DNA of 64,000 bases from NCBI GenBank assembly GCA_034231615.1, contig CM067315.1, forward strand, positions 9,881,915 through 9,945,914, written 5' to 3'. The notes below the pieces were generated by a model. That model was not told the origin of the DNA. It was given only the letters and a program-made list of their open reading frames with translations, and searched no databases. This DNA comes from Meghimatium bilineatum. Its lineage: Eukaryota > Mollusca > Gastropoda > Stylommatophora > Philomycidae. Below are positions 1-64,000 of the stretch, piece by piece. The position numbers and the translations under genes are program-made. Numbering within the stretch: position 1 is the stretch's first letter; each line of letters begins with the position of its first letter.

Positions 1-59
1 GTTTGTTGCGAATGTACTTGTATCTATGACTATTCTTTCGCGTTAATTCTTAAACTTTT

Positions 60-290
60 AGATTGTAGCTGGAACATGTCCGGAAAATGAATGTGTTGTA
101 TCATGGTTTACAGTTTTGCAGCGATATCTGCGCCTATCTCCCTGACACATCCGGTTTTAGTATGACTTTGACTCACTTTGACCTTCTGTAGAATGTGACA
201 GTCTACTCTGTCACTTTGTTGGCTATTACTACAAGTACAGCTGATCACAGTGTAGCTATTCTTTGTTCTCTTTCGGCTACCTTGGACGAT
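60..290 (-). mobile_element. SINE B relic
   Basis: GTATCATGGTTTACAG, GCGATATCTGCGCC, CCTGACACATCCGG and TAGCTATTCTTTG in the order of the full copies at 18.4 and 58.6 kb, with the 3' tail lost. Confidence 0.7.
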
Positions 291-535
291 CTTAGTGCTA
301 CACTATGCGAATACAGTGTCTACTTTGTATATATAGTATTTAATCATTTATCTCCAACAGCTCATTACAACAGCTAGTTAAACAAGACCCCCATTTTCCC
401 GGTAAGCCACTAAATTCTCCATGTGCAATGCAGTTTTTTATAATAATTTGGTCCAGCCTACAAAATATGTATGTAATAATGGAAATTCGTTATATGCAGT
501 ACACGCAGTATATAATAAATATATTGTTTAAATAA
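290..535 (+). repeat. Dispersed repeat shared with 4.15-4.68 kb
   Basis: GATCTTAGTGCTACACTATG, TCTACTTTGTATATA, TTATCTCCAACAG, CAAGACCCCC and GGTAAGCCACTAAATT recur in order at 4.15-4.60 kb. It includes a truncated pogo-like MITE end at about 427-520. Confidence 0.65.
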
Positions 536-825
536 ATAAACGCAACATTATTGCAGTACTAATGGACACAAAGTTTCAATCGATACCAAATTTTATTTTA
601 CGGTATTTACGGTTCAACCCTGGCATAAGGAACATTTCAGACTTTAACAATGAAATGTTCATTAATTTGGTTTGGATTTTATCTTTGCGACTGAGGCCTC
701 CGTTTCAGTAAGATGTATGGCTTCCTCTGGCCTATTTCAGAGAACGCAACGATATCTCCGTGACATGGATCCGATTGGTCGTTGCATATGTTGTTATGGG
801 ATGTCTGTCCCCTCTTCCTGCAGTT

Positions 826-1170
826 TCTACATAGGTTTATATACTGACATAAATCTTGTTCATTGCTACATACATTTGTACGATGGCTTAAATCTTATTC
901 ATTTCTACATAAATTTGTACCTTGGCTTAAATCTTATTCATTTCTACATAAATTTGTACGATGGCTTAAATCTTATTCATTTCTACATAGGTTTATATAC
1001 TGACATAAATCTTATTCATTTCTACATAAATTTGTACGATGGCTTAAATCTTATTCATTTCTACATAAATTTGTACGATGGCTTAAATCTTATTCATTTC
1101 TACATAAATTTGTACGATGGCTTAAATCTTATTCATTTCTACATAAATTTGTACGATGGCTTAAATTTGT
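826..1170 (+). repeat. 39-bp minisatellite
   Basis: About nine units of TTGTACGATGGCTTAAATCT then TATTCATTTCTACATAAAT. It produces a 196-codon open frame (YDGLNLIHFYINL) only because 39 is divisible by three. Confidence 0.93.
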
Positions 1171-1259
1171 TTATTGCTGAAAATCTGAATGAAGGAATCA
1201 TGTTCAATGTCTTATCGATACGTAGTATTTCCTTCAGCATTCCCCTGTTACTATATAAT

Positions 1260-2140
1260 TGAAACCATCGTTGCATAACTTAGCTAAGAAACAAAATTAC
1301 ATTCAATGTTTCCTCCTTTCTCTCTTATATTAATTTTTTTTCAGCATCTTTTCATTCTTCATTAGAATTTCTAGTTCCCATGCTACTCTCAGCATTCTCC
1401 TATAGAAGCTCCATCTCTACCACCTCCAATTTCCAGTTGTCCATGTTACCCTCAGTATTCTTCTATAGAAGTTCCATCCCTGCCACCTCCAATGTCTCCA
1501 CTCTTATGTTTATTTATTGTCCATGATTCTATATGCTAGAATCGATGTTATGTAACAACTGAAGAACCCCCCTTACATCTGATGATAGGAACATATTACA
1601 AAATAGCATTTTTTTCTGACTTTTTCTCAAAATCTGCCGTTGTTTATTCTGCGCCATCAGTTTTATAACATTCTTGTTTCTATAAGTTCTCATTTCTTTC
1701 TCAGAATCATGAAATCTGTTTACCAAATTTCATTTATTTTTTTCTTTCGATCCAGACTTGTTTCTTCCCATTTCTCATTTCTTTCTTTGAATCATGACTT
1801 GTTTCTACCAGAATTAATATCTTTCTTAATAAGAATATTGTATTTACTTTCCCGCATTCCCTGTTAATTTCTGCCCATGCCTGCTGTAGTTCCCAGGTCT
1901 TCTGTCGCTTCCAAGCCTTCTGTCACTCCTCCCAAATCCTGTTATCTCACGTACAGACGCGAACTCGAAGATCACGCTAGAAAAAGGAAGAAAGGGGTCC
2001 AATTTTTGTTCGTCTGGAGTGTTGAAAGCGAGCATCTATTCCATGAAATAATGGCCGCCTCCAGCCACCAGTTACAATTTATGCTTGGGGTTGTGAAGGT
2101 TAGCAGACTCATATAAGGTACTAGCCTCTCACTCACTTCT
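1260..2140. other. Low-complexity pyrimidine-rich stretch
   Basis: No gene seen. An imperfect duplication around 1390-1505 repeats CTATAGAAG(C/T)TCCATC and CCACCTCCAAT. Confidence 0.5.
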
Positions 2141-2144
2141 CTCC

Positions 2145-2245
2145 TTCTTTGTTCTTCTCTGTATATGTCTCTCTTCTCTGTATATGTCTCTCTTCTCTGT
2201 ATATGTCTCTCTTCTCTGTATATGTCTCTCTTCTTTGTATATGAG
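2145..2245 (+). repeat. 19-bp tandem repeat
   Basis: Five units of TTCTCTGTATATGTCTCTC. Confidence 0.93.
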
Positions 2246-2324
2246 AACTTTCTGTCTATCCTTTTTGTAGTCTGATGACATTTTCCATGTTTTTGAACCA
2301 AATTTCAATTCTATTCTTCTTTAT

Positions 2325-2515
2325 CGAAAATCTTCATCCAATCTTCTTTATCCAAATCTTTATCCAAATCTTCATCCAAATCTTCATCGAAAATCTTCAT
2401 TCAATCGCTTCTTTATCCAACATAATAAGTGTATGTGTGCGTGCATGTTTATGTGTGTGTGCGTGTATGTTTATGTGCGTGTGCATCCATGTTTATGTGC
2501 GTGTGTGTGTTCAAT
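2325..2515 (+). repeat. 12-bp CCAAATCTTCAT repeat and GT-rich run
   Basis: Short 12-bp units at 2330-2405, then a degenerate (GTGTGC) run to 2515. Confidence 0.85.
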
Positions 2516-3084
2516 ACGTTTATGCCTGGCTTGGTCTATCTCCATTTCTCCTGTATTTATTAAACCTTGCGAAATGCCCACCGTGTCTCATGGGAGGTTG
2601 AAGATAGCCAATCTTAGTAGGAGGCAATATCTCAGTGAGAGTTTTATGAACTTGACAAAACCTGGTTGTGATGAAATTCCCAACATGAGAGGAATCAGAG
2701 AGAAAAACTCGTAATCTTTTGGTGAGATTAGAAATAAGATAAAGATAAGAAAATAGATGAAAAAAAAATTGCGAAATGAAGAAGAGTAATGAAAAATTGA
2801 AGCTTGAGAGATGCAAATAAAAGAAGAAATAATGTTATACAAAGTAGATGTGCTGGAAATATGCATAAAAAGTATGTATTGGGTGTCAATAAAGTCACTC
2901 TGCACTAAACTAAAATGACGTATATACGCTTAGGGTGACGTCATTGAAAGTGGTGTATTTCCATTGTCCAGAGTACATTATGATTCAACAGATTGATGTT
3001 CGTTCCAGAGTTAAGATTTATTCGCTGACCAATAATTGTGCTAGTCACTTAACAAAGAGCAATTGCAATCAATCAATCAATAAA

Positions 3085-3335
3085 CCCGTAACCCTTCAGG
3101 GTCGTAGGGATACCACATTGGATGCCTCAGCACACAGAGTCCTCCATCGAATTCTATCCTCAGCGATGCGGATGAGTGTGGAAATATCTTGCCCTGTCCA
3201 TTCCTTGATGTTGTCTGTCCATGCCTTTATTTTCCCTCCTCTGCTTCTTCCACCCTCGACAGTTCCCTGCAGTATTGTTTTTGACAAGTAATCGTACCTG
3301 CATACATGTCCGAACCATGCTAGTTTGTGATGGGA
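3085..3335 (-). mobile_element. LINE family C, 3' end
   Basis: The minus strand encodes AWFGHVCRYDYLSKTILQGT, GGRSRGGKIKAWTDNIKEW and AEDRIRWRTLCAEASNV to a stop. Then CCTGAAGGGTTACGGGTTTA and a (TTGA)n tail. 5' truncated and fragmentary. Confidence 0.85.
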
Positions 3336-3800
3336 AATAATTGTGATGGGAAGTTTTCAAAAATGTAGATTCATTTATGTAGGACTCTATTAGAAAATGT
3401 GAACATAAGTTTCCAGATGCACAAGTTCCTCACAGTAAATGTAATTAGAAATGTACTAAACAAGATACGTGATACGGGTGGTGTTAAACGCGCACACCGA
3501 AGCAGACGTCCGACGATTTAAGAAGAAATATATTTCGTTATCCAAAACAAAATTACTCAAACTTAAATCTTTATGAAATGCATTGAGATCAAAGGTGAAC
3601 GTTTCCACCAACATCTTATATAGAATAACTTCGTGTAGCTAGGGGGCGCTTTAGCCAACCAATACGCGATTGACATCAAAATTGGTGTATTTATAATATA
3701 TTCTGTAGTGTCAGTCATTTCACACAGACCCACAATTCATGTGACGTACTGTCACCAGCGATGTAAATGAGTGCACAAAACGTTTATAGACACCCTGTAT
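3336..3800. other. No recognised feature
   Basis: Ordinary unique-looking sequence with no open frame of note. Confidence 0.5.
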
Positions 3801-3809
3801 GTATATACG

Positions 3810-3811
<2 letters not shown>

Positions 3812-3861
<50 letters not shown>

Positions 3862-3958
3862 ATATATATATGTATGTGTGTGTATATATATATGTATGTG
3901 TGTATATATATATGTATGTGTGTATATATATATGTATGTGTGTATATATATATATATA
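3812..3958 (+). repeat. (TA)n / (TATG)(TG) compound microsatellite
   Basis: TA run, then five TATATATATGTATGTGTG-type units. Confidence 0.95.
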
Positions 3959-4029
3959 ATAAAACTATAAATGTCTTGGATCTTTCCGCTCTCTGATTAC
4001 AACAAGTGGCACCACTAAACCTCCTTAGT

Positions 4030-4051
4030 TCTCTCTCTTTCTTTCTCTCTT

Positions 4052-4082
<31 letters not shown>
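4030..4082 (+). repeat. (CT)n microsatellite
   Basis: CT/CTTT run. Confidence 0.93.
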
Positions 4083-4145
4083 TCTACGACATGTACGGCT
4101 GGTCGCATTGTTGCAATACTATGCTCTATTTCGGCTTCCTCTGGA
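4083..4145 (-). mobile_element. SINE B end fragment
   Basis: CTACGACATGTACGGCTGG and TTGCAATACTATGCTC match the 5'-proximal part of SINE B in inverse orientation. Confidence 0.5.
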
Positions 4146-4200
4146 AAAAAACACGGAAGATCTTAATGCTATATCATGCGAATGCAGTGCTCTACTTTGT

Positions 4201-4365
4201 ATATATTCTTCTTCTTCAGCTTTCATACTCAAACTCCCGCTGGATTTTTCTTGTAACAGGACAATGTTCCTACAAGATTTCTAGTTGAATGTAGTCCAGA
4301 GAATGGAAATACGTTGTGTTGCCGTTTTATTTGCGCCAATGGCCCAACACATCCGTCTTCGGTGG
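4201..4365 (-). mobile_element. SINE A, inserted in the dispersed repeat
   Basis: From TTCTTCTTCTTCAGCTTTC to ACACATCCGTCTTCGGTGG. TACTTTGT flanks it at 4193-4200 and 4366-4373. The surrounding repeat matches 290-535 when the insert is removed. Confidence 0.85.
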
Positions 4366-4373
4366 TACTTTGT

Positions 4374-4560
<187 letters not shown>

Positions 4561-4584
4561 GCCGGTAAGCTACTAAATTATCTA

Positions 4585-4757
4585 TGTGCAATCCGGTTAT
4601 AACAACTTTGTCCGGACCGACAAAATGTGTATGTAATAACAGAAATTCGCAATATTAGGTACAAACAATATAGAATAAATGTAATTGGGGATTTTGAAAA
4701 GTGTTGCTATATAGGGAAATTTGTTATAACAGAATGCGCTATAAAGGCATTCCGCTG
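4585..4757. mobile_element. pogo/Tigger-like MITE, degenerate
   Basis: 173 bp, aligned end to end with the copy at 8247-8418 (GTATGTAATAACAGAAATTC, GTTGCTATATAGGGAAATTT, GGCATTCCGCTG). TA lies on both sides. Confidence 0.75.
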
Positions 4758-5042
4758 TAGTTATTTCTAAATTCAAAACAGCAGGTTGGGAAAACCCTTA
4801 CGGAGATAAAAAAATTGAATAACATAAGCTGCCTAAGAAGTTAGAAGTAGGAACATATAGATGGTGTCCATTCATCTCGACACCTGCTATCCTACCATGA
4901 TGTTAAGTAGCAATACATAGATGATGTCCATTCATCTGGATACCTGCTATCTAGTTATCTTAGATCTTTCCAATCATGCACTAAGAACCTGTCATATGTA
5001 ATGGGGGGGGGGGTTATTTACTTTCTGAACCTGCAATCTCAC

Positions 5043-5685
5043 TCTGGAACTATTTGTCTTGAATGCCGCGATCTTGTTACTATCTGGAACTACTTATTTT
5101 GAATGCCCCGATCTTGTTACTATCTGGAACTACTTATTTTGAATGCCCCGATCTTGTTACTATCTGGAACTATTTTTTTTTAATGTCTCGATCTTGTTAC
5201 TATCTGAAACTACTTATTTTGAATGCCCCGATCTTGTTACTATCTGGAACTATTTTTTTTAATGTCTCGATCTTGTTACTATCTGGAACTACTTATTTTG
5301 AATGCCCCGATCATGTTACTATCTGGAACTACTTATTTTGAATGCCCCGATCATGTTACTATCTGGAACTACTTATTTTGAATGCCCCGATCATGTTACT
5401 ATCTGGAACTACTTATTTTGAATGCCCCGATCATGTTACTATCTGGAACTACTTATTTTGAATGCCCCGATCATGTTACTATCTGGAACTACTTATTTTG
5501 AATGCCCCGATCATGTTACTATCTGGAACTACTTATTTTGAATGCCCCGATCATGTTACTATCTGGAACTACTTATTTTGAATGCCCCGATCATGTTACT
5601 ATCTGGAACTACTTATTTTGAATGCCCCGATCATGTTACTATCTGGAACTACTTATTTTGAATGCCCTGATCTTGTTACTATCTA
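5043..5685 (+). repeat. 40-bp minisatellite
   Basis: About 16 units of TCTGGAACTACTTATTTTGA then ATGCCCCGATCATGTTACTA. The first copies are varied (CTTG for CATG, TTTTTTTAATG). The last eight are near identical. Confidence 0.95.
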
Positions 5686-5824
5686 AAAAAAAACCTACTT
5701 AAACGTTTGGGTCTTCTAAAACATATCTACTCAAATGTTAGGGTTCACTAAACCAAATCTACTCAAAATATCATATTATTAAATCTTATTATTAAATCTT
5801 ATTATTCAATCTCTATATTAGTCA

Positions 5825-5905
5825 AGAATACAAATTAGTAACCAGGCACAATGACAAGACGTTTCGATTAAAAGCCTTCATCAGGACAACAGATAACAAA
5901 CGAAA
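5825..5905 (-). ncRNA. Hammerhead-like core, Penelope-type repeat
   Basis: The minus strand reads GTCCTGATGAAGGCTTTTAA then TCGAAACGTC, which has the hammerhead core strings CTGATGA and GAAAC in the right order. Such motifs are known in Penelope-like element repeats. Stem II is weak and I cannot place stem III and the cleavage site surely, so it may be a decayed copy. Confidence 0.35.
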
Positions 5906-6002
5906 TAAACAAAGTACTAAACGTGGGAAAGCACATATGAGGATGTAGGTTAACATCTTTCGTTCTCCAAATGATTTTTAATCATTTTTCATATTTTGTC
6001 CA

Positions 6003-6290
6003 CAACTCTAACATTATTTATAGACAGCCTTATAGCTTACCTTATTATTTATCGACAGCCTCATAGCTTACCTGATCATTTATGGACAGCCTCATAACTT
6101 ACCTCATTATTTATAGATAGCTTCATAGCTTACCCCATTAATTATAGACAGCCTCATAACTTACCCCATTATTTATAGACAGCCTTATAGCTTATTCATT
6201 GTTTATAGACAGCCTTATAGCTTACCCATTATTTATATACGCCTCATAACTTACTCCGTTATTTAGTGACAGCCTCATAAATTACCCTAT
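6003..6290 (+). repeat. About 31-bp minisatellite
   Basis: About nine diverged units of ATTTATAGACAGCCTCATAG plus CTTACCCCATT. Confidence 0.9.
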
Positions 6291-6299
6291 CACTTTCCC

Positions 6300-6595
6300 T
6301 GCATGCATATAGCAAGTAGTCATGATTCCTGTTTCCACGCCATTGATGCATATCGGGATATATGGTGTTAGGCCAAGATTTTCAATTAGTAAACACCATA
6401 CCTATGGATGATGTGGTCAACATCACGCCGATTGCCTTTACTTCCCCAAGAGTTCTGGTACCCATTTCTTTAGACTGTCGGCATAGGAGCCGTTAGTGAT
6501 TTAAAATATCTCCGTATGAATTGTAAATTGAACCTTAGATCAACGGACTACGAAGCCAGTTCTCTAACAGCTGAGCCATCGCGGCTCCTTTTCTT
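6300..6595 (-). mobile_element. tRNA-headed SINE, D-like
   Basis: The minus strand starts GGAGCCGCGATGGCTCAGCT with TTAGAGAACTGGCTTC, then AAGGTTCAATTTAC (B-box-like), AATGGGTACCAGAACTCTTG, GGGAAGTAAAGGCAATCGG and GTGATGTTGACCACATCATC. tRNA-like head, SINE body. Confidence 0.7.
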
Positions 6596-6625
6596 GTAGT
6601 ATTATCATACAAGATGTTATCATAC

Positions 6626-6786
6626 TTCTTCTTCTTCTTCAGCGTTCATTCTCAAACTCTTGCTGGATCTCTCCTGTAGCAGTACTACTAGATTTCCAGC
6701 AGGATGCAGTCCAGAGAATGGAAATGCGTTGTGTCGCCGTTTTATTTGCGCCAATGGCCCGACACATCCGTCTTCGGCGGATGTGC
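6626..6786 (-). mobile_element. SINE A, with target duplication
   Basis: TTCTTCTTCTTCTTCAGCG to CCGTCTTCGGCGGATGTGC. TATCATAC flanks it at 6618-6625 and 6787-6794. Confidence 0.88.
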
Positions 6787-6959
6787 TATCATACAATTAT
6801 CATACAATTTATTATCACTAGTTTTGCAATGCCATCCAAAATTATCACCATAAGTAGCGGATACATTTGCTTGTTTAATTATATCGTCGTCTCCGGAATT
6901 ATAGATTTCATCAGATAATCCGCAGATCATGTTTTTACTTAACACCAATCTCCACATTC

Positions 6960-7040
6960 TTCAAGATTAGCTTCCTCATTACTCCAATCTCCACAATATT
7001 CCAATCTCCACAATATTCCAGTCTCCACAATATCTGCTAC
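6960..7040 (+). repeat. 17-bp tandem repeat
   Basis: Four units of TCCAATCTCCACAATAT. Confidence 0.85.
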
Positions 7041-7379
7041 CAGTAAATTGAAAACATGCAGACATTTGATATCTTATCATCATTTCTTCAACTTTTAGTG
7101 CGTTCTCACCGTATCATATTTTGTGTGTAAATAATAAGGACCTCTTGAGGTGACGTACGCCCTTTCAACTGCGGACTCTAATATAATTTGGTTATATCAA
7201 ATTTCAGAGCAGTAAAAAAAAAAACGTAGGGAGTAGTTGGATAGTTTAGGTAATCCTGCCACAATGATTTCTGAAATAATCTATATTTTTATTTGATTAA
7301 TTTTAAAAAAATGTAGTTCTTACGGTGGGGTATGACCGGGCTCCAGTACAGAGATGTTACTGATGACCTAGAAGGCAGA

Positions 7380-7510
7380 ATTTAATTATTGCCGTGATTT
7401 TCATTGGTCGGTTTTGGCTATTTTTGACGGGCGACTCCAAGTATATAAATAGTGGCCAATGAATAACAAGACAATGGTCAAAAACGTAATGAATGAAGGC
7501 TTGTTTACTT
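7380..7510. mobile_element. Palindromic MITE (family I)
   Basis: TTGGTCGGTTTTGGC on the left with GACTCCAAGTATATAAATAG and ACGTAATGAATGAAGGCTTG on the right, parallel to 49.7 kb. The downstream flank TCTATACTGCCGACGGTC is also shared with 49.37 kb. Confidence 0.55.
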
Positions 7511-7699
7511 CCTACAGTTAGGTATTCTATACTGCCGACGGTCGAGCGTACGCTCTTTTCAACCGCGAACGCTATATTTAATTTGGTTATATCGTAACTT
7601 TACAGCCATCACAAACTGTGGAGGTTGCTGTTATGGTAACCCAATCACTCTGATCTCCGGATTTATGTGTATATATCGCTTATTATATGTCCATTACAT

Positions 7700-7960
7700 C
7701 GGCTCTGTGACATGGAGATAATAGCGAGGCTGTGTGACAAAAATAGAGCGAGCTCTCTGACGGAGAGAGATAGAGCGAGGTTCTGTGACGGAAAGATACA
7801 GAGTGAGGCTCTGTGGCAGAGAGACAGATGAAGGCTCTGTGTGATGGAGATATATATAACGAGTCTTTGTGACGGAGAGATAAAGACTGAGGCTCTGTTT
7901 CGTGGAGATAAAGATCGAGGCTCTGTGACGGAGATATACAGAGCGAGTCTCGTGTGGGCA
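7700..7960 (+). repeat. Diverged satellite of the 10.3-14.8 kb type
   Basis: About ten units of GAGGCTCTGTGACGGAGAGA plus TA-type ends, the same consensus as the large satellite but older. Confidence 0.85.
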
Positions 7961-8246
7961 ATATACAACCGTAAGCATCTGTGCATTCCGCTTTTGAGAA
8001 ACCAGTATAAGGGGTATCTATTTATGCATTTGGAAGAATGTGAGAAATTATTACCTTTCCAAGACTGCCTTGTGGGGGACAGTTGAGGATGAGAGAAGAA
8101 GAGGGGATGAATGAAAATTAGGGAATCATAATAACAAGGACTGGACATGATTACGTCTTCATTATTTAAATTAAATTAAATTAAAGCTCAGAGAGCATTT
8201 ACCCGCGGCAGCATGTTTGTGTTAATGTTTATAAACTAATAAAGTA

Positions 8247-8418
8247 CAGTGAAATTCCATTATAACAACTTGGTTAGGACTGACGAAATATGTATGTAAT
8301 AACAGCAATTCGCTATATACAGCCTAAACAATAAAAACTAAATATAATTGGTATTCTGAAAAGTGATGTTATATACGGAAATTTGTTAAAAATGATGAGC
8401 TATAGAGGTATTCCACTG
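8247..8418. mobile_element. pogo/Tigger-like MITE with TA target duplication
   Basis: 172 bp, starting CAGTGAAATTCCATTATAAC and ending GCTATAGAGGTATTCCACTG, so inverted CAGTG-AAT-CC-TATA ends. TA at 8245-8246 and 8419-8420. No transposase: a non-autonomous element. Confidence 0.88.
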
Positions 8419-8420
8419 TA

Positions 8421-8825
8421 ATTATATGAAACAAATAAAAATGTGTTACAAATACCTACCATAAATGGTGTAATACTATAATAGTGCCTTGTAACATATT
8501 TACTTGTTTAATATAACTACTTTGTTACTTGTATTACTGAGGACCACACCTGATTGTTGGATCTTTTCTGGCTTTTTTTTGACAATTATATATTTATAAA
8601 GTGGCACCTTTGTAATCCTTAAGGATTATAGGTTTGATAGTGATTTATTTATGCCTTGATCGGTGAGAAATCATGTCCGGAGTATAGGTTATAGAATTGA
8701 TCTACTTTTCTTGTTTGAAGTATCTCTAGGACCACTTATACACCAGCACGCAGGGCTAATAGAGATAAAAGATACACAAAAAAATGAAGCTGGATAGAAC
8801 ATAATACAGAATGAGAACATAATAC
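8421..8825. other. No recognised feature
   Basis: AT-rich unique-looking sequence. Confidence 0.5.
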
Positions 8826-9026
8826 AGAACATAATAATATTAATAATAATAATAATAGTAATAGTAATAGTAATAATAATAGTAATAGTAATAGTAATAG
8901 TAATAATAATAATAATAAAATAATAAAATAAAATAATAAAATAATAATAAAATAATAATAATAATAATTATAATAGTAATAGTAATAGTAATAGTAATAG
9001 TAATAGTAATAGTAATAGTAATAGTA

Positions 9027-9057
<31 letters not shown>

Positions 9058-9065
9058 AATAATAA

Positions 9066-9108
<43 letters not shown>

Positions 9109-9128
9109 GTAATAATAATAATAATAAG
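8826..9128 (+). repeat. (AAT/AGT)n trinucleotide array
   Basis: 300 bp of AAT with blocks of AGT and AAAT. Its Tyr-, Leu- and Ile-only frames are artefacts. Confidence 0.97.
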
Positions 9129-9144
9129 GTCCATAATCTGTCAG

Positions 9145-9345
9145 TATGGCTGAGGTGCCACATTGGAGACTTCAGCACAAATAAATCATCCAAACCCCTA
9201 TATCCTGGACAATATTTCCACACACACATTCGCGTCGCTGAGGATATAATTCGCTGGGGACTCTCTGTGTGTGGTGAAGCATCCAATGTGGTACCCCTAC
9301 AACCCTGAAGGGTTACGGGTTTATTCATTCCTTATTCATCCTCGA
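9145..9345 (+). mobile_element. LINE family C fragment with internal inversion
   Basis: From about 9205 the + strand reads ATTTCCACACACACATTCGC, GCTGAGGATATAATTCGCTG and CCCTGAAGGGTTACGGGTTT as in LINE C sense. 9150-9200 (GTGCCACATTGGAGACTTCA) is the same region in the opposite sense. Confidence 0.7.
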
Positions 9346-9369
9346 CAATTCGGAAGAGTGTATAAGAAT

Positions 9370-9600
9370 CATGGCCACAACATTCCTTGATATTATCAAT
9401 CCAGGATTTTCTCTTACCTTCTCTTCTCCTTCTACCCTCGACTGTTCCTTGCGAAATATTTCCGGAAAGCGAGTCGTGGTTTGTTACATGTCCACACAAA
9501 CAAGTTTACACCGCTTCACCGTTGCCAAACAATGTTCTTGATAACCTGCAAGTTTGTTTATTTGCTGCCGGACAAATATTTCTTTCTTCTGTTCTGTATA
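9370..9600 (-). mobile_element. LINE family C fragment
   Basis: On minus: GTTTGTGTGGACATGTAACA, GGAACAGTCGAGGGTAGAAG and TGGATTGATAATATCAAGGA, matching the stretch upstream of the 3' end at 3.1 kb. Confidence 0.7.
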
Positions 9601-10090
9601 ACTCCTTATTTTCAAAAACATGAATCATTCTTTCCGTAGGTACCATCAGATACATAAGATGTCCACAAAGATAACCGGACAGACGCTTTACTTGTAGTGA
9701 CAGATTAAAGAGACTAGAAAACGTACAAGAAGAAAAGATAAGAAAAATAAACAAAACACACAGAATAAAAAAGGGTAATAAGAATATGAGAAGGAAAGAG
9801 AAAATAAACATTTAAAAAAGACAATAAAAGAAAAGACCTACTCAATGTGCGCGAATCGTATCCGAAGTTTAGTCTGAGAGATTCTTCAACGCCAAATACG
9901 GTACCTAGAACTGACACAAGTGCTCTTCAGTTCCAGCGCTTTGACGCCGTTCTGTGTAGTTCTTGCAAGTTGTTTAGACCCATAATAATGCTTTCTTTGG
10001 TGGTTGGTCTTCCTTGTCTCTATTTTTTATTATTATTATTGTTAGTATACAAAGTAATAACAAAATACTGAGAATTGTCAACTACTCTTT
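9601..10090. other. No recognised feature
   Basis: Purine-rich stretch 9720-9840; no gene seen. Confidence 0.45.
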
Positions 10091-10094
10091 CTTA

Positions 10095-10200
10095 CTCGTT
10101 CTTTCTTCCTTCTTATGCGTTCGTTCTCAAACTCCTGCAGATTAGCAGGATGTACTGTGAAGAACGAAATGCTCTGCGTCATTTTCCAGATGTTGGAGTA
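10095..10200 (-). mobile_element. SINE B 3' relic
   Basis: TGCGTTCGTTCTCAAACTCC, TGCAGATTAGCAGGATGTA and a diverged remainder; truncated. Confidence 0.65.
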
Positions 10201-10274
10201 ATACCAGGACTCAAGTTATGCGGGAAAATAATAAATAATCTGCGATATGCAGATTATCGGTTTTATTACCTCGA

Positions 10275-13200
10275 CTAGTCTCTGTGACGAGAGATACAGA
10301 GTGTGTATCTGTGACGAGAGATACAGAGTGTGTATCTGTGACGAGAGATACAGAGTGTGTATCTGTGACGGAGATATACAGAGTGAGTATCTGTGACGGA
10401 GATATACAGAGTGTGTATCTGTGACGGAGATATACAGAGTGAGTATCTGTGACGGAGATATACAGAGTGTGTATCTGTGACGGAGATATACAGAGTGCGT
10501 ATCTGTGACGAGAGATACAGAGTGTGTATCTGTGACGGAGATATACAGAGTGAGTATCTGTGACGGAGATATACAGAGTGTGTATCTGTGACGAGAGATA
10601 TACAGAGTGAGTATCTGTGACGGAGATATACAGAGTGAGTATCTGTGACGGAGATATACAGAGTGTGTATCTGTGACGAGAGATATACAGAGTGTGTATC
10701 TGTGACGAGAGATATACAGAGTGCGTATCTGTGACGGAGATATACAGAGTGCGTATCTGTGACGAGAGATATACAGAGTGTGTATCTGTGACGGAGATAT
10801 ACAGAGTGAGTATCTGTGACGGAGATATACAGAGTGTGTATCTGTGACGGAGATATACAGAGTGAGTATCTGTGACGAGAGATATACAGAGTGTGTATCT
10901 GTGACGGAGATATACAGAGTGCGTATCTGTGACGGAGATATACAGAGTGAGTATCTGTGACGAGAGATACAGAGCGAGTATCTGTGACGAGAGATACAGA
11001 GTGTGTATCTGTGACGGAGATATACAGAGTGAGTATCTGTGACGGAGATATACAGAGCGAGTATCTGTGACGGAGATATACAGAGCGAGTATCTGTGACG
11101 AGAGATACAGAGTGTGTATCTGTGACGAGAGATACAGAGTGTGTATCTGTGACGGAGATATACAGAGCGAGTATCTGTGACGGAGATATACAGAGCGAGT
11201 ATCTGTGACGGAGATATACAGAGCGAGTATCTGTGACGGAGATATACAGAGCGAGTATCTGTGACGGAGATATACAGAGCGAGTATCTGTGACGAGAGAT
11301 ACAGAGTGTGTATCTGTGACGAGAGATACAGAGTGTGTATCTGTGACGGAGATATACAGAGTGAGTATCTGTGACGGAGATATACAGAGCGAGGATCTGT
11401 GACGGAGATATACAGAGTGCGTATCTGTGACGAGAGATATACAGAGCGAGTATCTGTGACGGAGATATACAGAGTGCGTATCTGTGACGAGAGATATACA
11501 GAGCGAGTATCTGTGACGGAGATATACAGAGCGAGTATCTGTGACGGAGATATACAGAGTGAGTATCTGTGACGGAGATATACAGAGCGAGGATCTGTGA
11601 CGGAGATATACAGAGTGCGTATCTGTGACGAGAGATATACAGAGCGAGTATCTGTGACGGAGATATACAGAGTGCGTATCTGTGACGAGAGATATACAGA
11701 GCGAGTATCTGTGACGGAGATATACAGAGCGAGTATCTGTGACGGAGATATACAGAGCGAGTATCTGTGACGGAGATATACAGAGCGAGTATCTGTGACG
11801 GAGATATACAGAGCGAGTATCTGTGACGGAGATATACAGAGCGAGTATCTGTGACGAGAGATACAGAGTGCGTATCTGTGGCGGAGATATACAGAGTGCG
11901 TATCTGTGACGGAGATATACAGAGCGAGTATCTGTAACGGAGATATACAGAGTGAGTATCTGTGACGGAGATATACAGAGTGTGTATCTGTGACGGAGAT
12001 ATACAGAGTGTGTATCTGTGACGGAGATATACAGAGTGCGTATCTGTGACGGAGATATACAGAGTGTGTATCTGTGACGGAGATATACAGAGTGTGTATC
12101 TGTGACGGAGATGTACAGAGTGAGGATCTGTGACGGAGATATACAGAGTGCGTATCTGTGACGAGAGATATACAGAGTGCGTATCTGTGACGGAGATATA
12201 CAGAGTGTGTATCTGTGACGGAGATATACAGAGTGAGGATCTGTGACGAGAGATACAGAGCGAGGATCTGTGACGGAGATATACAGAGTGTGTATCTGTG
12301 ACGGAGATATACAGAGTGAGTATCTGTGACGGAGATATACAGAGTGAGTATCTGTGTCGGAGATATACAGAGTGCGTATCTGTGACGAGAGATATACAGA
12401 GTGCGTATCTGTGACGGAGATATACAGAGTGCGTATCTGTGACGGAGATATACAGAGCGAGGATCTGTGACGGAGATATACAGAGTGAGTATCTGTGACG
12501 GAGATATACAGAGTGCGTATCTGTGACGGAGATATACAGAGTGTGTATCTGTGACGGAGATATACAGAGTGCGTATCTGTGACGGAGATATACAGAGTGC
12601 GTATCTGTGACGGAGATATACAGAGTGCGTATCTGTGACGGAGATATACAGAGTGCGTATCTGTGACGGAGATATACAGAGTGCGTATCTGTGACGGAGA
12701 TATACAGAGTGCGTATCTGTGACGGAGATATACAGAGCGAGTATCTGTGACGGAGATATACAGAGTGCGTATCTGTGACGAGAGATACAGAGTGCGTATC
12801 TGTGACGGAGATATACAGAGTGCGTATCTGTGACGAGAGATACAGAGCGAGTATCTGTGACGGAGATATACAGAGTGCGTATCTGTGACGGAGATATACA
12901 GAGTGCGTATCTGTGACGAGAGATATACAGAGCGAGTATCTGTGACGAGAGATACAGAGCGAGTATCTGTGACGGAGATATACAGAGCGAGTATCTGTGA
13001 CGGAGATATACAGAGTGCGTATCTGTGACGAGAGATATACAGAGCGAGTATCTGTGACGAGATATACAGAGCGAGTATCTGTGACGGAGATATACAGAGC
13101 GAGTATCTGTGACGGAGATATACAGAGCGAGGATCTGTGACGGAGATATACAGAGTGCGTATCTGTGACGAGAGATATACAGAGCGAGTATCTGTGACGA

Positions 13201-14792
13201 GAGATACAGAGCGAGTATCTGTGACGGAGATATACAGAGCGAGTATCTGTGACGGAGATATACAGAGCGAGGCTCTGTGACGGAGATATACAGAGCGAGT
13301 ATCTGTGACGGAGATATACAGAGCGAGTATCTGTGACGGAGATATACAGAGCGAGTATCTGTGACGAGAGATACAGAGCGAGGATCTGTGACGGAGATAT
13401 ACAGAGCGAGTATCTGTGACGGAGATATACAGAGCGAGTATCTGTGACGGAGATATACAGAGCGAGTATCTGTGACGGAGATATACAGAGCGAGTATCTG
13501 TGACGGAGATATACAGAGTGAGTATCTGTGACGGAGATATACAGAGTGAGTATCTGTGACGGAGATATACAGAGTGCGTATCTGTGACGGAGATATACAG
13601 AGTGCGTATCTGTGACGGAGATATACAGAGTGCGTATCTGTGACGAGAGATACAGAGCGAGGATCTGTGACGGAGATATACAGAGCGAGTATCTGTGGCG
13701 GAGATATACAGAGTGCGTATCTGTGACGGAGATATACAGAGTGCGTATCTGTGACGGAGATATACAGAGTGCGTATCTGTGACGGAGATATACAGAGCGA
13801 GTATCTGTGACGGAGATATACAGAGTGAGTATCTGTGACGAGAGATACAGAGTGCGTATCTGTGACGGAGATATACAGAGTGAGTATCTGTGGCGGAGAT
13901 ATACAGAGTGAGTATCTGTGACGGAGATATACAGAGTGCGTATCTGTGGCGGAGATATACAGAGTGCGTATCTGTGACGAGAGATACAGAGCGAGGATCT
14001 GTGACGAGAGATATACAGAGTGCGTATCTGTGACGAGAGATACAGAGCGAGGATCTGTGACGGAGATATACAGAGTGCGTATCTGTGACGAGAGATACAG
14101 AGCGAGGATCTGTGACGGAGATGTACAAAGTGCGTATCTGTGGCGGAGATATACAGAGTGCGTATCTGTGACGAGAGATACAGAGCGAGGATCTGTGACG
14201 AGAGATATACAGAGCGAGTATCTGTGACGAGAAATATACAGAGTGCGTATCTGTGACGAGAGATACAGAGCGAGTATCTGTGACGGAGATATACAGAGCG
14301 AGGATCTGTGACGAGAGATATACAGAGTGCGTATCTGTGACGAGAGATACAGAGCGAGTATCTGTGACGGAGATATACAGAGCGAGGATCTGTGACGGAG
14401 ATATACAGAGTGCGTATCTGTGACGAGAGATACTGAGCGAGTATCTGTGACGGAGATATACAGAGCGAGGATCTGTGACGAGAGATATACAGAGCGAGTA
14501 TCTGTGACGAGAGATATACAGAGTGCGTATCTGTTAGGAGAGATACAGAGCGAGGATCTGTGACGGAGATATACAGAGTGCGTATCTGTGACGAGAGATA
14601 CAGAGCGAGGATCTGTGACGGAGATATACAGAGTGCGTATCTGTGACGAGAGATACAGAGCGAGGATCTGTGACGGAGATGTACAGAGTGTGTATCTGTG
14701 ACGAGAGATACAGAGCGAGGATCTGTGACGGAGATGTACAGAGTGTGTATCTGTGACGAGAGATACAGAGCGAGGCTCTGTGACGGAGAGAT
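10275..14792 (+). repeat. 4.5 kb satellite of 27-29-bp units
   Basis: Roughly 160 units of GAGATATACAGAGTGCGTAT plus CTGTGACG. Length variants: 27 bp (CGAGAGATACAGAG) and 29 bp (CGAGAGATATACAG). Sequence variants: GTGTGTATC, GTGAGTATC, GTGCGTATC, GCGAGTATC and GCGAGGATC. GTGTG dominates the left edge and GCGAGGATC the right. The minus strand is open for 1305 codons because the unit has no stop in any of its three minus frames. Not a gene. Confidence 0.98.
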
Positions 14793-14924
14793 AAAGATAC
14801 TCTTTCTAGGTCTTTCTAGGTCACCTAACTAGGATATATTCCTCCTAGCAGAAAGTGAATAGGAGCTGCACAGATAAACAGATCAAATGATCAAATCAAG
14901 TAGAGCATATATACTGGATATGAA

Positions 14925-15085
14925 CATCGAAGTGTACAGCTTGACTGCAATATATGCGCCTTTCTTCCTGATACGTCGCACTTCATCATGGCTTCTGGGT
15001 CACTTGGACTCTGTATGGCATGTGATGGAATAGCCAACTGGACCGACCCCGAAACCTCCTTAGTCGGTTCCTTTGTAAAAAAAAA
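14925..15085 (-). mobile_element. SINE B relic
   Basis: TATATGCGCCTTTCTTCCTG, CACTTCATCATGGCTTCTGG and AACCTCCTTAGTCGG in SINE B order. Confidence 0.7.
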
Positions 15086-15109
15086 AACACCGTGTAATAT
15101 TTAAAGGCA

Positions 15110-15290
15110 ATATAGATGTGATTCTCTAGACGAATGATAAGAATAGTAATAAGGAGAGATGGGGGGGGATCTAAAAGAGTAAGATCTTTTAGATCAATAT
15201 AGATGTGTGCAATATGGATGTGATTCTCTAGACGAATGATAAGAATAATAATGACAGCTAGAGATATCAAGGAGAGATGGGGGGTGTTTG
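15110..15290 (+). repeat. Direct duplication, about 100 bp
   Basis: GATGTGATTCTCTAGACGAA, TGATAAGAATA and GGAGAGATGGGGGG occur twice, at 15115 and 15219. Confidence 0.85.
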
Positions 15291-15494
15291 AAAGAGTAAA
15301 ATGTAAAACTGGGTTTTTTTTACAGATATCTGACAGAGAAGATCTTTATTTATTTATTATTTACCACGTTGTAAAAATAACAAACGTTTGGGGGAGATGG
15401 TTACAACGTGTAATATTGAAAGCGAGAGAAGACAGGTGTCGACAGTATGAGAAAATATTATATAGTTTAACATCGTGTCTTGGCGAATAGTCAA

Positions 15495-15933
15495 AATCAT
15501 CATCATCATCAAGTGCCGTCTCTGCAACGAACGTTGGCTACAACAGATCTCCAACATCCCTGTCTTTTGTTTTGGTGGTGCACTCTGCTGGACTGTAACT
15601 TGTCCATCTTGAGATGTTACTCTCCCAATTGTATCTCTGCCTACCTCTTGCTCGCTTCCCTGAGACTTTACCCTAAAGTAAAGTCTTCAATAAGATGTCA
15701 TGTCTTTTAACGTGTCCACAATATTTTACTTGCCTTAACTTTATTTCTCTTAGTAATTCTTTCTTCATATTAAGTGTTGTTAGAACTTCTTTGCCTTTTT
15801 TTTTCTCTTTCCATGATGTTCTCCCTGTTCTATATACCCACATCTCAAAGGCATCAATTATGTTTTCTAATTGTTTGTTTAGTGTCCATGTTTCTGATCC
15901 ATACAGTAATATAGAGTAGATGTAGCATTTTAT
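15495..15933 (-). mobile_element. LINE family B, 3' end, with target duplication
   Basis: Encodes IIKCYIYSILLYGSETWTLN, FEMWVYRTGRTSWKEKKK and LREIKLRQVKYCGHVKRHD. Tail CATCATCATCATC on +. AATAGTCAA at 15486-15494 and 15934-15942. Frame broken after KTLL. Confidence 0.92.
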
Positions 15934-16042
15934 AATAGTCAACAACGAGCCTAATAAAAAATACTACAAAATGAGGAAGTTGTAAGGATCCATGATCTCC
16001 TATGCATGTCATCTTGATGACGAGGGTCCTAAATTTGTTGCA

Positions 16043-16450
16043 CTCTTAGTCTCAACTCAGAGTAGAACATCTCCTGAACTACCAAAATCAACAAGATATA
16101 TCGAGTTCTTAGTCTCAACTCAGAGTAGAACATCTCCTGAACTACCAACATCAACTAAATATATGGAGTTCTTAGTCTCAACTCAGAGTAGAACATCTCC
16201 TGAACTACCACCATCAACTAAATATATTGAGTTCTTAGTCTCAACTCAGAGTAGAACATCTCCTGAACTACCAACATCAACTAAATATATTGAGTTCTTA
16301 GTCTGAACTCAGAGTAGAACATCTCCTGAACTACCAAAATCAACTAGATATATCGAGTTCTTAGTCTCAACTCAGAACAGAACATCTCGTGAACTACCAA
16401 AATCTACTAGATCTATCGAGTTCTTAGTCTGAACTCAGACCAGCACTTAT
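16043..16450 (+). repeat. 63-bp minisatellite
   Basis: About 6.5 units of CTTAGTCTCAACTCAGAGTA, GAACATCTCCTGAACTACCA, ACATCAACTAAATATATTGA. Confidence 0.95.
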
Positions 16451-16685
16451 CGCCTGAACTAACTACCAAGTTTCACAAGACATATCGAGTTTTTAGTCTA
16501 GCCTCCCTCAGACCAACACTTATATCCAACCACCAAGTTTACTGATGCACTATTCTGTCTTATGATAATCAATCTAATATAGATTCTGCATCTACTAAAG
16601 TTCAATTGTACATTTTTAACAGATCGATACAGAAGTGCATGGGTAGGATAGGCAATTGAAGAAATCCGTGAAAGATAAATTAATC

Positions 16686-17130
16686 ATCACCGTGTGTCGT
16701 CTCCGCATCAAATGTTACTGCAACGGATCTACAATATAATATGTTATCTTGGTGGTGTACTACTCGTATAATAGACTATACCCAATCCATCTCATGGTGT
16801 TTTCTTTCCACGTGTATCTTTCCCTACCTCATGATGGCAGACCCTCAACTCTACGCTCAAGTAAAGTCTTCAACAAGGTCCACTTCTCTAAGCATGTCTA
16901 AAATATTGTATTTTTTTCATTGTTGTTTACTTTAATAATTCTCTTCTCATATCCAGTGTTGCCACACAGTGTTGCCACCCAGGGTTGCCACCCAGTGTTA
17001 CCAGAAACTCCTTGTTTTCTTCTCTTTCAACGAAGTTCTTATCTAACCATATCTCAAAGGGATCAATTCCTCTTCTAGCTACCTTCTCTTAGTCCATGTT
17101 TCTGAACAACATATGCATGCAGGATAGAGG
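16686..17130 (-). mobile_element. Old LINE family B relic
   Basis: CACCGTGTGTCGTCTCCGCA, GGCAGACCCTCAACTCTACG and AACCATATCTCAAAGGGATC parallel the minus-strand end of family B (15.5, 48.2 kb), with heavy decay and a local GTTGCCACCCAG repeat at 16958-17002. Confidence 0.65.
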
Positions 17131-17194
17131 TAGCATGTCAGATCAGTGCGGGTATAACAGTTTTTCAACAAGGTAGACAATTACAAGCAATTCT

Positions 17195-17420
17195 TCATTT
17201 TCAGCTTTCATTCTCACGCTCCCACTGGATTTCTCTTGTAACAGAACATTGTCATACTCCGCTGGATTTATATTTTAGCAAGACATTCTCACAATCCCAC
17301 TGGATTTCTCTTGTAGCAGGACAATTTCCTACAAGATTTCCAGTTTGATACAGTCCACAGAATGGAAATGCGCTGTATCGCAGTTTTATTTGCGTCAATG
17401 GCCCAACGCATCAATATTCG
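17195..17420 (-). mobile_element. SINE A with internal duplications
   Basis: TCATTTTCAGCTTTCATTCT then three copies of CCCACTGGATTTCTCTTGTA-like text, then GGAAATGCGCTGTATCGCAG and GCGTCAATGGCCCAACGCAT. Confidence 0.8.
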
Positions 17421-17504
17421 GAGGAGTAGGCGATTCAAAAGAGATAAAACCGAAAGGACAGATCAGTCAATACCTACCACAATCTTGCTCACACTGCAAC
17501 AGGT

Positions 17505-17790
17505 CTTTCATCAGCCACATCTGAGGACTCAATCAATCAAGTGCCACGCCGAGTGAAGTATTAGATTCATTAGCTACATCTGAGGGTTCAATCAATCAAG
17601 TGCCACGCCGAGTGATGTATACTCATCAGCCACATCTGAGGACTCAATCAATCAAGTGCCACGCCGAGTGAAGTATACTCATCAGCCAAATCTGAGGACT
17701 CAATCAATCAAGTGCTACGCCGAGTGAAGTATTAGATTCATTAGCTACATCTGAGGGTTCAATCAATCAAGTGCCACGCCGAGTGAATTA
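17505..17790 (+). repeat. About 60-bp minisatellite
   Basis: Five units with CATCTGAGGACTCAATCAAT, CAAGTGCCACGCCGAGTGAA and a variable ATTAGATTCATTAGC spacer. Confidence 0.93.
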
Positions 17791-17799
17791 TGCGATCAT

Positions 17800-18155
17800 G
17801 ACAACTCTCTGTCTCTTCTATTGTTAATAAGTTCAGTTTGTGCTTTTTGTGCCACAGTGACAACACATTCAATAATTTCTCTCTTTGTCGTTCTCTGTCT
17901 CTTCTCCCTTTGATCTTTCCGGTGTTTACTAAATTTTCAAGTTTTGTTTATCTCATCACATTGTCTAAAAATCTTGATTGTCTGTCTCTAATTTTTTATA
18001 TAATTTGTTGTTGTACTCCAGCATCTCAGAGAACTTCTACATTGGTTTTCTTGGCTGTCCATGGAATTTTCATCATTCTTCTTAAAAGCAACATCTCGGT
18101 TGCCTCTAGCTTATCTTGTGTACTTCTCGGGTATTTCAAACAATAAAACCAAACG
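17800..18155 (-). mobile_element. Degenerate LINE fragment
   Basis: The minus strand reads TRSTQDKLEATEMLLLRRMM, KIPWTAKKTNVEVL, then DRQSRFLDNVMR and GRRDRERQREKLLN after stops. Typical C-terminal LINE tail, many stops. Confidence 0.7.
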
Positions 18156-18244
18156 TGGCCCTTCTTAGCGCATTTCTCTTATTCGCTTGCGAAGGAGGAA
18201 CATTGTCGTCCACATCAGAGGTGGCATTTTGCAATTATCATCAA

Positions 18245-18416
18245 TTAACTGACACTTGGAGAGTTGTACATTACAGTTGGTACACTATAACAAGTTGTGT
18301 GTTACAATTATTGGTACACTATAACAGCTGTGTGTTACAATTATTGGTACACTATAACAAGTTGTGTGTTACAATTATTGGTACACTATAACAGCTGTGT
18401 GTTACATTAACAGTTA
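18245..18416 (+). repeat. 36-bp minisatellite, left part
   Basis: About four units of GGTACACTATAACAAGTTGT then GTGTTACAATTATT. Confidence 0.92.
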
Positions 18417-18429
18417 TGCTTTGCAATTC

Positions 18430-18708
18430 TTCTTCTTTTTCTGCGTTCGTTCTAACTCCTGCAGATTAGCAGAATGTAGTCCGGAGAACGGAATGCGTTA
18501 TGTCATGGTTTACAGCATAGCTGCGATATCTGCGCCTTTCGGGCTGACACATCCGACTTCAGCATGGCTTTGGGTCACTGACCCTATATGGGATGGGACA
18601 GCCAACTCCATCCCATAACCTCCTTAGTCGCCTTTTACGACATACATGGAAGGTAAACAGTGTTTCTATTCTTTGCTCTCCTTTAGGGCCCTGGAAACAC
18701 ACAGGCGG
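18430..18708 (-). mobile_element. SINE B, full length, with target duplication
   Basis: 279 bp between perfect copies of TGCTTTGCAATTC (18417-18429, 18709-18721). Parts in + order: (TTC)n, CTGCGTTCGTTCTAACTCC, ATCTGCGCCTTTCGGG, ATGGGATGGGACAGCCAAC, CTCCTTAGTCGCCTTTTACG and AACACACAGGCGG. Confidence 0.95.
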
Positions 18709-18721
18709 TGCTTTGCAATTC

Positions 18722-18850
18722 ATGCAAAATACCAGTTGTGCTTTGCTATTGGTGCACTGTACCAGTTGTGTGTTACATTTGGTGCACTGTACCAGTTGTG
18801 TGTTACATTTGGTGCACTGTACCAGTTGTGTGTTACAATTGTTGTTTATA
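18722..18850 (+). repeat. 30-bp minisatellite, right part
   Basis: About four units of GGTGCACTGTACCAGTTGTG then TGTTACATTT, related to the left part at 18.3 kb. Confidence 0.92.
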
Positions 18851-19119
18851 CAAATTGCTGAAAGTTAGCGGTCGTTACGCCAGGATCTCAAGATAGAACG
18901 TTTTGGGTGATACACATGTACATTATTATATGTACTAATCTCTCATCCTTTGAAATGTGCTTTTACATAATCCATTATTTTCTGGGGGGGAAACATCAGC
19001 CATACATATGTTTCTCTGGAATAAGTGACGTGAACTAGGAATTGATTTCAAAGATTTTTTTTTTAACACGGCGATCAATCAAATAATTTCTATGAAGACG
19101 ACCTGCAGCTATATTATAG

Positions 19120-19516
19120 TTATCACCGTCATTATCATCACCAGCATCAATATCATCATCATCACCATAATCATTATCAACATCCTCATCGCCAACATCA
19201 TCATCATGATCAACATCAACATCATTATCAACATCATCAACAAAATTATCATCATCATCAACATCATCATCATCAACATCATCAACATCATCATCATCAA
19301 CATCATCATCAACATCATCATCATCAACATCATCATCATCAACATCATCAACAAAATTATCATCATCATCAACATCATCATGATCAACATCAACATCATC
19401 ATCATCATCAACATCATCATTATCAACATCATCAACAAAATTATCATCATCATCAACATCATCATCATCATCAACATCATCATCAACATCATCATCATCA
19501 TCAACATCATCATCAA

Positions 19517-19554
<38 letters not shown>

Positions 19555-19757
19555 TCATCATCAAAATCATCATCATCATCATCAACAACATCATCAAAAT
19601 CATCATCAACATCATCATCATCATCAAAATCATCATCAAAATCATCATCATCATCATCAACAACATCATCAAAATCATCATCAACATCATCATCATAATT
19701 ATCAACATCATTATCATCGCAATCATCGTCACTACCATCATCAATAAAATATCATCA
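19120..19757 (+). repeat. (ATC/AAC) trinucleotide array
   Basis: 640 bp of CATCATCAT and CAACATCAT blocks with a longer recurring block ACAAAATTATCATCATCATC. Ile/Asn and Met frames on the two strands are artefacts. Confidence 0.97.
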
Positions 19758-19759
19758 TC

Positions 19760-20440
19760 ATCAGGAGCGTGCGATAGATTTTCTCAGTATGATGAACGTC
19801 TTTGAAAAGCCGTCCCCGCTCTACTTTTTTTAAATGGTTTTTCTTTGAAATTCTGCCCTCGACAACGACAATGTATTTTATTTGGTGCCACGTGATGCGG
19901 CCCTCTCTCGGCATCATAGCACGGTACGGCCCTAAACATCATCACCATCACCATAATTTTAACAATGAAATATATGACAGTACATTGTCGTAAATACAAT
20001 TGTTCCCTACCAATATTGCTATTTTCTGCTCCGTTTTGGGCCGCTGGCACACACTTTTGATGGGGTTTTTTTCGATATGACAACCACATCAATCACCAAA
20101 ACCACTTAGTCGCTTCTGACAGGATTTATGACAATCAAAATCGATGCCTAATATTTTGCTTTCATTTCTGGCCCCGACAAGACGTTTCTGAGAATTGCAA
20201 GATACAAATCAAAGAATGTTATTTTGCCCAACACTTGCAACTGTTCTGGTGTTTTGTTTTTCTATATTATATACAACGTAGAAGGAAGATTAAAGAGAAG
20301 TACCACACAAGGAAAAAATCACTATGTCTCAATAAAAATCCAAGACACATTCACAACCACAGCAAGTGATCTATACATCCACCCTTCTATCTCACTGCCA
20401 TTCTGGAAGCGTCTCGATTCTGTGCAAGCTGACTAGCCTC
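19760..20440. other. No recognised feature
   Basis: Short frames on both strands without motifs; a small ATCATCACCATCACC run at 19937. Confidence 0.45.
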
Positions 20441-20444
20441 GCCC

Positions 20445-20777
20445 AGTGTTATATTAATGTTTTGGATCCAGTATTTATCGTTGTCTTAGTCTGCCTCTTG
20501 TTCTCTTACCTGAAACATTTCCCTCCATGATTAATCTTTCTAAACCAGTGTGTATTTTTATATTTCCAAAACATGTTAGCTTCCATGTTTTCTTTTATAG
20601 TTTTTTTGAGGAGTCAACCTTCTATTTTCAAATATTTCCGGACGTCTTTCTATCCATGATAGTCTTGAATTTTTCTATAACATTTCATTTCAAAATGTCG
20701 ATATATTCTTTAATATTGTGGATACCTTTGGCCAAGCCTTTTAACCATATGTTGTCACTAGAAGAATATAACTTCTC
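20445..20777 (-). mobile_element. Probable degenerate LINE fragment
   Basis: The minus strand includes IMEGNVSGKRTRGRLRQR, the basic tail typical of LINE ORF2 ends, then decayed text. Weak evidence. Confidence 0.45.
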
Positions 20778-20790
20778 CTTGTTTATTGTA

Positions 20791-21391
20791 AAAATTCTTG
20801 AGACTAACGGGAATTGAACCAGTCCGTTCTACGGCACCAAATCGCCTATCAACAATTGCACACGCGTTTTTCAGTACTTGACTAACCGCATCTCCAAAAA
20901 AAGATGCGATTTCATCAAGCCATTCAAATCGTGCACACAAAGTCACCCGAACGGACCAATCGAGACAAGGACTATTACAACAATAACAAACATCCCGTAC
21001 AGGTTTGAAATATCCTCAGTAACAACAAACATATAACATAATATCCGTATTAGTTATACAAGGACCGATAGGTCTTCTTGTAAACATGGATAACATATAT
21101 AGACAATACAATTTTGCTTCAAATAATTGTTTATACAAGTAAATTTAAGTAGGAAGCCAGAGGACAATTTTTAAAAATTCTTGAGACTAACGGGAATTCG
21201 GGTGACTTTGTGTGCACGATTTGAATGGCTTGATGAAATCGCATCTTTTTTTGGAGATGCGGTTAGTCAAGTACTGAAAAACGCGTGTGCAATTGTTGCT
21301 ATGCGATTTGGTGCCGTAGAACGGACTGGTTCAATTCCCGTTAGTCTCAAGAATTTTTAAAAATTGTCCTCTGGCTTCCTACTTAAATTTA
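20791..21391. mobile_element. Fold-back element with nested perfect inverted repeat
   Basis: The left arm (20791-20950) is the inverse of about 21204-21360: shared AAAAATTCTTGAGACTAACG, AACCAGTCCGTTCTACGGCA and CACACGCGTTTTTCAGTACT. Within it, 21135-21198 and 21333-21396 are perfect 64-bp inverted repeats. The 13-bp CTTGTTTATTGTA borders the whole at 20778-20790 and 21392-21404. It contains GGTTCAATTCCCG, a B-box-like motif, and a GCATC...GATGC hairpin. No protein-coding frame of note. Confidence 0.8.
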
Positions 21392-21404
21392 CTTGTTTAT
21401 TGTA

Positions 21405-22640
21405 GTGAAAGCTGGTTGATAACATCCACACTTGCCGTTAAGTGTAGGGGTGGGAGCTGTATGTTTCTGGTCAAGGTCAAATGTGACATCTGAGTCGTTT
21501 TAAGTCCGTGTTTGTGAAGGGCTGTCGTGATATTATCTATCCATCTCTTATTTGGTCTTCCCTTGGCTCTGTATCCAGCTGAACGTTTGTTATAAGCGCT
21601 CAACGGTAATTGGCTTAAGTCTATTCTCGCAAGGTAACCAAACTACTTTATCTGCTGACGTTCCATATATTCGATACAATGCATTATTCTTACTTTTTTT
21701 CTGATATCGTCTTTTTTATTATGTCTAGTTAGGTTTATAGCTTCTTAAAAGTCGTAAATGTAAATGTTTTTCTGTTTGCCCCTTGCCATAGATTTTTCAT
21801 CTGTAATGCTTTTTATATGCAACTTTAGTGTCTATGTTTTCAAGAACAAAAATGTAAACATAGACACTAAAGTTGCATTATACAAGACTATTATTATTCC
21901 ATCACTATGCTACCAGTGCCAAACCTGGACAATGACAGCACAAGACAAAAGAAAATAGTGACAGCAGAAATGACATGTCTACGACGAATACTCGGAGTGT
22001 CATTAAGAGATAGAATTAGAAACGATAACATCAGACAGATAACCGAAACAATACCAGTATTGGAACACATCAAAAGACAGCAGATCAAATGGTTTTCACA
22101 CGCTTCCAGACTACCGACATATCGCATGCCACAAATGGCCATGACACATAGACATAACGGTTATAAAGCCAGAGGCAGACCATGTAAAAGATGGATCACA
22201 GAAATCATAGAAGCGACAGGAACAAGCTTACAAACAGCGCACAAGAAGGCCATCTCCAGAGAACTCTTCCACCGCTGACGCTGCAAGGCAAACAAGGGAC
22301 ACAGCGTATAGATAGAGAGATAGATGCTTTTTATAGGGCCATTACTAATCTCTTTTTGATCTCTACTTAACATTCTTCTGTGATGTTAATGGTTTACCCG
22401 AGATATTCACAGTTGTGGACATTTTCTAGTAAGCGCATGATATAATGTTTTAAAGATCCATTTCAGCCCTTCTTCGATTTAGAGATGGGCATTAATGTGT
22501 TTTAAAGTACGTTCTCTCATGTAACAACAACCATGTTACAGCATTTATTTATGTATCCTTGTCTTTCCTGAAATCTGTGTATTTTTTTCTTTTTCTGTCT
22601 CAACCTTTATTCTATGATTCTTTCTTTTCATGAACGTTCC
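21405..22640 (-). mobile_element. Old LINE family E, interrupted by LINE G
   Basis: The minus strand has YRAKGRPNKRWIDNITTALH with KHGLKTTQMSHLTLTRN at 21.4-21.6 kb, EAINLTRHNKKDDIRKKVRI at 21.7 kb, and beyond the insert RRMLSRDQKEISNGPIKSI and a CEYLG motif near 22.4 kb. Many stops. Confidence 0.8.
21818..22323 (+). mobile_element. LINE family G, 3' end, 5' inverted, with target duplication
   Basis: Encodes LPVPNLDNDSTRQKKIVTAE, CLRRILGVSLRDRIRNDNI and KARGRPCKRWITEIIEATG to the stop, then a GTATAGATAGAGAGATAG tail. ATGCTTTTTATA at 21806-21817 and 22324-22335. The first 21 bp (21818-21838) are the inverse of 21856-21876, giving a hairpin at the 5' junction. Confidence 0.93.
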
Positions 22641-22644
22641 TAAA

Positions 22645-22765
22645 CTTCAGCTTGTTGGCGAGACGTAATCAAAACAACGAAATACGGCTGGTGTGTGCAA
22701 TGGCTTGGAGTTTGGTTGCTATGTATGCGCCTTTACGTCCGACTATTCTACTTCAGATAAATGAT
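22645..22765 (-). mobile_element. SINE B relic
   Basis: GTGTGCAATGGCTTGG, GCTATGTATGCGCCTTTACG and TCCGACTATTCTACTTCAG; strongly decayed. Confidence 0.5.
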
Positions 22766-23605
22766 CACTCAGGTAATTACTCAAAAACCTGGAAATATAG
22801 GGGCAACAGCAATACAGTGTGAATAATGGTGTAAAAATAAGTAGGTCAGTGTTACCAATGGTACACGTGCGAAGCTTGGAACACTAATAAAGTCGGTTAT
22901 GTTCATGATAGAAAATAAAAATGGCGTTTCTCCTCCGATACAGCTCATAGCAAATACAGAACTACGATTGATTGAATGTATTTGTAGATTATTGCTTATT
23001 GATATTTGTTGATTTCAATTGAAAGGTATTTGCTTAGTGCATTTCTTATTCCTACAACTAAATACAAACTGGCTGTCTAGCCCATGCCTCCTGTTTCCAC
23101 AAAATCAACAATTCTGAAGCAGTACTGACATACAAGATGTGAAGATATTTGGTATAAATAACCAAATGGTCAGAGGGTGTCCGACAAAGTGGATGGTGCC
23201 GCAGTAACCTAATGAACAAATAGTCAAGCAAAAAAAGATGCGTTGATGAACATAAAAAAAAAGAAACTAGATGCGTTGCCATCCCTGCGCTATGGAGACG
23301 GGGTTTGATGAAATCTAGTCATCTTTTTTTTTTTTTTTTTTCTGTTGTTTGTCTCTTGAAAAAGGTTCAATTTGAGCCGATACGTGGAGAATTGTCCTGT
23401 TTAGTTTTATTGTATGTTTTTTTATATATACTTTTTTAAATATATTTTTATTAATAGGCAATGTAAGTGTTTTAGTAACCTGTTTAATTCATTTTGCTTG
23501 AAGATATTTGGTGTAGCATTTCAAAATCAAGTATCCTATTGCCACTCCATGATTCCTTACAATTTTTTCACTGGATATGCCTTTGTCTAAAATATTATCA
23601 ATTTC
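22766..23605. other. No recognised feature
   Basis: AT-rich, with a poly-T run at 23324. TCTTGAAAAAGGTTCAATTT at 23353 resembles Penelope-type repeat ends, but the core is not clear. Confidence 0.45.
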
Positions 23606-23617
23606 ACTGGCAGTTTC

Positions 23618-23909
23618 TTCTTCTTCTTCTTCCGCGTTCGTTCTCAAACTCCTACAGATTAGCAGGATGTAGTCAGTAACATTCCGGAGAACGGAATGCA
23701 TTGTGTCATGGTTTACAGCATTGCTGCAATATTTGCGCCTTCCGGCCTGACACATCCGATTTCATCATGGCTTTGGGTCACTGACCCTATATGGGATGGG
23801 ATAGCCAGCTCCATCCCATAACCTCCTTAGTCGCCTCTTACGACATGCATGGAGGGTAAACAGTATTGCTAGTCTTTGCTCCCCTTTCGGGCCCCGGCAA
23901 CACAGGGCG
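23618..23909 (-). mobile_element. SINE B, full length, with target duplication
   Basis: 292 bp between ACTGGCAGTTTC at 23606-23617 and 23910-23921. Contains a small insertion (CAGTAACATT) relative to other copies. Confidence 0.95.
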
Positions 23910-24056
23910 ACTGGCAGTTTCTAAGTCAGTCATATAATAATCCATACATCTCTTTGTGCTTTCTCTCTGACTTGCTTGAAGAGTCTTGTCCATATGAAAG
24001 TTACGTTTTCTTGTGTGCCTCGAATATTTTTTTCTGACAATTTGGATTCATGACTT

Positions 24057-24645
24057 TTGATTACAAATTGAAACCTAGAACTTTCCATGTACATGGAAGA
24101 TTTGCAAATTGAAACCTAGAACTTTCCATGTACATGGAAGATTTGCAAATTGAAACCTAGAACTTTCCATGCACATTGAAGATTTGCAAATTGAAACCTA
24201 GAACTTTCCATGTACATGGAAGATTTTCAAATTGAAACCTAGAACTTTCCATGCACATGGAAGATTTGCAAATTGAAACCTAGAACTTTCCATGTACATG
24301 GAAGATTTGCAAATTGAAATCTAGAACTTTCCATGTACATGGAAGATTTGCAAATTGAAACCTAGAACTTTCCATATATATGGAAGATTTGCAAATTGAA
24401 ACCTAGAACTTTCCATGTACATGGAAGATTTGCAAATTGAAACCTAGAACTTTCCATGTACATGGAAGATTTGCAAATTGAAACCTAGAACTTTCCATGC
24501 AGATGGAAGATTTGCAAATTGAAACCTAGAACTTTCCATGCACATGGAAGATTTGCAAATTGAAACCTAGAACTTTCCATGCACATGGAAGATTTGCAAA
24601 TTGAAACCTAGAACTTTCCATGTACATGGAAGATTTGCAAATTCC
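24057..24645 (+). repeat. 41-bp minisatellite with a palindrome in each unit
   Basis: About 14 units of TTTGCAAATTGAAACCTAGA, ACTTTCCATGTACATGGAAG, A. CTTCCATGTACATGGAAG-type dyads recur in each unit; variants break (CATGCACATTG) or keep the dyad. Confidence 0.96.
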
Positions 24646-24649
24646 ACAC

Positions 24650-25395
24650 AAGACTATTTACGAAATTTACACAGGGAGGTGTTCATTTCTTTAATTAATA
24701 TGAACTGTTTAGTTATTCTCAAACATACTGAACATTTTTGCAATATTTCCTAAAAATCCTTGACCCATCCCAACCTATTTTAAAAGTATATATGTCAAAA
24801 ACTATTAACGCTACGATAAAAAATTATGTAAACAAAATGAACAGAAATTGATACTCTTTAACTTTATACGAGTATCTTCGTACAATTAACAAATCGATAT
24901 GTTTCAATATTTCCGGTGTATCCCCTCTTAACCAAACCAAATTGATGTCTCAGAAACACACCAACATTGTCTTCACTTGTAACTTTTTGAACACGACTTA
25001 TTTAGCCTTTTGGTGATGTTAGTGACTGCTCAAACTAAGGGTTTTCTATTGCGTTTTGGTTGGTCTATGAGCTAACGGTAAAAACTTCAGGTTTTCCACA
25101 TGTGGTTCCTTTCCATGAATAGTTTTTCCTTCCTGTAAAACTAAATATTTCTTTCCCATTTATATCGTTCTTCTTTCTTTCAACTATTACATTTTTTCTG
25201 TGTGTTTCTTGTCTGTTTATCCGCCTGCTTCTCTGTCAACGTACATTATCGTGGTGTGTTTTTACACTTTTGAGTGTAAAAAACAAAATAAATCCCCTTT
25301 TAAACCCCGTCCGTTTGGCACATTCGATCCTGTGTGTTAGAAATCGATAGGCAACAGATGGTGGGAAGTAATAACGGAAGATGTCTATCAACAGC
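24650..25395. other. No recognised feature
   Basis: AT-rich unique-looking sequence; no open frame with motifs. Confidence 0.5.
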
Positions 25396-25399
25396 TGTA

Positions 25400-25795
25400 T
25401 TCTAGGAGGACTTTAGAGTTGTTCTATCAATATTTACATGAGGACATTAAAGTAGTTCTATCAATATTTACATGAGGACATTAAAGTAGTTCTATCAATA
25501 TTTACATGAGGACATCAGAGTAGTTCTATCAATATTTACATGAGGACATGTGAGTTGTTCTATCAATATTTACATGAGGACTTTAGAGTAGTTCTATCAA
25601 CATTTACATGAGGACATAGGAGTTGTTCTATCAATATTTACATGAGGAAATTAGAATAGTTCTATCAACATTTACATGAGGACATTAGAGTTGTTCTATC
25701 AACAGTTGTATGAGGACATTAGAGTGTATTCTATCAACAGTTGTATTCTATGAGGACGTTAAATTAGTTCTATCGAAAGCGATATTCTAGATTGA
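25400..25795 (+). repeat. About 35-bp minisatellite
   Basis: About eleven units of GTTCTATCAATATTTACATG then AGGACATTAGAGTA. Confidence 0.94.
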
Positions 25796-26134
25796 CGTAA
25801 GAGCTATTATTTTCAAACGCAAAATTATTTTAAGTAGCAATAATTACAATAATACAAGCTATGCCGGTCTTCAATAAAATTAATTCAAATTTCACTAGCA
25901 TCAATGTGATTTTCAGGAAATGAAGATTCTCTGCGACCTAAGATGTGGGATTAAATTCCACATTCATTGGTCAATTCTAGAAAGTAGAGTAGATAATGTT
26001 GTTCTTAAACAAGAAAGGCGTATTTCGTTTGGACCGCAACGTCGAAACAGTCCTTGTTATTATGTTCATTGTTATTTAGTTTTTATATTTGGGGATAAGG
26101 AGGGGGTTGATAGTTAGTATTACTGTTCTTCCTT

Positions 26135-26335
26135 TCGTTACTGCATGTTTTTCTATGGAGGAGTGCGGGGGCTGTGGAAATAAAGGCCGCTTTGCCATAG
26201 CAGACGACGCGACATGTACAGGAAGGATTTTGATTGTACCTCCGAAAGATAAAATCCTGTCCCAACCGTGGATTTGAACCCGGGACCTGAAGGGTCTGAG
26301 AACGGCATTCTAACCACACCTCCATGCGCTGCACT
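26135..26335 (-). mobile_element. tRNA-headed SINE C
   Basis: The minus strand reads GCGCATGGAGGTGTGGTTAG (A-box region), CCGGGTTCAAATCCACGG (B box), ATCTTTCGGAGGTAC, GTCGCGTCGTCTGCTATGGC, AAAGCGGCCTTTATTTCCAC and AACATGCAGTAACGAAAG. Confidence 0.88.
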
Positions 26336-26346
26336 AGTATTACAGT

Positions 26347-26620
26347 CAGTCAGTTAGTCATTTCCTCTTTTGCCAAGTGTGGCACATAGGGCGGATGTCA
26401 TAGTTCTCCCTGTCGGTCAGTTGCCAAGGATTGCAGGTCTTGTGTATTTATGCCTGTTGATTTTAATTCATTCATAAATGTTCTTCCAAACGTTGTTTTT
26501 AGTCTTCCCTGTTTTCTTTCCCGTCTGGTGTCCACATGAAGACTTGTCGTGGAATTCTGTCTTCCTTTATTCTAAGTATGTGGCCGATGTATGTCCAGCG
26601 GCGTTTTCTGATGATGTTTG
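26347..26620 (-). mobile_element. LINE family F, 3' end, with target duplication
   Basis: The tail (CAGTCAGTCAG on +), GCCAAGTGTGGCACATAGGG and CAAGGATTGCAGGTCTTGTG match the 35.9 kb copy in inverse sense. AGTATTACAGT at 26336-26346 and 26621-26631. Confidence 0.9.
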
Positions 26621-26749
26621 AGTATTACAGTATTTACTTAACAAGTTAGTCTATCGATCTGTCTATTCTCATTTCCACTTGTGTCGGTAAGCGTCGTGGG
26701 GGGGGGATTCGGAGTTTTGTGTCTTTGGCCATTTGAGTTACATTGGCCG

Positions 26750-27680
26750 TGGTAAGCTAGTGTCTATTTAATGGGTTTTTTTATTGTCTCTGCCCATCTA
26801 GTTCTTGATCTTCCATGTGCATTGTAACCCGGTCTTCTACTAATGTATGCACGAAGGACTGGTTGCACAAGGCCTATTCTCATTACGTCACCAAACCATC
26901 TGGTTTGCTGTCTCTCGATGTAGTCTTGACTTGAGATCGTCTTTACTTCTTTCCTGATATCTTCATTTCTCCGGTGGTCTTTTCTCGTGACATTTATAGC
27001 TTTCCTCAAACATCTCATTTCGCAAACTGTGATCCTTTTGACAAATGTCGTTATCAAAGGTTTTGTTTGACATTGGTATCACAAAGTTGGTATAAAAATA
27101 CTGTTTATCAATTTTCGTTTTGTAGCCATGCAGATTAATGGGTGTTTAAGTATTGGTGATAGCTGTTAAGTCACAGCATTGGCCTTTTTGACACCTTGTT
27201 TCAATCTTTCTGTTGAGTTTGTCATCCTCCGTAAATATGCTTCCTATGTATTTAAACTCTGGGACTTGCTTTAGTTTTGTGTCATTGACATACACTTTTA
27301 TCTGGCCTGGTTTTCTGCTTATCGTCATAGTCTCTGTTTTATATGCTTTTAGTTTCATGGTGTGTTGTTCGCAGGTTGTATAGAGAAAGTGTGTGTGCTG
27401 CTGTAGTTCGTTTTCAGATTCCTATATTAAACATTGATCATCTGCAAATAGCAGTTTTGTTGAGTGAGCTGTGATCTTCATTTGTTACTTCTGCAGGGGT
27501 GAATTTGTTTCTTGGGTCTGCTACTTTAGTTATCCTGTCCATGTATGTTACGAAGAGAATAGGTGCTAGTACGCAGCCTTGTCTAACTCCTATTTTTAAT
27601 TTCAAATCTGTGTGTTGCGCCCTCGTTAGTTCTAATTACGCTCTTATAAGTGACATAGTTAGTATTTATTTAATATAGTC
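26750..27680 (-). mobile_element. LINE reverse transcriptase fragment
   Basis: The minus strand encodes, in order, KIGVRQGCVLAPILF (RT motif), KLLFADDQC (catalytic FADD box), FKYIGSIFTEDDKLNRKIET (thumb), EMRCLRKAINVTRKDHRRN and GRSRTRWAETIKK. The pieces are in different frames, so it is decayed. The short open frames at 26764-27057 and 27146-27358 are parts of it. Confidence 0.9.
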
Positions 27681-27784
27681 TTTATAGATTATTTGTTCTG
27701 TTACTGCGGTACACCCCACTTTGTCGGGCATCCGGACATTTTAGGTATTTATACTTATCATAGGTATAAATTTGGGTAATATTT

Positions 27785-28000
27785 ATTTATAGATGTGAAT
27801 TATGGACTGCTAGTTCGTAGATGTGAATTATGGACTGCTAGTTCGTAGATGTGAATTATAGGCTGCTAGCTCATAGATGTGAATTATAGACTGCTAGTTC
27901 GTAGATGTGAATTATGGACTGATAACTCGTAGATGTGAATTATGAACAACGAACGCTTAAGGATGTAAACTATGGATACTGATAGCTCATGTATGTGAAT
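27785..28000 (+). repeat. 28-bp minisatellite
   Basis: About seven units of GTAGATGTGAATTATGGACT plus GCTAGTTC. Confidence 0.93.
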
Positions 28001-28104
28001 TGTGGACGTGGACTACTGTCCTCACTTATTAATATTATCCTTTTACGGATAAATTCAACCTTTCAATGTCGTCTTCAATGTGCTATTGTTTGATGTTTAA
28101 AATA

Positions 28105-28295
28105 GTTTATCTTGCCTGAAATTTCTATTACTGAACGTTTTGGTTGTTTTTTTATTTCTTCATTTTCAAGGACCTCATTATTTTATCCTTTCAGTTTCTC
28201 CAAAATTCTTCCCATTTTTCTGCATATTGACATCTCAAATCCACCAATTCTGGTCTTGTTCATTGTCCATGCTTCTGATCCGTACATAATTTTAT
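28105..28295 (-). mobile_element. Degenerate LINE fragment
   Basis: Minus TATGTACGGATCAGAAGCAT, GGACAATGAACAAGACCAGA and GGATTTGAGATGTCAATATG parallel the YGSETWTLNK...FEMW stretch of family B. Confidence 0.65.
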
Positions 28296-28299
28296 AATT

Positions 28300-28630
28300 T
28301 CAGCAACAGTGTTGAAAAGGTTAGTGGGGCTCTAATATATTTAACTCGTGCGTACATGGTCGTGGCTTACACCCAAGAAGTCTTTCTGAAATTGAATGTG
28401 TCACGCCCAAATACTCAAATGTCGCAGCCAAACTGTAACTCATGAAACAACACATTTACTTCTTTAAACTACACCATGCTAACCAAGATGTTGAGAAGTA
28501 ATGCAAAAGAAGAAATATATTTTTTCTGAATCAGAAAAAGAAATATTTCAAGGTCATGTTTTTTTTTTTTTCAAAGAAAGGATTACAAAGTATGCGTACA
28601 GGCACGACCGTCTCAGGTACGACCTGTTAT
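28300..28630. other. No recognised feature
   Basis: No open frame or repeat of note. Confidence 0.5.
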
Positions 28631-28635
28631 CTAGA

Positions 28636-28800
28636 ATTGTCACGTGATTGGACGGAGCCATTGTTTGGCTTTTGGTTTATCACTATTTATTTACTTGGAG
28701 TGACCTTGGATATTTTTGACATGAGATTCCAAGTATGTAAATAGTGAACAACAGAATTCCCAACAATATTCAGAAACGTAACGAATGGGGTCCTAATTAA
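28636..28800. mobile_element. Palindromic MITE (family I)
   Basis: TTATCACTATTTATTTACTT and GAGTGACC on the left, GAGATTCCAAGTATGTAAAT and AACGTAACGAATGG on the right. Confidence 0.6.
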
Positions 28801-29149
28801 TTCAGTTTAAACGTCTTTACTGAAGACGGTCATGGTAAGACGGTGGGCTGACTGAAATCACACAACTACCACATTTAGACTGCATGCAGCATTGCCATAG
28901 TGTGGTTATTTGATTTTGAAAGGAAATGTTGAAATATGCACAATCATTTGACAGAATCTGGGAAACGTATAGTAACGATCAATCGTAACAATTATCAAAT
29001 GTATCTGTAGTTATTGTCTGAACGAAACTATGCAGATGTGGGTGTGCTCAGAGTTGCAAAAACGTTGCTCTTTTAACTGATGACATTAATCATACATCCT
29101 CCAACACTGAAATAATGATTAATTGAAAAACAGAAAACATCAAAGAAGA

Positions 29150-29245
29150 AATCATTATTTTATCTATCTATTTTATTTATCTATTTATCTATCTATAAAT
29201 CTTATCTATCCATCCATCCATCTGTCTATCTATCTATTCGCTAAA
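29150..29245 (+). repeat. (TCTA/TCCA)n microsatellite
   Basis: Tetranucleotide run with TTTA interruptions. Confidence 0.9.
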
Positions 29246-29384
29246 CTCTGTATTGTCTTTCAGCGTCAAGGGTATCATTTTATCACTGTCTTTATTCCAA
29301 GTAATTACCTTTAACATTGATACAGTGAGTGGGCACCATCTAAATAATACTGTAATTACTTCTGGAACTAGTTTAATTATTGCT

Positions 29385-29485
29385 CTTATGCCCTTGTGAT
29401 GTGTCTTATGCCCTTATGATGTGTCTTATGCCCTTGTGATGTGTCTTATGCTCTTGTGATGTGTCTTATGCCCTTGTGATATGAC
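29385..29485 (+). repeat. 20-bp tandem repeat
   Basis: Five units of GTGTCTTATGCCCTTGTGAT. Confidence 0.94.
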
Positions 29486-29847
29486 TAATATCCCCAAAGA
29501 GGCGCCCATTTAATGATAAAGTTTTTCGAATAGAAAATAATCGCGAGTGGGGGAGGGGGGCATAACTCTGGCGTGTTGCAGCTTATTGAGAACACACACT
29601 AGTTTGTTTTGTTGTTTTGTTTTGGTTTTTGGTTTTTTTCGGGTTTTTTCGGTTTTTTTCTACAAGTTCTTGTATAGTACAGCTGCTGCCCTGCGAGCCG
29701 ATACATTTTTATCACTCAGTAAGGACCCACGGGGAGGTAGTGAATACGCAGGTGCTTATGGAAATCAGACAACGAATGTGACAGAACTCGGAGAACTTTT
29801 TTTCTGGCACAAATCTTTCACAAATATGTTTACAATCATATCTGCAT

Positions 29848-30010
29848 TTCCGCCGAAGATGGATGTGTCGAACCATTTGCGCAAATAAAACGGAGACACG
29901 AGGCATTTCCATTCTCTGGACTACATCCTGCTGGAAATCTAATAGGATAATGGTCCTGCTACAAGAGAGATCAAGCGGGAGTTTGAAAATGAACGCTAAA
30001 GAAGAAGATG
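29848..30010 (+). mobile_element. SINE A
   Basis: CCGCCGAAGATGGATGTGTC, GCGCAAATAAAACGGAGACA, CCATTCTCTGGACTACATCC, GAGTTTGAAAATGAACGC and a GAAGAAGATGAAG tail. Target duplication unclear. Confidence 0.88.
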
Positions 30011-30029
30011 AAGATATCTCGACTAACTA

Positions 30030-30955
30030 TATACATATTCACCTGTCATCATGTTCACATCCAAACATCACATTCAACTGTCTTCATCTTCACATCCAAA
30101 CATCACATTCACCTGTCATCATCTTCACATCCAAACATCACATTCACCTGTCATCATCTTCACATCCAAACATCACATTCACCTGTCATCATGTTCACAT
30201 CCAAACATCACATTCACCTGTCATCATCTTCACATCCAAACATCACATTCACCTGTCATCATCTTCACATCCAAACATCACATTCACCATTCACCTGTCA
30301 TCATCTTCACATCCAAACATCACATTCACCTGTCATCATCTTCACATCCAAACATCACATTCACCATTCACCTGTCATCATCTTCACATCCAAACATCAC
30401 ATTCACCTGTCATCATCTTCACATCCAAACATCACATTCACCATTCACCTGTCATCATCTTCACATCCAAACATCACATTCACCATTCACCTGTCATCAT
30501 CTTCACATCCAAACATCACATTCACCATTCACCTGTCATCATCTTCACATCCAAACATCACATTCACCTGTCATCATGTTCACATCCAAACATCACATTC
30601 ACCTGTCATCATGTTCACATCCAAACATCACATTCACCTGTCATCATCTTCACATCCAAACATCACATTCACCATTCACCTGTCATCATCTTCACATCCA
30701 AACATCACATTCACCTGTCATCATGTTCACATCCAAACATCACATTCAACTGTCCTCATCTTCACATCCAAACATCACATTCACCTGTCATCATGTTCAC
30801 ATCCAAACATCACATTCACCTGTCATCATCTTCACATCCAAACATCACATTCACCTGTCATCATCTTCACATCCAAACATCACATTCACCTGTCATCATC
30901 TTCACATCCAAACATCACATTCACCTGTCATCATCTTCACATCCAAACAACGATT
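30030..30955 (+). repeat. 35-bp minisatellite, with 42-bp variants
   Basis: About 25 units of ATCTTCACATCCAAACATCA then CATTCACCTGTCATC. Some carry an extra ACCATTC. The consensus unit has no stop in its three + frames, so three overlapping frames of 318-368 codons appear; none is a gene. Confidence 0.97.
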
Positions 30956-31099
30956 TTCGTGTAGCCTGAATTTTCTGAATTTTCCAATGAGCTCATTGTT
31001 ATCAATAGAAATCTAACATCCAAGTCTAGCTTCTTCTGCAATCACCTCCACGCCTATTATGAATCTGGACTACCACTTGAATATATGTGCATTATATAA

Positions 31100-31292
31100 C
31101 AGATCCCTGAGGTTTCGGGTTCAATCCGCGGTTGGGACAAGGATTTTTATCTTTCGGAGGTGCAATAAAACATTCTTCCTGTACACGTCGCGGCGACAGC
31201 TTTGGCAAAGCGGCCTTTATTTCCACAGCCTCAACATCCTCCCTGCACTTCTTAACAAGAAAACATGCAGTAATGAAAGATATAAACATTGA
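31100..31292 (+). mobile_element. tRNA-headed SINE C
   Basis: CGGGTTCAATCCGCGG (B box), GGGACAAGGATTTTTATCTT, GTACACGTCGCGGCGACAGC, AAAGCGGCCTTTATTTCCAC and AAACATGCAGTAATGAAAG. The A-box end is decayed. Confidence 0.85.
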
Positions 31293-32090
31293 TCCCTATA
31301 AACATGTATAATCTATTCAGCTGTCTCAGTATCACTTTTCTGACTTTAAAATAAAACATAATTTAATGTTGCATGTTACACGCGTAACAACCTACCTCTA
31401 ACTAGTCAAACAAAATGGAAGATTATTTGTCTTTTTTCTGGCCGACAGACATTGAAATTTGGCCAGATCTTAGAATGTCTTAGATGATTGTTGCCTGTTT
31501 GGATAATTTGCTGTGAATCATGAATGATGTTTTTGTCTTGACCATAATACAATCAGTCTCATAATTTAATTGTTGTACAATATTTAATAATTATTTAATT
31601 GTTGTAGAAACAGACATATCTCTGCGGTAGTGACGTAATTTATCGAAGAGATCTCGTGGAATATTTGACATATTTTAACACCCTTCTAAACAGACAATTC
31701 CATATTCTGTAGGTATGTATCTCGAAAATCACAGAATATAGGCACCAAATTTATAAGTTACAAAGTTATTTAAATATTTACATGAAACGGAACTAATGCT
31801 ATAAAAATGTCGCCACCCTTGGCAAGTTCCGCAAGTCCCCAGTTATATCAAATATCTTTCATTTCGCTTTTTTGTGTGGCGCTCCTGGATATTGTTTTTA
31901 ACGCTTGCGCCTTGTATGGCACCCTTGTAACCTTGTCCTAATTGTGTCCCTGCGCTCTAACAATGGGAGTTGGAAATCAGAACAATTAAACTATCTAACA
32001 ATCCCCTCCGCCATGTAAACCGATAACTAATTGCACAAGATTCTAATATTCCTAGTAATCATGAATACAATCTCAAATGTTGAATAACTT
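31293..32090. other. No recognised feature
   Basis: AT-rich unique-looking sequence. Confidence 0.5.
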
Positions 32091-32101
32091 ACATGGCCGA
32101 A

Positions 32102-32250
32102 GACGAATGTGTTGGGGCATTGGCGCAAATAAAACTGTGACACAACGCATATCCATTCTCTGGACTACATCCTGCTGGAAATCTAGTAGGACCATGGTCC
32201 TGCTACAAAGGAGATCCAGCGGGAGTTTGAGAATGAACTCTGAAGAAGAA
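32102..32250 (+). mobile_element. SINE A, with target duplication
   Basis: CATGGCCGAAGACGAATGTG to GAACTCTGAAGAAGAA. GAATAACTTA at 32092-32101 and 32251-32260. Confidence 0.92.
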
Positions 32251-32815
32251 GAATAACTTAAGTTTATCCTTATGTTACCTTTACAGTTAATGTTTCATAG
32301 ATTTTGTTGTGTGAAATAATTAAAAATCCAGACCACATTTTCTGGAAAAAGTGATTGCCGAAAATAAACTCCGCAAACTGCATCAAACTATCCGAATATT
32401 ACTAATGATATAACTACGCACTGACGTCATAGGAAGTTCCCATTGTCACGCATATTGGACTATTAGTGGAAATATTGGCAAATCTGATCAGAGGCGTGGA
32501 CGTCATGGGGTCCACTAACCTCACGCGAAACGCCCACGTTAATATGTCTGCAAAAGTGGATTGTATTCCTGAAATTAGGTATTTATCTTTCATCAATATT
32601 GTATTTGTTATCATTTGTGTGCAAATCCGTGTTCTTTTTTTGCTCTCTATTGTCTACCACTTTTGCCTCTGTTGTGGTAACATTGTGTTTACCTTTTTTA
32701 TTGTTTTTTCGCTGTTTATTTTATATATTCTTGATAACGACCTAACGGTTCGAAACGTTGAAAATGTCTTTTGTGTTATTTGTATTTTTCATGTTTACAC
32801 CATATAGCCCCTCAG
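32251..32815. other. No gene recognised
   Basis: Contains ACGGTTCGAAACGTTGAAAA at 32736, similar to Penelope-type repeat cores, but the upstream half (CTTGATAACGACC) does not match a hammerhead core well. Confidence 0.4.
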
Positions 32816-32820
32816 TGATA

Positions 32821-33264
32821 GTCAGTTTTCATCAAGATGGAGCAACACATGAACAAAAAGACAAAGAAATCACCTACCAAGAAAAGAAGACCCTCATCAA
32901 AGCCATCAGGAAAGTCCACCACCCAAAAGACAATTACCACTATCTTGACAGAGCAGAGCAGGTTATTATCTTCCGCCTCAGAACAGGACACAATAGATTA
33001 AACAGCCACTTAAATAGGCTAAGATGTGTCCCATCACCACTGTGCCCTTGTGGGCAGGCAACACAGACCACTGAACATATCCTGCAAGACGGCAATACAC
33101 TAAACCAGTTAAGGAAAGAACACTGGCCCACAGAGATGGATATCCAAATAAAGATGTATGGGAGCACTGAGGAGCTTTCAAATACAGCAACATTTATTAA
33201 GAAAACAGGACTTGCTGTGTATAAATGTCAAACTGCGAACGAGAAGAAGAAGAAGATCAAGTGA
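32821..33264 (+). mobile_element. Retrotransposon ORF2 C-terminal domain
   Basis: Encodes EQVIIFRLRTGHNRLNSHLN, PLCPCGQATQTTEHILQD and KKTGLAVYKC. The C-P-C-G...TTEHILQ signature is the zinc-knuckle-like tail after the RT/RNase H region of I/Jockey/CR1-group LINEs and similar elements. The usual final Cys after HILQD is Gly here. 5' truncated and no start of its own. Confidence 0.85.
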
Positions 33265-33384
33265 AACTTCTAAAAAATGTGTTTTACGTAAGTACTACTG
33301 TCTATTTATATATACCGGATGTCTACAAAGTCACAATACACTAATTGACATTGGTTGTGATACTGCATCATAGGAATTGTGGGT

Positions 33385-33620
33385 ATTTATTGCTGATTTA
33401 GAAACTTTAGAAATTTATTGCTGATTTAGAAACTTTAGAAATTTATTGCTGATTTAGAAACTTTAGAAATTTATTGCTGATTTAGAAACTTTAGAAATTT
33501 ATTGCTGATTTAGAAACTTTAGAAATTTATTGCTGATTTAGAAACTTTAGAAATTTATTGCTGATTTAGAAACTTTAGAAATTTATTGCTGATTTAGAAA
33601 CTTTAGAAATTTATTGCTGA
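33385..33620 (+). repeat. 28-bp minisatellite
   Basis: About eight near-identical units of ATTGCTGATTTAGAAACTTT plus AGAAATTT. Cut at its right end by LINE B and resuming at 34162. Confidence 0.96.
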
Positions 33621-34161
33621 AACAGAAGTTAAAAGGAGAATAGGAATGGCTAAAAGTACCTTCAATGACATGAGGAAATTATTAATATCTAAACAAATTA
33701 CAAACAAGTTAAAAATGAGAATTATAAAATGCTACATCTATTCCATATTAATGTATGGCTCAGAAACATGGACACTAAATAAACAATTAGAAGACAAAAT
33801 TGATGCCTTTGAGATGTGGGTATATAGAAGAATAGGGAGAACATCATGGAAAGAGAAGAAAACATATAAAGAGGTGCTAAAGACACTTAATATGAAGAAA
33901 GAACTACTAAGAGAAATAAAGATCAGGCAAATAAAATACTTTGGACTCATTAAAAGACATGACACCCTATTGAAGACTTTACTTGAGGGTAAAGTCAAAG
34001 GGAATCGAGCAAGAGGTAGGCAGAGATACAACGTGGGAGAGTAACATCACACGATGGACAGGTTACAGTCTAGCAGAGTGTACCACCAAGACAAGAGACA
34101 GGAGATATTGGAGATACGTTGCAGCCAACCTTCGTTGCGGACACGGCACTTGATGATGATG
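33621..34161 (+). mobile_element. LINE family B, 3' end, with target duplication
   Basis: Encodes TEVKRRIGMAKSTFNDMRKL, YGSETWTLNKQLEDKIDAFE, GRTSWKEKKTYKEVLKTLN and KVKGNRARGRQRY, then a frameshift before the WESNITRW equivalent. Ends CACTTGATGATGATG. ATTGCTGA at 33613-33620 and 34162-34169. Confidence 0.94.
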
Positions 34162-34169
34162 ATTGCTGA

Positions 34170-35430
34170 TTTATGTGACGACACTGCACAATAAATTTAT
34201 GGACACGTTTGTTGATCCAGCGTTCCATGGGCTAACGCCCTTTGACCCCATGTCATTGTGCGATACATGCATGTGTTTGTGAGCTGCTGTTTTGTTTCAT
34301 GTACGGTGTTCCATATATGTGGCCTAAAATTGGCACTAACATATATATATATATATATCGCTGTCTTTAGCTAGTGTGCTAGTTCCATAATCTGTTTATA
34401 GCAAGTCCATAGCTAAGGAAGGGGAAGGGGGTTGTTATTAGCAAATCGAAACATGACTTTTAGTACTAGAATCTTAGCCAAAAGTAACCTCCACCATTCT
34501 CCATAGCGATTTTATTTCAAAGGACATCAAATATTTATAGAAAAGAAGAACTGACACACGAAATAGGAACTATTTAGATAACCCCCTCCACTCTCCACTT
34601 TAAAACGATTCTACGGCCCTGATTTATAGCATCCTGCTTGTACAATATGAGAATCTGATGAAAGTACACACAGAAAATATCGCGGATACGCAAGTTTGTA
34701 TTTTGATGTAACTCTTCTGTTAGAACGTGTTTCAAAATAAAAATAATTGAGTCCTTATACAAGTAATGGAAAAAGGGTAGCTAAGTTATTATGCGGTGGC
34801 CTGCTAAGCTTATTTACAATTAGTATGTGCATTTGTCCTTGAAATCACATTTCAAATAAATATATATCGCAGTCAAGCTGTAAACTACGCTATTTTATAG
34901 TGATAAAAAGTATATCACTACGTCAAACGTTTATTATTACGAATTGAACAGTGTTCAGAACAAAATATATTTGTGGAGACAGTGTTGGTAATGGAATTAA
35001 ACAAAAGATTGTTACGGTGGTAGGAACACGTATTCAGTCAACATGACATGTTTTGCCTGAAAAATATTTTTGTCCGACATTGACCATAGTTGTATCGTTC
35101 TGTACAAATTTTCAGATATTTCCACTCAGGGTTGTAGCTATGATAACCGTAAGAGGGAGGATTTCGTGCCCCCCCCCCACCCAATCCGATTAGATTGAAA
35201 ATTTGAAGATCCCTTTGTGGAAAATCACTAAGGGATATGTTTTTGCGAACCTTTTTTTATTTTATTAGGTTTCTAATACTAAAAGTCATGTTCAGATTTG
35301 GTAAAGGGAGGAGATGGGTGTTTTAATCACCCCCACCGCTTTTAATAAGAGCCTAATTTCACTGGTCAGGCGAATAGCCATGAATTTGAACCGTCGCCAA
35401 GTTGCTCATCACTTAACTAAACCAAGTGCA
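34170..35430. other. Mostly unassigned, with an inverted repeat pair
   Basis: AACATGACTTTTAGTACTAG near 34450 is answered in inverse by CTAATACTAAAAGTCATGTT near 35273. (TA)n at 34341-34360. No gene seen. Confidence 0.45.
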
Positions 35431-35435
35431 TAATA

Positions 35436-35836
35436 AGCCCAGTACTGGGCTTATAACTAGAACTGGGCTTATAACTAGGACTGGGCTTATAACTAGGACT
35501 GGGCTTATAACTAGAACTGGGCTTATAACTAGAACTGGGCTTATAACTAGGACTGGGCTTATAACTAGAACTGGGCTTATAACTAGAACTGGGCTTATAA
35601 CTAGAACTGGGCTTATAACTAGAACTGGGCTTATAACTAGAACTGGGCTTATAACTAGAACTGGGCTTATAACTAGAACTGGGCTTATAACTAGAACTGG
35701 GCTTATAACTAGGACTGGGCTTATAACTAGGACTGGGCTTATAACTAGAACTGGGCTTATAACTAGGACTGGGCTTATAACTAGAACTGGGCTTATAACT
35801 AGAACTGGGCTTATAACTAGGACTGGGCTTATAGCT
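35436..35836 (+). repeat. 18-bp minisatellite
   Basis: 22 units of ACTGGGCTTATAACTAGA/GG. 18 divides by three, so three long frames appear on the two strands. Confidence 0.97.
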
Positions 35837-35862
35837 GAATAATAATTGACACTGCAGTACAA

Positions 35863-36062
35863 ACTCACAAACGTCGTGGACACCAGACGGGAAAAGACAA
35901 CAGGGAAGGCCAAAAACAACGCTCAAAAGAATATTTATGAATGAATTAAAATCAACAGGCATAAATGCACAAGACCTGCAATCCTTGGCAACTGGCCGGA
36001 CAGGCATGGAGAACTATGACATCCGCTCTATGTGCCAAATTTGGCAAAAGAAGAACTGACTG
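35863..36062 (+). mobile_element. LINE family F, 3' end, with target duplication
   Basis: From 35878 the frame reads SWTPDGKRQQGRPKTTLKRI, INAQDLQSLATGRTGMENYD and RSMCQIWQKKN to a stop. Tail CTGACTG. ACTGCAGTACAA at 35851-35862 and 36063-36074. Confidence 0.92.
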
Positions 36063-36114
36063 ACTGCAGTACAACCATTTACAAGATTGTATTAGCGGGA
36101 AAAAACACAAGATA

Positions 36115-36845
36115 ATGTTTCTTTCACATACCTCTCTCTTCTATCACATACCCCTCTCTTCTATCACATACCCCTCTCTTCTTACATATATACCTTCCTT
36201 CTATCACATACCTCTTTCTTATTTTGCTTACCCCTCTCTTCTTACACATACGCCCCCTTCTCTCACATACGCCTCCTTTCTATCAAATACTCCTCTCTTA
36301 TATCACATATCCCTCTCTTCTTTCATATGCCTCTCTCTTCTATCACATACCCCTCTCTTTTTACACATATACCTCCCATCACATACCCCTCTCTTCTTAC
36401 ACATATACCTCCCTTCTATCACATACCCCTCTCTCCTCACATACTCCTCTCTTATATCACATATTCCTCTCTTCTTTCATATGCCCATCTCTTCTCTCAT
36501 ACCCCCTCTCTTCTCTCACATATCCCTCTCATAACCATCTCTTCTCTCACATACCCCTCTCATACCGATCTCTTCTCTAACATGCCTCTCCCATAAACCT
36601 CTTTTCTCTCACATGCCCCTCTCATAAACCTCTTTTCTCTCACATGCCCCTCTCATAAACCTCTTTTCTCTCACATGCCCCTCTCATAAACCTTTCTCTC
36701 ACATGCCCCTCTCATAAACCTCTTTTCTCTCACATGCCCCTCTCATAAACCTCTTTTCTCTCACATGCCCCTCTCATAAACCTCTTTTCTCTCACATGCC
36801 CCTCTTATAAACCTCTTTTCTCTCATATGCCCCTCTTTATCTTAC
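36115..36845 (+). repeat. Pyrimidine-rich 21-bp and 31-bp arrays
   Basis: TCTATCACATACCCCTCTCT units to about 36580, then eight units of CTCTTTTCTCTCACATGCCC plus CTCATAAAC. Confidence 0.94.
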
Positions 36846-36919
36846 ATATACATCTCTTAATCTTTTATTTTTCATGCCTTCTCTTTTACGTTCATTCTCA
36901 CACTTATGAAGATTAGAAT

Positions 36920-37085
36920 GGATCTTCTCTGAAGACGAATGTGTCGGGCCATTGGCGCAAATAAAACTGTGACACAACGCATTTCCATTCTCTGGACTAT
37001 ATCCTACTTGAAGTTTAGTATGACCATTCTTCTGCTACAAGAGATATTCAGCGGGTGTTTGGGAATGAACACAGAAGAAGAAGAA
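36920..37085 (+). mobile_element. SINE A
   Basis: GAAGACGAATGTGTCGGGCC, GCGCAAATAAAACTGTGACA and GGGAATGAACACAGAAGAAG. Tail-to-tail with the SINE B that follows. Confidence 0.85.
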
Positions 37086-37335
37086 GGATACAATCCAGAG
37101 AACAGAACGCGCTGTGGCATGACTGCGATATCATGTGGCATGACTTACAGCATGACTGCGATATCTGCACCTTTCGGCCTGGTACATCCGACTTCATGAC
37201 GTCTGGGACACTTTGACACCTGTATGGGATTGGGAAAGTCAACCACACTTTCAAACATTTATTAGTCGCCTTTTACGATGTGCATGTCAAGTAACAAGGT
37301 CGCTACTCTTTGCTCCCCTATCCGGCTCTGGAATG
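37086..37335 (-). mobile_element. SINE B
   Basis: AACAGAACGCGCTGTGGCAT, a local duplication of GACTGCGATATC, TTTCGGCCTGGTACATCCGA, TTAGTCGCCTTTTACGATG and GCTACTCTTTGCTCCCC. Confidence 0.8.
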
Positions 37336-37765
37336 GAAGTTATACGTACCTTTTTGTCATTATATCATTATATTTATATATATTTTCTTCTCTTTCACTC
37401 TCTCTTTCTCTCCCCCTCCCCTCTGTCAATCTCTCTACTCTCTCAATCTCTCTCACATCACACTATATGTTTCTTAATGCCCCATCTCTCTATCTCACCC
37501 ACTTCCCCTGCGTGTTCTATTACACAACCCAATAAATCTGATTTAATGTAATCTATCTTTGAATATGTAGCTGTCTCCATCTCTCCTTTCTATTGACATC
37601 TAGCCGTCTGCTTCCACTCCCGCCATTCACATACCTCCTCAACACTTCTCTCATTCTTTATTTCTCAACTGAAAACTGAGTAGGATAGAGTGAAATAAAC
37701 AAACGTTTATATCAAACATGAAACTTTCAAGCATGACCACGGACAATACTAAATACCTTAACTGC
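37336..37765. other. CT-rich low-complexity stretch
   Basis: CT-rich 37385-37480; no gene seen. Confidence 0.5.
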
Positions 37766-37769
37766 AAAA

Positions 37770-37900
37770 ATTAAACAGGCCTTCATTCGATACGTATTTG
37801 ATTATTGTCTGGGTATATATTATATTTGAATGGAACCTGTAAGCCCTTATATGGACACCCGAGGGGGAAAAAATGTAAAACGAATGAGAATTGGTACTAT
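37770..37900 (+). mobile_element. Half palindromic MITE and LINE scrap
   Basis: TTAAACAGGCCTTCATTCGA and TTGATTATTGTC match a family I arm. CTTATATGGACACCCGAGGG at 37843 matches the WTPEG stretch of the LINE at 38.2 kb. Confidence 0.45.
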
Positions 37901-37902
37901 AT

Positions 37903-38141
37903 ATTATTCATTCATTCATTTTCCTTTTGCGCTGAAGTTAGCGCATAGGGCAAAGGTCAGATCTCTCCAATTCTGTCTGTTCAATGCTATTCTGTGCAGT
38001 TCTTGAATAGTATGAATATTGGTTATTTTACTTTCTCTAAGTATTGTTCTTCTGAGTGTTTCTTTTGGTCTACCCCCTTGCGCTTTTGCCTGTAGGTATC
38101 CATTCAAGAGATTGTTAGTGTATTCTGCTGGTATCTGCGGA
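37903..38141 (-). mobile_element. LINE 3' end
   Basis: The minus strand encodes MNGYLQAKAQGGRPKETLRR, ESKITNIHTIQELHRIALNR and QNWRDLTFALCA. (ATTC)n tail on +. TACTATAT at 37895-37902 and 38142-38149 is a possible target duplication. Confidence 0.85.
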
Positions 38142-38179
38142 TACTATATTATAGCGGTGCCATTATTAAAATAAAGAAT

Positions 38180-38450
38180 ATGTTTCGAATGTTATAAGAA
38201 AACGCAGATGGAAAAACCTGGAACATGTTCTTAGACTAGATAAAAACAGATTGAATCAACAAGCTCTTATGTGGACACCTGAGGGGGGAAGAAAAAGAGG
38301 AAGAACCAAAATTACCCTAAAAATTACCATACTTAAAGAAGGAGAAATAATAGGTTGAGGTACGTACATGAACTAACAGTACAGGCAGCGAACCGCAACG
38401 CATGGAGAATCAAAACCTCTGCACTATGTTCCACCTGAGGCACAAAATGA
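38180..38450 (+). mobile_element. LINE 3' end
   Basis: Reads IRKRRWKNLEHVLRLDKNRL, NQQALMWTPEGGRKRGRTKI, then a broken frame with TATHGE. This HVLR-WTPEG-KRGR tail is typical of LINE ORF2 C-termini. Confidence 0.85.
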
Positions 38451-38537
38451 GCACACTAATTAATTCATTATACCAAGTGGCATATTCTTTCTTGAACGTT
38501 GTCTACATCGTAGATATTGTCTACAATGTCCACATTG

Positions 38538-38790
38538 TGGAGCCGTGTAGCGCAGTGGTTAGCGCACTGGCTTCGCATATTAGTGGTCCTGCGTTCATTC
38601 CCTAGTTGAGGCGGAAATGTTTCTCAGATCGCAACGGCTGCCAGGTCGACCCAGCCTTAAATGGGTACCGGATTAATCCTGGAAGTGAAGACTGTGAGCG
38701 AGAGGAGATGGCTACCGCCCTCATTTGCATAGCCTCTGAAATGTGAGATCACTAACATCTCACACCCCTACGGCATATAGGTTACTTTAC
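38538..38790 (+). mobile_element. tRNA-headed SINE D, best copy
   Basis: GAGCCGTGTAGCGCAGTGGT, TAGCGCACTGGCTTCG (A-box region), GTGGTCCTGCGTTCATTCCC (B-box region), then AAATGGGTACCGGATTAATC, AGTGAAGACTGTGAGCGAGA, GGCTACCGCCCTCATTTGC and ACATCTCACACCCC. Confidence 0.88.
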
Positions 38791-38850
38791 TTTTACTTTC
38801 ATCGTGGATACTCTGAACGCCCCTCTGTCCCGGACAAAAACAGGCCTACA

Positions 38851-38968
38851 TTAGCCAGAGACGTGCATACATTCTTCGATATCACTGGCCCATCGTCTTC
38901 TTTGTCTTCCTCTTCTTCTCCTTCCTAGCACACTGCCTTCCAGAATCTGCTTCTCGATACCATCATGT
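38851..38968 (-). mobile_element. LINE C-terminal scrap
   Basis: The minus strand reads HDGIEKQILEGSVLGRRRRG then RQRRRWASDIEE, the basic motif of LINE tails. Confidence 0.65.
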
Positions 38969-39070
38969 CGCTTTTCGTTACTGCATGTTTTCCCTATGAA
39001 GGAGTGAATGGTGGTTTTCTGTGTGCTGTGGAAATAAAGACCGCTTTGCCATAGCAGACGCCGCGACATA
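38969..39070 (-). mobile_element. SINE C fragment
   Basis: CGTTACTGCATGTTTTCCCT, GTGCTGTGGAAATAAAGACC and TTGCCATAGCAGACGCCGCG, then directly the 29-bp array. Confidence 0.8.
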
Positions 39071-39071
39071 T

Positions 39072-39455
39072 AATGTAATGTCTGATATTTTAACATAAAG
39101 CGTGTAATGTCTGATATTTTAACATAAAGCGTGTAATGTCTGATATTTTAACATAAAGCGTGTAATGTCTGATATTTTAACATAAAGCGTGTAATGTCTG
39201 ATGTTTTAACATAAAGCGTGTAATGTCTGATATTTTAACATAAAGCGTGTAATGTCTGATATTTTAACATAAAGCGTGTAATGTCTGATATTTTAACATA
39301 AAGCGTGTAATGTCTGATATTTTAACATAAAGCGTGTAATGTCTGATGTTTTAACATAAAGCGTGTAATGTCTGATATTTTAACATAAAGCGTGTAATGT
39401 CTGATGTTTTAACATAAAGCGTGTAATGTCTGATATTTTAACATAAAGCGTGTAA
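39072..39455 (+). repeat. 29-bp minisatellite
   Basis: 13 units of TAATGTCTGATATTTTAACA plus TAAAGCGTG; three have GATG for GATA. Confidence 0.97.
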
Positions 39456-39796
39456 TCTTATTCTTATTATAATCTGCAGCATCACGTACATACCTGGACA
39501 AGTTCTAGAGAAACTCAACCAGACAGAAGGACAGACATCGTCACATGACAGCCCCCAGAAATTGGGTCGTTCTTTTAGGTTAGTATGACGATAAAGCTCC
39601 GGTATCTTTTAGTCCTGCTCTGTGGCAGTGGTGCTGAGCGCCTCTGTGACGTCCAAGGTACCGAGCTCGAAAACCGCTACAGGCAACTATGTATTCGGAC
39701 CGTTCAGAAAGCAATGGAACACTTCTGAACGTATTTATGTTTCTTTTAAAAAAAATCACTACAGCCAAAAAATGCCGGGTCCTGAATACACTACAC

Positions 39797-39950
39797 CCCG
39801 CCGAAGACGGATGTGTCGGGCCATTGGCGCAAATAAAACTGCGACACGGCGCATTTCCATTTTCTGGACTACATCCTGCTGGAAATCTAGCAGGACCATG
39901 ATCCAGCTAGATCCAGTTGGAGTTTGAGAATGAACGCAGAAGAAGAAGAA
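39797..39950 (+). mobile_element. SINE A, intact reference copy
   Basis: 154 bp: CCCGCCGAAGACGGATGTGT, GGCGCAAATAAAACTGCGAC, GACTACATCCTGCTGGAAAT, CCAGTTGGAGTTTGAGAATG and ACGCAGAAGAAGAAGAA. GAATACACTACAC at 39784-39796 and 39951-39963. Confidence 0.95.
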
Positions 39951-39963
39951 GAATACACTACAC

Positions 39964-40600
39964 TACCAATGACGATCTGGGAGAAGATTGAGGCATTTAT
40001 CTATTCACATGCATCCTTTATCTATTTTTGTGTATGTTCGTTCATTGGTTGTAATTTTTTTAATTTTTTTTTGGTTGGTTGACTGGCTTGTTAATGTGTT
40101 AGGCTTCTGTTTAGGTTTATTTATGTTGATATTTATGTGTAGATGTAGGTGTAGGTTTTTGGTTAGAGTTTTGGGGTAAGGATTAGGGTTTAGGCTAGAT
40201 TAGTTTAGGTTAGCTTGGGTCACCTATCTATATGTCTGTGTAATGTATTTCTTTTTTAGAAACTCCAGGAAGCACAAACAATAAAGTTCCAGTTTCCTTT
40301 ATGAAATTAGGATTTCTCTAGGGCTTTCTTTCATTGAAAAAGATTTCAAGTCATATCGGTGTGCAATGTTTTGAGGAGATATAGCATGAGAGGTGGTTTA
40401 AAGACCCTTGAACTACGGGGAGTTGAAAAATCGATAGAAAGGTTGAACATACACATAAATCAAATGAGACAAAATCCTTCGTATCTGTAAGATTGGTTTT
40501 GTTTGTTTGTTTTTTCTCCGTGAATGGACCGTGCTAGATTATTCAGATTATTCAGTTTTCCTCCACGGCTAGATTGCATCCTTGATTGTTTGTTTATTTT
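39964..40600. other. No recognised feature
   Basis: TTTATG/TTAGG-like low-complexity text at 40060-40210; no gene. Confidence 0.5.
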
Positions 40601-40614
40601 AGATTCCTTGTATT

Positions 40615-40915
40615 TGCTAACGATTTGCTGTGATTCCTCTCTTTCTGATTTCTCCAACTCACGATTTGCTGTGATTCCTCTCTTTCTGATTTCTCCAACT
40701 CAGATTTGCTCTGTTTCCTCTATTTCTGATTTCTCCAACTCAGATTTGCTCTGTTTCCTCTCTTTCTGATTTCTCCAACTCAGATTTGCTCTGTTTCCTC
40801 TATTTCTGATTTCTCCAACTCAGATTTGCTCTGTTTCCTCTCTTTCTGATTTCTCCAACTTAGATTTGCTCTGTTTCCTCTATTTCTGATTTCTCCAACT
40901 CACGATTTGCTGTGT
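40615..40915 (+). repeat. 40-bp minisatellite
   Basis: About seven units of CTCTTTCTGATTTCTCCAAC then TCAGATTTGCTCTGTTTC. Confidence 0.95.
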
Positions 40916-42173
40916 TTTTTTTACATATTTAGAACATTTCTACACTTGTCGTGTTCTCAATGATTTCATAAGATTTCAATAATATTTCAATTACTCGCGC
41001 ATTCGGTTGCGTCTGTCGGTCTCATAAATGGCTCACTAGACAAACCAACCATGCAACAGAAAACCTTAGTAGATGACATGACTTTATATTGAGGTTATCG
41101 TCTTATAGAAGCTTCATGGCACGTCATCTATACAATCCCGTAGTCGTAACCTTCGATAAAGATTACCATCTTGTTCTGCCAGGCCGACGTTGTGCTTGAA
41201 CTAGTTATGGGCACGGCGTGGGTGGGCGGAACAACAAAGAAACCTGTCGCAGGGGCCAGAGTTGTGCCCTGATGTCGACGTCTGTTTCGGCAGCATTAGA
41301 CTCGAAACACCATCGAGTCGAATGGCTGCTGAAACAGAGGGCGGAGCACTTATGGGAATGCCCCACGTGTCCAATTTCAAATCAAGAATCAATAGACTCT
41401 CATGCTCTAAGAGAGTCGTGCTACAACTTGTGTATTGGTTCTTCTACAACTAATATCTTTATATCCGGGAGCACACTCACAATAGGAAATATTGCATTAA
41501 GCATTGAGACACTGATCCCTTGCAGACTAGGTTTCTGCACTACCACTGCCACTACTGCTACTGCTACAATTACAAAAGGTAAGACAGTAACAAAGCTGAT
41601 CAGACGAAAAATTAACAGCTACCATCAATAACACATCGTGTCTTTCCCATCGTTTTTACAACCGGCTGAAATGTATCGGGAATTATATACCGATTAGTTG
41701 GAAAACAGCCTTATAAAATGACTCATTTCACTTTTCCCGTTATATTCATTGGCTATCGACACAAGTTGACCAATTAAAATCGTCGAAAAACTCGAATTGC
41801 TTCATTTTAAAAGAATGATTCCCAATGATCCCGCATGTTTTATATTTGTCGATGGTCACGTTCAAATGGTCATCATCACTTGTGATGGAGGAACAACACG
41901 TATAGCTTAATCGATTGTACTCTGTCTAACATATCAAGTTTTATTGACATTTACCTTTACCCATCATCTATTAATTGCGCACGATGATGTTAAAGTAAGA
42001 AATTATAATAGAAAGATATAAATCTTTAGTGTGGGGAAATAACCCGACACACCGAAAATGTGAGGGCCGTGGTAACACATGGCAATTATGGAGATGAACG
42101 GAAATATGTATAAGTGTTACCAATGAAATAAGAGAATTCATTTCATTTATTTACTTTGTTGTCTCTTCTGCAG
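40916..42173. other. Upstream of exon 1: intron or flank, unassigned
   Basis: A 137-codon + frame (41218-41631) and overlapping frames show no motif. 41283-41337 forms an imperfect hairpin (CTGTTTCGGCAGCATTAGAC against its inverse). AGCACTTATGGGAATGCCCC at 41345 recurs at 51194. Confidence 0.45.
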
Positions 42174-42415
42174 GTCGGATAGTCCAGCAGCCTCAAAAAC
42201 AATAGAACATCATGAAACACGTGTAAATATGGCTGCAACGGAAGTTCCGCCCGCAAAACCAACGAACCAATCAGAGGCTAAACCTGGTTCAGTATATGGT
42301 CAAAAAACCCTGCAGACTGATGGGTCGTTTGCAGTGGGTAATCAAATTTGGGGTCCACCAAGAATTGTTCAGCTAATCAGAGAACAAGGGAAGAGTCTGG
42401 GAATAAGCATTGTGG
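42174..42415 (+). CDS. MPDZ/PATJ: Exon 1 seen: linker and start of PDZ domain, MPDZ/PATJ-like scaffold protein
   Basis: Internal coding exon of a multi-PDZ scaffold protein; relatives (MUPP1/MPDZ, PATJ/INADL) organise tight-junction and polarity complexes at the cell cortex. A pyrimidine-rich tract ending TTCTGCAG precedes the exon, and GTAAG follows it. The frame is open from the first base: one base completes a codon from the previous exon, 80 full codons follow, and one base is left over (phase 1 exit). The N-terminal part is a low-complexity linker rich in Ala, Pro and Lys. The end carries WGPPRIVQLIREQGKSLGIS, which is beta-strand A and the carboxylate-binding loop (SLGI in place of GLGF). 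The Met at 42229 lies in frame but is probably internal, since the frame is open upstream back to the acceptor. The upstream exon was not found. Confidence 0.85.
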
Positions 42416-42429
42416 GTAAGTAAATCGGT

Positions 42430-43860
42430 ACAAATGTGTGATGTGTTTGTGTAATATATGTTGTGTTTATGTGATGTATTTTGTGTTTGTGTGATGTATG
42501 TTGTGCTTGTGTGATGTATGGTGTGTTTATGTGATGTATGTTGTGTTTGTGTGATGTATGTTGTGTTTGTATGTTGTGTTTTTGCGATGTGTGTGTGTGT
42601 GATGTATGTTGTGTTTGTGTGTTGTATTTTTGCGATGTGTTTATGTGATGTATGTGTGTTTGTATATTGTGTTTGTGTGATGTATGTTGTGTTTGTGTGA
42701 TGTATGTTGTGTTTGTGTGATGTATGTTGTATTTGTGTGTTGTGTTTGTGTGATATACGTTGTGTTTATGGGATGTATGCTATGATTATGTGATGTATGT
42801 TATGTTTGTGTGAAGTATGTTGTGTTTGTGTGATGTATTTTGTGTTTGTTTGATGTATCGTGTGTTTTTGTGTTGTGTTTTTGCGATGTGTTTATGTGAT
42901 GTATGCTGTGTCTGTGTGGTGTGTTTGTTTGCCGTGTTTGTGTGATGTGTGCTGTGTGTGTATGTTTGCCGTGTTTGTGTGATGTGTGCTGTGTGTGTTT
43001 GTGTGCCGTGTTTGTGTGCTGTGTGTGTTTGTTTGCCGTGTTTGTGTGATGTATGCTGTGTCTGTGCGGTGTGTTTGTTTGCCGGGTTTGTGTGATGTGT
43101 GCTGTGTGTGTTTGTTTGCCGTGTTTGTGTGATGTGTGCTGTGTGTGTTTGTTTGCCGTATTTGTGTGCTGTGTGTGTTTGTTTGCCGTGTTTGTGTGAT
43201 GTGTGTGTATGTGTGATGTGTGCTGTGTGTGTTTGTTTGCCGTGTTTGTGTGATGTGTGCTGTGTGTGTTTTTTGCCGTGTGTGTGTGATGTGTGCTGTG
43301 TGTGTTTGTTTGCCGTATTTGTGTGATGTGTTGCTGTGTGTGTTTGTTTGCCGTGTTTGTGTGATGTGTGCTGTGTGTGTTTGTTTGCCGTGTTTTTGTG
43401 ATGTGTGCTGTGTGTGTTTGTTTGCCGCGTTTGTGTGATGTGTGCTGTGTGTGTTTGTTTGCCGTGTATGTGTGATGTGTGCTGTGTGTGTTTGTTTGCC
43501 GTGTTTTTGTGATGTGTGCTGTGTGTGTTTGTTTGCCGTGTTTGTGTGATGTGTGCTGTGTGTGTTTGTTTGCCGTGTTTGTGTGATGTGTGCTGTGTGT
43601 GTTTGTTTGCCGTGTTTTTGTGATGTGTGCTGTGTGTGTTTGTTTGCCGTGTTTGTGTGATGTGTGATGTATGCTGTTGTGTGGTGTGTTTGTTTGCCGT
43701 GTTTGTGTGATGTATGCTGTGTCTGTGTGGTGTGTTTGTTTGCCGTGTTTGTGTGATGTGTGCTGTGTGTGCTTGTTTGCCGTGTTTGTGTGATTTGTGC
43801 TGTGTGTGTTTGTGTCCTGTCTTTATGTACTCTGTGTATGTATGAGTGCGTGCGCGCGTG
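42430..43860 (+). repeat. GT-rich minisatellite starting at the exon 1 donor
   Basis: 1.4 kb of TGTGTTTGTGTGATGTATG units (about 19 bp), changing after 42.95 kb to roughly 37-bp units with GTTTGTTTGCCGTGTTTGTG. It starts about 15 bp after the splice donor. The 393-codon minus-strand frame rich in His, Thr and Asn is the complement of this array and is not a gene. Confidence 0.93.
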
Positions 43861-44344
43861 CTGTATGAAATCTACTTTTCCAGCAAAGCACATCTCGGAA
43901 CAATAATAAATTAAATCACCCGGAATAGGGTGAATAAAAAATGGCAATACACATAATGAACAGACGGAGACTAAACAAAACAAACGAAAAACAACCAGAA
44001 CTCTACTAGCATGTTTATGTAGGAATGAATTCTGTTTATATCGAAATGTGGTAGTGTACACATTGGGTTTCAAAACAATGCATTCCTACATATAGATAAC
44101 ATGGGTTCTTTCTATTTCCTGTTCATTTTTTTTCATTTTCTTTCCTTCAGTTTAGCAACATCATTTTTATTTATCTTTTACCTGTATTTGTGTTTTCTTT
44201 TGTACTGTGGGGTGACGTCGTGTGTTTTATAAAAAGATATTTTGGTCAAAACGTTGAATGTATGCCTATTGTTTCTAGTGATTCGTGAAAGTACATTACC
44301 CTGTGTGTTCACTTTCCGTCTGTTTGATTAGCTTTGTTACTATC

Positions 44345-44425
44345 TTACCTGTTGTAAAAGTAGTAGTAGCAATAGTGGTGATAGTAGTTGTAGTAGTAGT
44401 AGTAGTAGTAGTAGTTGTTGGTGTG
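44345..44425 (+). repeat. (GTA)n microsatellite
   Basis: Interrupted GTA trinucleotide run. Confidence 0.9.
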
Positions 44426-44464
44426 ACTGTAGGTAGGCAGGATACACCAGAAAACAGTAGCCGT

Positions 44465-45258
44465 AGCATAAACAATATAAGTAATAGTCTTAAGACTACT
44501 TGTGTTCACAAAGATTTAAAAAAGCAATAGTGATAAGACTACTTTTGTTCACAGAGATATAAAAGCAATAGTATTAAGACTACTTGTGTTCACAGAGATA
44601 TAAAAGTAATAGTGATAAGACTACTTGTGTTCACAGAGATATAAAAGTAATAGTGATAAGACTACTTTTGTTCACAGAGATATAAAAGTAATAGTGATAA
44701 GACTACTTGTGTTCACAGAGATATAAAAGTAATAGTGATAAGACTACTTGTGTTCACAGAGATATAAAAGTAATAGTGATAAGACTACTTGTGTTCACAG
44801 AGATATAAAAGTAATAGTGATAAGACTACTTGTGTTCACAGAGATATAAAAGTAATAGTGATAAGACTACTTTTGTTCACAGAGATATAAAAGCAATAGT
44901 GATAAGACTACTTGTGTTCACAGAGATATAAAAGTAATAGTATTAAGACTACTTGTGTTCACAGATATATAAAAGTAATAGTATTAAGACTACTTGTGTT
45001 CACAAAGATTTAAAAAAGCAATAGTGATAAGACTACTTTTGTTCACAGAGATATAAAAGCAATAGTATTAAGACTACTTGTGTTCACAGAGATATAAAAG
45101 TAATAGTGATAAGACTACTTGTGTTCACAGAGACATAAAAGTAATAGTATTAAGACTACTTGTGTTCACAGAGACATAAAAGTAATAGTATTAAGACTAC
45201 TTGTGTTCACAGAGATATAAAGCAATAGCGTTAAGACTACTTGTGTTCACAGAGATAT
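44465..45258 (+). repeat. 41-bp minisatellite
   Basis: About 19 copies of AAGACTACTTGTGTTCACAG then AGATATAAAAGTAATAGTGAT, with GTG/TTG, GTGATAAG/TATTAAG and CAAAGATTTAAAAAAGC variants. Lies in intron 1. Confidence 0.95.
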
Positions 45259-45699
45259 TCGTCTGAAGTTTCGCCTAGATATCCATATTGATTTCTTATT
45301 ACAAGAAAAGTAGTTAAAATGATACTGTCCCTTCGCCTCAAATTTGTTCGGTTCTTGCAGGCTGCTGGTAACCATAGCATCTCTCTGCTACTCACTTGAA
45401 TTATACACCTCTTGCATTCGCGTTCAGTTGTTTGCATATCGTCCCGTCTTAGGTGCCGCTATGTCTGGTCAATTCTCAATATATTGTGGCGATGGTAATT
45501 ATGATTGAAGTGGTCTGTTCTACTGTTGATTATTGATTAGAGGCCAGCATCATGGCTCGCAAGACATTTCTATAGTTTTCCCTCTCCGTACGAGCTGCTT
45601 TTTAAGAGTATATAGATTCGAAGTCCCAGTCAAATGTTGATTAAGCGATCTGTGGGTCTTTCCAGAAAAGACACCCCATTTTTAGTTTTCGACGTACTC

Positions 45700-46005
45700 C
45701 TTCGAATGGAGGAGCGCGGTAGTGTAGTTGATATTGAGATTGAATACTATCACCGCGTTACAGCGTGCCAGGTTTGAAACCACGTCCGGACACAAACAAT
45801 TGTTTGTCGTGATTTCTCGCCTGACACGAACGCTTCCCCAATCGTTCCAGCTGTAAATGGGTACTTGACACATGCGTTAGGGAAGATAAAGACAACAGGG
45901 AAGGGAACTGGCCACCCGATCTAATAGTTGCTGCGACTTAGCACATGAAGAGTTATCTTCACCCCCGACGACAGATTTATGCCATGGGACCTACTTTTAC
46001 CTCTA
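45700..46005 (+). mobile_element. tRNA-headed SINE, D-like, diverged
   Basis: The A-box-like region (TAGTGTAGTTGATATTGAG) and B-box-like AGGTTTGAAACC are followed by a body with AAATGGGTACTTGAC, AGGGAAGATAAAGAC and TGGCCACCCGATC. The order of body parts matches the D copies at 38.5 and 56.2 kb, but divergence is high. The ends are approximate. Confidence 0.6.
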
Positions 46006-46173
46006 TTTTCTATGTTTATTTAACTAGATTATCTAGTTCTAACTCCCTTTTTACTCTGAACTTCTATCGAGCTAAGTCATTTTAATTTTATTTGCATTAT
46101 ATGAATGTCTATTTCCACTTTTTCTGTGCACTTACTTACCACTTTCATCTTCCTCTCGCACTCTCTTTTCTGA

Positions 46174-46360
46174 GTATGGAATCCAACTCTGGAGATACCG
46201 CCAAATTTTTACAAGCTCTGGAGATACCGCCAAATTCGCACACATTCCGAAGAAACCACCAAATTTTTACAAGCTTCGGAGAAATCACCAAATTGTGCAG
46301 GCTCTGGAGAAACCACCAAATTTCTACAAGCTCTGGAGAAACCACCAAATTTGCATATAG
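46174..46360 (+). repeat. 29-bp minisatellite
   Basis: About six units of GCTCTGGAGAAACCACCAAA plus TTTCTACAA. Confidence 0.9.
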
Positions 46361-47048
46361 AGCTAATCGCTAGTAATTCACGGGAGTCAAAACTAGAACT
46401 TCATAAACTTATCCGATATACCATTATTTGGGTGGTGTTTGGCCATCATTACGAAGTTAATCTTGTTGACCTAGCGCGATGAGAAGTGACCCGAACACAG
46501 AAAACAGTGCGCACTAATGAACAACTTACCAAGTTTGTTTCTCGACGCGGATTGCCAATCAATAAATCCTCCCGTATTTTAGATTAGATTTGGTGTTATC
46601 TCCACCTTGAAGGTCAGATCTAATGGGTCTCCAAAGTGTCTTGTCTCTTGTCATTTCGGCGCATTTTACCAAAATGTTTATCGTCTAATCTCTTAATGTT
46701 TTCACGTCGTCTTTCTTTTGTCAGCCTATCAAAATTTACTCTTAGCGTGTATTTAACGCTTTATCTTTAGCGTATTTTACGCTATGTCTCACCATAAGGT
46801 ATTTATAAATATCTGTAAAAATGTCTTATTTATTGGTTTTCGGACATGACGATTGGATCTAAGTGTCTGATTTGATGGACTGACGACATTAAAGATAACA
46901 TGAATACATCGCTAGAAAATGCAAGCCACATCGTTCAAGACAGAGAGAGGTTCAGAGATTCATTGGGAAGACAACGTTCTGGAAGGAATACGTCACATGA
47001 CACTATTAAATTAGGGTTAGGGTTATGTCTCTATGGGCGGACAAAATA

Positions 47049-47179
47049 CTTATTTCTTCTTCTTCTTCTTCTTCTTCTTCTTTTGAGTCGTTCAGTCAGC
47101 CATCAAGTTATAGAATCAATAGCTTGTATGCACTAGGAATCCTTCGGGTCCAAAATAGTACCGTCTCAGGATACCCTAT

Positions 47180-47213
<34 letters not shown>

Positions 47214-47228
47214 TCTTTCTCTCTTTCT
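47049..47228 (+). repeat. (CTT)n and (CT)n microsatellites
   Basis: CTT run at 47053-47083 and CT run at 47181-47228. Confidence 0.9.
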
Positions 47229-47790
47229 GGTTGAATTATATATGTTTCGGTTCATTACGGGGAGACGTGGCCAGATTTCAACTTTTTAACATTATTCGCA
47301 GTGTCATTCAGTTTTTTGTGACCTCGCAGAACGGAGATGAAAAAGTCGATAGGTCTGCATCGATGTACGCGCTTCAAACTGAGAGCCTCCCCCTTCCCTC
47401 TTTCCCCGTTCCACAGGGTCATCCAAGGGGTTGTGAGCTCTCAGTGTGTAGCGGGCAGATTGCTGGATCCGCAAGTAGTCTTAACTACTGTGAAATGCGT
47501 TTATCCATATTTCATTTCGTTAAATAACATACGTATTTGTTTCGTTTTAAATCACCACAGCTACCCACAATTTACATATTTTTCATTATTTTGCAATAAT
47601 TCCTCTTTAAATATAATATGTCTGTGTCGTATTTATTTGTTTTGTTGTTGTTGTTTCTTTTTTAGTTTATTGTATGTGTGTTTCTGTCCCCAAGATTTAC
47701 TAGCCATACAGCTCTTGAATCATGTATGTATGATGGTTTTTTTTTTTAAATTCTGAGATTTATTTCATACACCAAAGGTCCCAACTCCCG
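47229..47790. other. No recognised feature
   Basis: Ordinary intronic sequence with short open frames on + (47231-47756) that show no conserved motif. Confidence 0.5.
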
Positions 47791-47794
47791 GCTG

Positions 47795-48062
47795 TCTGCA
47801 ATGTTATGAGAGGGAGATTATTTCTCCCGTCTGTCTGCAATGTTATGAGAGGGAGATTATTTCTCCCGGCGGTCTGCAATGTTATGAGAGGGAGATTACT
47901 TCTCCCGTCTGTCTGCAATGTTATGAGAGGGAGATTATTTCTCCCGTCTGTCTGCAATGTTATGAGAGGGAGATTACTTCTCCCGGCGGTCTGCAATGTT
48001 ATGAGAGGGAGATTACTTCTCCCGGCGGTCTGCAATGTTATGAGAGGGAGATTTCTTCTCAA
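47795..48062 (+). repeat. 39-bp minisatellite
   Basis: Seven units of TCTGCAATGTTATGAGAGGG then AGATTATTTCTCCCGTCTG. 39 is a multiple of three, so both strands stay open. Confidence 0.95.
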
Positions 48063-48140
48063 AATTGCCATTTACATAATGAAATAAATGAAGTATTATA
48101 AGGTTTCCTTAGGACAATATCCCTATATTTGCTCGTCATT

Positions 48141-48594
48141 TACTCATCATCATCAAGTGCCGTCTCCGCAACGAAGGTTGGCTGCAACGTATCTCCAACA
48201 TCTCCTGTCTCTTGTCTTGGTGGTGCACTCTGCTAGACTGTAACCTGTCCATCCTGTAATGTTACTCTCCCACTTGTATCTCTGCCTACCTCTTGCTCGC
48301 TTCCCTTTGACTTTACCCTCAAGTAAGGTCTTCAATAGGGTGTCATGTCTTTTAATGTGTTCAAAGTATTTTATTTGCCTGATCTTTATTTCTCTTAGTA
48401 GTTCTTTCTTCATATTAAGTGTCTTTAGCACCTCTTTATTTGTTTTCTTCTCTTTCCATGATGTTCTCCCTATTCTTCTATATACCCACATCTCAAAGGC
48501 ATCAATTTTGTCTTCTAATTGTTTATTTAGTGTCCATGTTTCTGAGCCATACATTAATATGGAATAAATTTTTAACTTGTTTGTAATTTACTAG
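48141..48594 (-). mobile_element. LINE family B, 5'-truncated 3' end
   Basis: The minus strand encodes the C-terminal tail of a LINE reverse transcriptase: YGSETWTLNKQLEDK, FEMWVYRRIGRTSWKEKK and GRQRYKWESNITGW. It ends in a (TGA)n-type tail, seen as CATCATCATC on +. A 7-bp direct repeat ATTTACT flanks it. About 20 bp is deleted relative to the 33.6 kb copy near the 5' end. Non-functional fragment in intron 1. Confidence 0.9.
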
Positions 48595-48619
48595 GGGTTT
48601 ACTATTGTATAGTGCTAGG

Positions 48620-49060
48620 TCTTAACAAATATGTCATTGATGTCAGCTGATCGCTTAACTAGTACCACAAGGCAACTTATCAAACATGTGTCATTGATGT
48701 CAACTGATCTTTTAACTAGTACCACAAGGCAACTTATCAAACATGTGTCATTGATGTCAACTGATCTTTTAACTAGTACCACAAGGCAACTTATCAAACA
48801 TGTGTCATTGATGTCAACTGATCTTTTAACTAGTATCACAAGGCAACTTATCAAACATGTGTCATTGATGTCAACTGATCATTTAACTGGTAACACAAGG
48901 CAACTTAACAAGAAGTGTCATCAACTGATCACTTGACTGATAAAACGAGACAACAAACATGTCATTGATGTCAACTGATCACTTAACTGTTAATACGAGG
49001 CAACTTAACAAACATCTCATTGATGCCAGCTGATCACAAACTGAATCTATTGATAAACAG
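48620..49060 (+). repeat. 57-bp minisatellite
   Basis: About seven copies of CATGTGTCATTGATGTCAAC, TGATCTTTTAACTAGTACCA, CAAGGCAACTTATCAAA, with the 3' copies more diverged. 57 is a multiple of three, so both strands are open. Confidence 0.93.
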
Positions 49061-49159
49061 GGCAATATATACATCTTTGTTAAGGGGGAGGAAGCTACCT
49101 TTATAACAATAGCTATTTTACTCGCTCTCGCGAGATTTTTTTAATGACCTTCACCGATA

Positions 49160-49370
49160 AAAATCTTTTAACAAAATTAATTATGCCTTCATTAGTTACG
49201 TTTTCTATTATTGTCAGTGTTTTGGTTGCTCACTATTTATATACTTGAAGTAGTCTTGGTTATTAACAGCATGCGATTCCAAGAATAAAAATAGTGATTA
49301 ACGGAAAATATGCGAATAATAGAGAAAAAGAACGAAAGAAGATCCAATTAATTCGGCGATCATTTACTCT
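49160..49370. mobile_element. Palindromic MITE (family I)
   Basis: Inverted arms: TTAATTATGCCTTCATTAG with CACTATTTATATACTTGAAG on the left, and CCAAGAATAAAAATAGTGAT with CCAATTAATT on the right. Related copies at 7.38, 28.64 and 49.71 kb. Confidence 0.65.
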
Positions 49371-49469
49371 ATACTGCCGACTGTCTGGGGTTATTTAATG
49401 ACTATTGTGGAAACTATGATTGTGAGTGACAGGGGTTTTACAACCTTTTTGGCTTGATTCCTAGTACTG

Positions 49470-49690
49470 TGGCTCATGGAAGGAGACGTTAGAGCTTTGG
49501 TCTCACAACCGTGAAATGCAGGGTTCGACTCCCGTTAAGGACTTAGTTTTTTCTGTCGGATGGTAAATTTAAAAAAACCGACTCTGTACATGACGTGGCG
49601 ACAGCAAGAACATGCGGACTTTATCACCCAGTTATGCATACCACCTCCCTGTTACTCCCTAACGAGAACCATGACTGTCTCAAATAGAAG
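49470..49690 (+). mobile_element. tRNA-headed SINE fragment
   Basis: The A-box-like TTAGAGCTTTGG and B box GGGTTCGACTCCCG are followed by a body (GACTCTGTACATGACGTGGC, GACAGCAAGAACATGCGG) resembling the C family. It lacks a full tRNA cloverleaf that I can fold, so I do not call it a tRNA gene. Confidence 0.55.
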
Positions 49691-49705
49691 ATCTCTGCTC
49701 AGAAT

Positions 49706-49895
49706 TAAATGAGCCTTCATTCGTTCCTTTTCTTGATTATTGTCGTTGTCGTGTTACGGTTGGTCACTATTTATATACTTGGAATCGCATTAAAAAATAG
49801 CCAATGTGACTCCAAATATATAAATAGTGACCAACTAAACACACAAAAATAATCAAAAAAGAAATTAATTAAGGCCTAATTAATTATGTGCAAAG
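49706..49895. mobile_element. Palindromic MITE (family I), best copy
   Basis: The left arm (TAAATGAGCCTTCATTCGTT ... GGTCACTATTTATATACTTG) is answered by the right arm (CCAAATATATAAATAGTGAC ... TAAGGCCTAATTAATTATG) around a short centre. This would fold into one long hairpin. Lies in intron 1. Confidence 0.7.
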
Positions 49896-50024
49896 GACTT
49901 CCAAGTTGGCCGGTCATGTAAGAACCATGCAGTATTGATTTTTTTCCCTAATACTAAATGCCATGCAATAACTTCCTATGGGGTTTGTAGTCGAGCCCTC
50001 GAACACGGCCAGCCCAACACAAGA

Positions 50025-50298
50025 ATTGTGCAGTCTTCTATAACCTAACTCAAGAATCGTGCAGTCTTCTATAACCTAACTCAAGAATCTTGCAGTATTG
50101 TATAACCTAACACAAGAATCGTGCAGTCTCCTATAACCTAACACAAGAATCGTGCAGTCTTGTATAATCTAACACAAGAATCGTGCAGTCTTGTATAATC
50201 TAACACAAGAATCGTGCAGTCTCCTATAACCTAACATAAGAATCGTGCAGTCTCCTATAACCTAACACAAGAATCGTGCAGTCTCCTATAACCTAACA
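50025..50298 (+). repeat. 31-bp minisatellite with CTAAC motifs before exon 2
   Basis: About nine units of GTGCAGTCTCCTATAACCTA plus ACACAAGAATC. Each contains a CTAAC branchpoint-like motif. The array ends about 80 bp before the exon 2 acceptor. Confidence 0.95.
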
Positions 50299-50376
50299 CA
50301 AATGAGGGAAAATCTTCGTATAATGATCATATTTATTTGCGTCTGTTATCTTCAATTTCATATCTCTACCACACAG

Positions 50377-50504
50377 GAGGCAGAGTTGACATGTTTAATG
50401 TGTCACAAGAACACAGTAATGCTGGAATCTTTATTAAGCATGTACTCGCTGACAGTCCCGCAGGGAGAAACGGAACTCTCAAGAAAGGAGACCGCATCCT
50501 TGAG
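50377..50504 (+). CDS. MPDZ/PATJ: Exon 2 seen: core of the PDZ domain
   Basis: The exon starts after ACCACACAG and ends before GTGAGT. Its first two bases complete a Gly codon begun in the previous exon, giving the continuous reading SIVG-GRVDMFNV. 42 full codons follow, with exit in phase 0. It encodes strands B to D and the alpha-A region, including GIFIKHVLADSPAGRNGTLK and GDRILEV. The pattern DSPAG-R-GTLK-GDRILEV is diagnostic of PDZ domains of the MPDZ/PATJ type. Intron 1 upstream is 7961 bp and carries two large tandem arrays. No frameshift or missing core residue is seen. The assignment rests on phase-perfect joining plus the motif, not on a database search. Confidence 0.9.
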
Positions 50505-50641
50505 GTGAGTCACACGTAATGTAAATTTTCAGATCTGAATGTGTTAGTTAATAGGGTATGTCAATAACAGCGGCATGTCAATAACACATGTATTATTGTT
50601 GAGTTACATCTCTTGTTTATATAGATTTTGATCACGGACTT

Positions 50642-50780
50642 ACCGCCGAAGACGGATGTGTTGGGCCATTGGCGCAAATAAAACGGCAACACAACGCATT
50701 TCCATTCTCTGGACTATATTCAACTGGAAATCTTGTAGGACCATTGTCCTGTTATAAGAGAAATCCTGTTACAAGAAGAA
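50642..50780 (+). mobile_element. SINE A, with target duplication
   Basis: Begins ACCGCCGAAGACGGATGTGT and ends in AGAAGAA. Flanked by a perfect 12-bp repeat GATCACGGACTT at 50630-50641 and 50781-50792. Slightly shortened before the tail. Sits in intron 2 of the PDZ gene in the gene's sense. Confidence 0.9.
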
Positions 50781-51249
50781 GATCACGGACTTCATTTCTG
50801 GAATAGATATAAAATATTTATTTTGTTGTTGTAAACACTCATTTCCAGTTTTTAAGAACTGGATGGGTCAATCTTCTCCATAATGACTAAGATATTACAT
50901 GGATCTACTGTCCAGGTCATGCGGGAGTCAGATGTAACGAAAGGTATTATGAATTAGTAAGCAATGCTATAGTAGATGGTACAGTTATAAGAGTTAATTA
51001 TGGCAGTCATGAATGAATTATGAAACAATCAAGAGGATGCTGAGAGAGGTAATGTAGGTCTCGCATATGCAGATAATGATAGACGTGTGGGTGACCAAGT
51101 GCGCCCTCTTTGAAATGATCCGAAGATCCCACAAACAACTACTGACTGGGGAAACTGAGCGTATATACCTTTAGATGGTTGAATGACAAGCATAGCACTT
51201 ATGGGAATGCCCCTAGTGCTGCAATGTTGGTTACTAAACAAGAAAAAAA

Positions 51250-51800
51250 TCGCTTCCCGGACAGAATGTCAGACAGAATGTCAGACAGAATGTCGGACAG
51301 AATATCGGACCAAATGTCGGACAACTATTACCAGGCTGATATTATTGGATTATCGGACAGAATATCGGACAGAATGTCGGACAGAATATCGGACAGAAAG
51401 TTGGACAACTATTACCAGGCTGATATTATTGGATTATCGGACAGAACATCGGACAGAACATCAGACAGAATATCGGACAGAATATCGGACAGAATATCGG
51501 ACAGAATATCGGACAGAATATCGGACAGAATATCGGACAGAATATCGGACAGAATGTCGCACAACCATTGCCAGATTGATATTATCGGGTAAAGATTGCC
51601 AGACTGTGATTATCGGATTGAGATTAGCGGACAGAGATTATTGGACAGTAATTATCGGACAGTGATTATCGGACAGTGATTATCGGACAGTGATTATCGG
51701 ACAGTGATTATCGGACAGTGATTATCGGACAGTGATTATTGGACAGAGATTATTGGACAGAGATTATCGGACAGAGATTATCGGACAGAGATTATTTAAT
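51250..51800 (+). repeat. 12-bp and 14-bp arrays
   Basis: CGGACAGAATAT units at 51255-51565, interrupted twice by ACTATTACCAGGCTGATATT, then ATTATCGGACAGTG / GAG units at 51600-51795. The (SDRI)n and (TEYR)n open frames are repeat artefacts. Confidence 0.93.
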
Positions 51801-51819
51801 TTTAACGTTTTACGTCTCC

Positions 51820-52020
51820 AGAAAATATCTTGTACATGTCAGTGATGTAATCTGTTCCCAGGTAAACAGCTTCAGAAAATATCTTGTACATGTTAGTAAT
51901 GTCATGTATTCCCAGGTAAACACTTGTACATGTTAGTGATGTAATCTGTTTCCATGTACACGTCAGAAAATATCTTGTACATGTCAGTGATGTCTTCTGT
52001 TCCCAGGTAAACGGATCTGA
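51820..52020 (+). repeat. Copies of the exon 3 acceptor region
   Basis: About 47-70 bp units with AAAATATCTTGTACATGT, GTGATGT and TGTTCCCAG-GTAAAC. Acceptor-like CCCAG/GTAAAC occurs at 51861/51862 and 51915/51916, is lost in a third copy (TTTCCATGTACA, near 51950), and is the real acceptor at 52006/52007. Use of the upstream copies would run into an in-frame TAG before exon 3. Confidence 0.85.
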
Positions 52021-52117
52021 CGTGAGAAATGCCACACACGACGAAGCTGTTGAAGTCATCCGGAACTCGTCATGTCCGATCGCATTCCTTGTACAAAGTC
52101 TTTCTTATTCATCCTGC
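52007..52117 (+). CDS. MPDZ/PATJ: Exon 3 seen: C-terminal part of the PDZ domain
   Basis: 111 bp, exactly 37 codons, phase 0 to phase 0. It begins after TCTGTTCCCAG and ends before GTAAGT. It encodes VNGSDVRNATHDEAVEVIRN followed by a final beta strand with AFLVQSL. The His in THDEAVEVI is at the first position of helix alpha-B, the residue that marks class I PDZ domains (binding C-terminal S/T-x-hydrophobic). Its last codons (LVQSLSYSSC) and the donor site form the unit of the 40-bp array that follows. Copies of its acceptor occur upstream. Only the first donor (52118) preserves frame: the second shifts frame by +1, and reading through to later donors meets TAA in the third unit. Confidence 0.9.
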
Positions 52118-53836
52118 GTAAGTTTTCCTTGTACAAAGTCTTTCCTATTCATCCTGCGTAAGTTTTCCTTGTACAAAGTCTTTCTTGTTCATCCTGCGTA
52201 AGTTTTCCTTGTACAAAGTCTTTCTTATTCATCCTGCGTAAGTTTTCATTGTACAAAGTCTTTCTTATTCATCCTGCGTAAGTTTTCCTTGTACAAAGTC
52301 TTTCTTATTCATCCTGCGTAAGTTTTCCTTGTACAAAGTCTTTCTTATTCATCCTGCGTAAGTTTTCCTTGTACAAAGTCTTTCTTATTCATCTTGCGTA
52401 AGTTTTCCTTGTACAAAGTCTTTCTTATTCATCCTGCGTAAGTTTTCCTTGTACAAAGTCTGTCTTATTCATCCTGCGTAAGTTTTCCTTGTACAAAGTC
52501 TTTCTTATTCATCCTGCGTAAGTTTTCCTTGTACAAAGTCTTTCCTATTCATCCTGCGTAAGTTTTCCTTGTACAAAGTCTTTCTTGTTCATCCTGCGTA
52601 AGTTTTCCTTGTACAAAGTATTTCCTATTCATCCTGCGTAAGTTTTCCTTGTACAAAGTCTGTCCTATTCATCCTGCGTAAGTTTTCATTGTACAAAGTC
52701 TTTCTTGTTCATCCTGCGTAAGTTTTCCTTGTACAAAGTCTTTCTTGTTCATCCTGCGTAAGTTTTCCTTATACAAAGTCTTTCTTGTTCATCCTGCGTA
52801 AGTTTTCCTTGTACAAAGTCTTTCCTATTCATCCTGCGTAAGTTTTCCTTGTACAAAGTCTTTCTTATTCATCCTGCGTAAGTTTTCCTTGTACAAAGTC
52901 TTTCCTATTCATCCTGCGTAAGTTTTCATTGTACAAAGTCTTTCTTGTTCATCCTGCGTAAGTTTTCCTTGTACAAAGTCTTTCCTATTCATCCTGCGTA
53001 AGTTTTCCTTGTACAAAGTCTTTCTTATTCATCCTGCGTAAGTTTTCCTTGTACAAAGTCTTTCTTATTCATCCTGCGTAAGTTTTCCTTGTACAAAGTC
53101 TTTCTTATTCATCCTGCGTAAGTTTTCATTGTACAAAGTCTTTCTTATTCATCCTGCGTAAGTTTTCCTTGTACAAAGTCTTTCTTATTCATCCTGCGTA
53201 AGTTTTCCTTGTACAAAGTCTTTCTTATTCATCCTGCGTAAGTTTTCCTTGTACAAAGTCTTTCTTATTCATCCTGCGTAAGTTTTCCTTGTACAAAGTC
53301 TTTCTTATTCATCCTGCGTAAGTTTTCCTTGTACAAAGTCTTTCTTATTCATCCTGCGTAAGTTTTCCTTGTACAAAGTCTTTCTTATTCATCCTGCGTA
53401 AGTTTTCCTTGTACAAAGTCTTTCCTATTCATCCTGCGTAAGTTTTCCTTGTACAAAGTCTTTCTTGTTCATCCTGCGTAAGTTTTCCTTGTACAAAGTA
53501 TTTCCTATTCATCCTGCGTAAGTTTTCCTTGTACAAAGTCTTTCCTATTCATCCTGCGTAAGTTTTCATTGTACAAAGTCTTTCTTGTTCATCCTGCGTA
53601 AGTTTTCCTTGTACAAAGTCTTTCTTGTTCATCCTGCGTAAGTTTTCCTTATACAAAGTCTTTCTTGTTCATCCTGCGTAAGTTTTCCTTGTACAAAGTC
53701 TTTCCTATTCATCCTGCGTAAGTTTTCCAGGTACAAAGTCTTTCCTATTCATCCTGCGTAAGTTTTCCTTGTACAAAGTCTTTCCTATTCATCCTGCGTA
53801 AGTTTAACTTTCTTATTCATCTTGCGTAGGTATTTA
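52088..53836 (+). repeat. 40-bp minisatellite made from the exon 3 / intron 3 boundary
   Basis: The unit runs CTTGTACAAAGTCTTTCTTA then TTCATCCTGCGTAAGTTTTC. From the true donor at 52118, GCGTAAGT recurs every 40 bp to 53798, which is 43 donor motifs with no indel. Substitutions are few (TTATTC/CTATTC/TTGTTC, CATTGT/CTTGT). The first unit is coding (LVQSLSYSSC). The variant series GTACAAAGTA, AGTTTTCATT and ATACAAAGTC appears at 52611, 52681 and 52771 and again at 53491, 53561 and 53651. The 880-bp offset (22 units) indicates a block duplication. The last unit is degenerate (CTTGCGTAGG). One stray unit lies at 53966-54020 beyond an inserted repeat. Confidence 0.97.
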
Positions 53837-53965
53837 ATGAGTTTGCCTCTCTTGTGGAGAGGTTTGCCCCTTTAAACCAGCAGACAACAAAGTCCACTTA
53901 AGTTATATCAGGACACACTACCATAAAATATTAGAGGTAACAAAGACCCCAAGTAAGTATTAATC
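53837..53965 (+). repeat. Dispersed repeat H
   Basis: Breaks the 40-bp array. Contains TTGCCTCTCTTGTGGAGAGG (a small inverted repeat), an ATCAGGACACACTAC segment and TATTAGAGGTAACAAAG. The same order is seen at 56813-56904 plus 57937-57990, where a LINE interrupts it. Confidence 0.6.
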
Positions 53966-54089
53966 TTGCGTAAGTTTTCCTTGTACAAAGTCTTTCTTGT
54001 TCATCCTTCGTCAGTTTGACTGTTTTTACAGATTACTTCACTGTTGTAAATGTTAGATATTTGTGTAAATTAATGTCATTTTAGTCATT

Positions 54090-54590
54090 TTCACATCGCC
54101 TACTTCCCTTTTAACTTTTGCCTACTTTCTTTTTCACTTCGTTGGATTCCCTCTCCACTTTACTAAATTCTTTTGTCATTTCACCTTCTTCCCTTTTCAT
54201 TTCACTTGCTTCCCTTTTTACTACATCTACTTCCCTTTTCACTTCACCAACTTCCTTTTTTTTCTTCACCTTCTTCCCTTTTCACTTCACCTACTTGCCT
54301 TTTCACTTCATCAACTTCCCTTTTTTTCCTTCATCTACTTCCCTTTTCACTTCATCTACTTGGTTTTAAAGGTTGCCTGCTTTCATTTTCACTTCCCCTA
54401 TTGCCATTTTCACTTCTCCTACTTGATTTCAGTTTGCCTATTTTCTTTTCACTTTGCCTATTACCATTTTCACTTTGCTATTTGCCTTTTAAATTTCTTA
54501 CTTCCCTATTCAGTTGATCTCCCATTTCACTTCATATATTTTCTCTTTTATTTATACTTCTATTCTCGCGTTTAATCTACTTTTTTCTTC
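54090..54590 (+). repeat. Degenerate pyrimidine-rich array
   Basis: Loose 20-25 bp units of the type TACTTCCCTTTTCACTTCA. Strong strand asymmetry (C/T rich). Open frames here (FHF, SLF repeats) are artefacts. Confidence 0.8.
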
Positions 54591-54854
54591 TCCTTTTTCC
54601 CTTCTTCTTTATCTACTCTCTGTGACATCAACATAAACATGTTCCAAGACAGCAATGTTCATCTGATGTAAATATCTACAAATCGCTTCAACTCAAACTG
54701 ATACTAATGGCAACCATCTTAGAGTACTCTTGTTCTCTTATCGATTACTTTGAACTCATTATTTGATTGATCTTCCGTGCTACACAAAGCGTCACGCTAG
54801 TACCCTATGCGTTATAAACAGTGGATGTTCTCACAAAACACGCATCAAGAATGA

Positions 54855-55100
54855 CATGCACAGTAAAAATACACTTGCGACGTGCACAGTAGAAAGTACA
54901 CTTTGACATGCACAGTAGAAAGTACACTTTGACATGCACAGTAGACAGTACACTTTGACATGCACAGTAGCAAGTACAATGTGACATGCACAGTAGAAAG
55001 TACACTTTGACATGCACAGTAGAAAGTACACTTTGACATGCACAGTAGAAAGTACATGGTGACATACACAGTAAGGAGAGCTTTGTAACACATACAACAG
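54855..55100 (+). repeat. 25-bp minisatellite
   Basis: About eight units of GACATGCACAGTAGAAAGTA plus CACTT, degenerating at the 3' side to GACATACACAGTAAGGAGAG. Confidence 0.9.
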
Positions 55101-55194
55101 AGATGCCGTTACTATACACAGTAGGGAGAGATGTGTGACATACACATTAGTGGGCATTGAAAATGTTCTAACGTATATTTTTAAATAAAACGAT

Positions 55195-55705
55195 GCTCCT
55201 AGCTGATTTACTTGTAATATCTAATCTAGCTTATTCACTTGTAATATCTAATCTAGCTTATTCACTTGTAATATCTAATCTAGCTGATTCACTTGTAATA
55301 TCTAATCTAGCTGATTCACTTGTAATATCTAATCTAGCTGATTCACTTGTAATATCTAATCTAGCTGATTCACTTGTAATATCTAATCTAGCTGATTCAC
55401 TTGTAATATCTAATCTACCTGATTCACTTGTAATATCTAATCTAGCTGATTCACTTGTAATATCTAATCTAGCTGATTCACTTGTAATATCTAATCTACC
55501 TGATTCACTTGTAATATCTAATCTAGCTGATTCACTTGTAATATCTAATCTAGCTGATTCACTTGTAATATCTAATCTAGCTGATTCACTTGTAATATCT
55601 AATCTAGCTGATTCACTTGTAATATCTAATCTAGCTGATTCACTTGTAATATCTAATCTAGCTGATTCACTTGTAATATCTAATCTAGCTGATTCACTTA
55701 TCTAA
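55195..55705 (+). repeat. 27-bp minisatellite with CTAAT motifs before exon 4
   Basis: About 18 copies of a unit containing TTGTAATATCTAATCTAGCT then GATTCAC. The array ends 9 bp before the exon 4 acceptor AG. Every unit has CTAAT and CTGAT, which fit the loose metazoan branchpoint pattern. A 170-codon open frame here exists only because 27 is a multiple of three. Confidence 0.95.
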
Positions 55706-55713
55706 TCGTCCAG

Positions 55714-55821
55714 CCCAAGGATCCTGAATCAATTCCAGGAAAATCTACCCAGCCTGGCAAATCACCAAGTCTTACAGCTCAAAGACCAGCATCAACATCA
55801 CCAGAGCACATACAAAATCAG
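55714..55821 (+). CDS. MPDZ/PATJ: Exon 4 seen: Ser/Pro-rich inter-PDZ linker
   Basis: 108 bp, 36 codons, phase 0 in and out, bounded by AATCGTCCAG and GTAGGG. It encodes a Pro/Ser/Gln-rich linker (PKDPESIPGKSTQPGKSPSL then TAQRPASTSPEHIQNQ) with no domain fold, as expected between PDZ repeats. The phase matches exon 3. The polypyrimidine tract is poor and the 27-bp CTAAT array ends almost at the acceptor. That makes this exon less certain than the PDZ exons, but a clean 108-bp open reading between good splice signals at the right phase is good support. Confidence 0.72.
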
Positions 55822-55949
55822 GTAGGGTTTGATGTTGTAGTAAAGATTCCTTGAGACTTGTGTTTTCTTGCCTGTCTAACATTGTTAACTTGGCGTTTAC
55901 AATGAGTACTTAAAATCATATATCTCGGGTCTCAATTATGTGATGATTC

Positions 55950-56115
55950 TTCTTCTTCTTCAGCATTCATTTTCAAACTCCCGTTGGATCTCTCTTGTAG
56001 CAGGACCATGGTCCTAGTAGATTTCCAGCAGCATGTAGTCCAGAGAATGGAAATACGTTGTGTCGCCGTTTTATTTGCTCCAATGGTCCGACACATCCGT
56101 CTTCGGCGAAATATG
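55950..56115 (-). mobile_element. SINE A, minus strand, with target duplication
   Basis: TTCTTCTTCTTCAGCATTC to TCCGTCTTCGGCGAAATATG. Flanked by ATGTGATGATTC at 55938-55949 and 56116-56127. Lies in the intron after exon 4. Confidence 0.9.
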
Positions 56116-56147
56116 ATGTGATGATTCATCGTGTGACATATTCTTTC

Positions 56148-56305
56148 GGGGGCAGCGTAGCGCACTGGCTTAGCATATGAGTGGTCCTAGGTTCATTCCC
56201 CAGTTGAGGCTCACGGGTCGACCCATCCTTAAATGGGTATCGGATTAATCTGGGAAGTAAAGACTGCGAGGGAGAGGAGATAGTCACCGCCCTCATATAG
56301 CAAAA
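56148..56305 (+). mobile_element. tRNA-headed SINE D, shortened
   Basis: GGGGGCAGCGTAGCGCACTGG (A-box region with a short deletion), GGTCCTAGGTTCATTCCCC (B-box region), then GGGTCGACCCATCCTTAAAT, GGATTAATCTGGGAAGTAAA and TCACCGCCCTCATATAGC. Closely matches the 38.5 kb copy. Confidence 0.8.
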
Positions 56306-56336
56306 TTGTTAAAATATTCAATTTTTACTTCTACAG

Positions 56337-56379
56337 CCTATAATGAAAATAACCCTAGACCCCACTGAGAAATGTCTCT
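56337..56379 (+). CDS. MPDZ/PATJ: Possible exon 5: short linker exon with repeated donor
   Basis: A good acceptor (TTTTTACTTCTACAG) is followed by a phase 0 frame reading PIMKITLDPTEKCL, then a donor GTAAGC. The exon would be 43 bp, leaving in phase 1. The end of the exon plus the donor belongs to a 33-bp unit present three times (56358-56460), so the frame stays open into a Cys-rich repeat and stops at 56467. No recognisable PDZ sequence follows in the window, so this could also be chance. An alternative is that the next exon is beyond 64000. Confidence 0.35.
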
Positions 56380-56462
56380 GTAAGCCACTAGTCCCCACTG
56401 AGAAATGTCACTGCCAGCCACTAGTCCCCACTGATAAATGTCACTGTAAGTCACTGGAGACA
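56358..56462 (+). repeat. 33-bp triplicate at the possible exon 5 donor
   Basis: Three units of CCCACTGAGAAATGTCACTG then (T/C)AAGCCACTAGT. The first contains the proposed donor. Confidence 0.85.
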
Positions 56463-56469
56463 GTTCTCA

Positions 56470-56812
56470 TTCTCAGGTAACATATTTTTGAGATTATTTT
56501 ATTTATTAATGTTCTAAACTCCTCACGATTCTGAACCAGTATATCTGACGCATCCAAGGACATGTTTAAACAATCTGAGTGTCGCTTATCCATAGTCGTC
56601 TTGAGCAGTACTCACCCCAGCTACCAACAACCATACCTTCCATTCTTAAATGTATTCGTTTCATGCTCATTGTACCCATTCATAATTTATAGGCACAATA
56701 CTCCTGTAGTATGCCATTACTTTCGGGATCAAATATATTACTTTCAGCGGTAGGAAAACGAATTCATGGTAGGTATGTATGTAGATAGGTAGCGAAGTAG
56801 ATAGGTAGGTGA
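56470..56812. other. No recognised feature
   Basis: Ordinary sequence with a short GTAGGTAGGTA-type run at 56765-56810. Confidence 0.5.
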
Positions 56813-57990
56813 CGGTTTACCTCTTCTTTTGAGAGGCACGCAGCTTTCAACCAGAGGGCAGTGTCCAAGTAGGCTAAATCAGGACGTACTATCAAAAAGT
56901 ATTATATCTATCTATACGATGTGGCCCTTGTTTGCTTTGCGGCGCCAGGGGTGGAAGAGTTCTCTGGAGATGGCCTTCTTGTGCGCTGTTTGTAAGCTTG
57001 TTCCTGTGGCTTCTTTGATTTCTTTGATCCATCTTTCATATGGTCTGCCTCTGGTTTTATAGCCGTTATGTCTATGTGTCATGGCCATTTGTGGCATGAT
57101 ATATGTTGGTATTATGGAAGCGTGTGAAAACCACTTGATCTGTTGTTTTTTTATGTGTTCCAATACTGGTATTGTTTCGGTTATCTGTCTGATGTTATCG
57201 TTTCTAATTCTATCTCTTAATGACACTCCGAGTATTCTTCGTAGACATGTCATTTCTGCTGTCACTATTTTCTTTTGTCTTGTGCTGTCATTGTCCAGGG
57301 TTGGCACTGGTAGCACAATGATGGAATAATAATAGTCTTGTATAATGCAACTTTAGTGTCTATGTTTACATTTTTGTTCTTGAAATACGTGCCATCTGTC
57401 CTAGGATCTGGTATGTTCTGTTGCATCTATTTAGTATCTCTTTACTATTTTTCCCTTCACTCGATATAATGTTTCCTAAGTAAGTGAACTCCTTTACCTG
57501 TTTACGGTGTTTATCATCGATGGAGATATTGATATTTCTTTGATTCTTGAAGAATGATATTGCCATTATTTCGGTCTTTTCAATATTAATCTTCATGTTG
57601 AATTTTTGACATGTTATGTTGAGTCTGTTCATATGTTATTGCAAGTGTTCTTCTGAGTACTTGCTCGTCTGCAAAGAGTAGTTTGTTCAATTTGTCTTTT
57701 ATGTTATCTTTTTCGTTGGTACTTGTTACGTTAAAGATGTGGTCGATATATGTTAAAAAAAAGTAGAGGGGATAGGACACACCCCTGTGAATTTGGAACT
57801 TAGACACTCCTGCATTTGTTCTTACTTCACATTGGCTATTAGCATAAATGCCCTTGCATATATTGATTAAATGTTCTGGTACTCTGTATATTGATAGTGT
57901 TTTCCATAGTTGTTGTCTGTCTACTCTGTCGAAAGCCTATCAAAAAGTATTAGAGGTAACAAAGCCTCTTAACATTAGTTAAATCATTCC
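56813..57990 (+). repeat. Repeat H, interrupted by LINE G
   Basis: Left part 56813-56904 (TTTACCTCTTCTTTTGAGAG, AAATCAGGACGTACTAT) and right part 57937-57990 (AGTATTAGAGGTAACAAAGC) match the copy at 53.84 kb. Confidence 0.6.
56905..57936 (-). mobile_element. LINE family G, 5'-truncated, 1032 bp, with 16-bp target duplication
   Basis: On the minus strand the element starts inside the reverse transcriptase at AFDRVDRQQLW. It continues through KLLFADEQVL (canonical FADD altered to FADE), FTYLGNIIS and the C-terminal MTCLRRILGVSLRDRIRNDN. It ends ACACAGCGTATAG-type with a (GATA)-like tail. CTATCAAAAAGTATTA is repeated at 56889-56904 and 57937-57952. Frames shift at several places and the catalytic Asp is changed, so it is dead. 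The host site is repeat H, which reads continuously if the insert is removed. Confidence 0.95.
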
Positions 57991-58163
57991 CAGTCATTTT
58001 GGACGGAATTAAACTTAATCGACGCGTATTTGGCATAGAAAAGTATTACAGCCCAACAAAAATTATAAGTTGATGAAAACTTTCTGAATAAGATCTGCTG
58101 CCAAGCATGTTGTAATAAATGTTGTCTTTCTTTTTCGTCGTATTATCTTCATTGTTGGACCCT

Positions 58164-58392
58164 ATGTCTTCTTCTTCTTCTTCAGCGTTCGCTCTCAAAT
58201 AACCACAGCGATTATTTCGTGTGATTTCCGCCGGGGAGCGTGTGGTACGTTATGCTGCAATTTCCACAGTAGAACTGTGATTATTTGCACCCCGGTTGGC
58301 CACTTGTGGTCAGGACGTCCGAGGTCCAGCACGTCCGTTTTCGTCAAACCTTTATTTCGGGTTTGGTCCCATGTAACCACATCCATTTTATA
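58164..58392 (-). mobile_element. SINE E, relative of A and B
   Basis: The minus-strand end GAGAGCGAACGCTGAAGAAG is the same 3' tail as SINEs A and B. The body has AAAACGGACGTGCTGG and GGGTGCAAATAATCACAG, parallel to GAAGACGGATGTGTCGGGCC and GGCGCAAATAAAACTG of A. The 5' end is uncertain. Confidence 0.6.
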
Positions 58393-58624
58393 AAAATGTT
58401 GCGCCCTTTTTTATATTTATTTCCCCCTTGTTCGCTCTTATCGCCCTTAGGTTAAAGTTCAACACTGAATTCTTGCCCCTAGCCTTGTGTTAGGAGTTCA
58501 TTTCGCACGTACGAGACATATACAAGATATCGGAAGTGACTTTTGACCGCAGCTGGTGCCGTGATGTTCTGGTACTATATGAGATGGGTGACAAGAGGTT
58601 CCATGTTCAAGGTGTTCGTTAAAT

Positions 58625-58908
58625 CTTCTCCTTCTTCTGCGTTCGTTCTCAAACTCCAGCAGATTAGCAGGATGTAGTCCGGAGAACGGAATGCGTTGTA
58701 TCATGGTTTACAGCATTGCTGCGATATCTGCGCCTTTCGGCCTGACACATCCGGCTTCAGCATGGCTTTGGGTCAATATTGACCCTATATGGGATGGGAC
58801 AGCCAACTCCATCCCATAACCTCCTTAGTCGCCTTTTATGACATGCGTAGAAGGTAAACAGTGTTGCTATTCTTTGCTCCCCTTTCGGGCCCCGACAACA
58901 CACGGGCG
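58625..58908 (-). mobile_element. SINE B, full length, with target duplication
   Basis: 284 bp. It runs from the tail (CTTCTCCTTCTTCTGCGTTC on +) to CAACACACGGGCG. GTTCGTTAAAT flanks it at 58614-58624 and 58909-58919. Short ORFs across it are not conserved genes. Confidence 0.93.
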
Positions 58909-58919
58909 GTTCGTTAAAT

Positions 58920-59400
58920 GAAATCTTAGCTGTGATAAATACTCTGTCAGGGGAAAAAATGATCAAAATAATTCTTTAAAATGTGATATTAAAATGTACA
59001 ACCAGAAACCCTGATCAACTCTACAGTATTGGTGAAGTGTTGTTGAGTTAGTTAATAATTGGCTTAATAACCAACAAACAGTTGTTTCACAACGAATCGG
59101 GTGCACTATTTGTCATTTCTAAGCAATTTCGAATGAAAGTACAATGTAAAAGATTTGATCACAGATCACACACGCAAAGTATTGCCACTTCTATTGCATG
59201 ATATTCATATATTTTCATAAAAATTCCATTTGATTAAGTATTTTCAACGTTAATATATAAGATTGACCTGAACAATTTGTGAAATGAATGGAAATTGCTG
59301 CTAAATAAATATAATCTCGTGACAACAGGACTAGTATTTGAAACTTTTTGATTTAAATGTGTGAATTAAAAAATTGGCAGCGACCAGCTAAGAGTTTGGA
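58920..59400. other. No recognised feature, AT-rich
   Basis: No repeat period, splice-bounded frame or mobile-element motif seen. Confidence 0.5.
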
Positions 59401-59411
59401 TTGTTTGTTTG

Positions 59412-59790
59412 TTAGTTGCGAGATTCGACCATTAACGTTGCTTTCCACCTAGTCCTAAAAAGGACTGTTCTGGCGATATCACGACGCTGGGTTACCGGGG
59501 AACTGGCGAAACGTACTTGAGCCTTGTCGAAAAGGCTGACGAAAGTTTTGCTGAGGCTTGCTTGAAATCCCGGGACGAACTGTAGATGAACTGTAGAATC
59601 GATTCTCTCTTGGAAGTTTCCAAATCCACAGCAGGTTCCCACCTCAGCTGGTGATGATTCGATCCTTGCTAGCTTAGCCAGATTGCTCTGTTGCTCGGAG
59701 TGCTCCGCGAGGAGGAGTAGCAAGGTCTGGATCAGTAAGAGTCCTGGCGAGCGAAGCGATCCCAGGTGCTCGCTTCTTCGTCTCTGAACC
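59412..59790 (-). other. GC-rich block with unassigned open frame
   Basis: Markedly more GC-rich than its flanks. The minus strand has a 103-codon frame (59412-59723) starting MLLLLAEHSEQQSNLAKLAR with later RRDIARTVLFRTRWKATLM. No domain is recognised. A second minus frame reads SKPQQNFRQPFRQGSSTFRQ, which has the Gln/Phe/Arg composition often seen at the end of gag-like ORFs of DIRS or LTR elements. The inverted-looking ends (TCCTGGCGAGCGAAGCGATC) hint at a mobile fragment. Nature undecided. Confidence 0.35.
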
Positions 59791-60340
59791 CCAGTTTGGA
59801 TTTTTTTTCAAATGTGTGTGCTTTATATGGACATTGCTACATTTATTATAATTTTTTTTTCACACAAAATTGTAATGAAAAAAAAACATACACAAAAATA
59901 CAGCATGCTGCTTCAAGAAATCGGTCATGTACAAGGCAAGCCACATCAAGAAGTGTTGCCCTTTCAAGCAAAATTTGTGCGTGTATTATTTAATGATGCC
60001 TTAATTTGTTTATTGTTAAACAATGTATTTTAAAAATGGTCTTTTCTGGGTGTTAAGTTTGCTTTCTCCTGCGCAGGGCTTTTTTGGGAAAATGTTGAGT
60101 GGTAACTATAAATACAAAACAGAACGGTTGTGTACAATGTAATCGTAGTGTAAGATTCCTTCGAATTTCAGTTGTGTTGACATTTTCAGATTGCAACTAT
60201 TTAAATTCTTCTGTTAAAGGCTTCTGTGAATAGACATATTTTCTCATTTTTCATACGTCGTTTCGCAAGAATATGTTAGGCTATATATGTGATGTTAATT
60301 ATATATAGTAAGTAATTATTACATGTCTAAGTCTAAGTTA
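59791..60340. other. No recognised feature
   Basis: AT-rich, with two overlapping short + frames that show no motif. Confidence 0.5.
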
Positions 60341-60343
60341 TTA

Positions 60344-60690
60344 TATTGTCTACATAGAATACTCGGAGTGTCATTAAGAGATAGAATTAGAAACGATAAC
60401 ATCAGACAGATAACCAAAACAATACCAGTATTGGAACACATCAAAAGACAGCAGATCAAGTGGTTTTCACACGCTTCCAGACTACCGACATATAGCATGC
60501 CACAAATGGCCATGACACATAGACATAACGGTTATAAAGCCAGAGGCAGACCATGTAAAAGATGGATCACAGAAATCAAAGAAGCCACAGGAACAAGCTT
60601 ACTAACAGCGCACAAGAAGGCCATCTCCAGAGAACTCTTCCACCCCTGACGCTGCAAGGCAAACAAGGGACACAGCGTATAGATAGATAA
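60344..60690 (+). mobile_element. LINE family G, 3' end
   Basis: Encodes RILGVSLRDRIRNDNIRQIT, KRQQIKWFSHASRL and KARGRPCKRWITEIKEATG to a stop. It is followed by CGCTGCAAGGCAAACAAGGG and a GTATAGATAGATA tail. Nearly identical to 21.9-22.3 kb. 5' truncated; no clear target duplication was found. Confidence 0.9.
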
Positions 60691-60924
60691 CTCTTGAAAA
60701 TTGCAATTCAATGATACCTCAACCAAGTCTGTACGTCAATTCTGAGAAAAGTTATGAATTTTTTTGAATTAATTGTGCATCAAAAAAATTTACATGGAAC
60801 ATATAAGGAAATATAAACTGATTAGTGCACAAAGTTGTGACCAAGAATTGTAGTTTAGCCAATAATTCATGATAATTCATGACATATCAGAGTTACTAAT
60901 GATAAAAAATAGAACAAACTATAC

Positions 60925-61215
60925 ATTTTTGTGTTCGGGAAGAAAAGACAAATCTGGGGAGTACATTATGCTAATTTTCAAATTCAATCAAAGCTAATTA
61001 ATATTCAAAAATGGCGGTTAATTTACATAATTAAAATTGAATTGAATATCCTAATTATTAAACATTTCTATTATTTATGATAAAATATGTTGCAAACTAT
61101 ACATTTCTGTGTTCGGGAAGACAAGACGAATCTGCGGATCACATTGACATAATTTTCATATGCAGCCAAAGATTAATATTCAAAATGGCAGCTAATTTGC
61201 ATAATTAAAATAATT
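60925..61215 (+). repeat. Diverged tandem duplication, about 160 bp unit
   Basis: AACTATACATTTTTGTGTTC, GGGAAGAAAAGACAAATCTG and ATTCAAAAATGGCGGTTAAT in the first unit answer AACTATACATTTCTGTGTTC, GGGAAGACAAGACGAATCTG and ATTCAAAATGGCAGCTAAT in the second. Confidence 0.85.
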
Positions 61216-62577
61216 ATTCAATATATTTGTGAAGTATGATAAAATATCCTACAGGGTTTTTGTGCTACAAATGTGATAAAACTTTCATGGATTATTCATG
61301 TACATAGTGATGTGATTTGTGTTTAGTTTTGTGAACTGCCTGTTTAGGGAAATGTTCCTAGAATGGTAAGAATAAAGTAGATATTTTTTATATTTTTCTT
61401 TCTCATGTCATGTCTTCCCCCATCTAAATCCCATTGTATATATAATTTGTATTATTATGCATAGATCATGTTCTAGCAAAGCTGCTACTTGCAGGCAATG
61501 CAATACCAATAGTCCAAAGAGTGCACATTGCAGCACATCAGTAGTGTAGTCACAAACCAAGTCGGACAGTTGTCATGACAACACACAACCTTTTGTAAGG
61601 CTTGTAAGCAGGCAAACAAACAAACTCCCATTCATATGCTTTGGCTTAGTTTTTTAAAGAAATTAACAATTTTGTAAATACATAAACACACAGAGCATTT
61701 AATATTTTAAAAAGATGGCAATTGTATTTCTTGTTAACCAATATGTCTGTAAAAAACAAGATGGCGGACATGCAGCATGGACTTGGTGAACCTTTTTAAA
61801 ACATTGGATGAGACAGTGCTGCTCATATAATGTCCTTCATACTTGGTATACAACTGTATAAATGGCTAATATAACATTTACACAGTAAATAAAGTTGAAG
61901 GCAATAGTAGATTAAAAATGGATAATGAAAATACACAATAAGTGACAATACCTAGTGTTAAAATACAAGTTACTCAAACAATATCCGCTGCTTTTGTAAT
62001 ATAGATGCCCAACTGTGTACAGAAAAGACTTGATGTCACAAAAATGTCCACTTCTATATGCCAAATAGTATCAGGGACACTGGAAATCTAATTAAAATGT
62101 GGTCACTGCCTACTTGCATGGTCAGGAAATAGACTAGTGGCCATTTTCTTCAAGGGACATAATTTGATAAATATTTTGGGGCACAAAAGAGCTCCTTTGT
62201 GCTAATGCCTATAGTAATAGGCCCTAGGCTTATTTTAAATTTAAGTATTTACAGAATTTACTTGTTCTACTGCTAAAATTCTTACAGTTGAGAGTTGAGT
62301 TGCGGCGTTGATTTCTCATGATAAACTTAAACTACCCCGGTACCTGATGATTTTAAAAACTGACAAATTCAAATTATCAACTTGTTTTCAATGTATCCTC
62401 GGGAGCAGTAGTTCTCAACTACTTATTTATTTCATTTAATAAGTAGATTAGTAGTAGTGCATTTAAGTCTTAAGCCCTACTTCACTGACTCCACATCGCT
62501 GCTTAGGCTTTACTCTTATGCCATAACTTATGGACTTAATCCTTGTTTTACATTAATTTCTTTCTTTTAATTCAAAA
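61216..62577. other. Gene-free AT-rich stretch
   Basis: No array, splice-bounded open frame or mobile-element motif seen. Low repeat density compared with the rest of the window. Confidence 0.55.
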
Positions 62578-62759
62578 CCTAAAAACACACCAGATGGAAT
62601 TATGAAAACAACTTTATATGAGTCTATAATATACACACTCACATATCATGTGACATATGTATAGGGGCCTATGGCAAACACTCATAAATAAAATCGAACA
62701 GCCCTTGTTTGACCCTCATATAAAGTCATTTTCATAATTCAATCTTGTGTGTTTTTAGG
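62578..62759. mobile_element. Small MITE with 45-bp terminal inverted repeats
   Basis: The left arm 62578-62622 (CCTAAAAACACACCAGATGG ... ACTTTATATGAG) and right arm 62715-62759 (CTCATATAAAGTCATTTTCA ... GTGTGTTTTTAGG) are inverted copies with about 4 mismatches. The centre is 92 bp. No obvious target duplication. Confidence 0.75.
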
Positions 62760-63074
62760 TTATTAAAGAAACTGATATAAAACATGGAATAAGATCTGGA
62801 GCGTTTCCTATAGAAAATTGTACTTACCTATAATAATTGGCGTATATTTTCTAAGCCTGTAGGCCTATATTTGTGTGGAGAGGGTGTTGAGACAGAACAT
62901 GCCATAGTATGATAGTAGTACAAAGTAAGCCAGAAAGGAGAAACCCGTGCCTCCCTCTCCAATGGTTACCAAAGATCCCATGAAAACTAAGAAATGCTTT
63001 TTCAATGCAACATTGTAATCCCACCTACCAATCTGTGGTTGTGCTTTAGTTATATAGGGCCTATATGTATGTAT

Positions 63075-63346
63075 GTGTATGCCACTAAAGTTGGATGTAT
63101 TGGGTCATGTGCGCAAATAATACGGATACACAACATTTCTATTCTCTGATTGCATCCTGCTAGAAATCTAATAGAACCATTGTCATGCTATACAAGAGAA
63201 TTGTCATGCTATACAAGAGAATGGTCATGCTACACAAGAGAATGGTCATGCTACACAAGAGAATTGTCATGATACACAAGAGAATTGTCATGATACACAA
63301 GAGAATTGTCATGATACACAAGAGAATTGCAGTGGGAGTTTGTGAA
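63075..63346 (+). mobile_element. Old SINE A with internal 21-bp expansion
   Basis: GTTGGATGTATTGGGTCATG, GCGCAAATAATACGG and GCATCCTGCTAGAAATCTAA match SINE A. From 63178 to 63328 the segment ATTGTCATGCTACACAAGAG plus A is repeated about seven times, then GTGGGAGTTTG resumes the SINE. Confidence 0.85.
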
Positions 63347-64000
63347 GTTTTTCTTTATAACCACATCTTCCACCTTGAATAGTTACTGCAACATGATCTT
63401 GTAAAGTGAATGGTGTCTTGTTGCATGTCTCACAATGCAAGCTAAAAACTGCTTCTCTACTATGGCTGATCCAGCTGTCCATGACCTCATGCCACATGAA
63501 CCTGCTAATGTGTGATATATGCATGTGTTTGTGATGTTTTGTTCTATATAGTTTGTGATGTTTTGTTCTATGTTCCATTATCTGGCTGTGGAGAGAAAAG
63601 CATTTTGGTAATATCATCCAACTGGATAGTTAAAAAAAAAAATGGTGGTCGAAAGTTTTGTAAGGATGAGTGCACTGCCGGCTCGCTGAAGTGTGTTGTA
63701 GTTGTATGCTGTTCAGGTGATTGTTAAGCTGTACATGCTGGATTTGAATAGTGTCTTGTTACATATCCAAACCGAGTACGCTGTTACATTTATTTTCATG
63801 CCGGGATATGTGGCTGTTCGAGTTAATGACAGAACGGATCAAGTGGTGTCATGTACGATTGTGGCACAGGGCGATGGGGCAATGGATTGAGCTGATGTTT
63901 TGAACTCCTTAAGAGATATAGCACGCAAGAGTGAGACTAATGTGGATGATGATTCCTTTTCAATGGCCAGGATTAAAGATCAGGGTTTGAAATGCGGTGT
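63347..64000. other. No recognised feature
   Basis: Short frames on both strands without motifs. Confidence 0.45.

What the first reader, a model, noticed from the sequence alone, without database searches (positions are those of the whole stretch)
52007..53836. A 5' splice site and the end of its exon amplified 43 times
The last 30 coding bases of exon 3 plus the donor GTAAGT form a 40-bp unit repeated without an indel from 52118 to 53798. The spliceosome is offered 43 equal donors. By reading, only the first keeps the frame: donor 2 shifts by 40 nt, and extension to donor 4 and beyond crosses TAA in the third unit. Either the first donor is strongly preferred, or the gene makes many nonsense isoforms, or the array acts as a splice-site sink. 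This is the most unusual structure in the window.
Basis: partly seen in the sequence, partly recalled or inferred. Interest (0 to 1): 0.85.

Follow-up and report, generated by a model that had tools for sequence, protein, structure and literature searches.

The report
Minisatellite spanning an exon-intron boundary
A short piece of DNA covering the end of one exon and its splice signal has been copied 43 times in a row in an animal gene whose genome is rich in such repeats; the cell probably just uses the first, ancestral splice signal and cuts the rest out with the intron, as has been described in lancelets.

Summary
In detail: 43 indel-free 40-bp units (33 exonic + 7 intronic bases) lie at 52085-53804, and all 43 carry GTAAGT. 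The gene is an MPDZ-like multi-PDZ gene.

A paralogous gene on contig C19 aligns without gaps across the same 111-nt exon. It has one donor, exactly where unit 1's exon part ends, and no array. So the first donor is ancestral and the array arose later, in this copy.

The same gene holds two more donor-spanning arrays (16 and 9 junction copies, counting the exon's own); their C19 counterparts also have a single donor at the unit-1 position.

Minisatellites are dense here: 24-26% of random positions have a local copy, against 3 of 45 assigned donors (within this gene 3 of 21, not different from background). Donor-consensus triplets are not enriched genome-wide over a backwards control. This looks like indiscriminate minisatellite growth that sometimes engulfs a junction.

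Lancelet 'mirages' are the same kind and are reported to splice normally (passages). Most likely donor 1 is used and donors 2-43 leave with the intron. No RNA was available.

The parts
52007..52117 (+). Coding exon (37 codons, phase 0), second half of a PDZ domain (VNGSDVRNATHDEAVEVIRNSSCPIAFLVQSLSYSSC)
   Evidence: gap-free alignment to the paralogous exon L033:5216-5326
52085..53804 (+). 43 tandem units of 40 bp: last 33 bases of the exon + GTAAGTT
52118..52123 (+). First donor GTAAGT: the ancestral and inferred functional 5' splice site
   Evidence: same position and phase as the single donor of the C19 paralogue; only donor that keeps the frame into the next exon
52525..53724 (+). Higher-order duplication: units 12-19 recur, with one difference, as units 34-41 (offset 22 units, 880 bp)
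   Evidence: unit table; at lag 22, 14 of 21 unit pairs identical, mean difference 0.43 against 1.24-1.80 at the other 34 lags tested
53805..54030 (+). Degenerate copies of the exon end and donor downstream of the array
51819..52012 (+). Acceptor of the same exon also duplicated upstream (imperfect copies of TTCCCAG|GTAAACA)
   Evidence: TRF rows; one copy at 20 of 25 or better; sequence
55714..55821 (+). Next coding exon (36 codons, phase 0) that donor 1 would join
   Evidence: likely counterpart on C19 of 34 codons ending in CAG|GTAATT, read by eye from the sequence
50377..50504 (+). Preceding PDZ exon
42340..42415 (+). 3' part of the PDZ exon before that; the start given is only where the aligned coding part begins (exon start not assigned)
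   Evidence: 84.6% identical at protein level to L033:1435-1512

Best explanation
It is a minisatellite seeded by a tandem duplication across the 5' splice site of one coding exon of an MPDZ/MUPP1-like multi-PDZ gene. It grew to 43 units in this gene copy, after the split from the copy on contig C19 (shown by comparison with that copy). Growth included at least one large step, seen as a 22-unit offset duplication (shown). The genome is rich in minisatellites, and now and then one starts on a junction; this gene has two more donors like it (shown). Mechanism (inferred): the spliceosome uses the first unit's donor, the ancestral one next to the rest of the exon, by exon definition and because it is transcribed first. 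The other 42 donors are removed within the roughly 3.6-kb intron. Occasional use of a later donor would shift the frame or meet TAA and be lost to nonsense-mediated decay.
For: Array geometry. Single donor at the unit-1 position and no array in the C19 paralogues of all three exons: (scanned downstream for two of them; by eye for L056). Only donor 1 gives an in-frame product; the same for the later donors tested in the two other arrays (4 and 8). Minisatellite density: 30% of the window by TRF; 2-69% (median 15%) of nine 10-kb stretches picked by round coordinates on other contigs; 243-256 of 1000 random positions in the gene region have a nearby copy. No donor enrichment in arrays genome-wide: 1376+1847 against 1784+1944 backwards. 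C18 and C19 exons differ far more at synonymous than at amino-acid sites (230 codons of six exon pairs, pN 0.107, pS 0.80). Lancelet precedents with normal splicing: (passages).
Against: No RNA evidence. General splicing knowledge (recalled) says that of two equal donors the intron-proximal one often wins, which would favour the last unit. The purifying constraint is mostly older than the array, so it does not show that the gene is still spliced well. All three boundary arrays found sit in one of two paralogues, which could mean relaxed selection on that copy (3 of 21 donors here against 0 of 24 elsewhere, Fisher p = 0.09; without the given case 2 of 20, p = 0.20). Within this gene donors are not hit less often than random positions (3 of 21 against 25.6%, p = 0.18), so selection against boundary arrays is not shown there.
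Confidence: 0.75

Rival explanations
1. The array damages splicing: downstream donors are used often, much of the mRNA is nonsense, and the copy is drifting towards loss while the C19 copy carries the function.
For: The three boundary arrays found lie in the C18 copy; 0 of 24 other donors had one. Donors 2-43 do not keep the frame or meet a stop (donors 2-6, 42 and 43 were printed). No erosion of decoy donors in this array: 43 of 43 keep GTAAGT.
Against: The PDZ exons of the C18 gene that were examined are open, over 164 kb, and six of them are conserved against C19. Lancelet genes with such arrays are reported to splice normally (passages). In the second array 3 of 16 junction copies have lost the GT.
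Confidence: 0.13
2. A regulated splice-site sink: the donor array titrates U1 or tunes how much productive mRNA is made, with array length as the dial.
For: 43 donors with identical GTAAGTT in the sense orientation. RNA of window 52061-52280 folds better than shuffles (z -3.1; 1 of 200 shuffles as good), with GUAAG pairing in a local hairpin and UUGUACAA pairing between units.
Against: Absent from the paralogue. Donor motifs are not enriched in arrays genome-wide. Donors are not over-represented in arrays (3 of 45; 3 of 21 in this gene; against 24-26% of random positions). Zero variants in the donor part is within chance: 9 distinct variants, all outside 7 of 40 positions, chance about 0.18 (own arithmetic).
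Confidence: 0.05
3. Assembly artefact: the real locus has one or a few units.
For: One assembly only; reads were not available.
Against: 11 distinct unit types and a 22-unit higher-order pattern; arrays of other units elsewhere in the window and genome; degenerate copies beyond the array.
Confidence: 0.05

Closest known systems
Lancelet 'mirages' (minisatellites over exon-intron boundaries in Adh3, globin, troponin C; similar repeats in PGBD5)
   Same: Tandem units contain an exon edge, the splice signal and some intron; donor or acceptor side; reported not to disturb regular splicing (passages read in PMC3087553 and PMC3902484).
   Different: Probably another animal: G000 is 1.61 Gb in 32 contigs, and lancelet genomes are far smaller (recalled). 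43 units of one donor, against 6 and 3 units in the two haplotypes of the globin example. Three donor arrays in one gene, each checked against a paralogue without the array. Splicing not tested here.
Internal tandem repeats at exon-intron boundaries of human segmentally duplicated genes
   Same: Minisatellite units (about 30 bp on average) at exon edges of duplicated genes (passages in PMC2812944).
   Different: There about 4 units on average, and changed introns with transcript evidence; here 43 units and no transcript data.
Intron gain by tandem duplication of AG/GT proto-splice sites (Rogers-type model)
   Same: Tandem copying of a splice signal (cited in PMC3087553, passage).
   Different: No new intron is implied here; the ancestral exon end is kept.

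Membership tests
Boundary-spanning minisatellite ('mirage' type) | Tandem array whose unit holds the end of an exon, the splice signal and intron | tested here: met
Boundary-spanning minisatellite ('mirage' type) | Array derived from a pre-existing single junction | tested here: met
   single donor at the same place in the C19 paralogue; the same for two more arrays
Boundary-spanning minisatellite ('mirage' type) | Length instability between haplotypes or individuals | not testable with these tools
   only one assembly; a 22-unit offset duplication shows past length change
Boundary-spanning minisatellite ('mirage' type) | Regular splicing undisturbed | not testable with these tools
   no RNA; donor 1 is the only in-frame donor
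Lancelet mirages as a taxon-specific set | Genome is a lancelet's | tested here: inconclusive
   no taxon call was possible; 1.61 Gb in 32 contigs and PDZ genes in apparent pairs argue against it, together with recalled lancelet genome sizes
MPDZ/MUPP1-like multi-PDZ gene | Many PDZ domains in one gene, with this domain most like an MPDZ domain | tested here: met
   20 PDZ hits (E < 1) over 164 kb on one strand; PDB chain 2fcf (Multiple PDZ domain protein) E 5.8e-22; Pfam PDZ E 5.9e-20. The top row was DLG4 (E 1.3e-24 for the whole chain, three matched domains shown); MPDZ rather than the related InaD-like gene is not settled, nor that all 20 hits belong to one transcript.

The most novel reading that the evidence does not exclude
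The locus is a natural experiment in which the spliceosome picks the first of 43 identical donors almost perfectly. Position alone (exon definition or order of transcription) would then settle 5' splice-site choice, contrary to the intron-proximal preference of duplicated sites (recalled). Array growth at donors would be a recurrent, tolerated mutation class in minisatellite-rich genomes.
Probability: 0.35. Interest if true: 0.65.

Novelty: new member of a known kind. Interest (0 to 1): 0.42.

Why it matters
Three separately born donor arrays in one gene, each with a paralogous exon that keeps the single ancestral donor, form a ready-made natural test of how the spliceosome chooses among identical 5' splice sites. 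They also suggest that boundary-spanning minisatellites are not a lancelet peculiarity. The controls caution against reading function into them: about a quarter of positions around this gene lie next to a local tandem copy, and donors are hit no more often than that.

Tried and rejected
Sink or regulatory array: rejected as the main reading because the array is absent from the C19 paralogue and donor motifs are not enriched in arrays genome-wide. Caveat: one search counts overlapping matches and uses AGGTAAGT, which this array (TGCGTAAGT) does not match.

Coding array: rejected; the in-frame TAA at 52199 stops the frame that enters the array, and no ORF of 60 aa or more is listed between 52202 and 54068 on either strand.

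RNA family: no Rfam match in the window at gathering scores.

RNA structure: z -3.1 for window 52061-52280. A palindrome TTGTACAA is in 40 of 43 units, and an exon-end CUUAU can pair with the donor GUAAG. It treats the units alike, so it does not explain the choice of donor 1; kept as a side observation.

Selection on donors inside the array: 0 of 9 distinct variants fall in the 7 donor bases, chance about 0.18; not significant.

A GT-anchored control: of + strand GTAAG/GTGAG sites in the 164 kb that are neither assigned donors nor in this array, 113 of 250 have a copy within 3 kb, more than random positions; these include sites in the gene's other arrays.

Species: not established. Size, contig lengths seen (18 contigs of 26-136 Mb, two small ones) and apparent gene pairs resemble stylommatophoran land snails and slugs, for which a genome duplication at about 93-109 Mya is reported (passages of PMC9392753 and PMC12407731). 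A small contig hoped to be mitochondrial showed no tRNA and no such genes in the part fetched.

Papers on competition between equal donors: two searches and passages of two papers gave nothing decisive. The intron-proximal preference is recalled.

Failed or unanswered: the first DNA search was busy and answered; the PDZ-family search was busy and answered; the search for the third array's exon was busy and answered. A backwards-pattern search and a 40-bp-spaced GTAAGT search did not complete.

Full report
What is there. The 40-bp array at 52085-53804 is present in this assembly: 43 units, no indel, 37 mismatches in 1720 bases, GTAAGTT unchanged in every unit. Each unit is the last 33 bases of a coding exon followed by GTAAGTT. 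The exon (52007-52117, 37 codons) is the second half of a PDZ domain. With its neighbours it matches Pfam PDZ at 5.9e-20, and MPDZ in the PDB at 5.8e-22 with the alignment running through ...FLVQSL, so the first unit is partly conserved coding sequence. The gene goes on far beyond the window: a lead-finding profile, built mostly from recalled PDZ sequences, found 20 PDZ hits at E < 1, all on the + strand, over 164 kb of contig C18.

Which donor is ancestral. A DNA search found a similar exon on contig C19. The fetched stretch (L033) carries a paralogous gene: its exon aligns without gaps over all 111 bases, ends at the same codon, has one donor (TGT|GTAAGT), and shows no copy of the exon end in the next 1000 bases. 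The array is therefore derived, and the donor of unit 1 is the ancestral one. The following exon is phase 0 here (108 nt), and a likely counterpart on C19 of 34 codons can be read by eye, which again fits only donor 1.

It is not alone. In the same gene, exon o (regional 143207-143281; add 60000 to window coordinates to get regional ones) ends in an array of 16 copies of 47 bp whose unit contains ...GACAAG|GTATTG; 3 of the 16 have lost the GT. Exon f (regional 36299-36459) is followed by 8 more copies of ...CACTATAG|GTAAGC or variants of it by pattern; the word scan counted 7. Their C19 counterparts (L055, L056) end at the homologous base with a single donor and no array in the short stretches fetched. 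The acceptor of the finding's own exon is also duplicated imperfectly upstream.

How common. I assigned donors by hand from homology and GT, without RNA: 21 in this gene (19 PDZ exons plus two neighbouring exons) and 24 elsewhere (5 in L033, one each in L054 and L055, and 17 of the 20 loci; L034, L037 and L050 were dropped because no donor could be assigned; L056 was read by eye, not scanned). Tandem copies were found at 3 of 21 and 0 of 24 donors, and at 1 of 19 acceptors (exons i and n had no acceptor assigned). Flanks scanned were 3 kb in this gene but 1 kb for 4 and 146-347 bases for 20 of the 24 elsewhere, and thresholds were 20 of 25 and 19 of 25. The gene was chosen because of the finding, so 3 of 21 is biased upwards. 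Of random positions in the 164-kb region, 243 of 1000 have a copy within 300 bases and 256 of 1000 within 3 kb (an earlier run gave 494 of 2000 within 1 kb). Pooled, donors are hit less often than that (3 of 45, binomial p = 0.002 against 24.3%), but the background comes from this region only, and within this gene the difference is not significant (3 of 21, p = 0.18). Non-donor GTAAG/GTGAG sites of the region have a copy in 113 of 250 cases. By TRF (period 7 or more), 30% of the window is tandem repeat. Nine 10-kb stretches picked by round coordinates on other contigs hold 2-69%, median 15%; three further stretches were picked because one search had matches there (13-30%), and two come from small contigs (11%, and 0% in one that reads largely N). 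Genome-wide, triplets of AGGTAAGT spaced as in arrays number 1376+1847, against 1784+1944 for the pattern read backwards, so there is no sign that donors are amplified preferentially. These counts overlap within arrays and are only a coarse control.

How it works. Shown: later donors cannot give a normal product. Donor 2 leads to a stop in the next exon; donor 3 shifts the frame but stays open through that exon; donors 4 and beyond meet TAA at 52199 (4, 5, 6, 42, 43 printed). In the other two arrays every later donor tested (4 and 8) meets a stop. The array grew partly by a step offset by 22 units: at lag 22, 14 of 21 unit pairs are identical. Unit divergence (2.2% from consensus) is small against the C18-C19 divergence (pS 0.80, pN 0.107 over 230 codons), so the array is young unless homogenised. 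Inferred: donor 1 is used, because it lies next to the body of the exon and is transcribed first, and the others leave with the intron. The purifying constraint over 230 codons fits a working gene but mostly predates the array.

Comparison. Lancelet 'mirages' are the same kind of structure. [quoted passage not shown] The PGBD5 paper lists Adh and troponin C cases that do not make aberrant mRNAs and argues the same for PGBD5 (passages read). Human segmental duplications show boundary repeats that can alter splicing (passages). What differs here is the number of units, three donor arrays in one gene with array-free paralogues as controls, and a genome that does not look like a lancelet's. Searches for further reports showed no boundary array of this size in the titles and abstract openings listed; most subscription papers are not in that library.

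Verdict. The reading of an exceptional splice-site sink is not supported; a tolerated boundary-spanning minisatellite with the first donor in use is the best explanation, pending cDNA.

Noticed in passing
10277-14797: A 4.5-kb minisatellite (28 bp x about 162) is open for most of its length in all three frames of the - strand (ORFs of 1440, 1529 and 1517 aa), probably a by-product of the unit length and of a unit without stops on that strand.
   Followed up: no
G000 contigs C18/C19, C6/C20, C8/C21, C11/C13, C2/C4, C1/C2: Very similar PDZ exons occur in pairs on different contigs, which suggests an old whole-genome or large-scale duplication.
   Followed up: partly
L015:4505 (regional 34505): A PDZ exon of this gene appears to end in a GC donor (CTTGAG|GCGAGT).
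   Followed up: no
window, several places, e.g. 4285-4420, 29712-29950, 39759-39906, 55932-56186: A dispersed repeat whose translation reads about '[24 protein letters not shown]' recurs on both strands.
   Followed up: no
57586-57936 (-): Fragment resembling a reverse transcriptase of a LINE-type element (by eye, not searched).
   Followed up: no
L033:4940-8683: Introns of the C19 paralogue hold minisatellites with other units than those of the window's introns around the corresponding exons, so arrays turn over between paralogues.
   Followed up: partly
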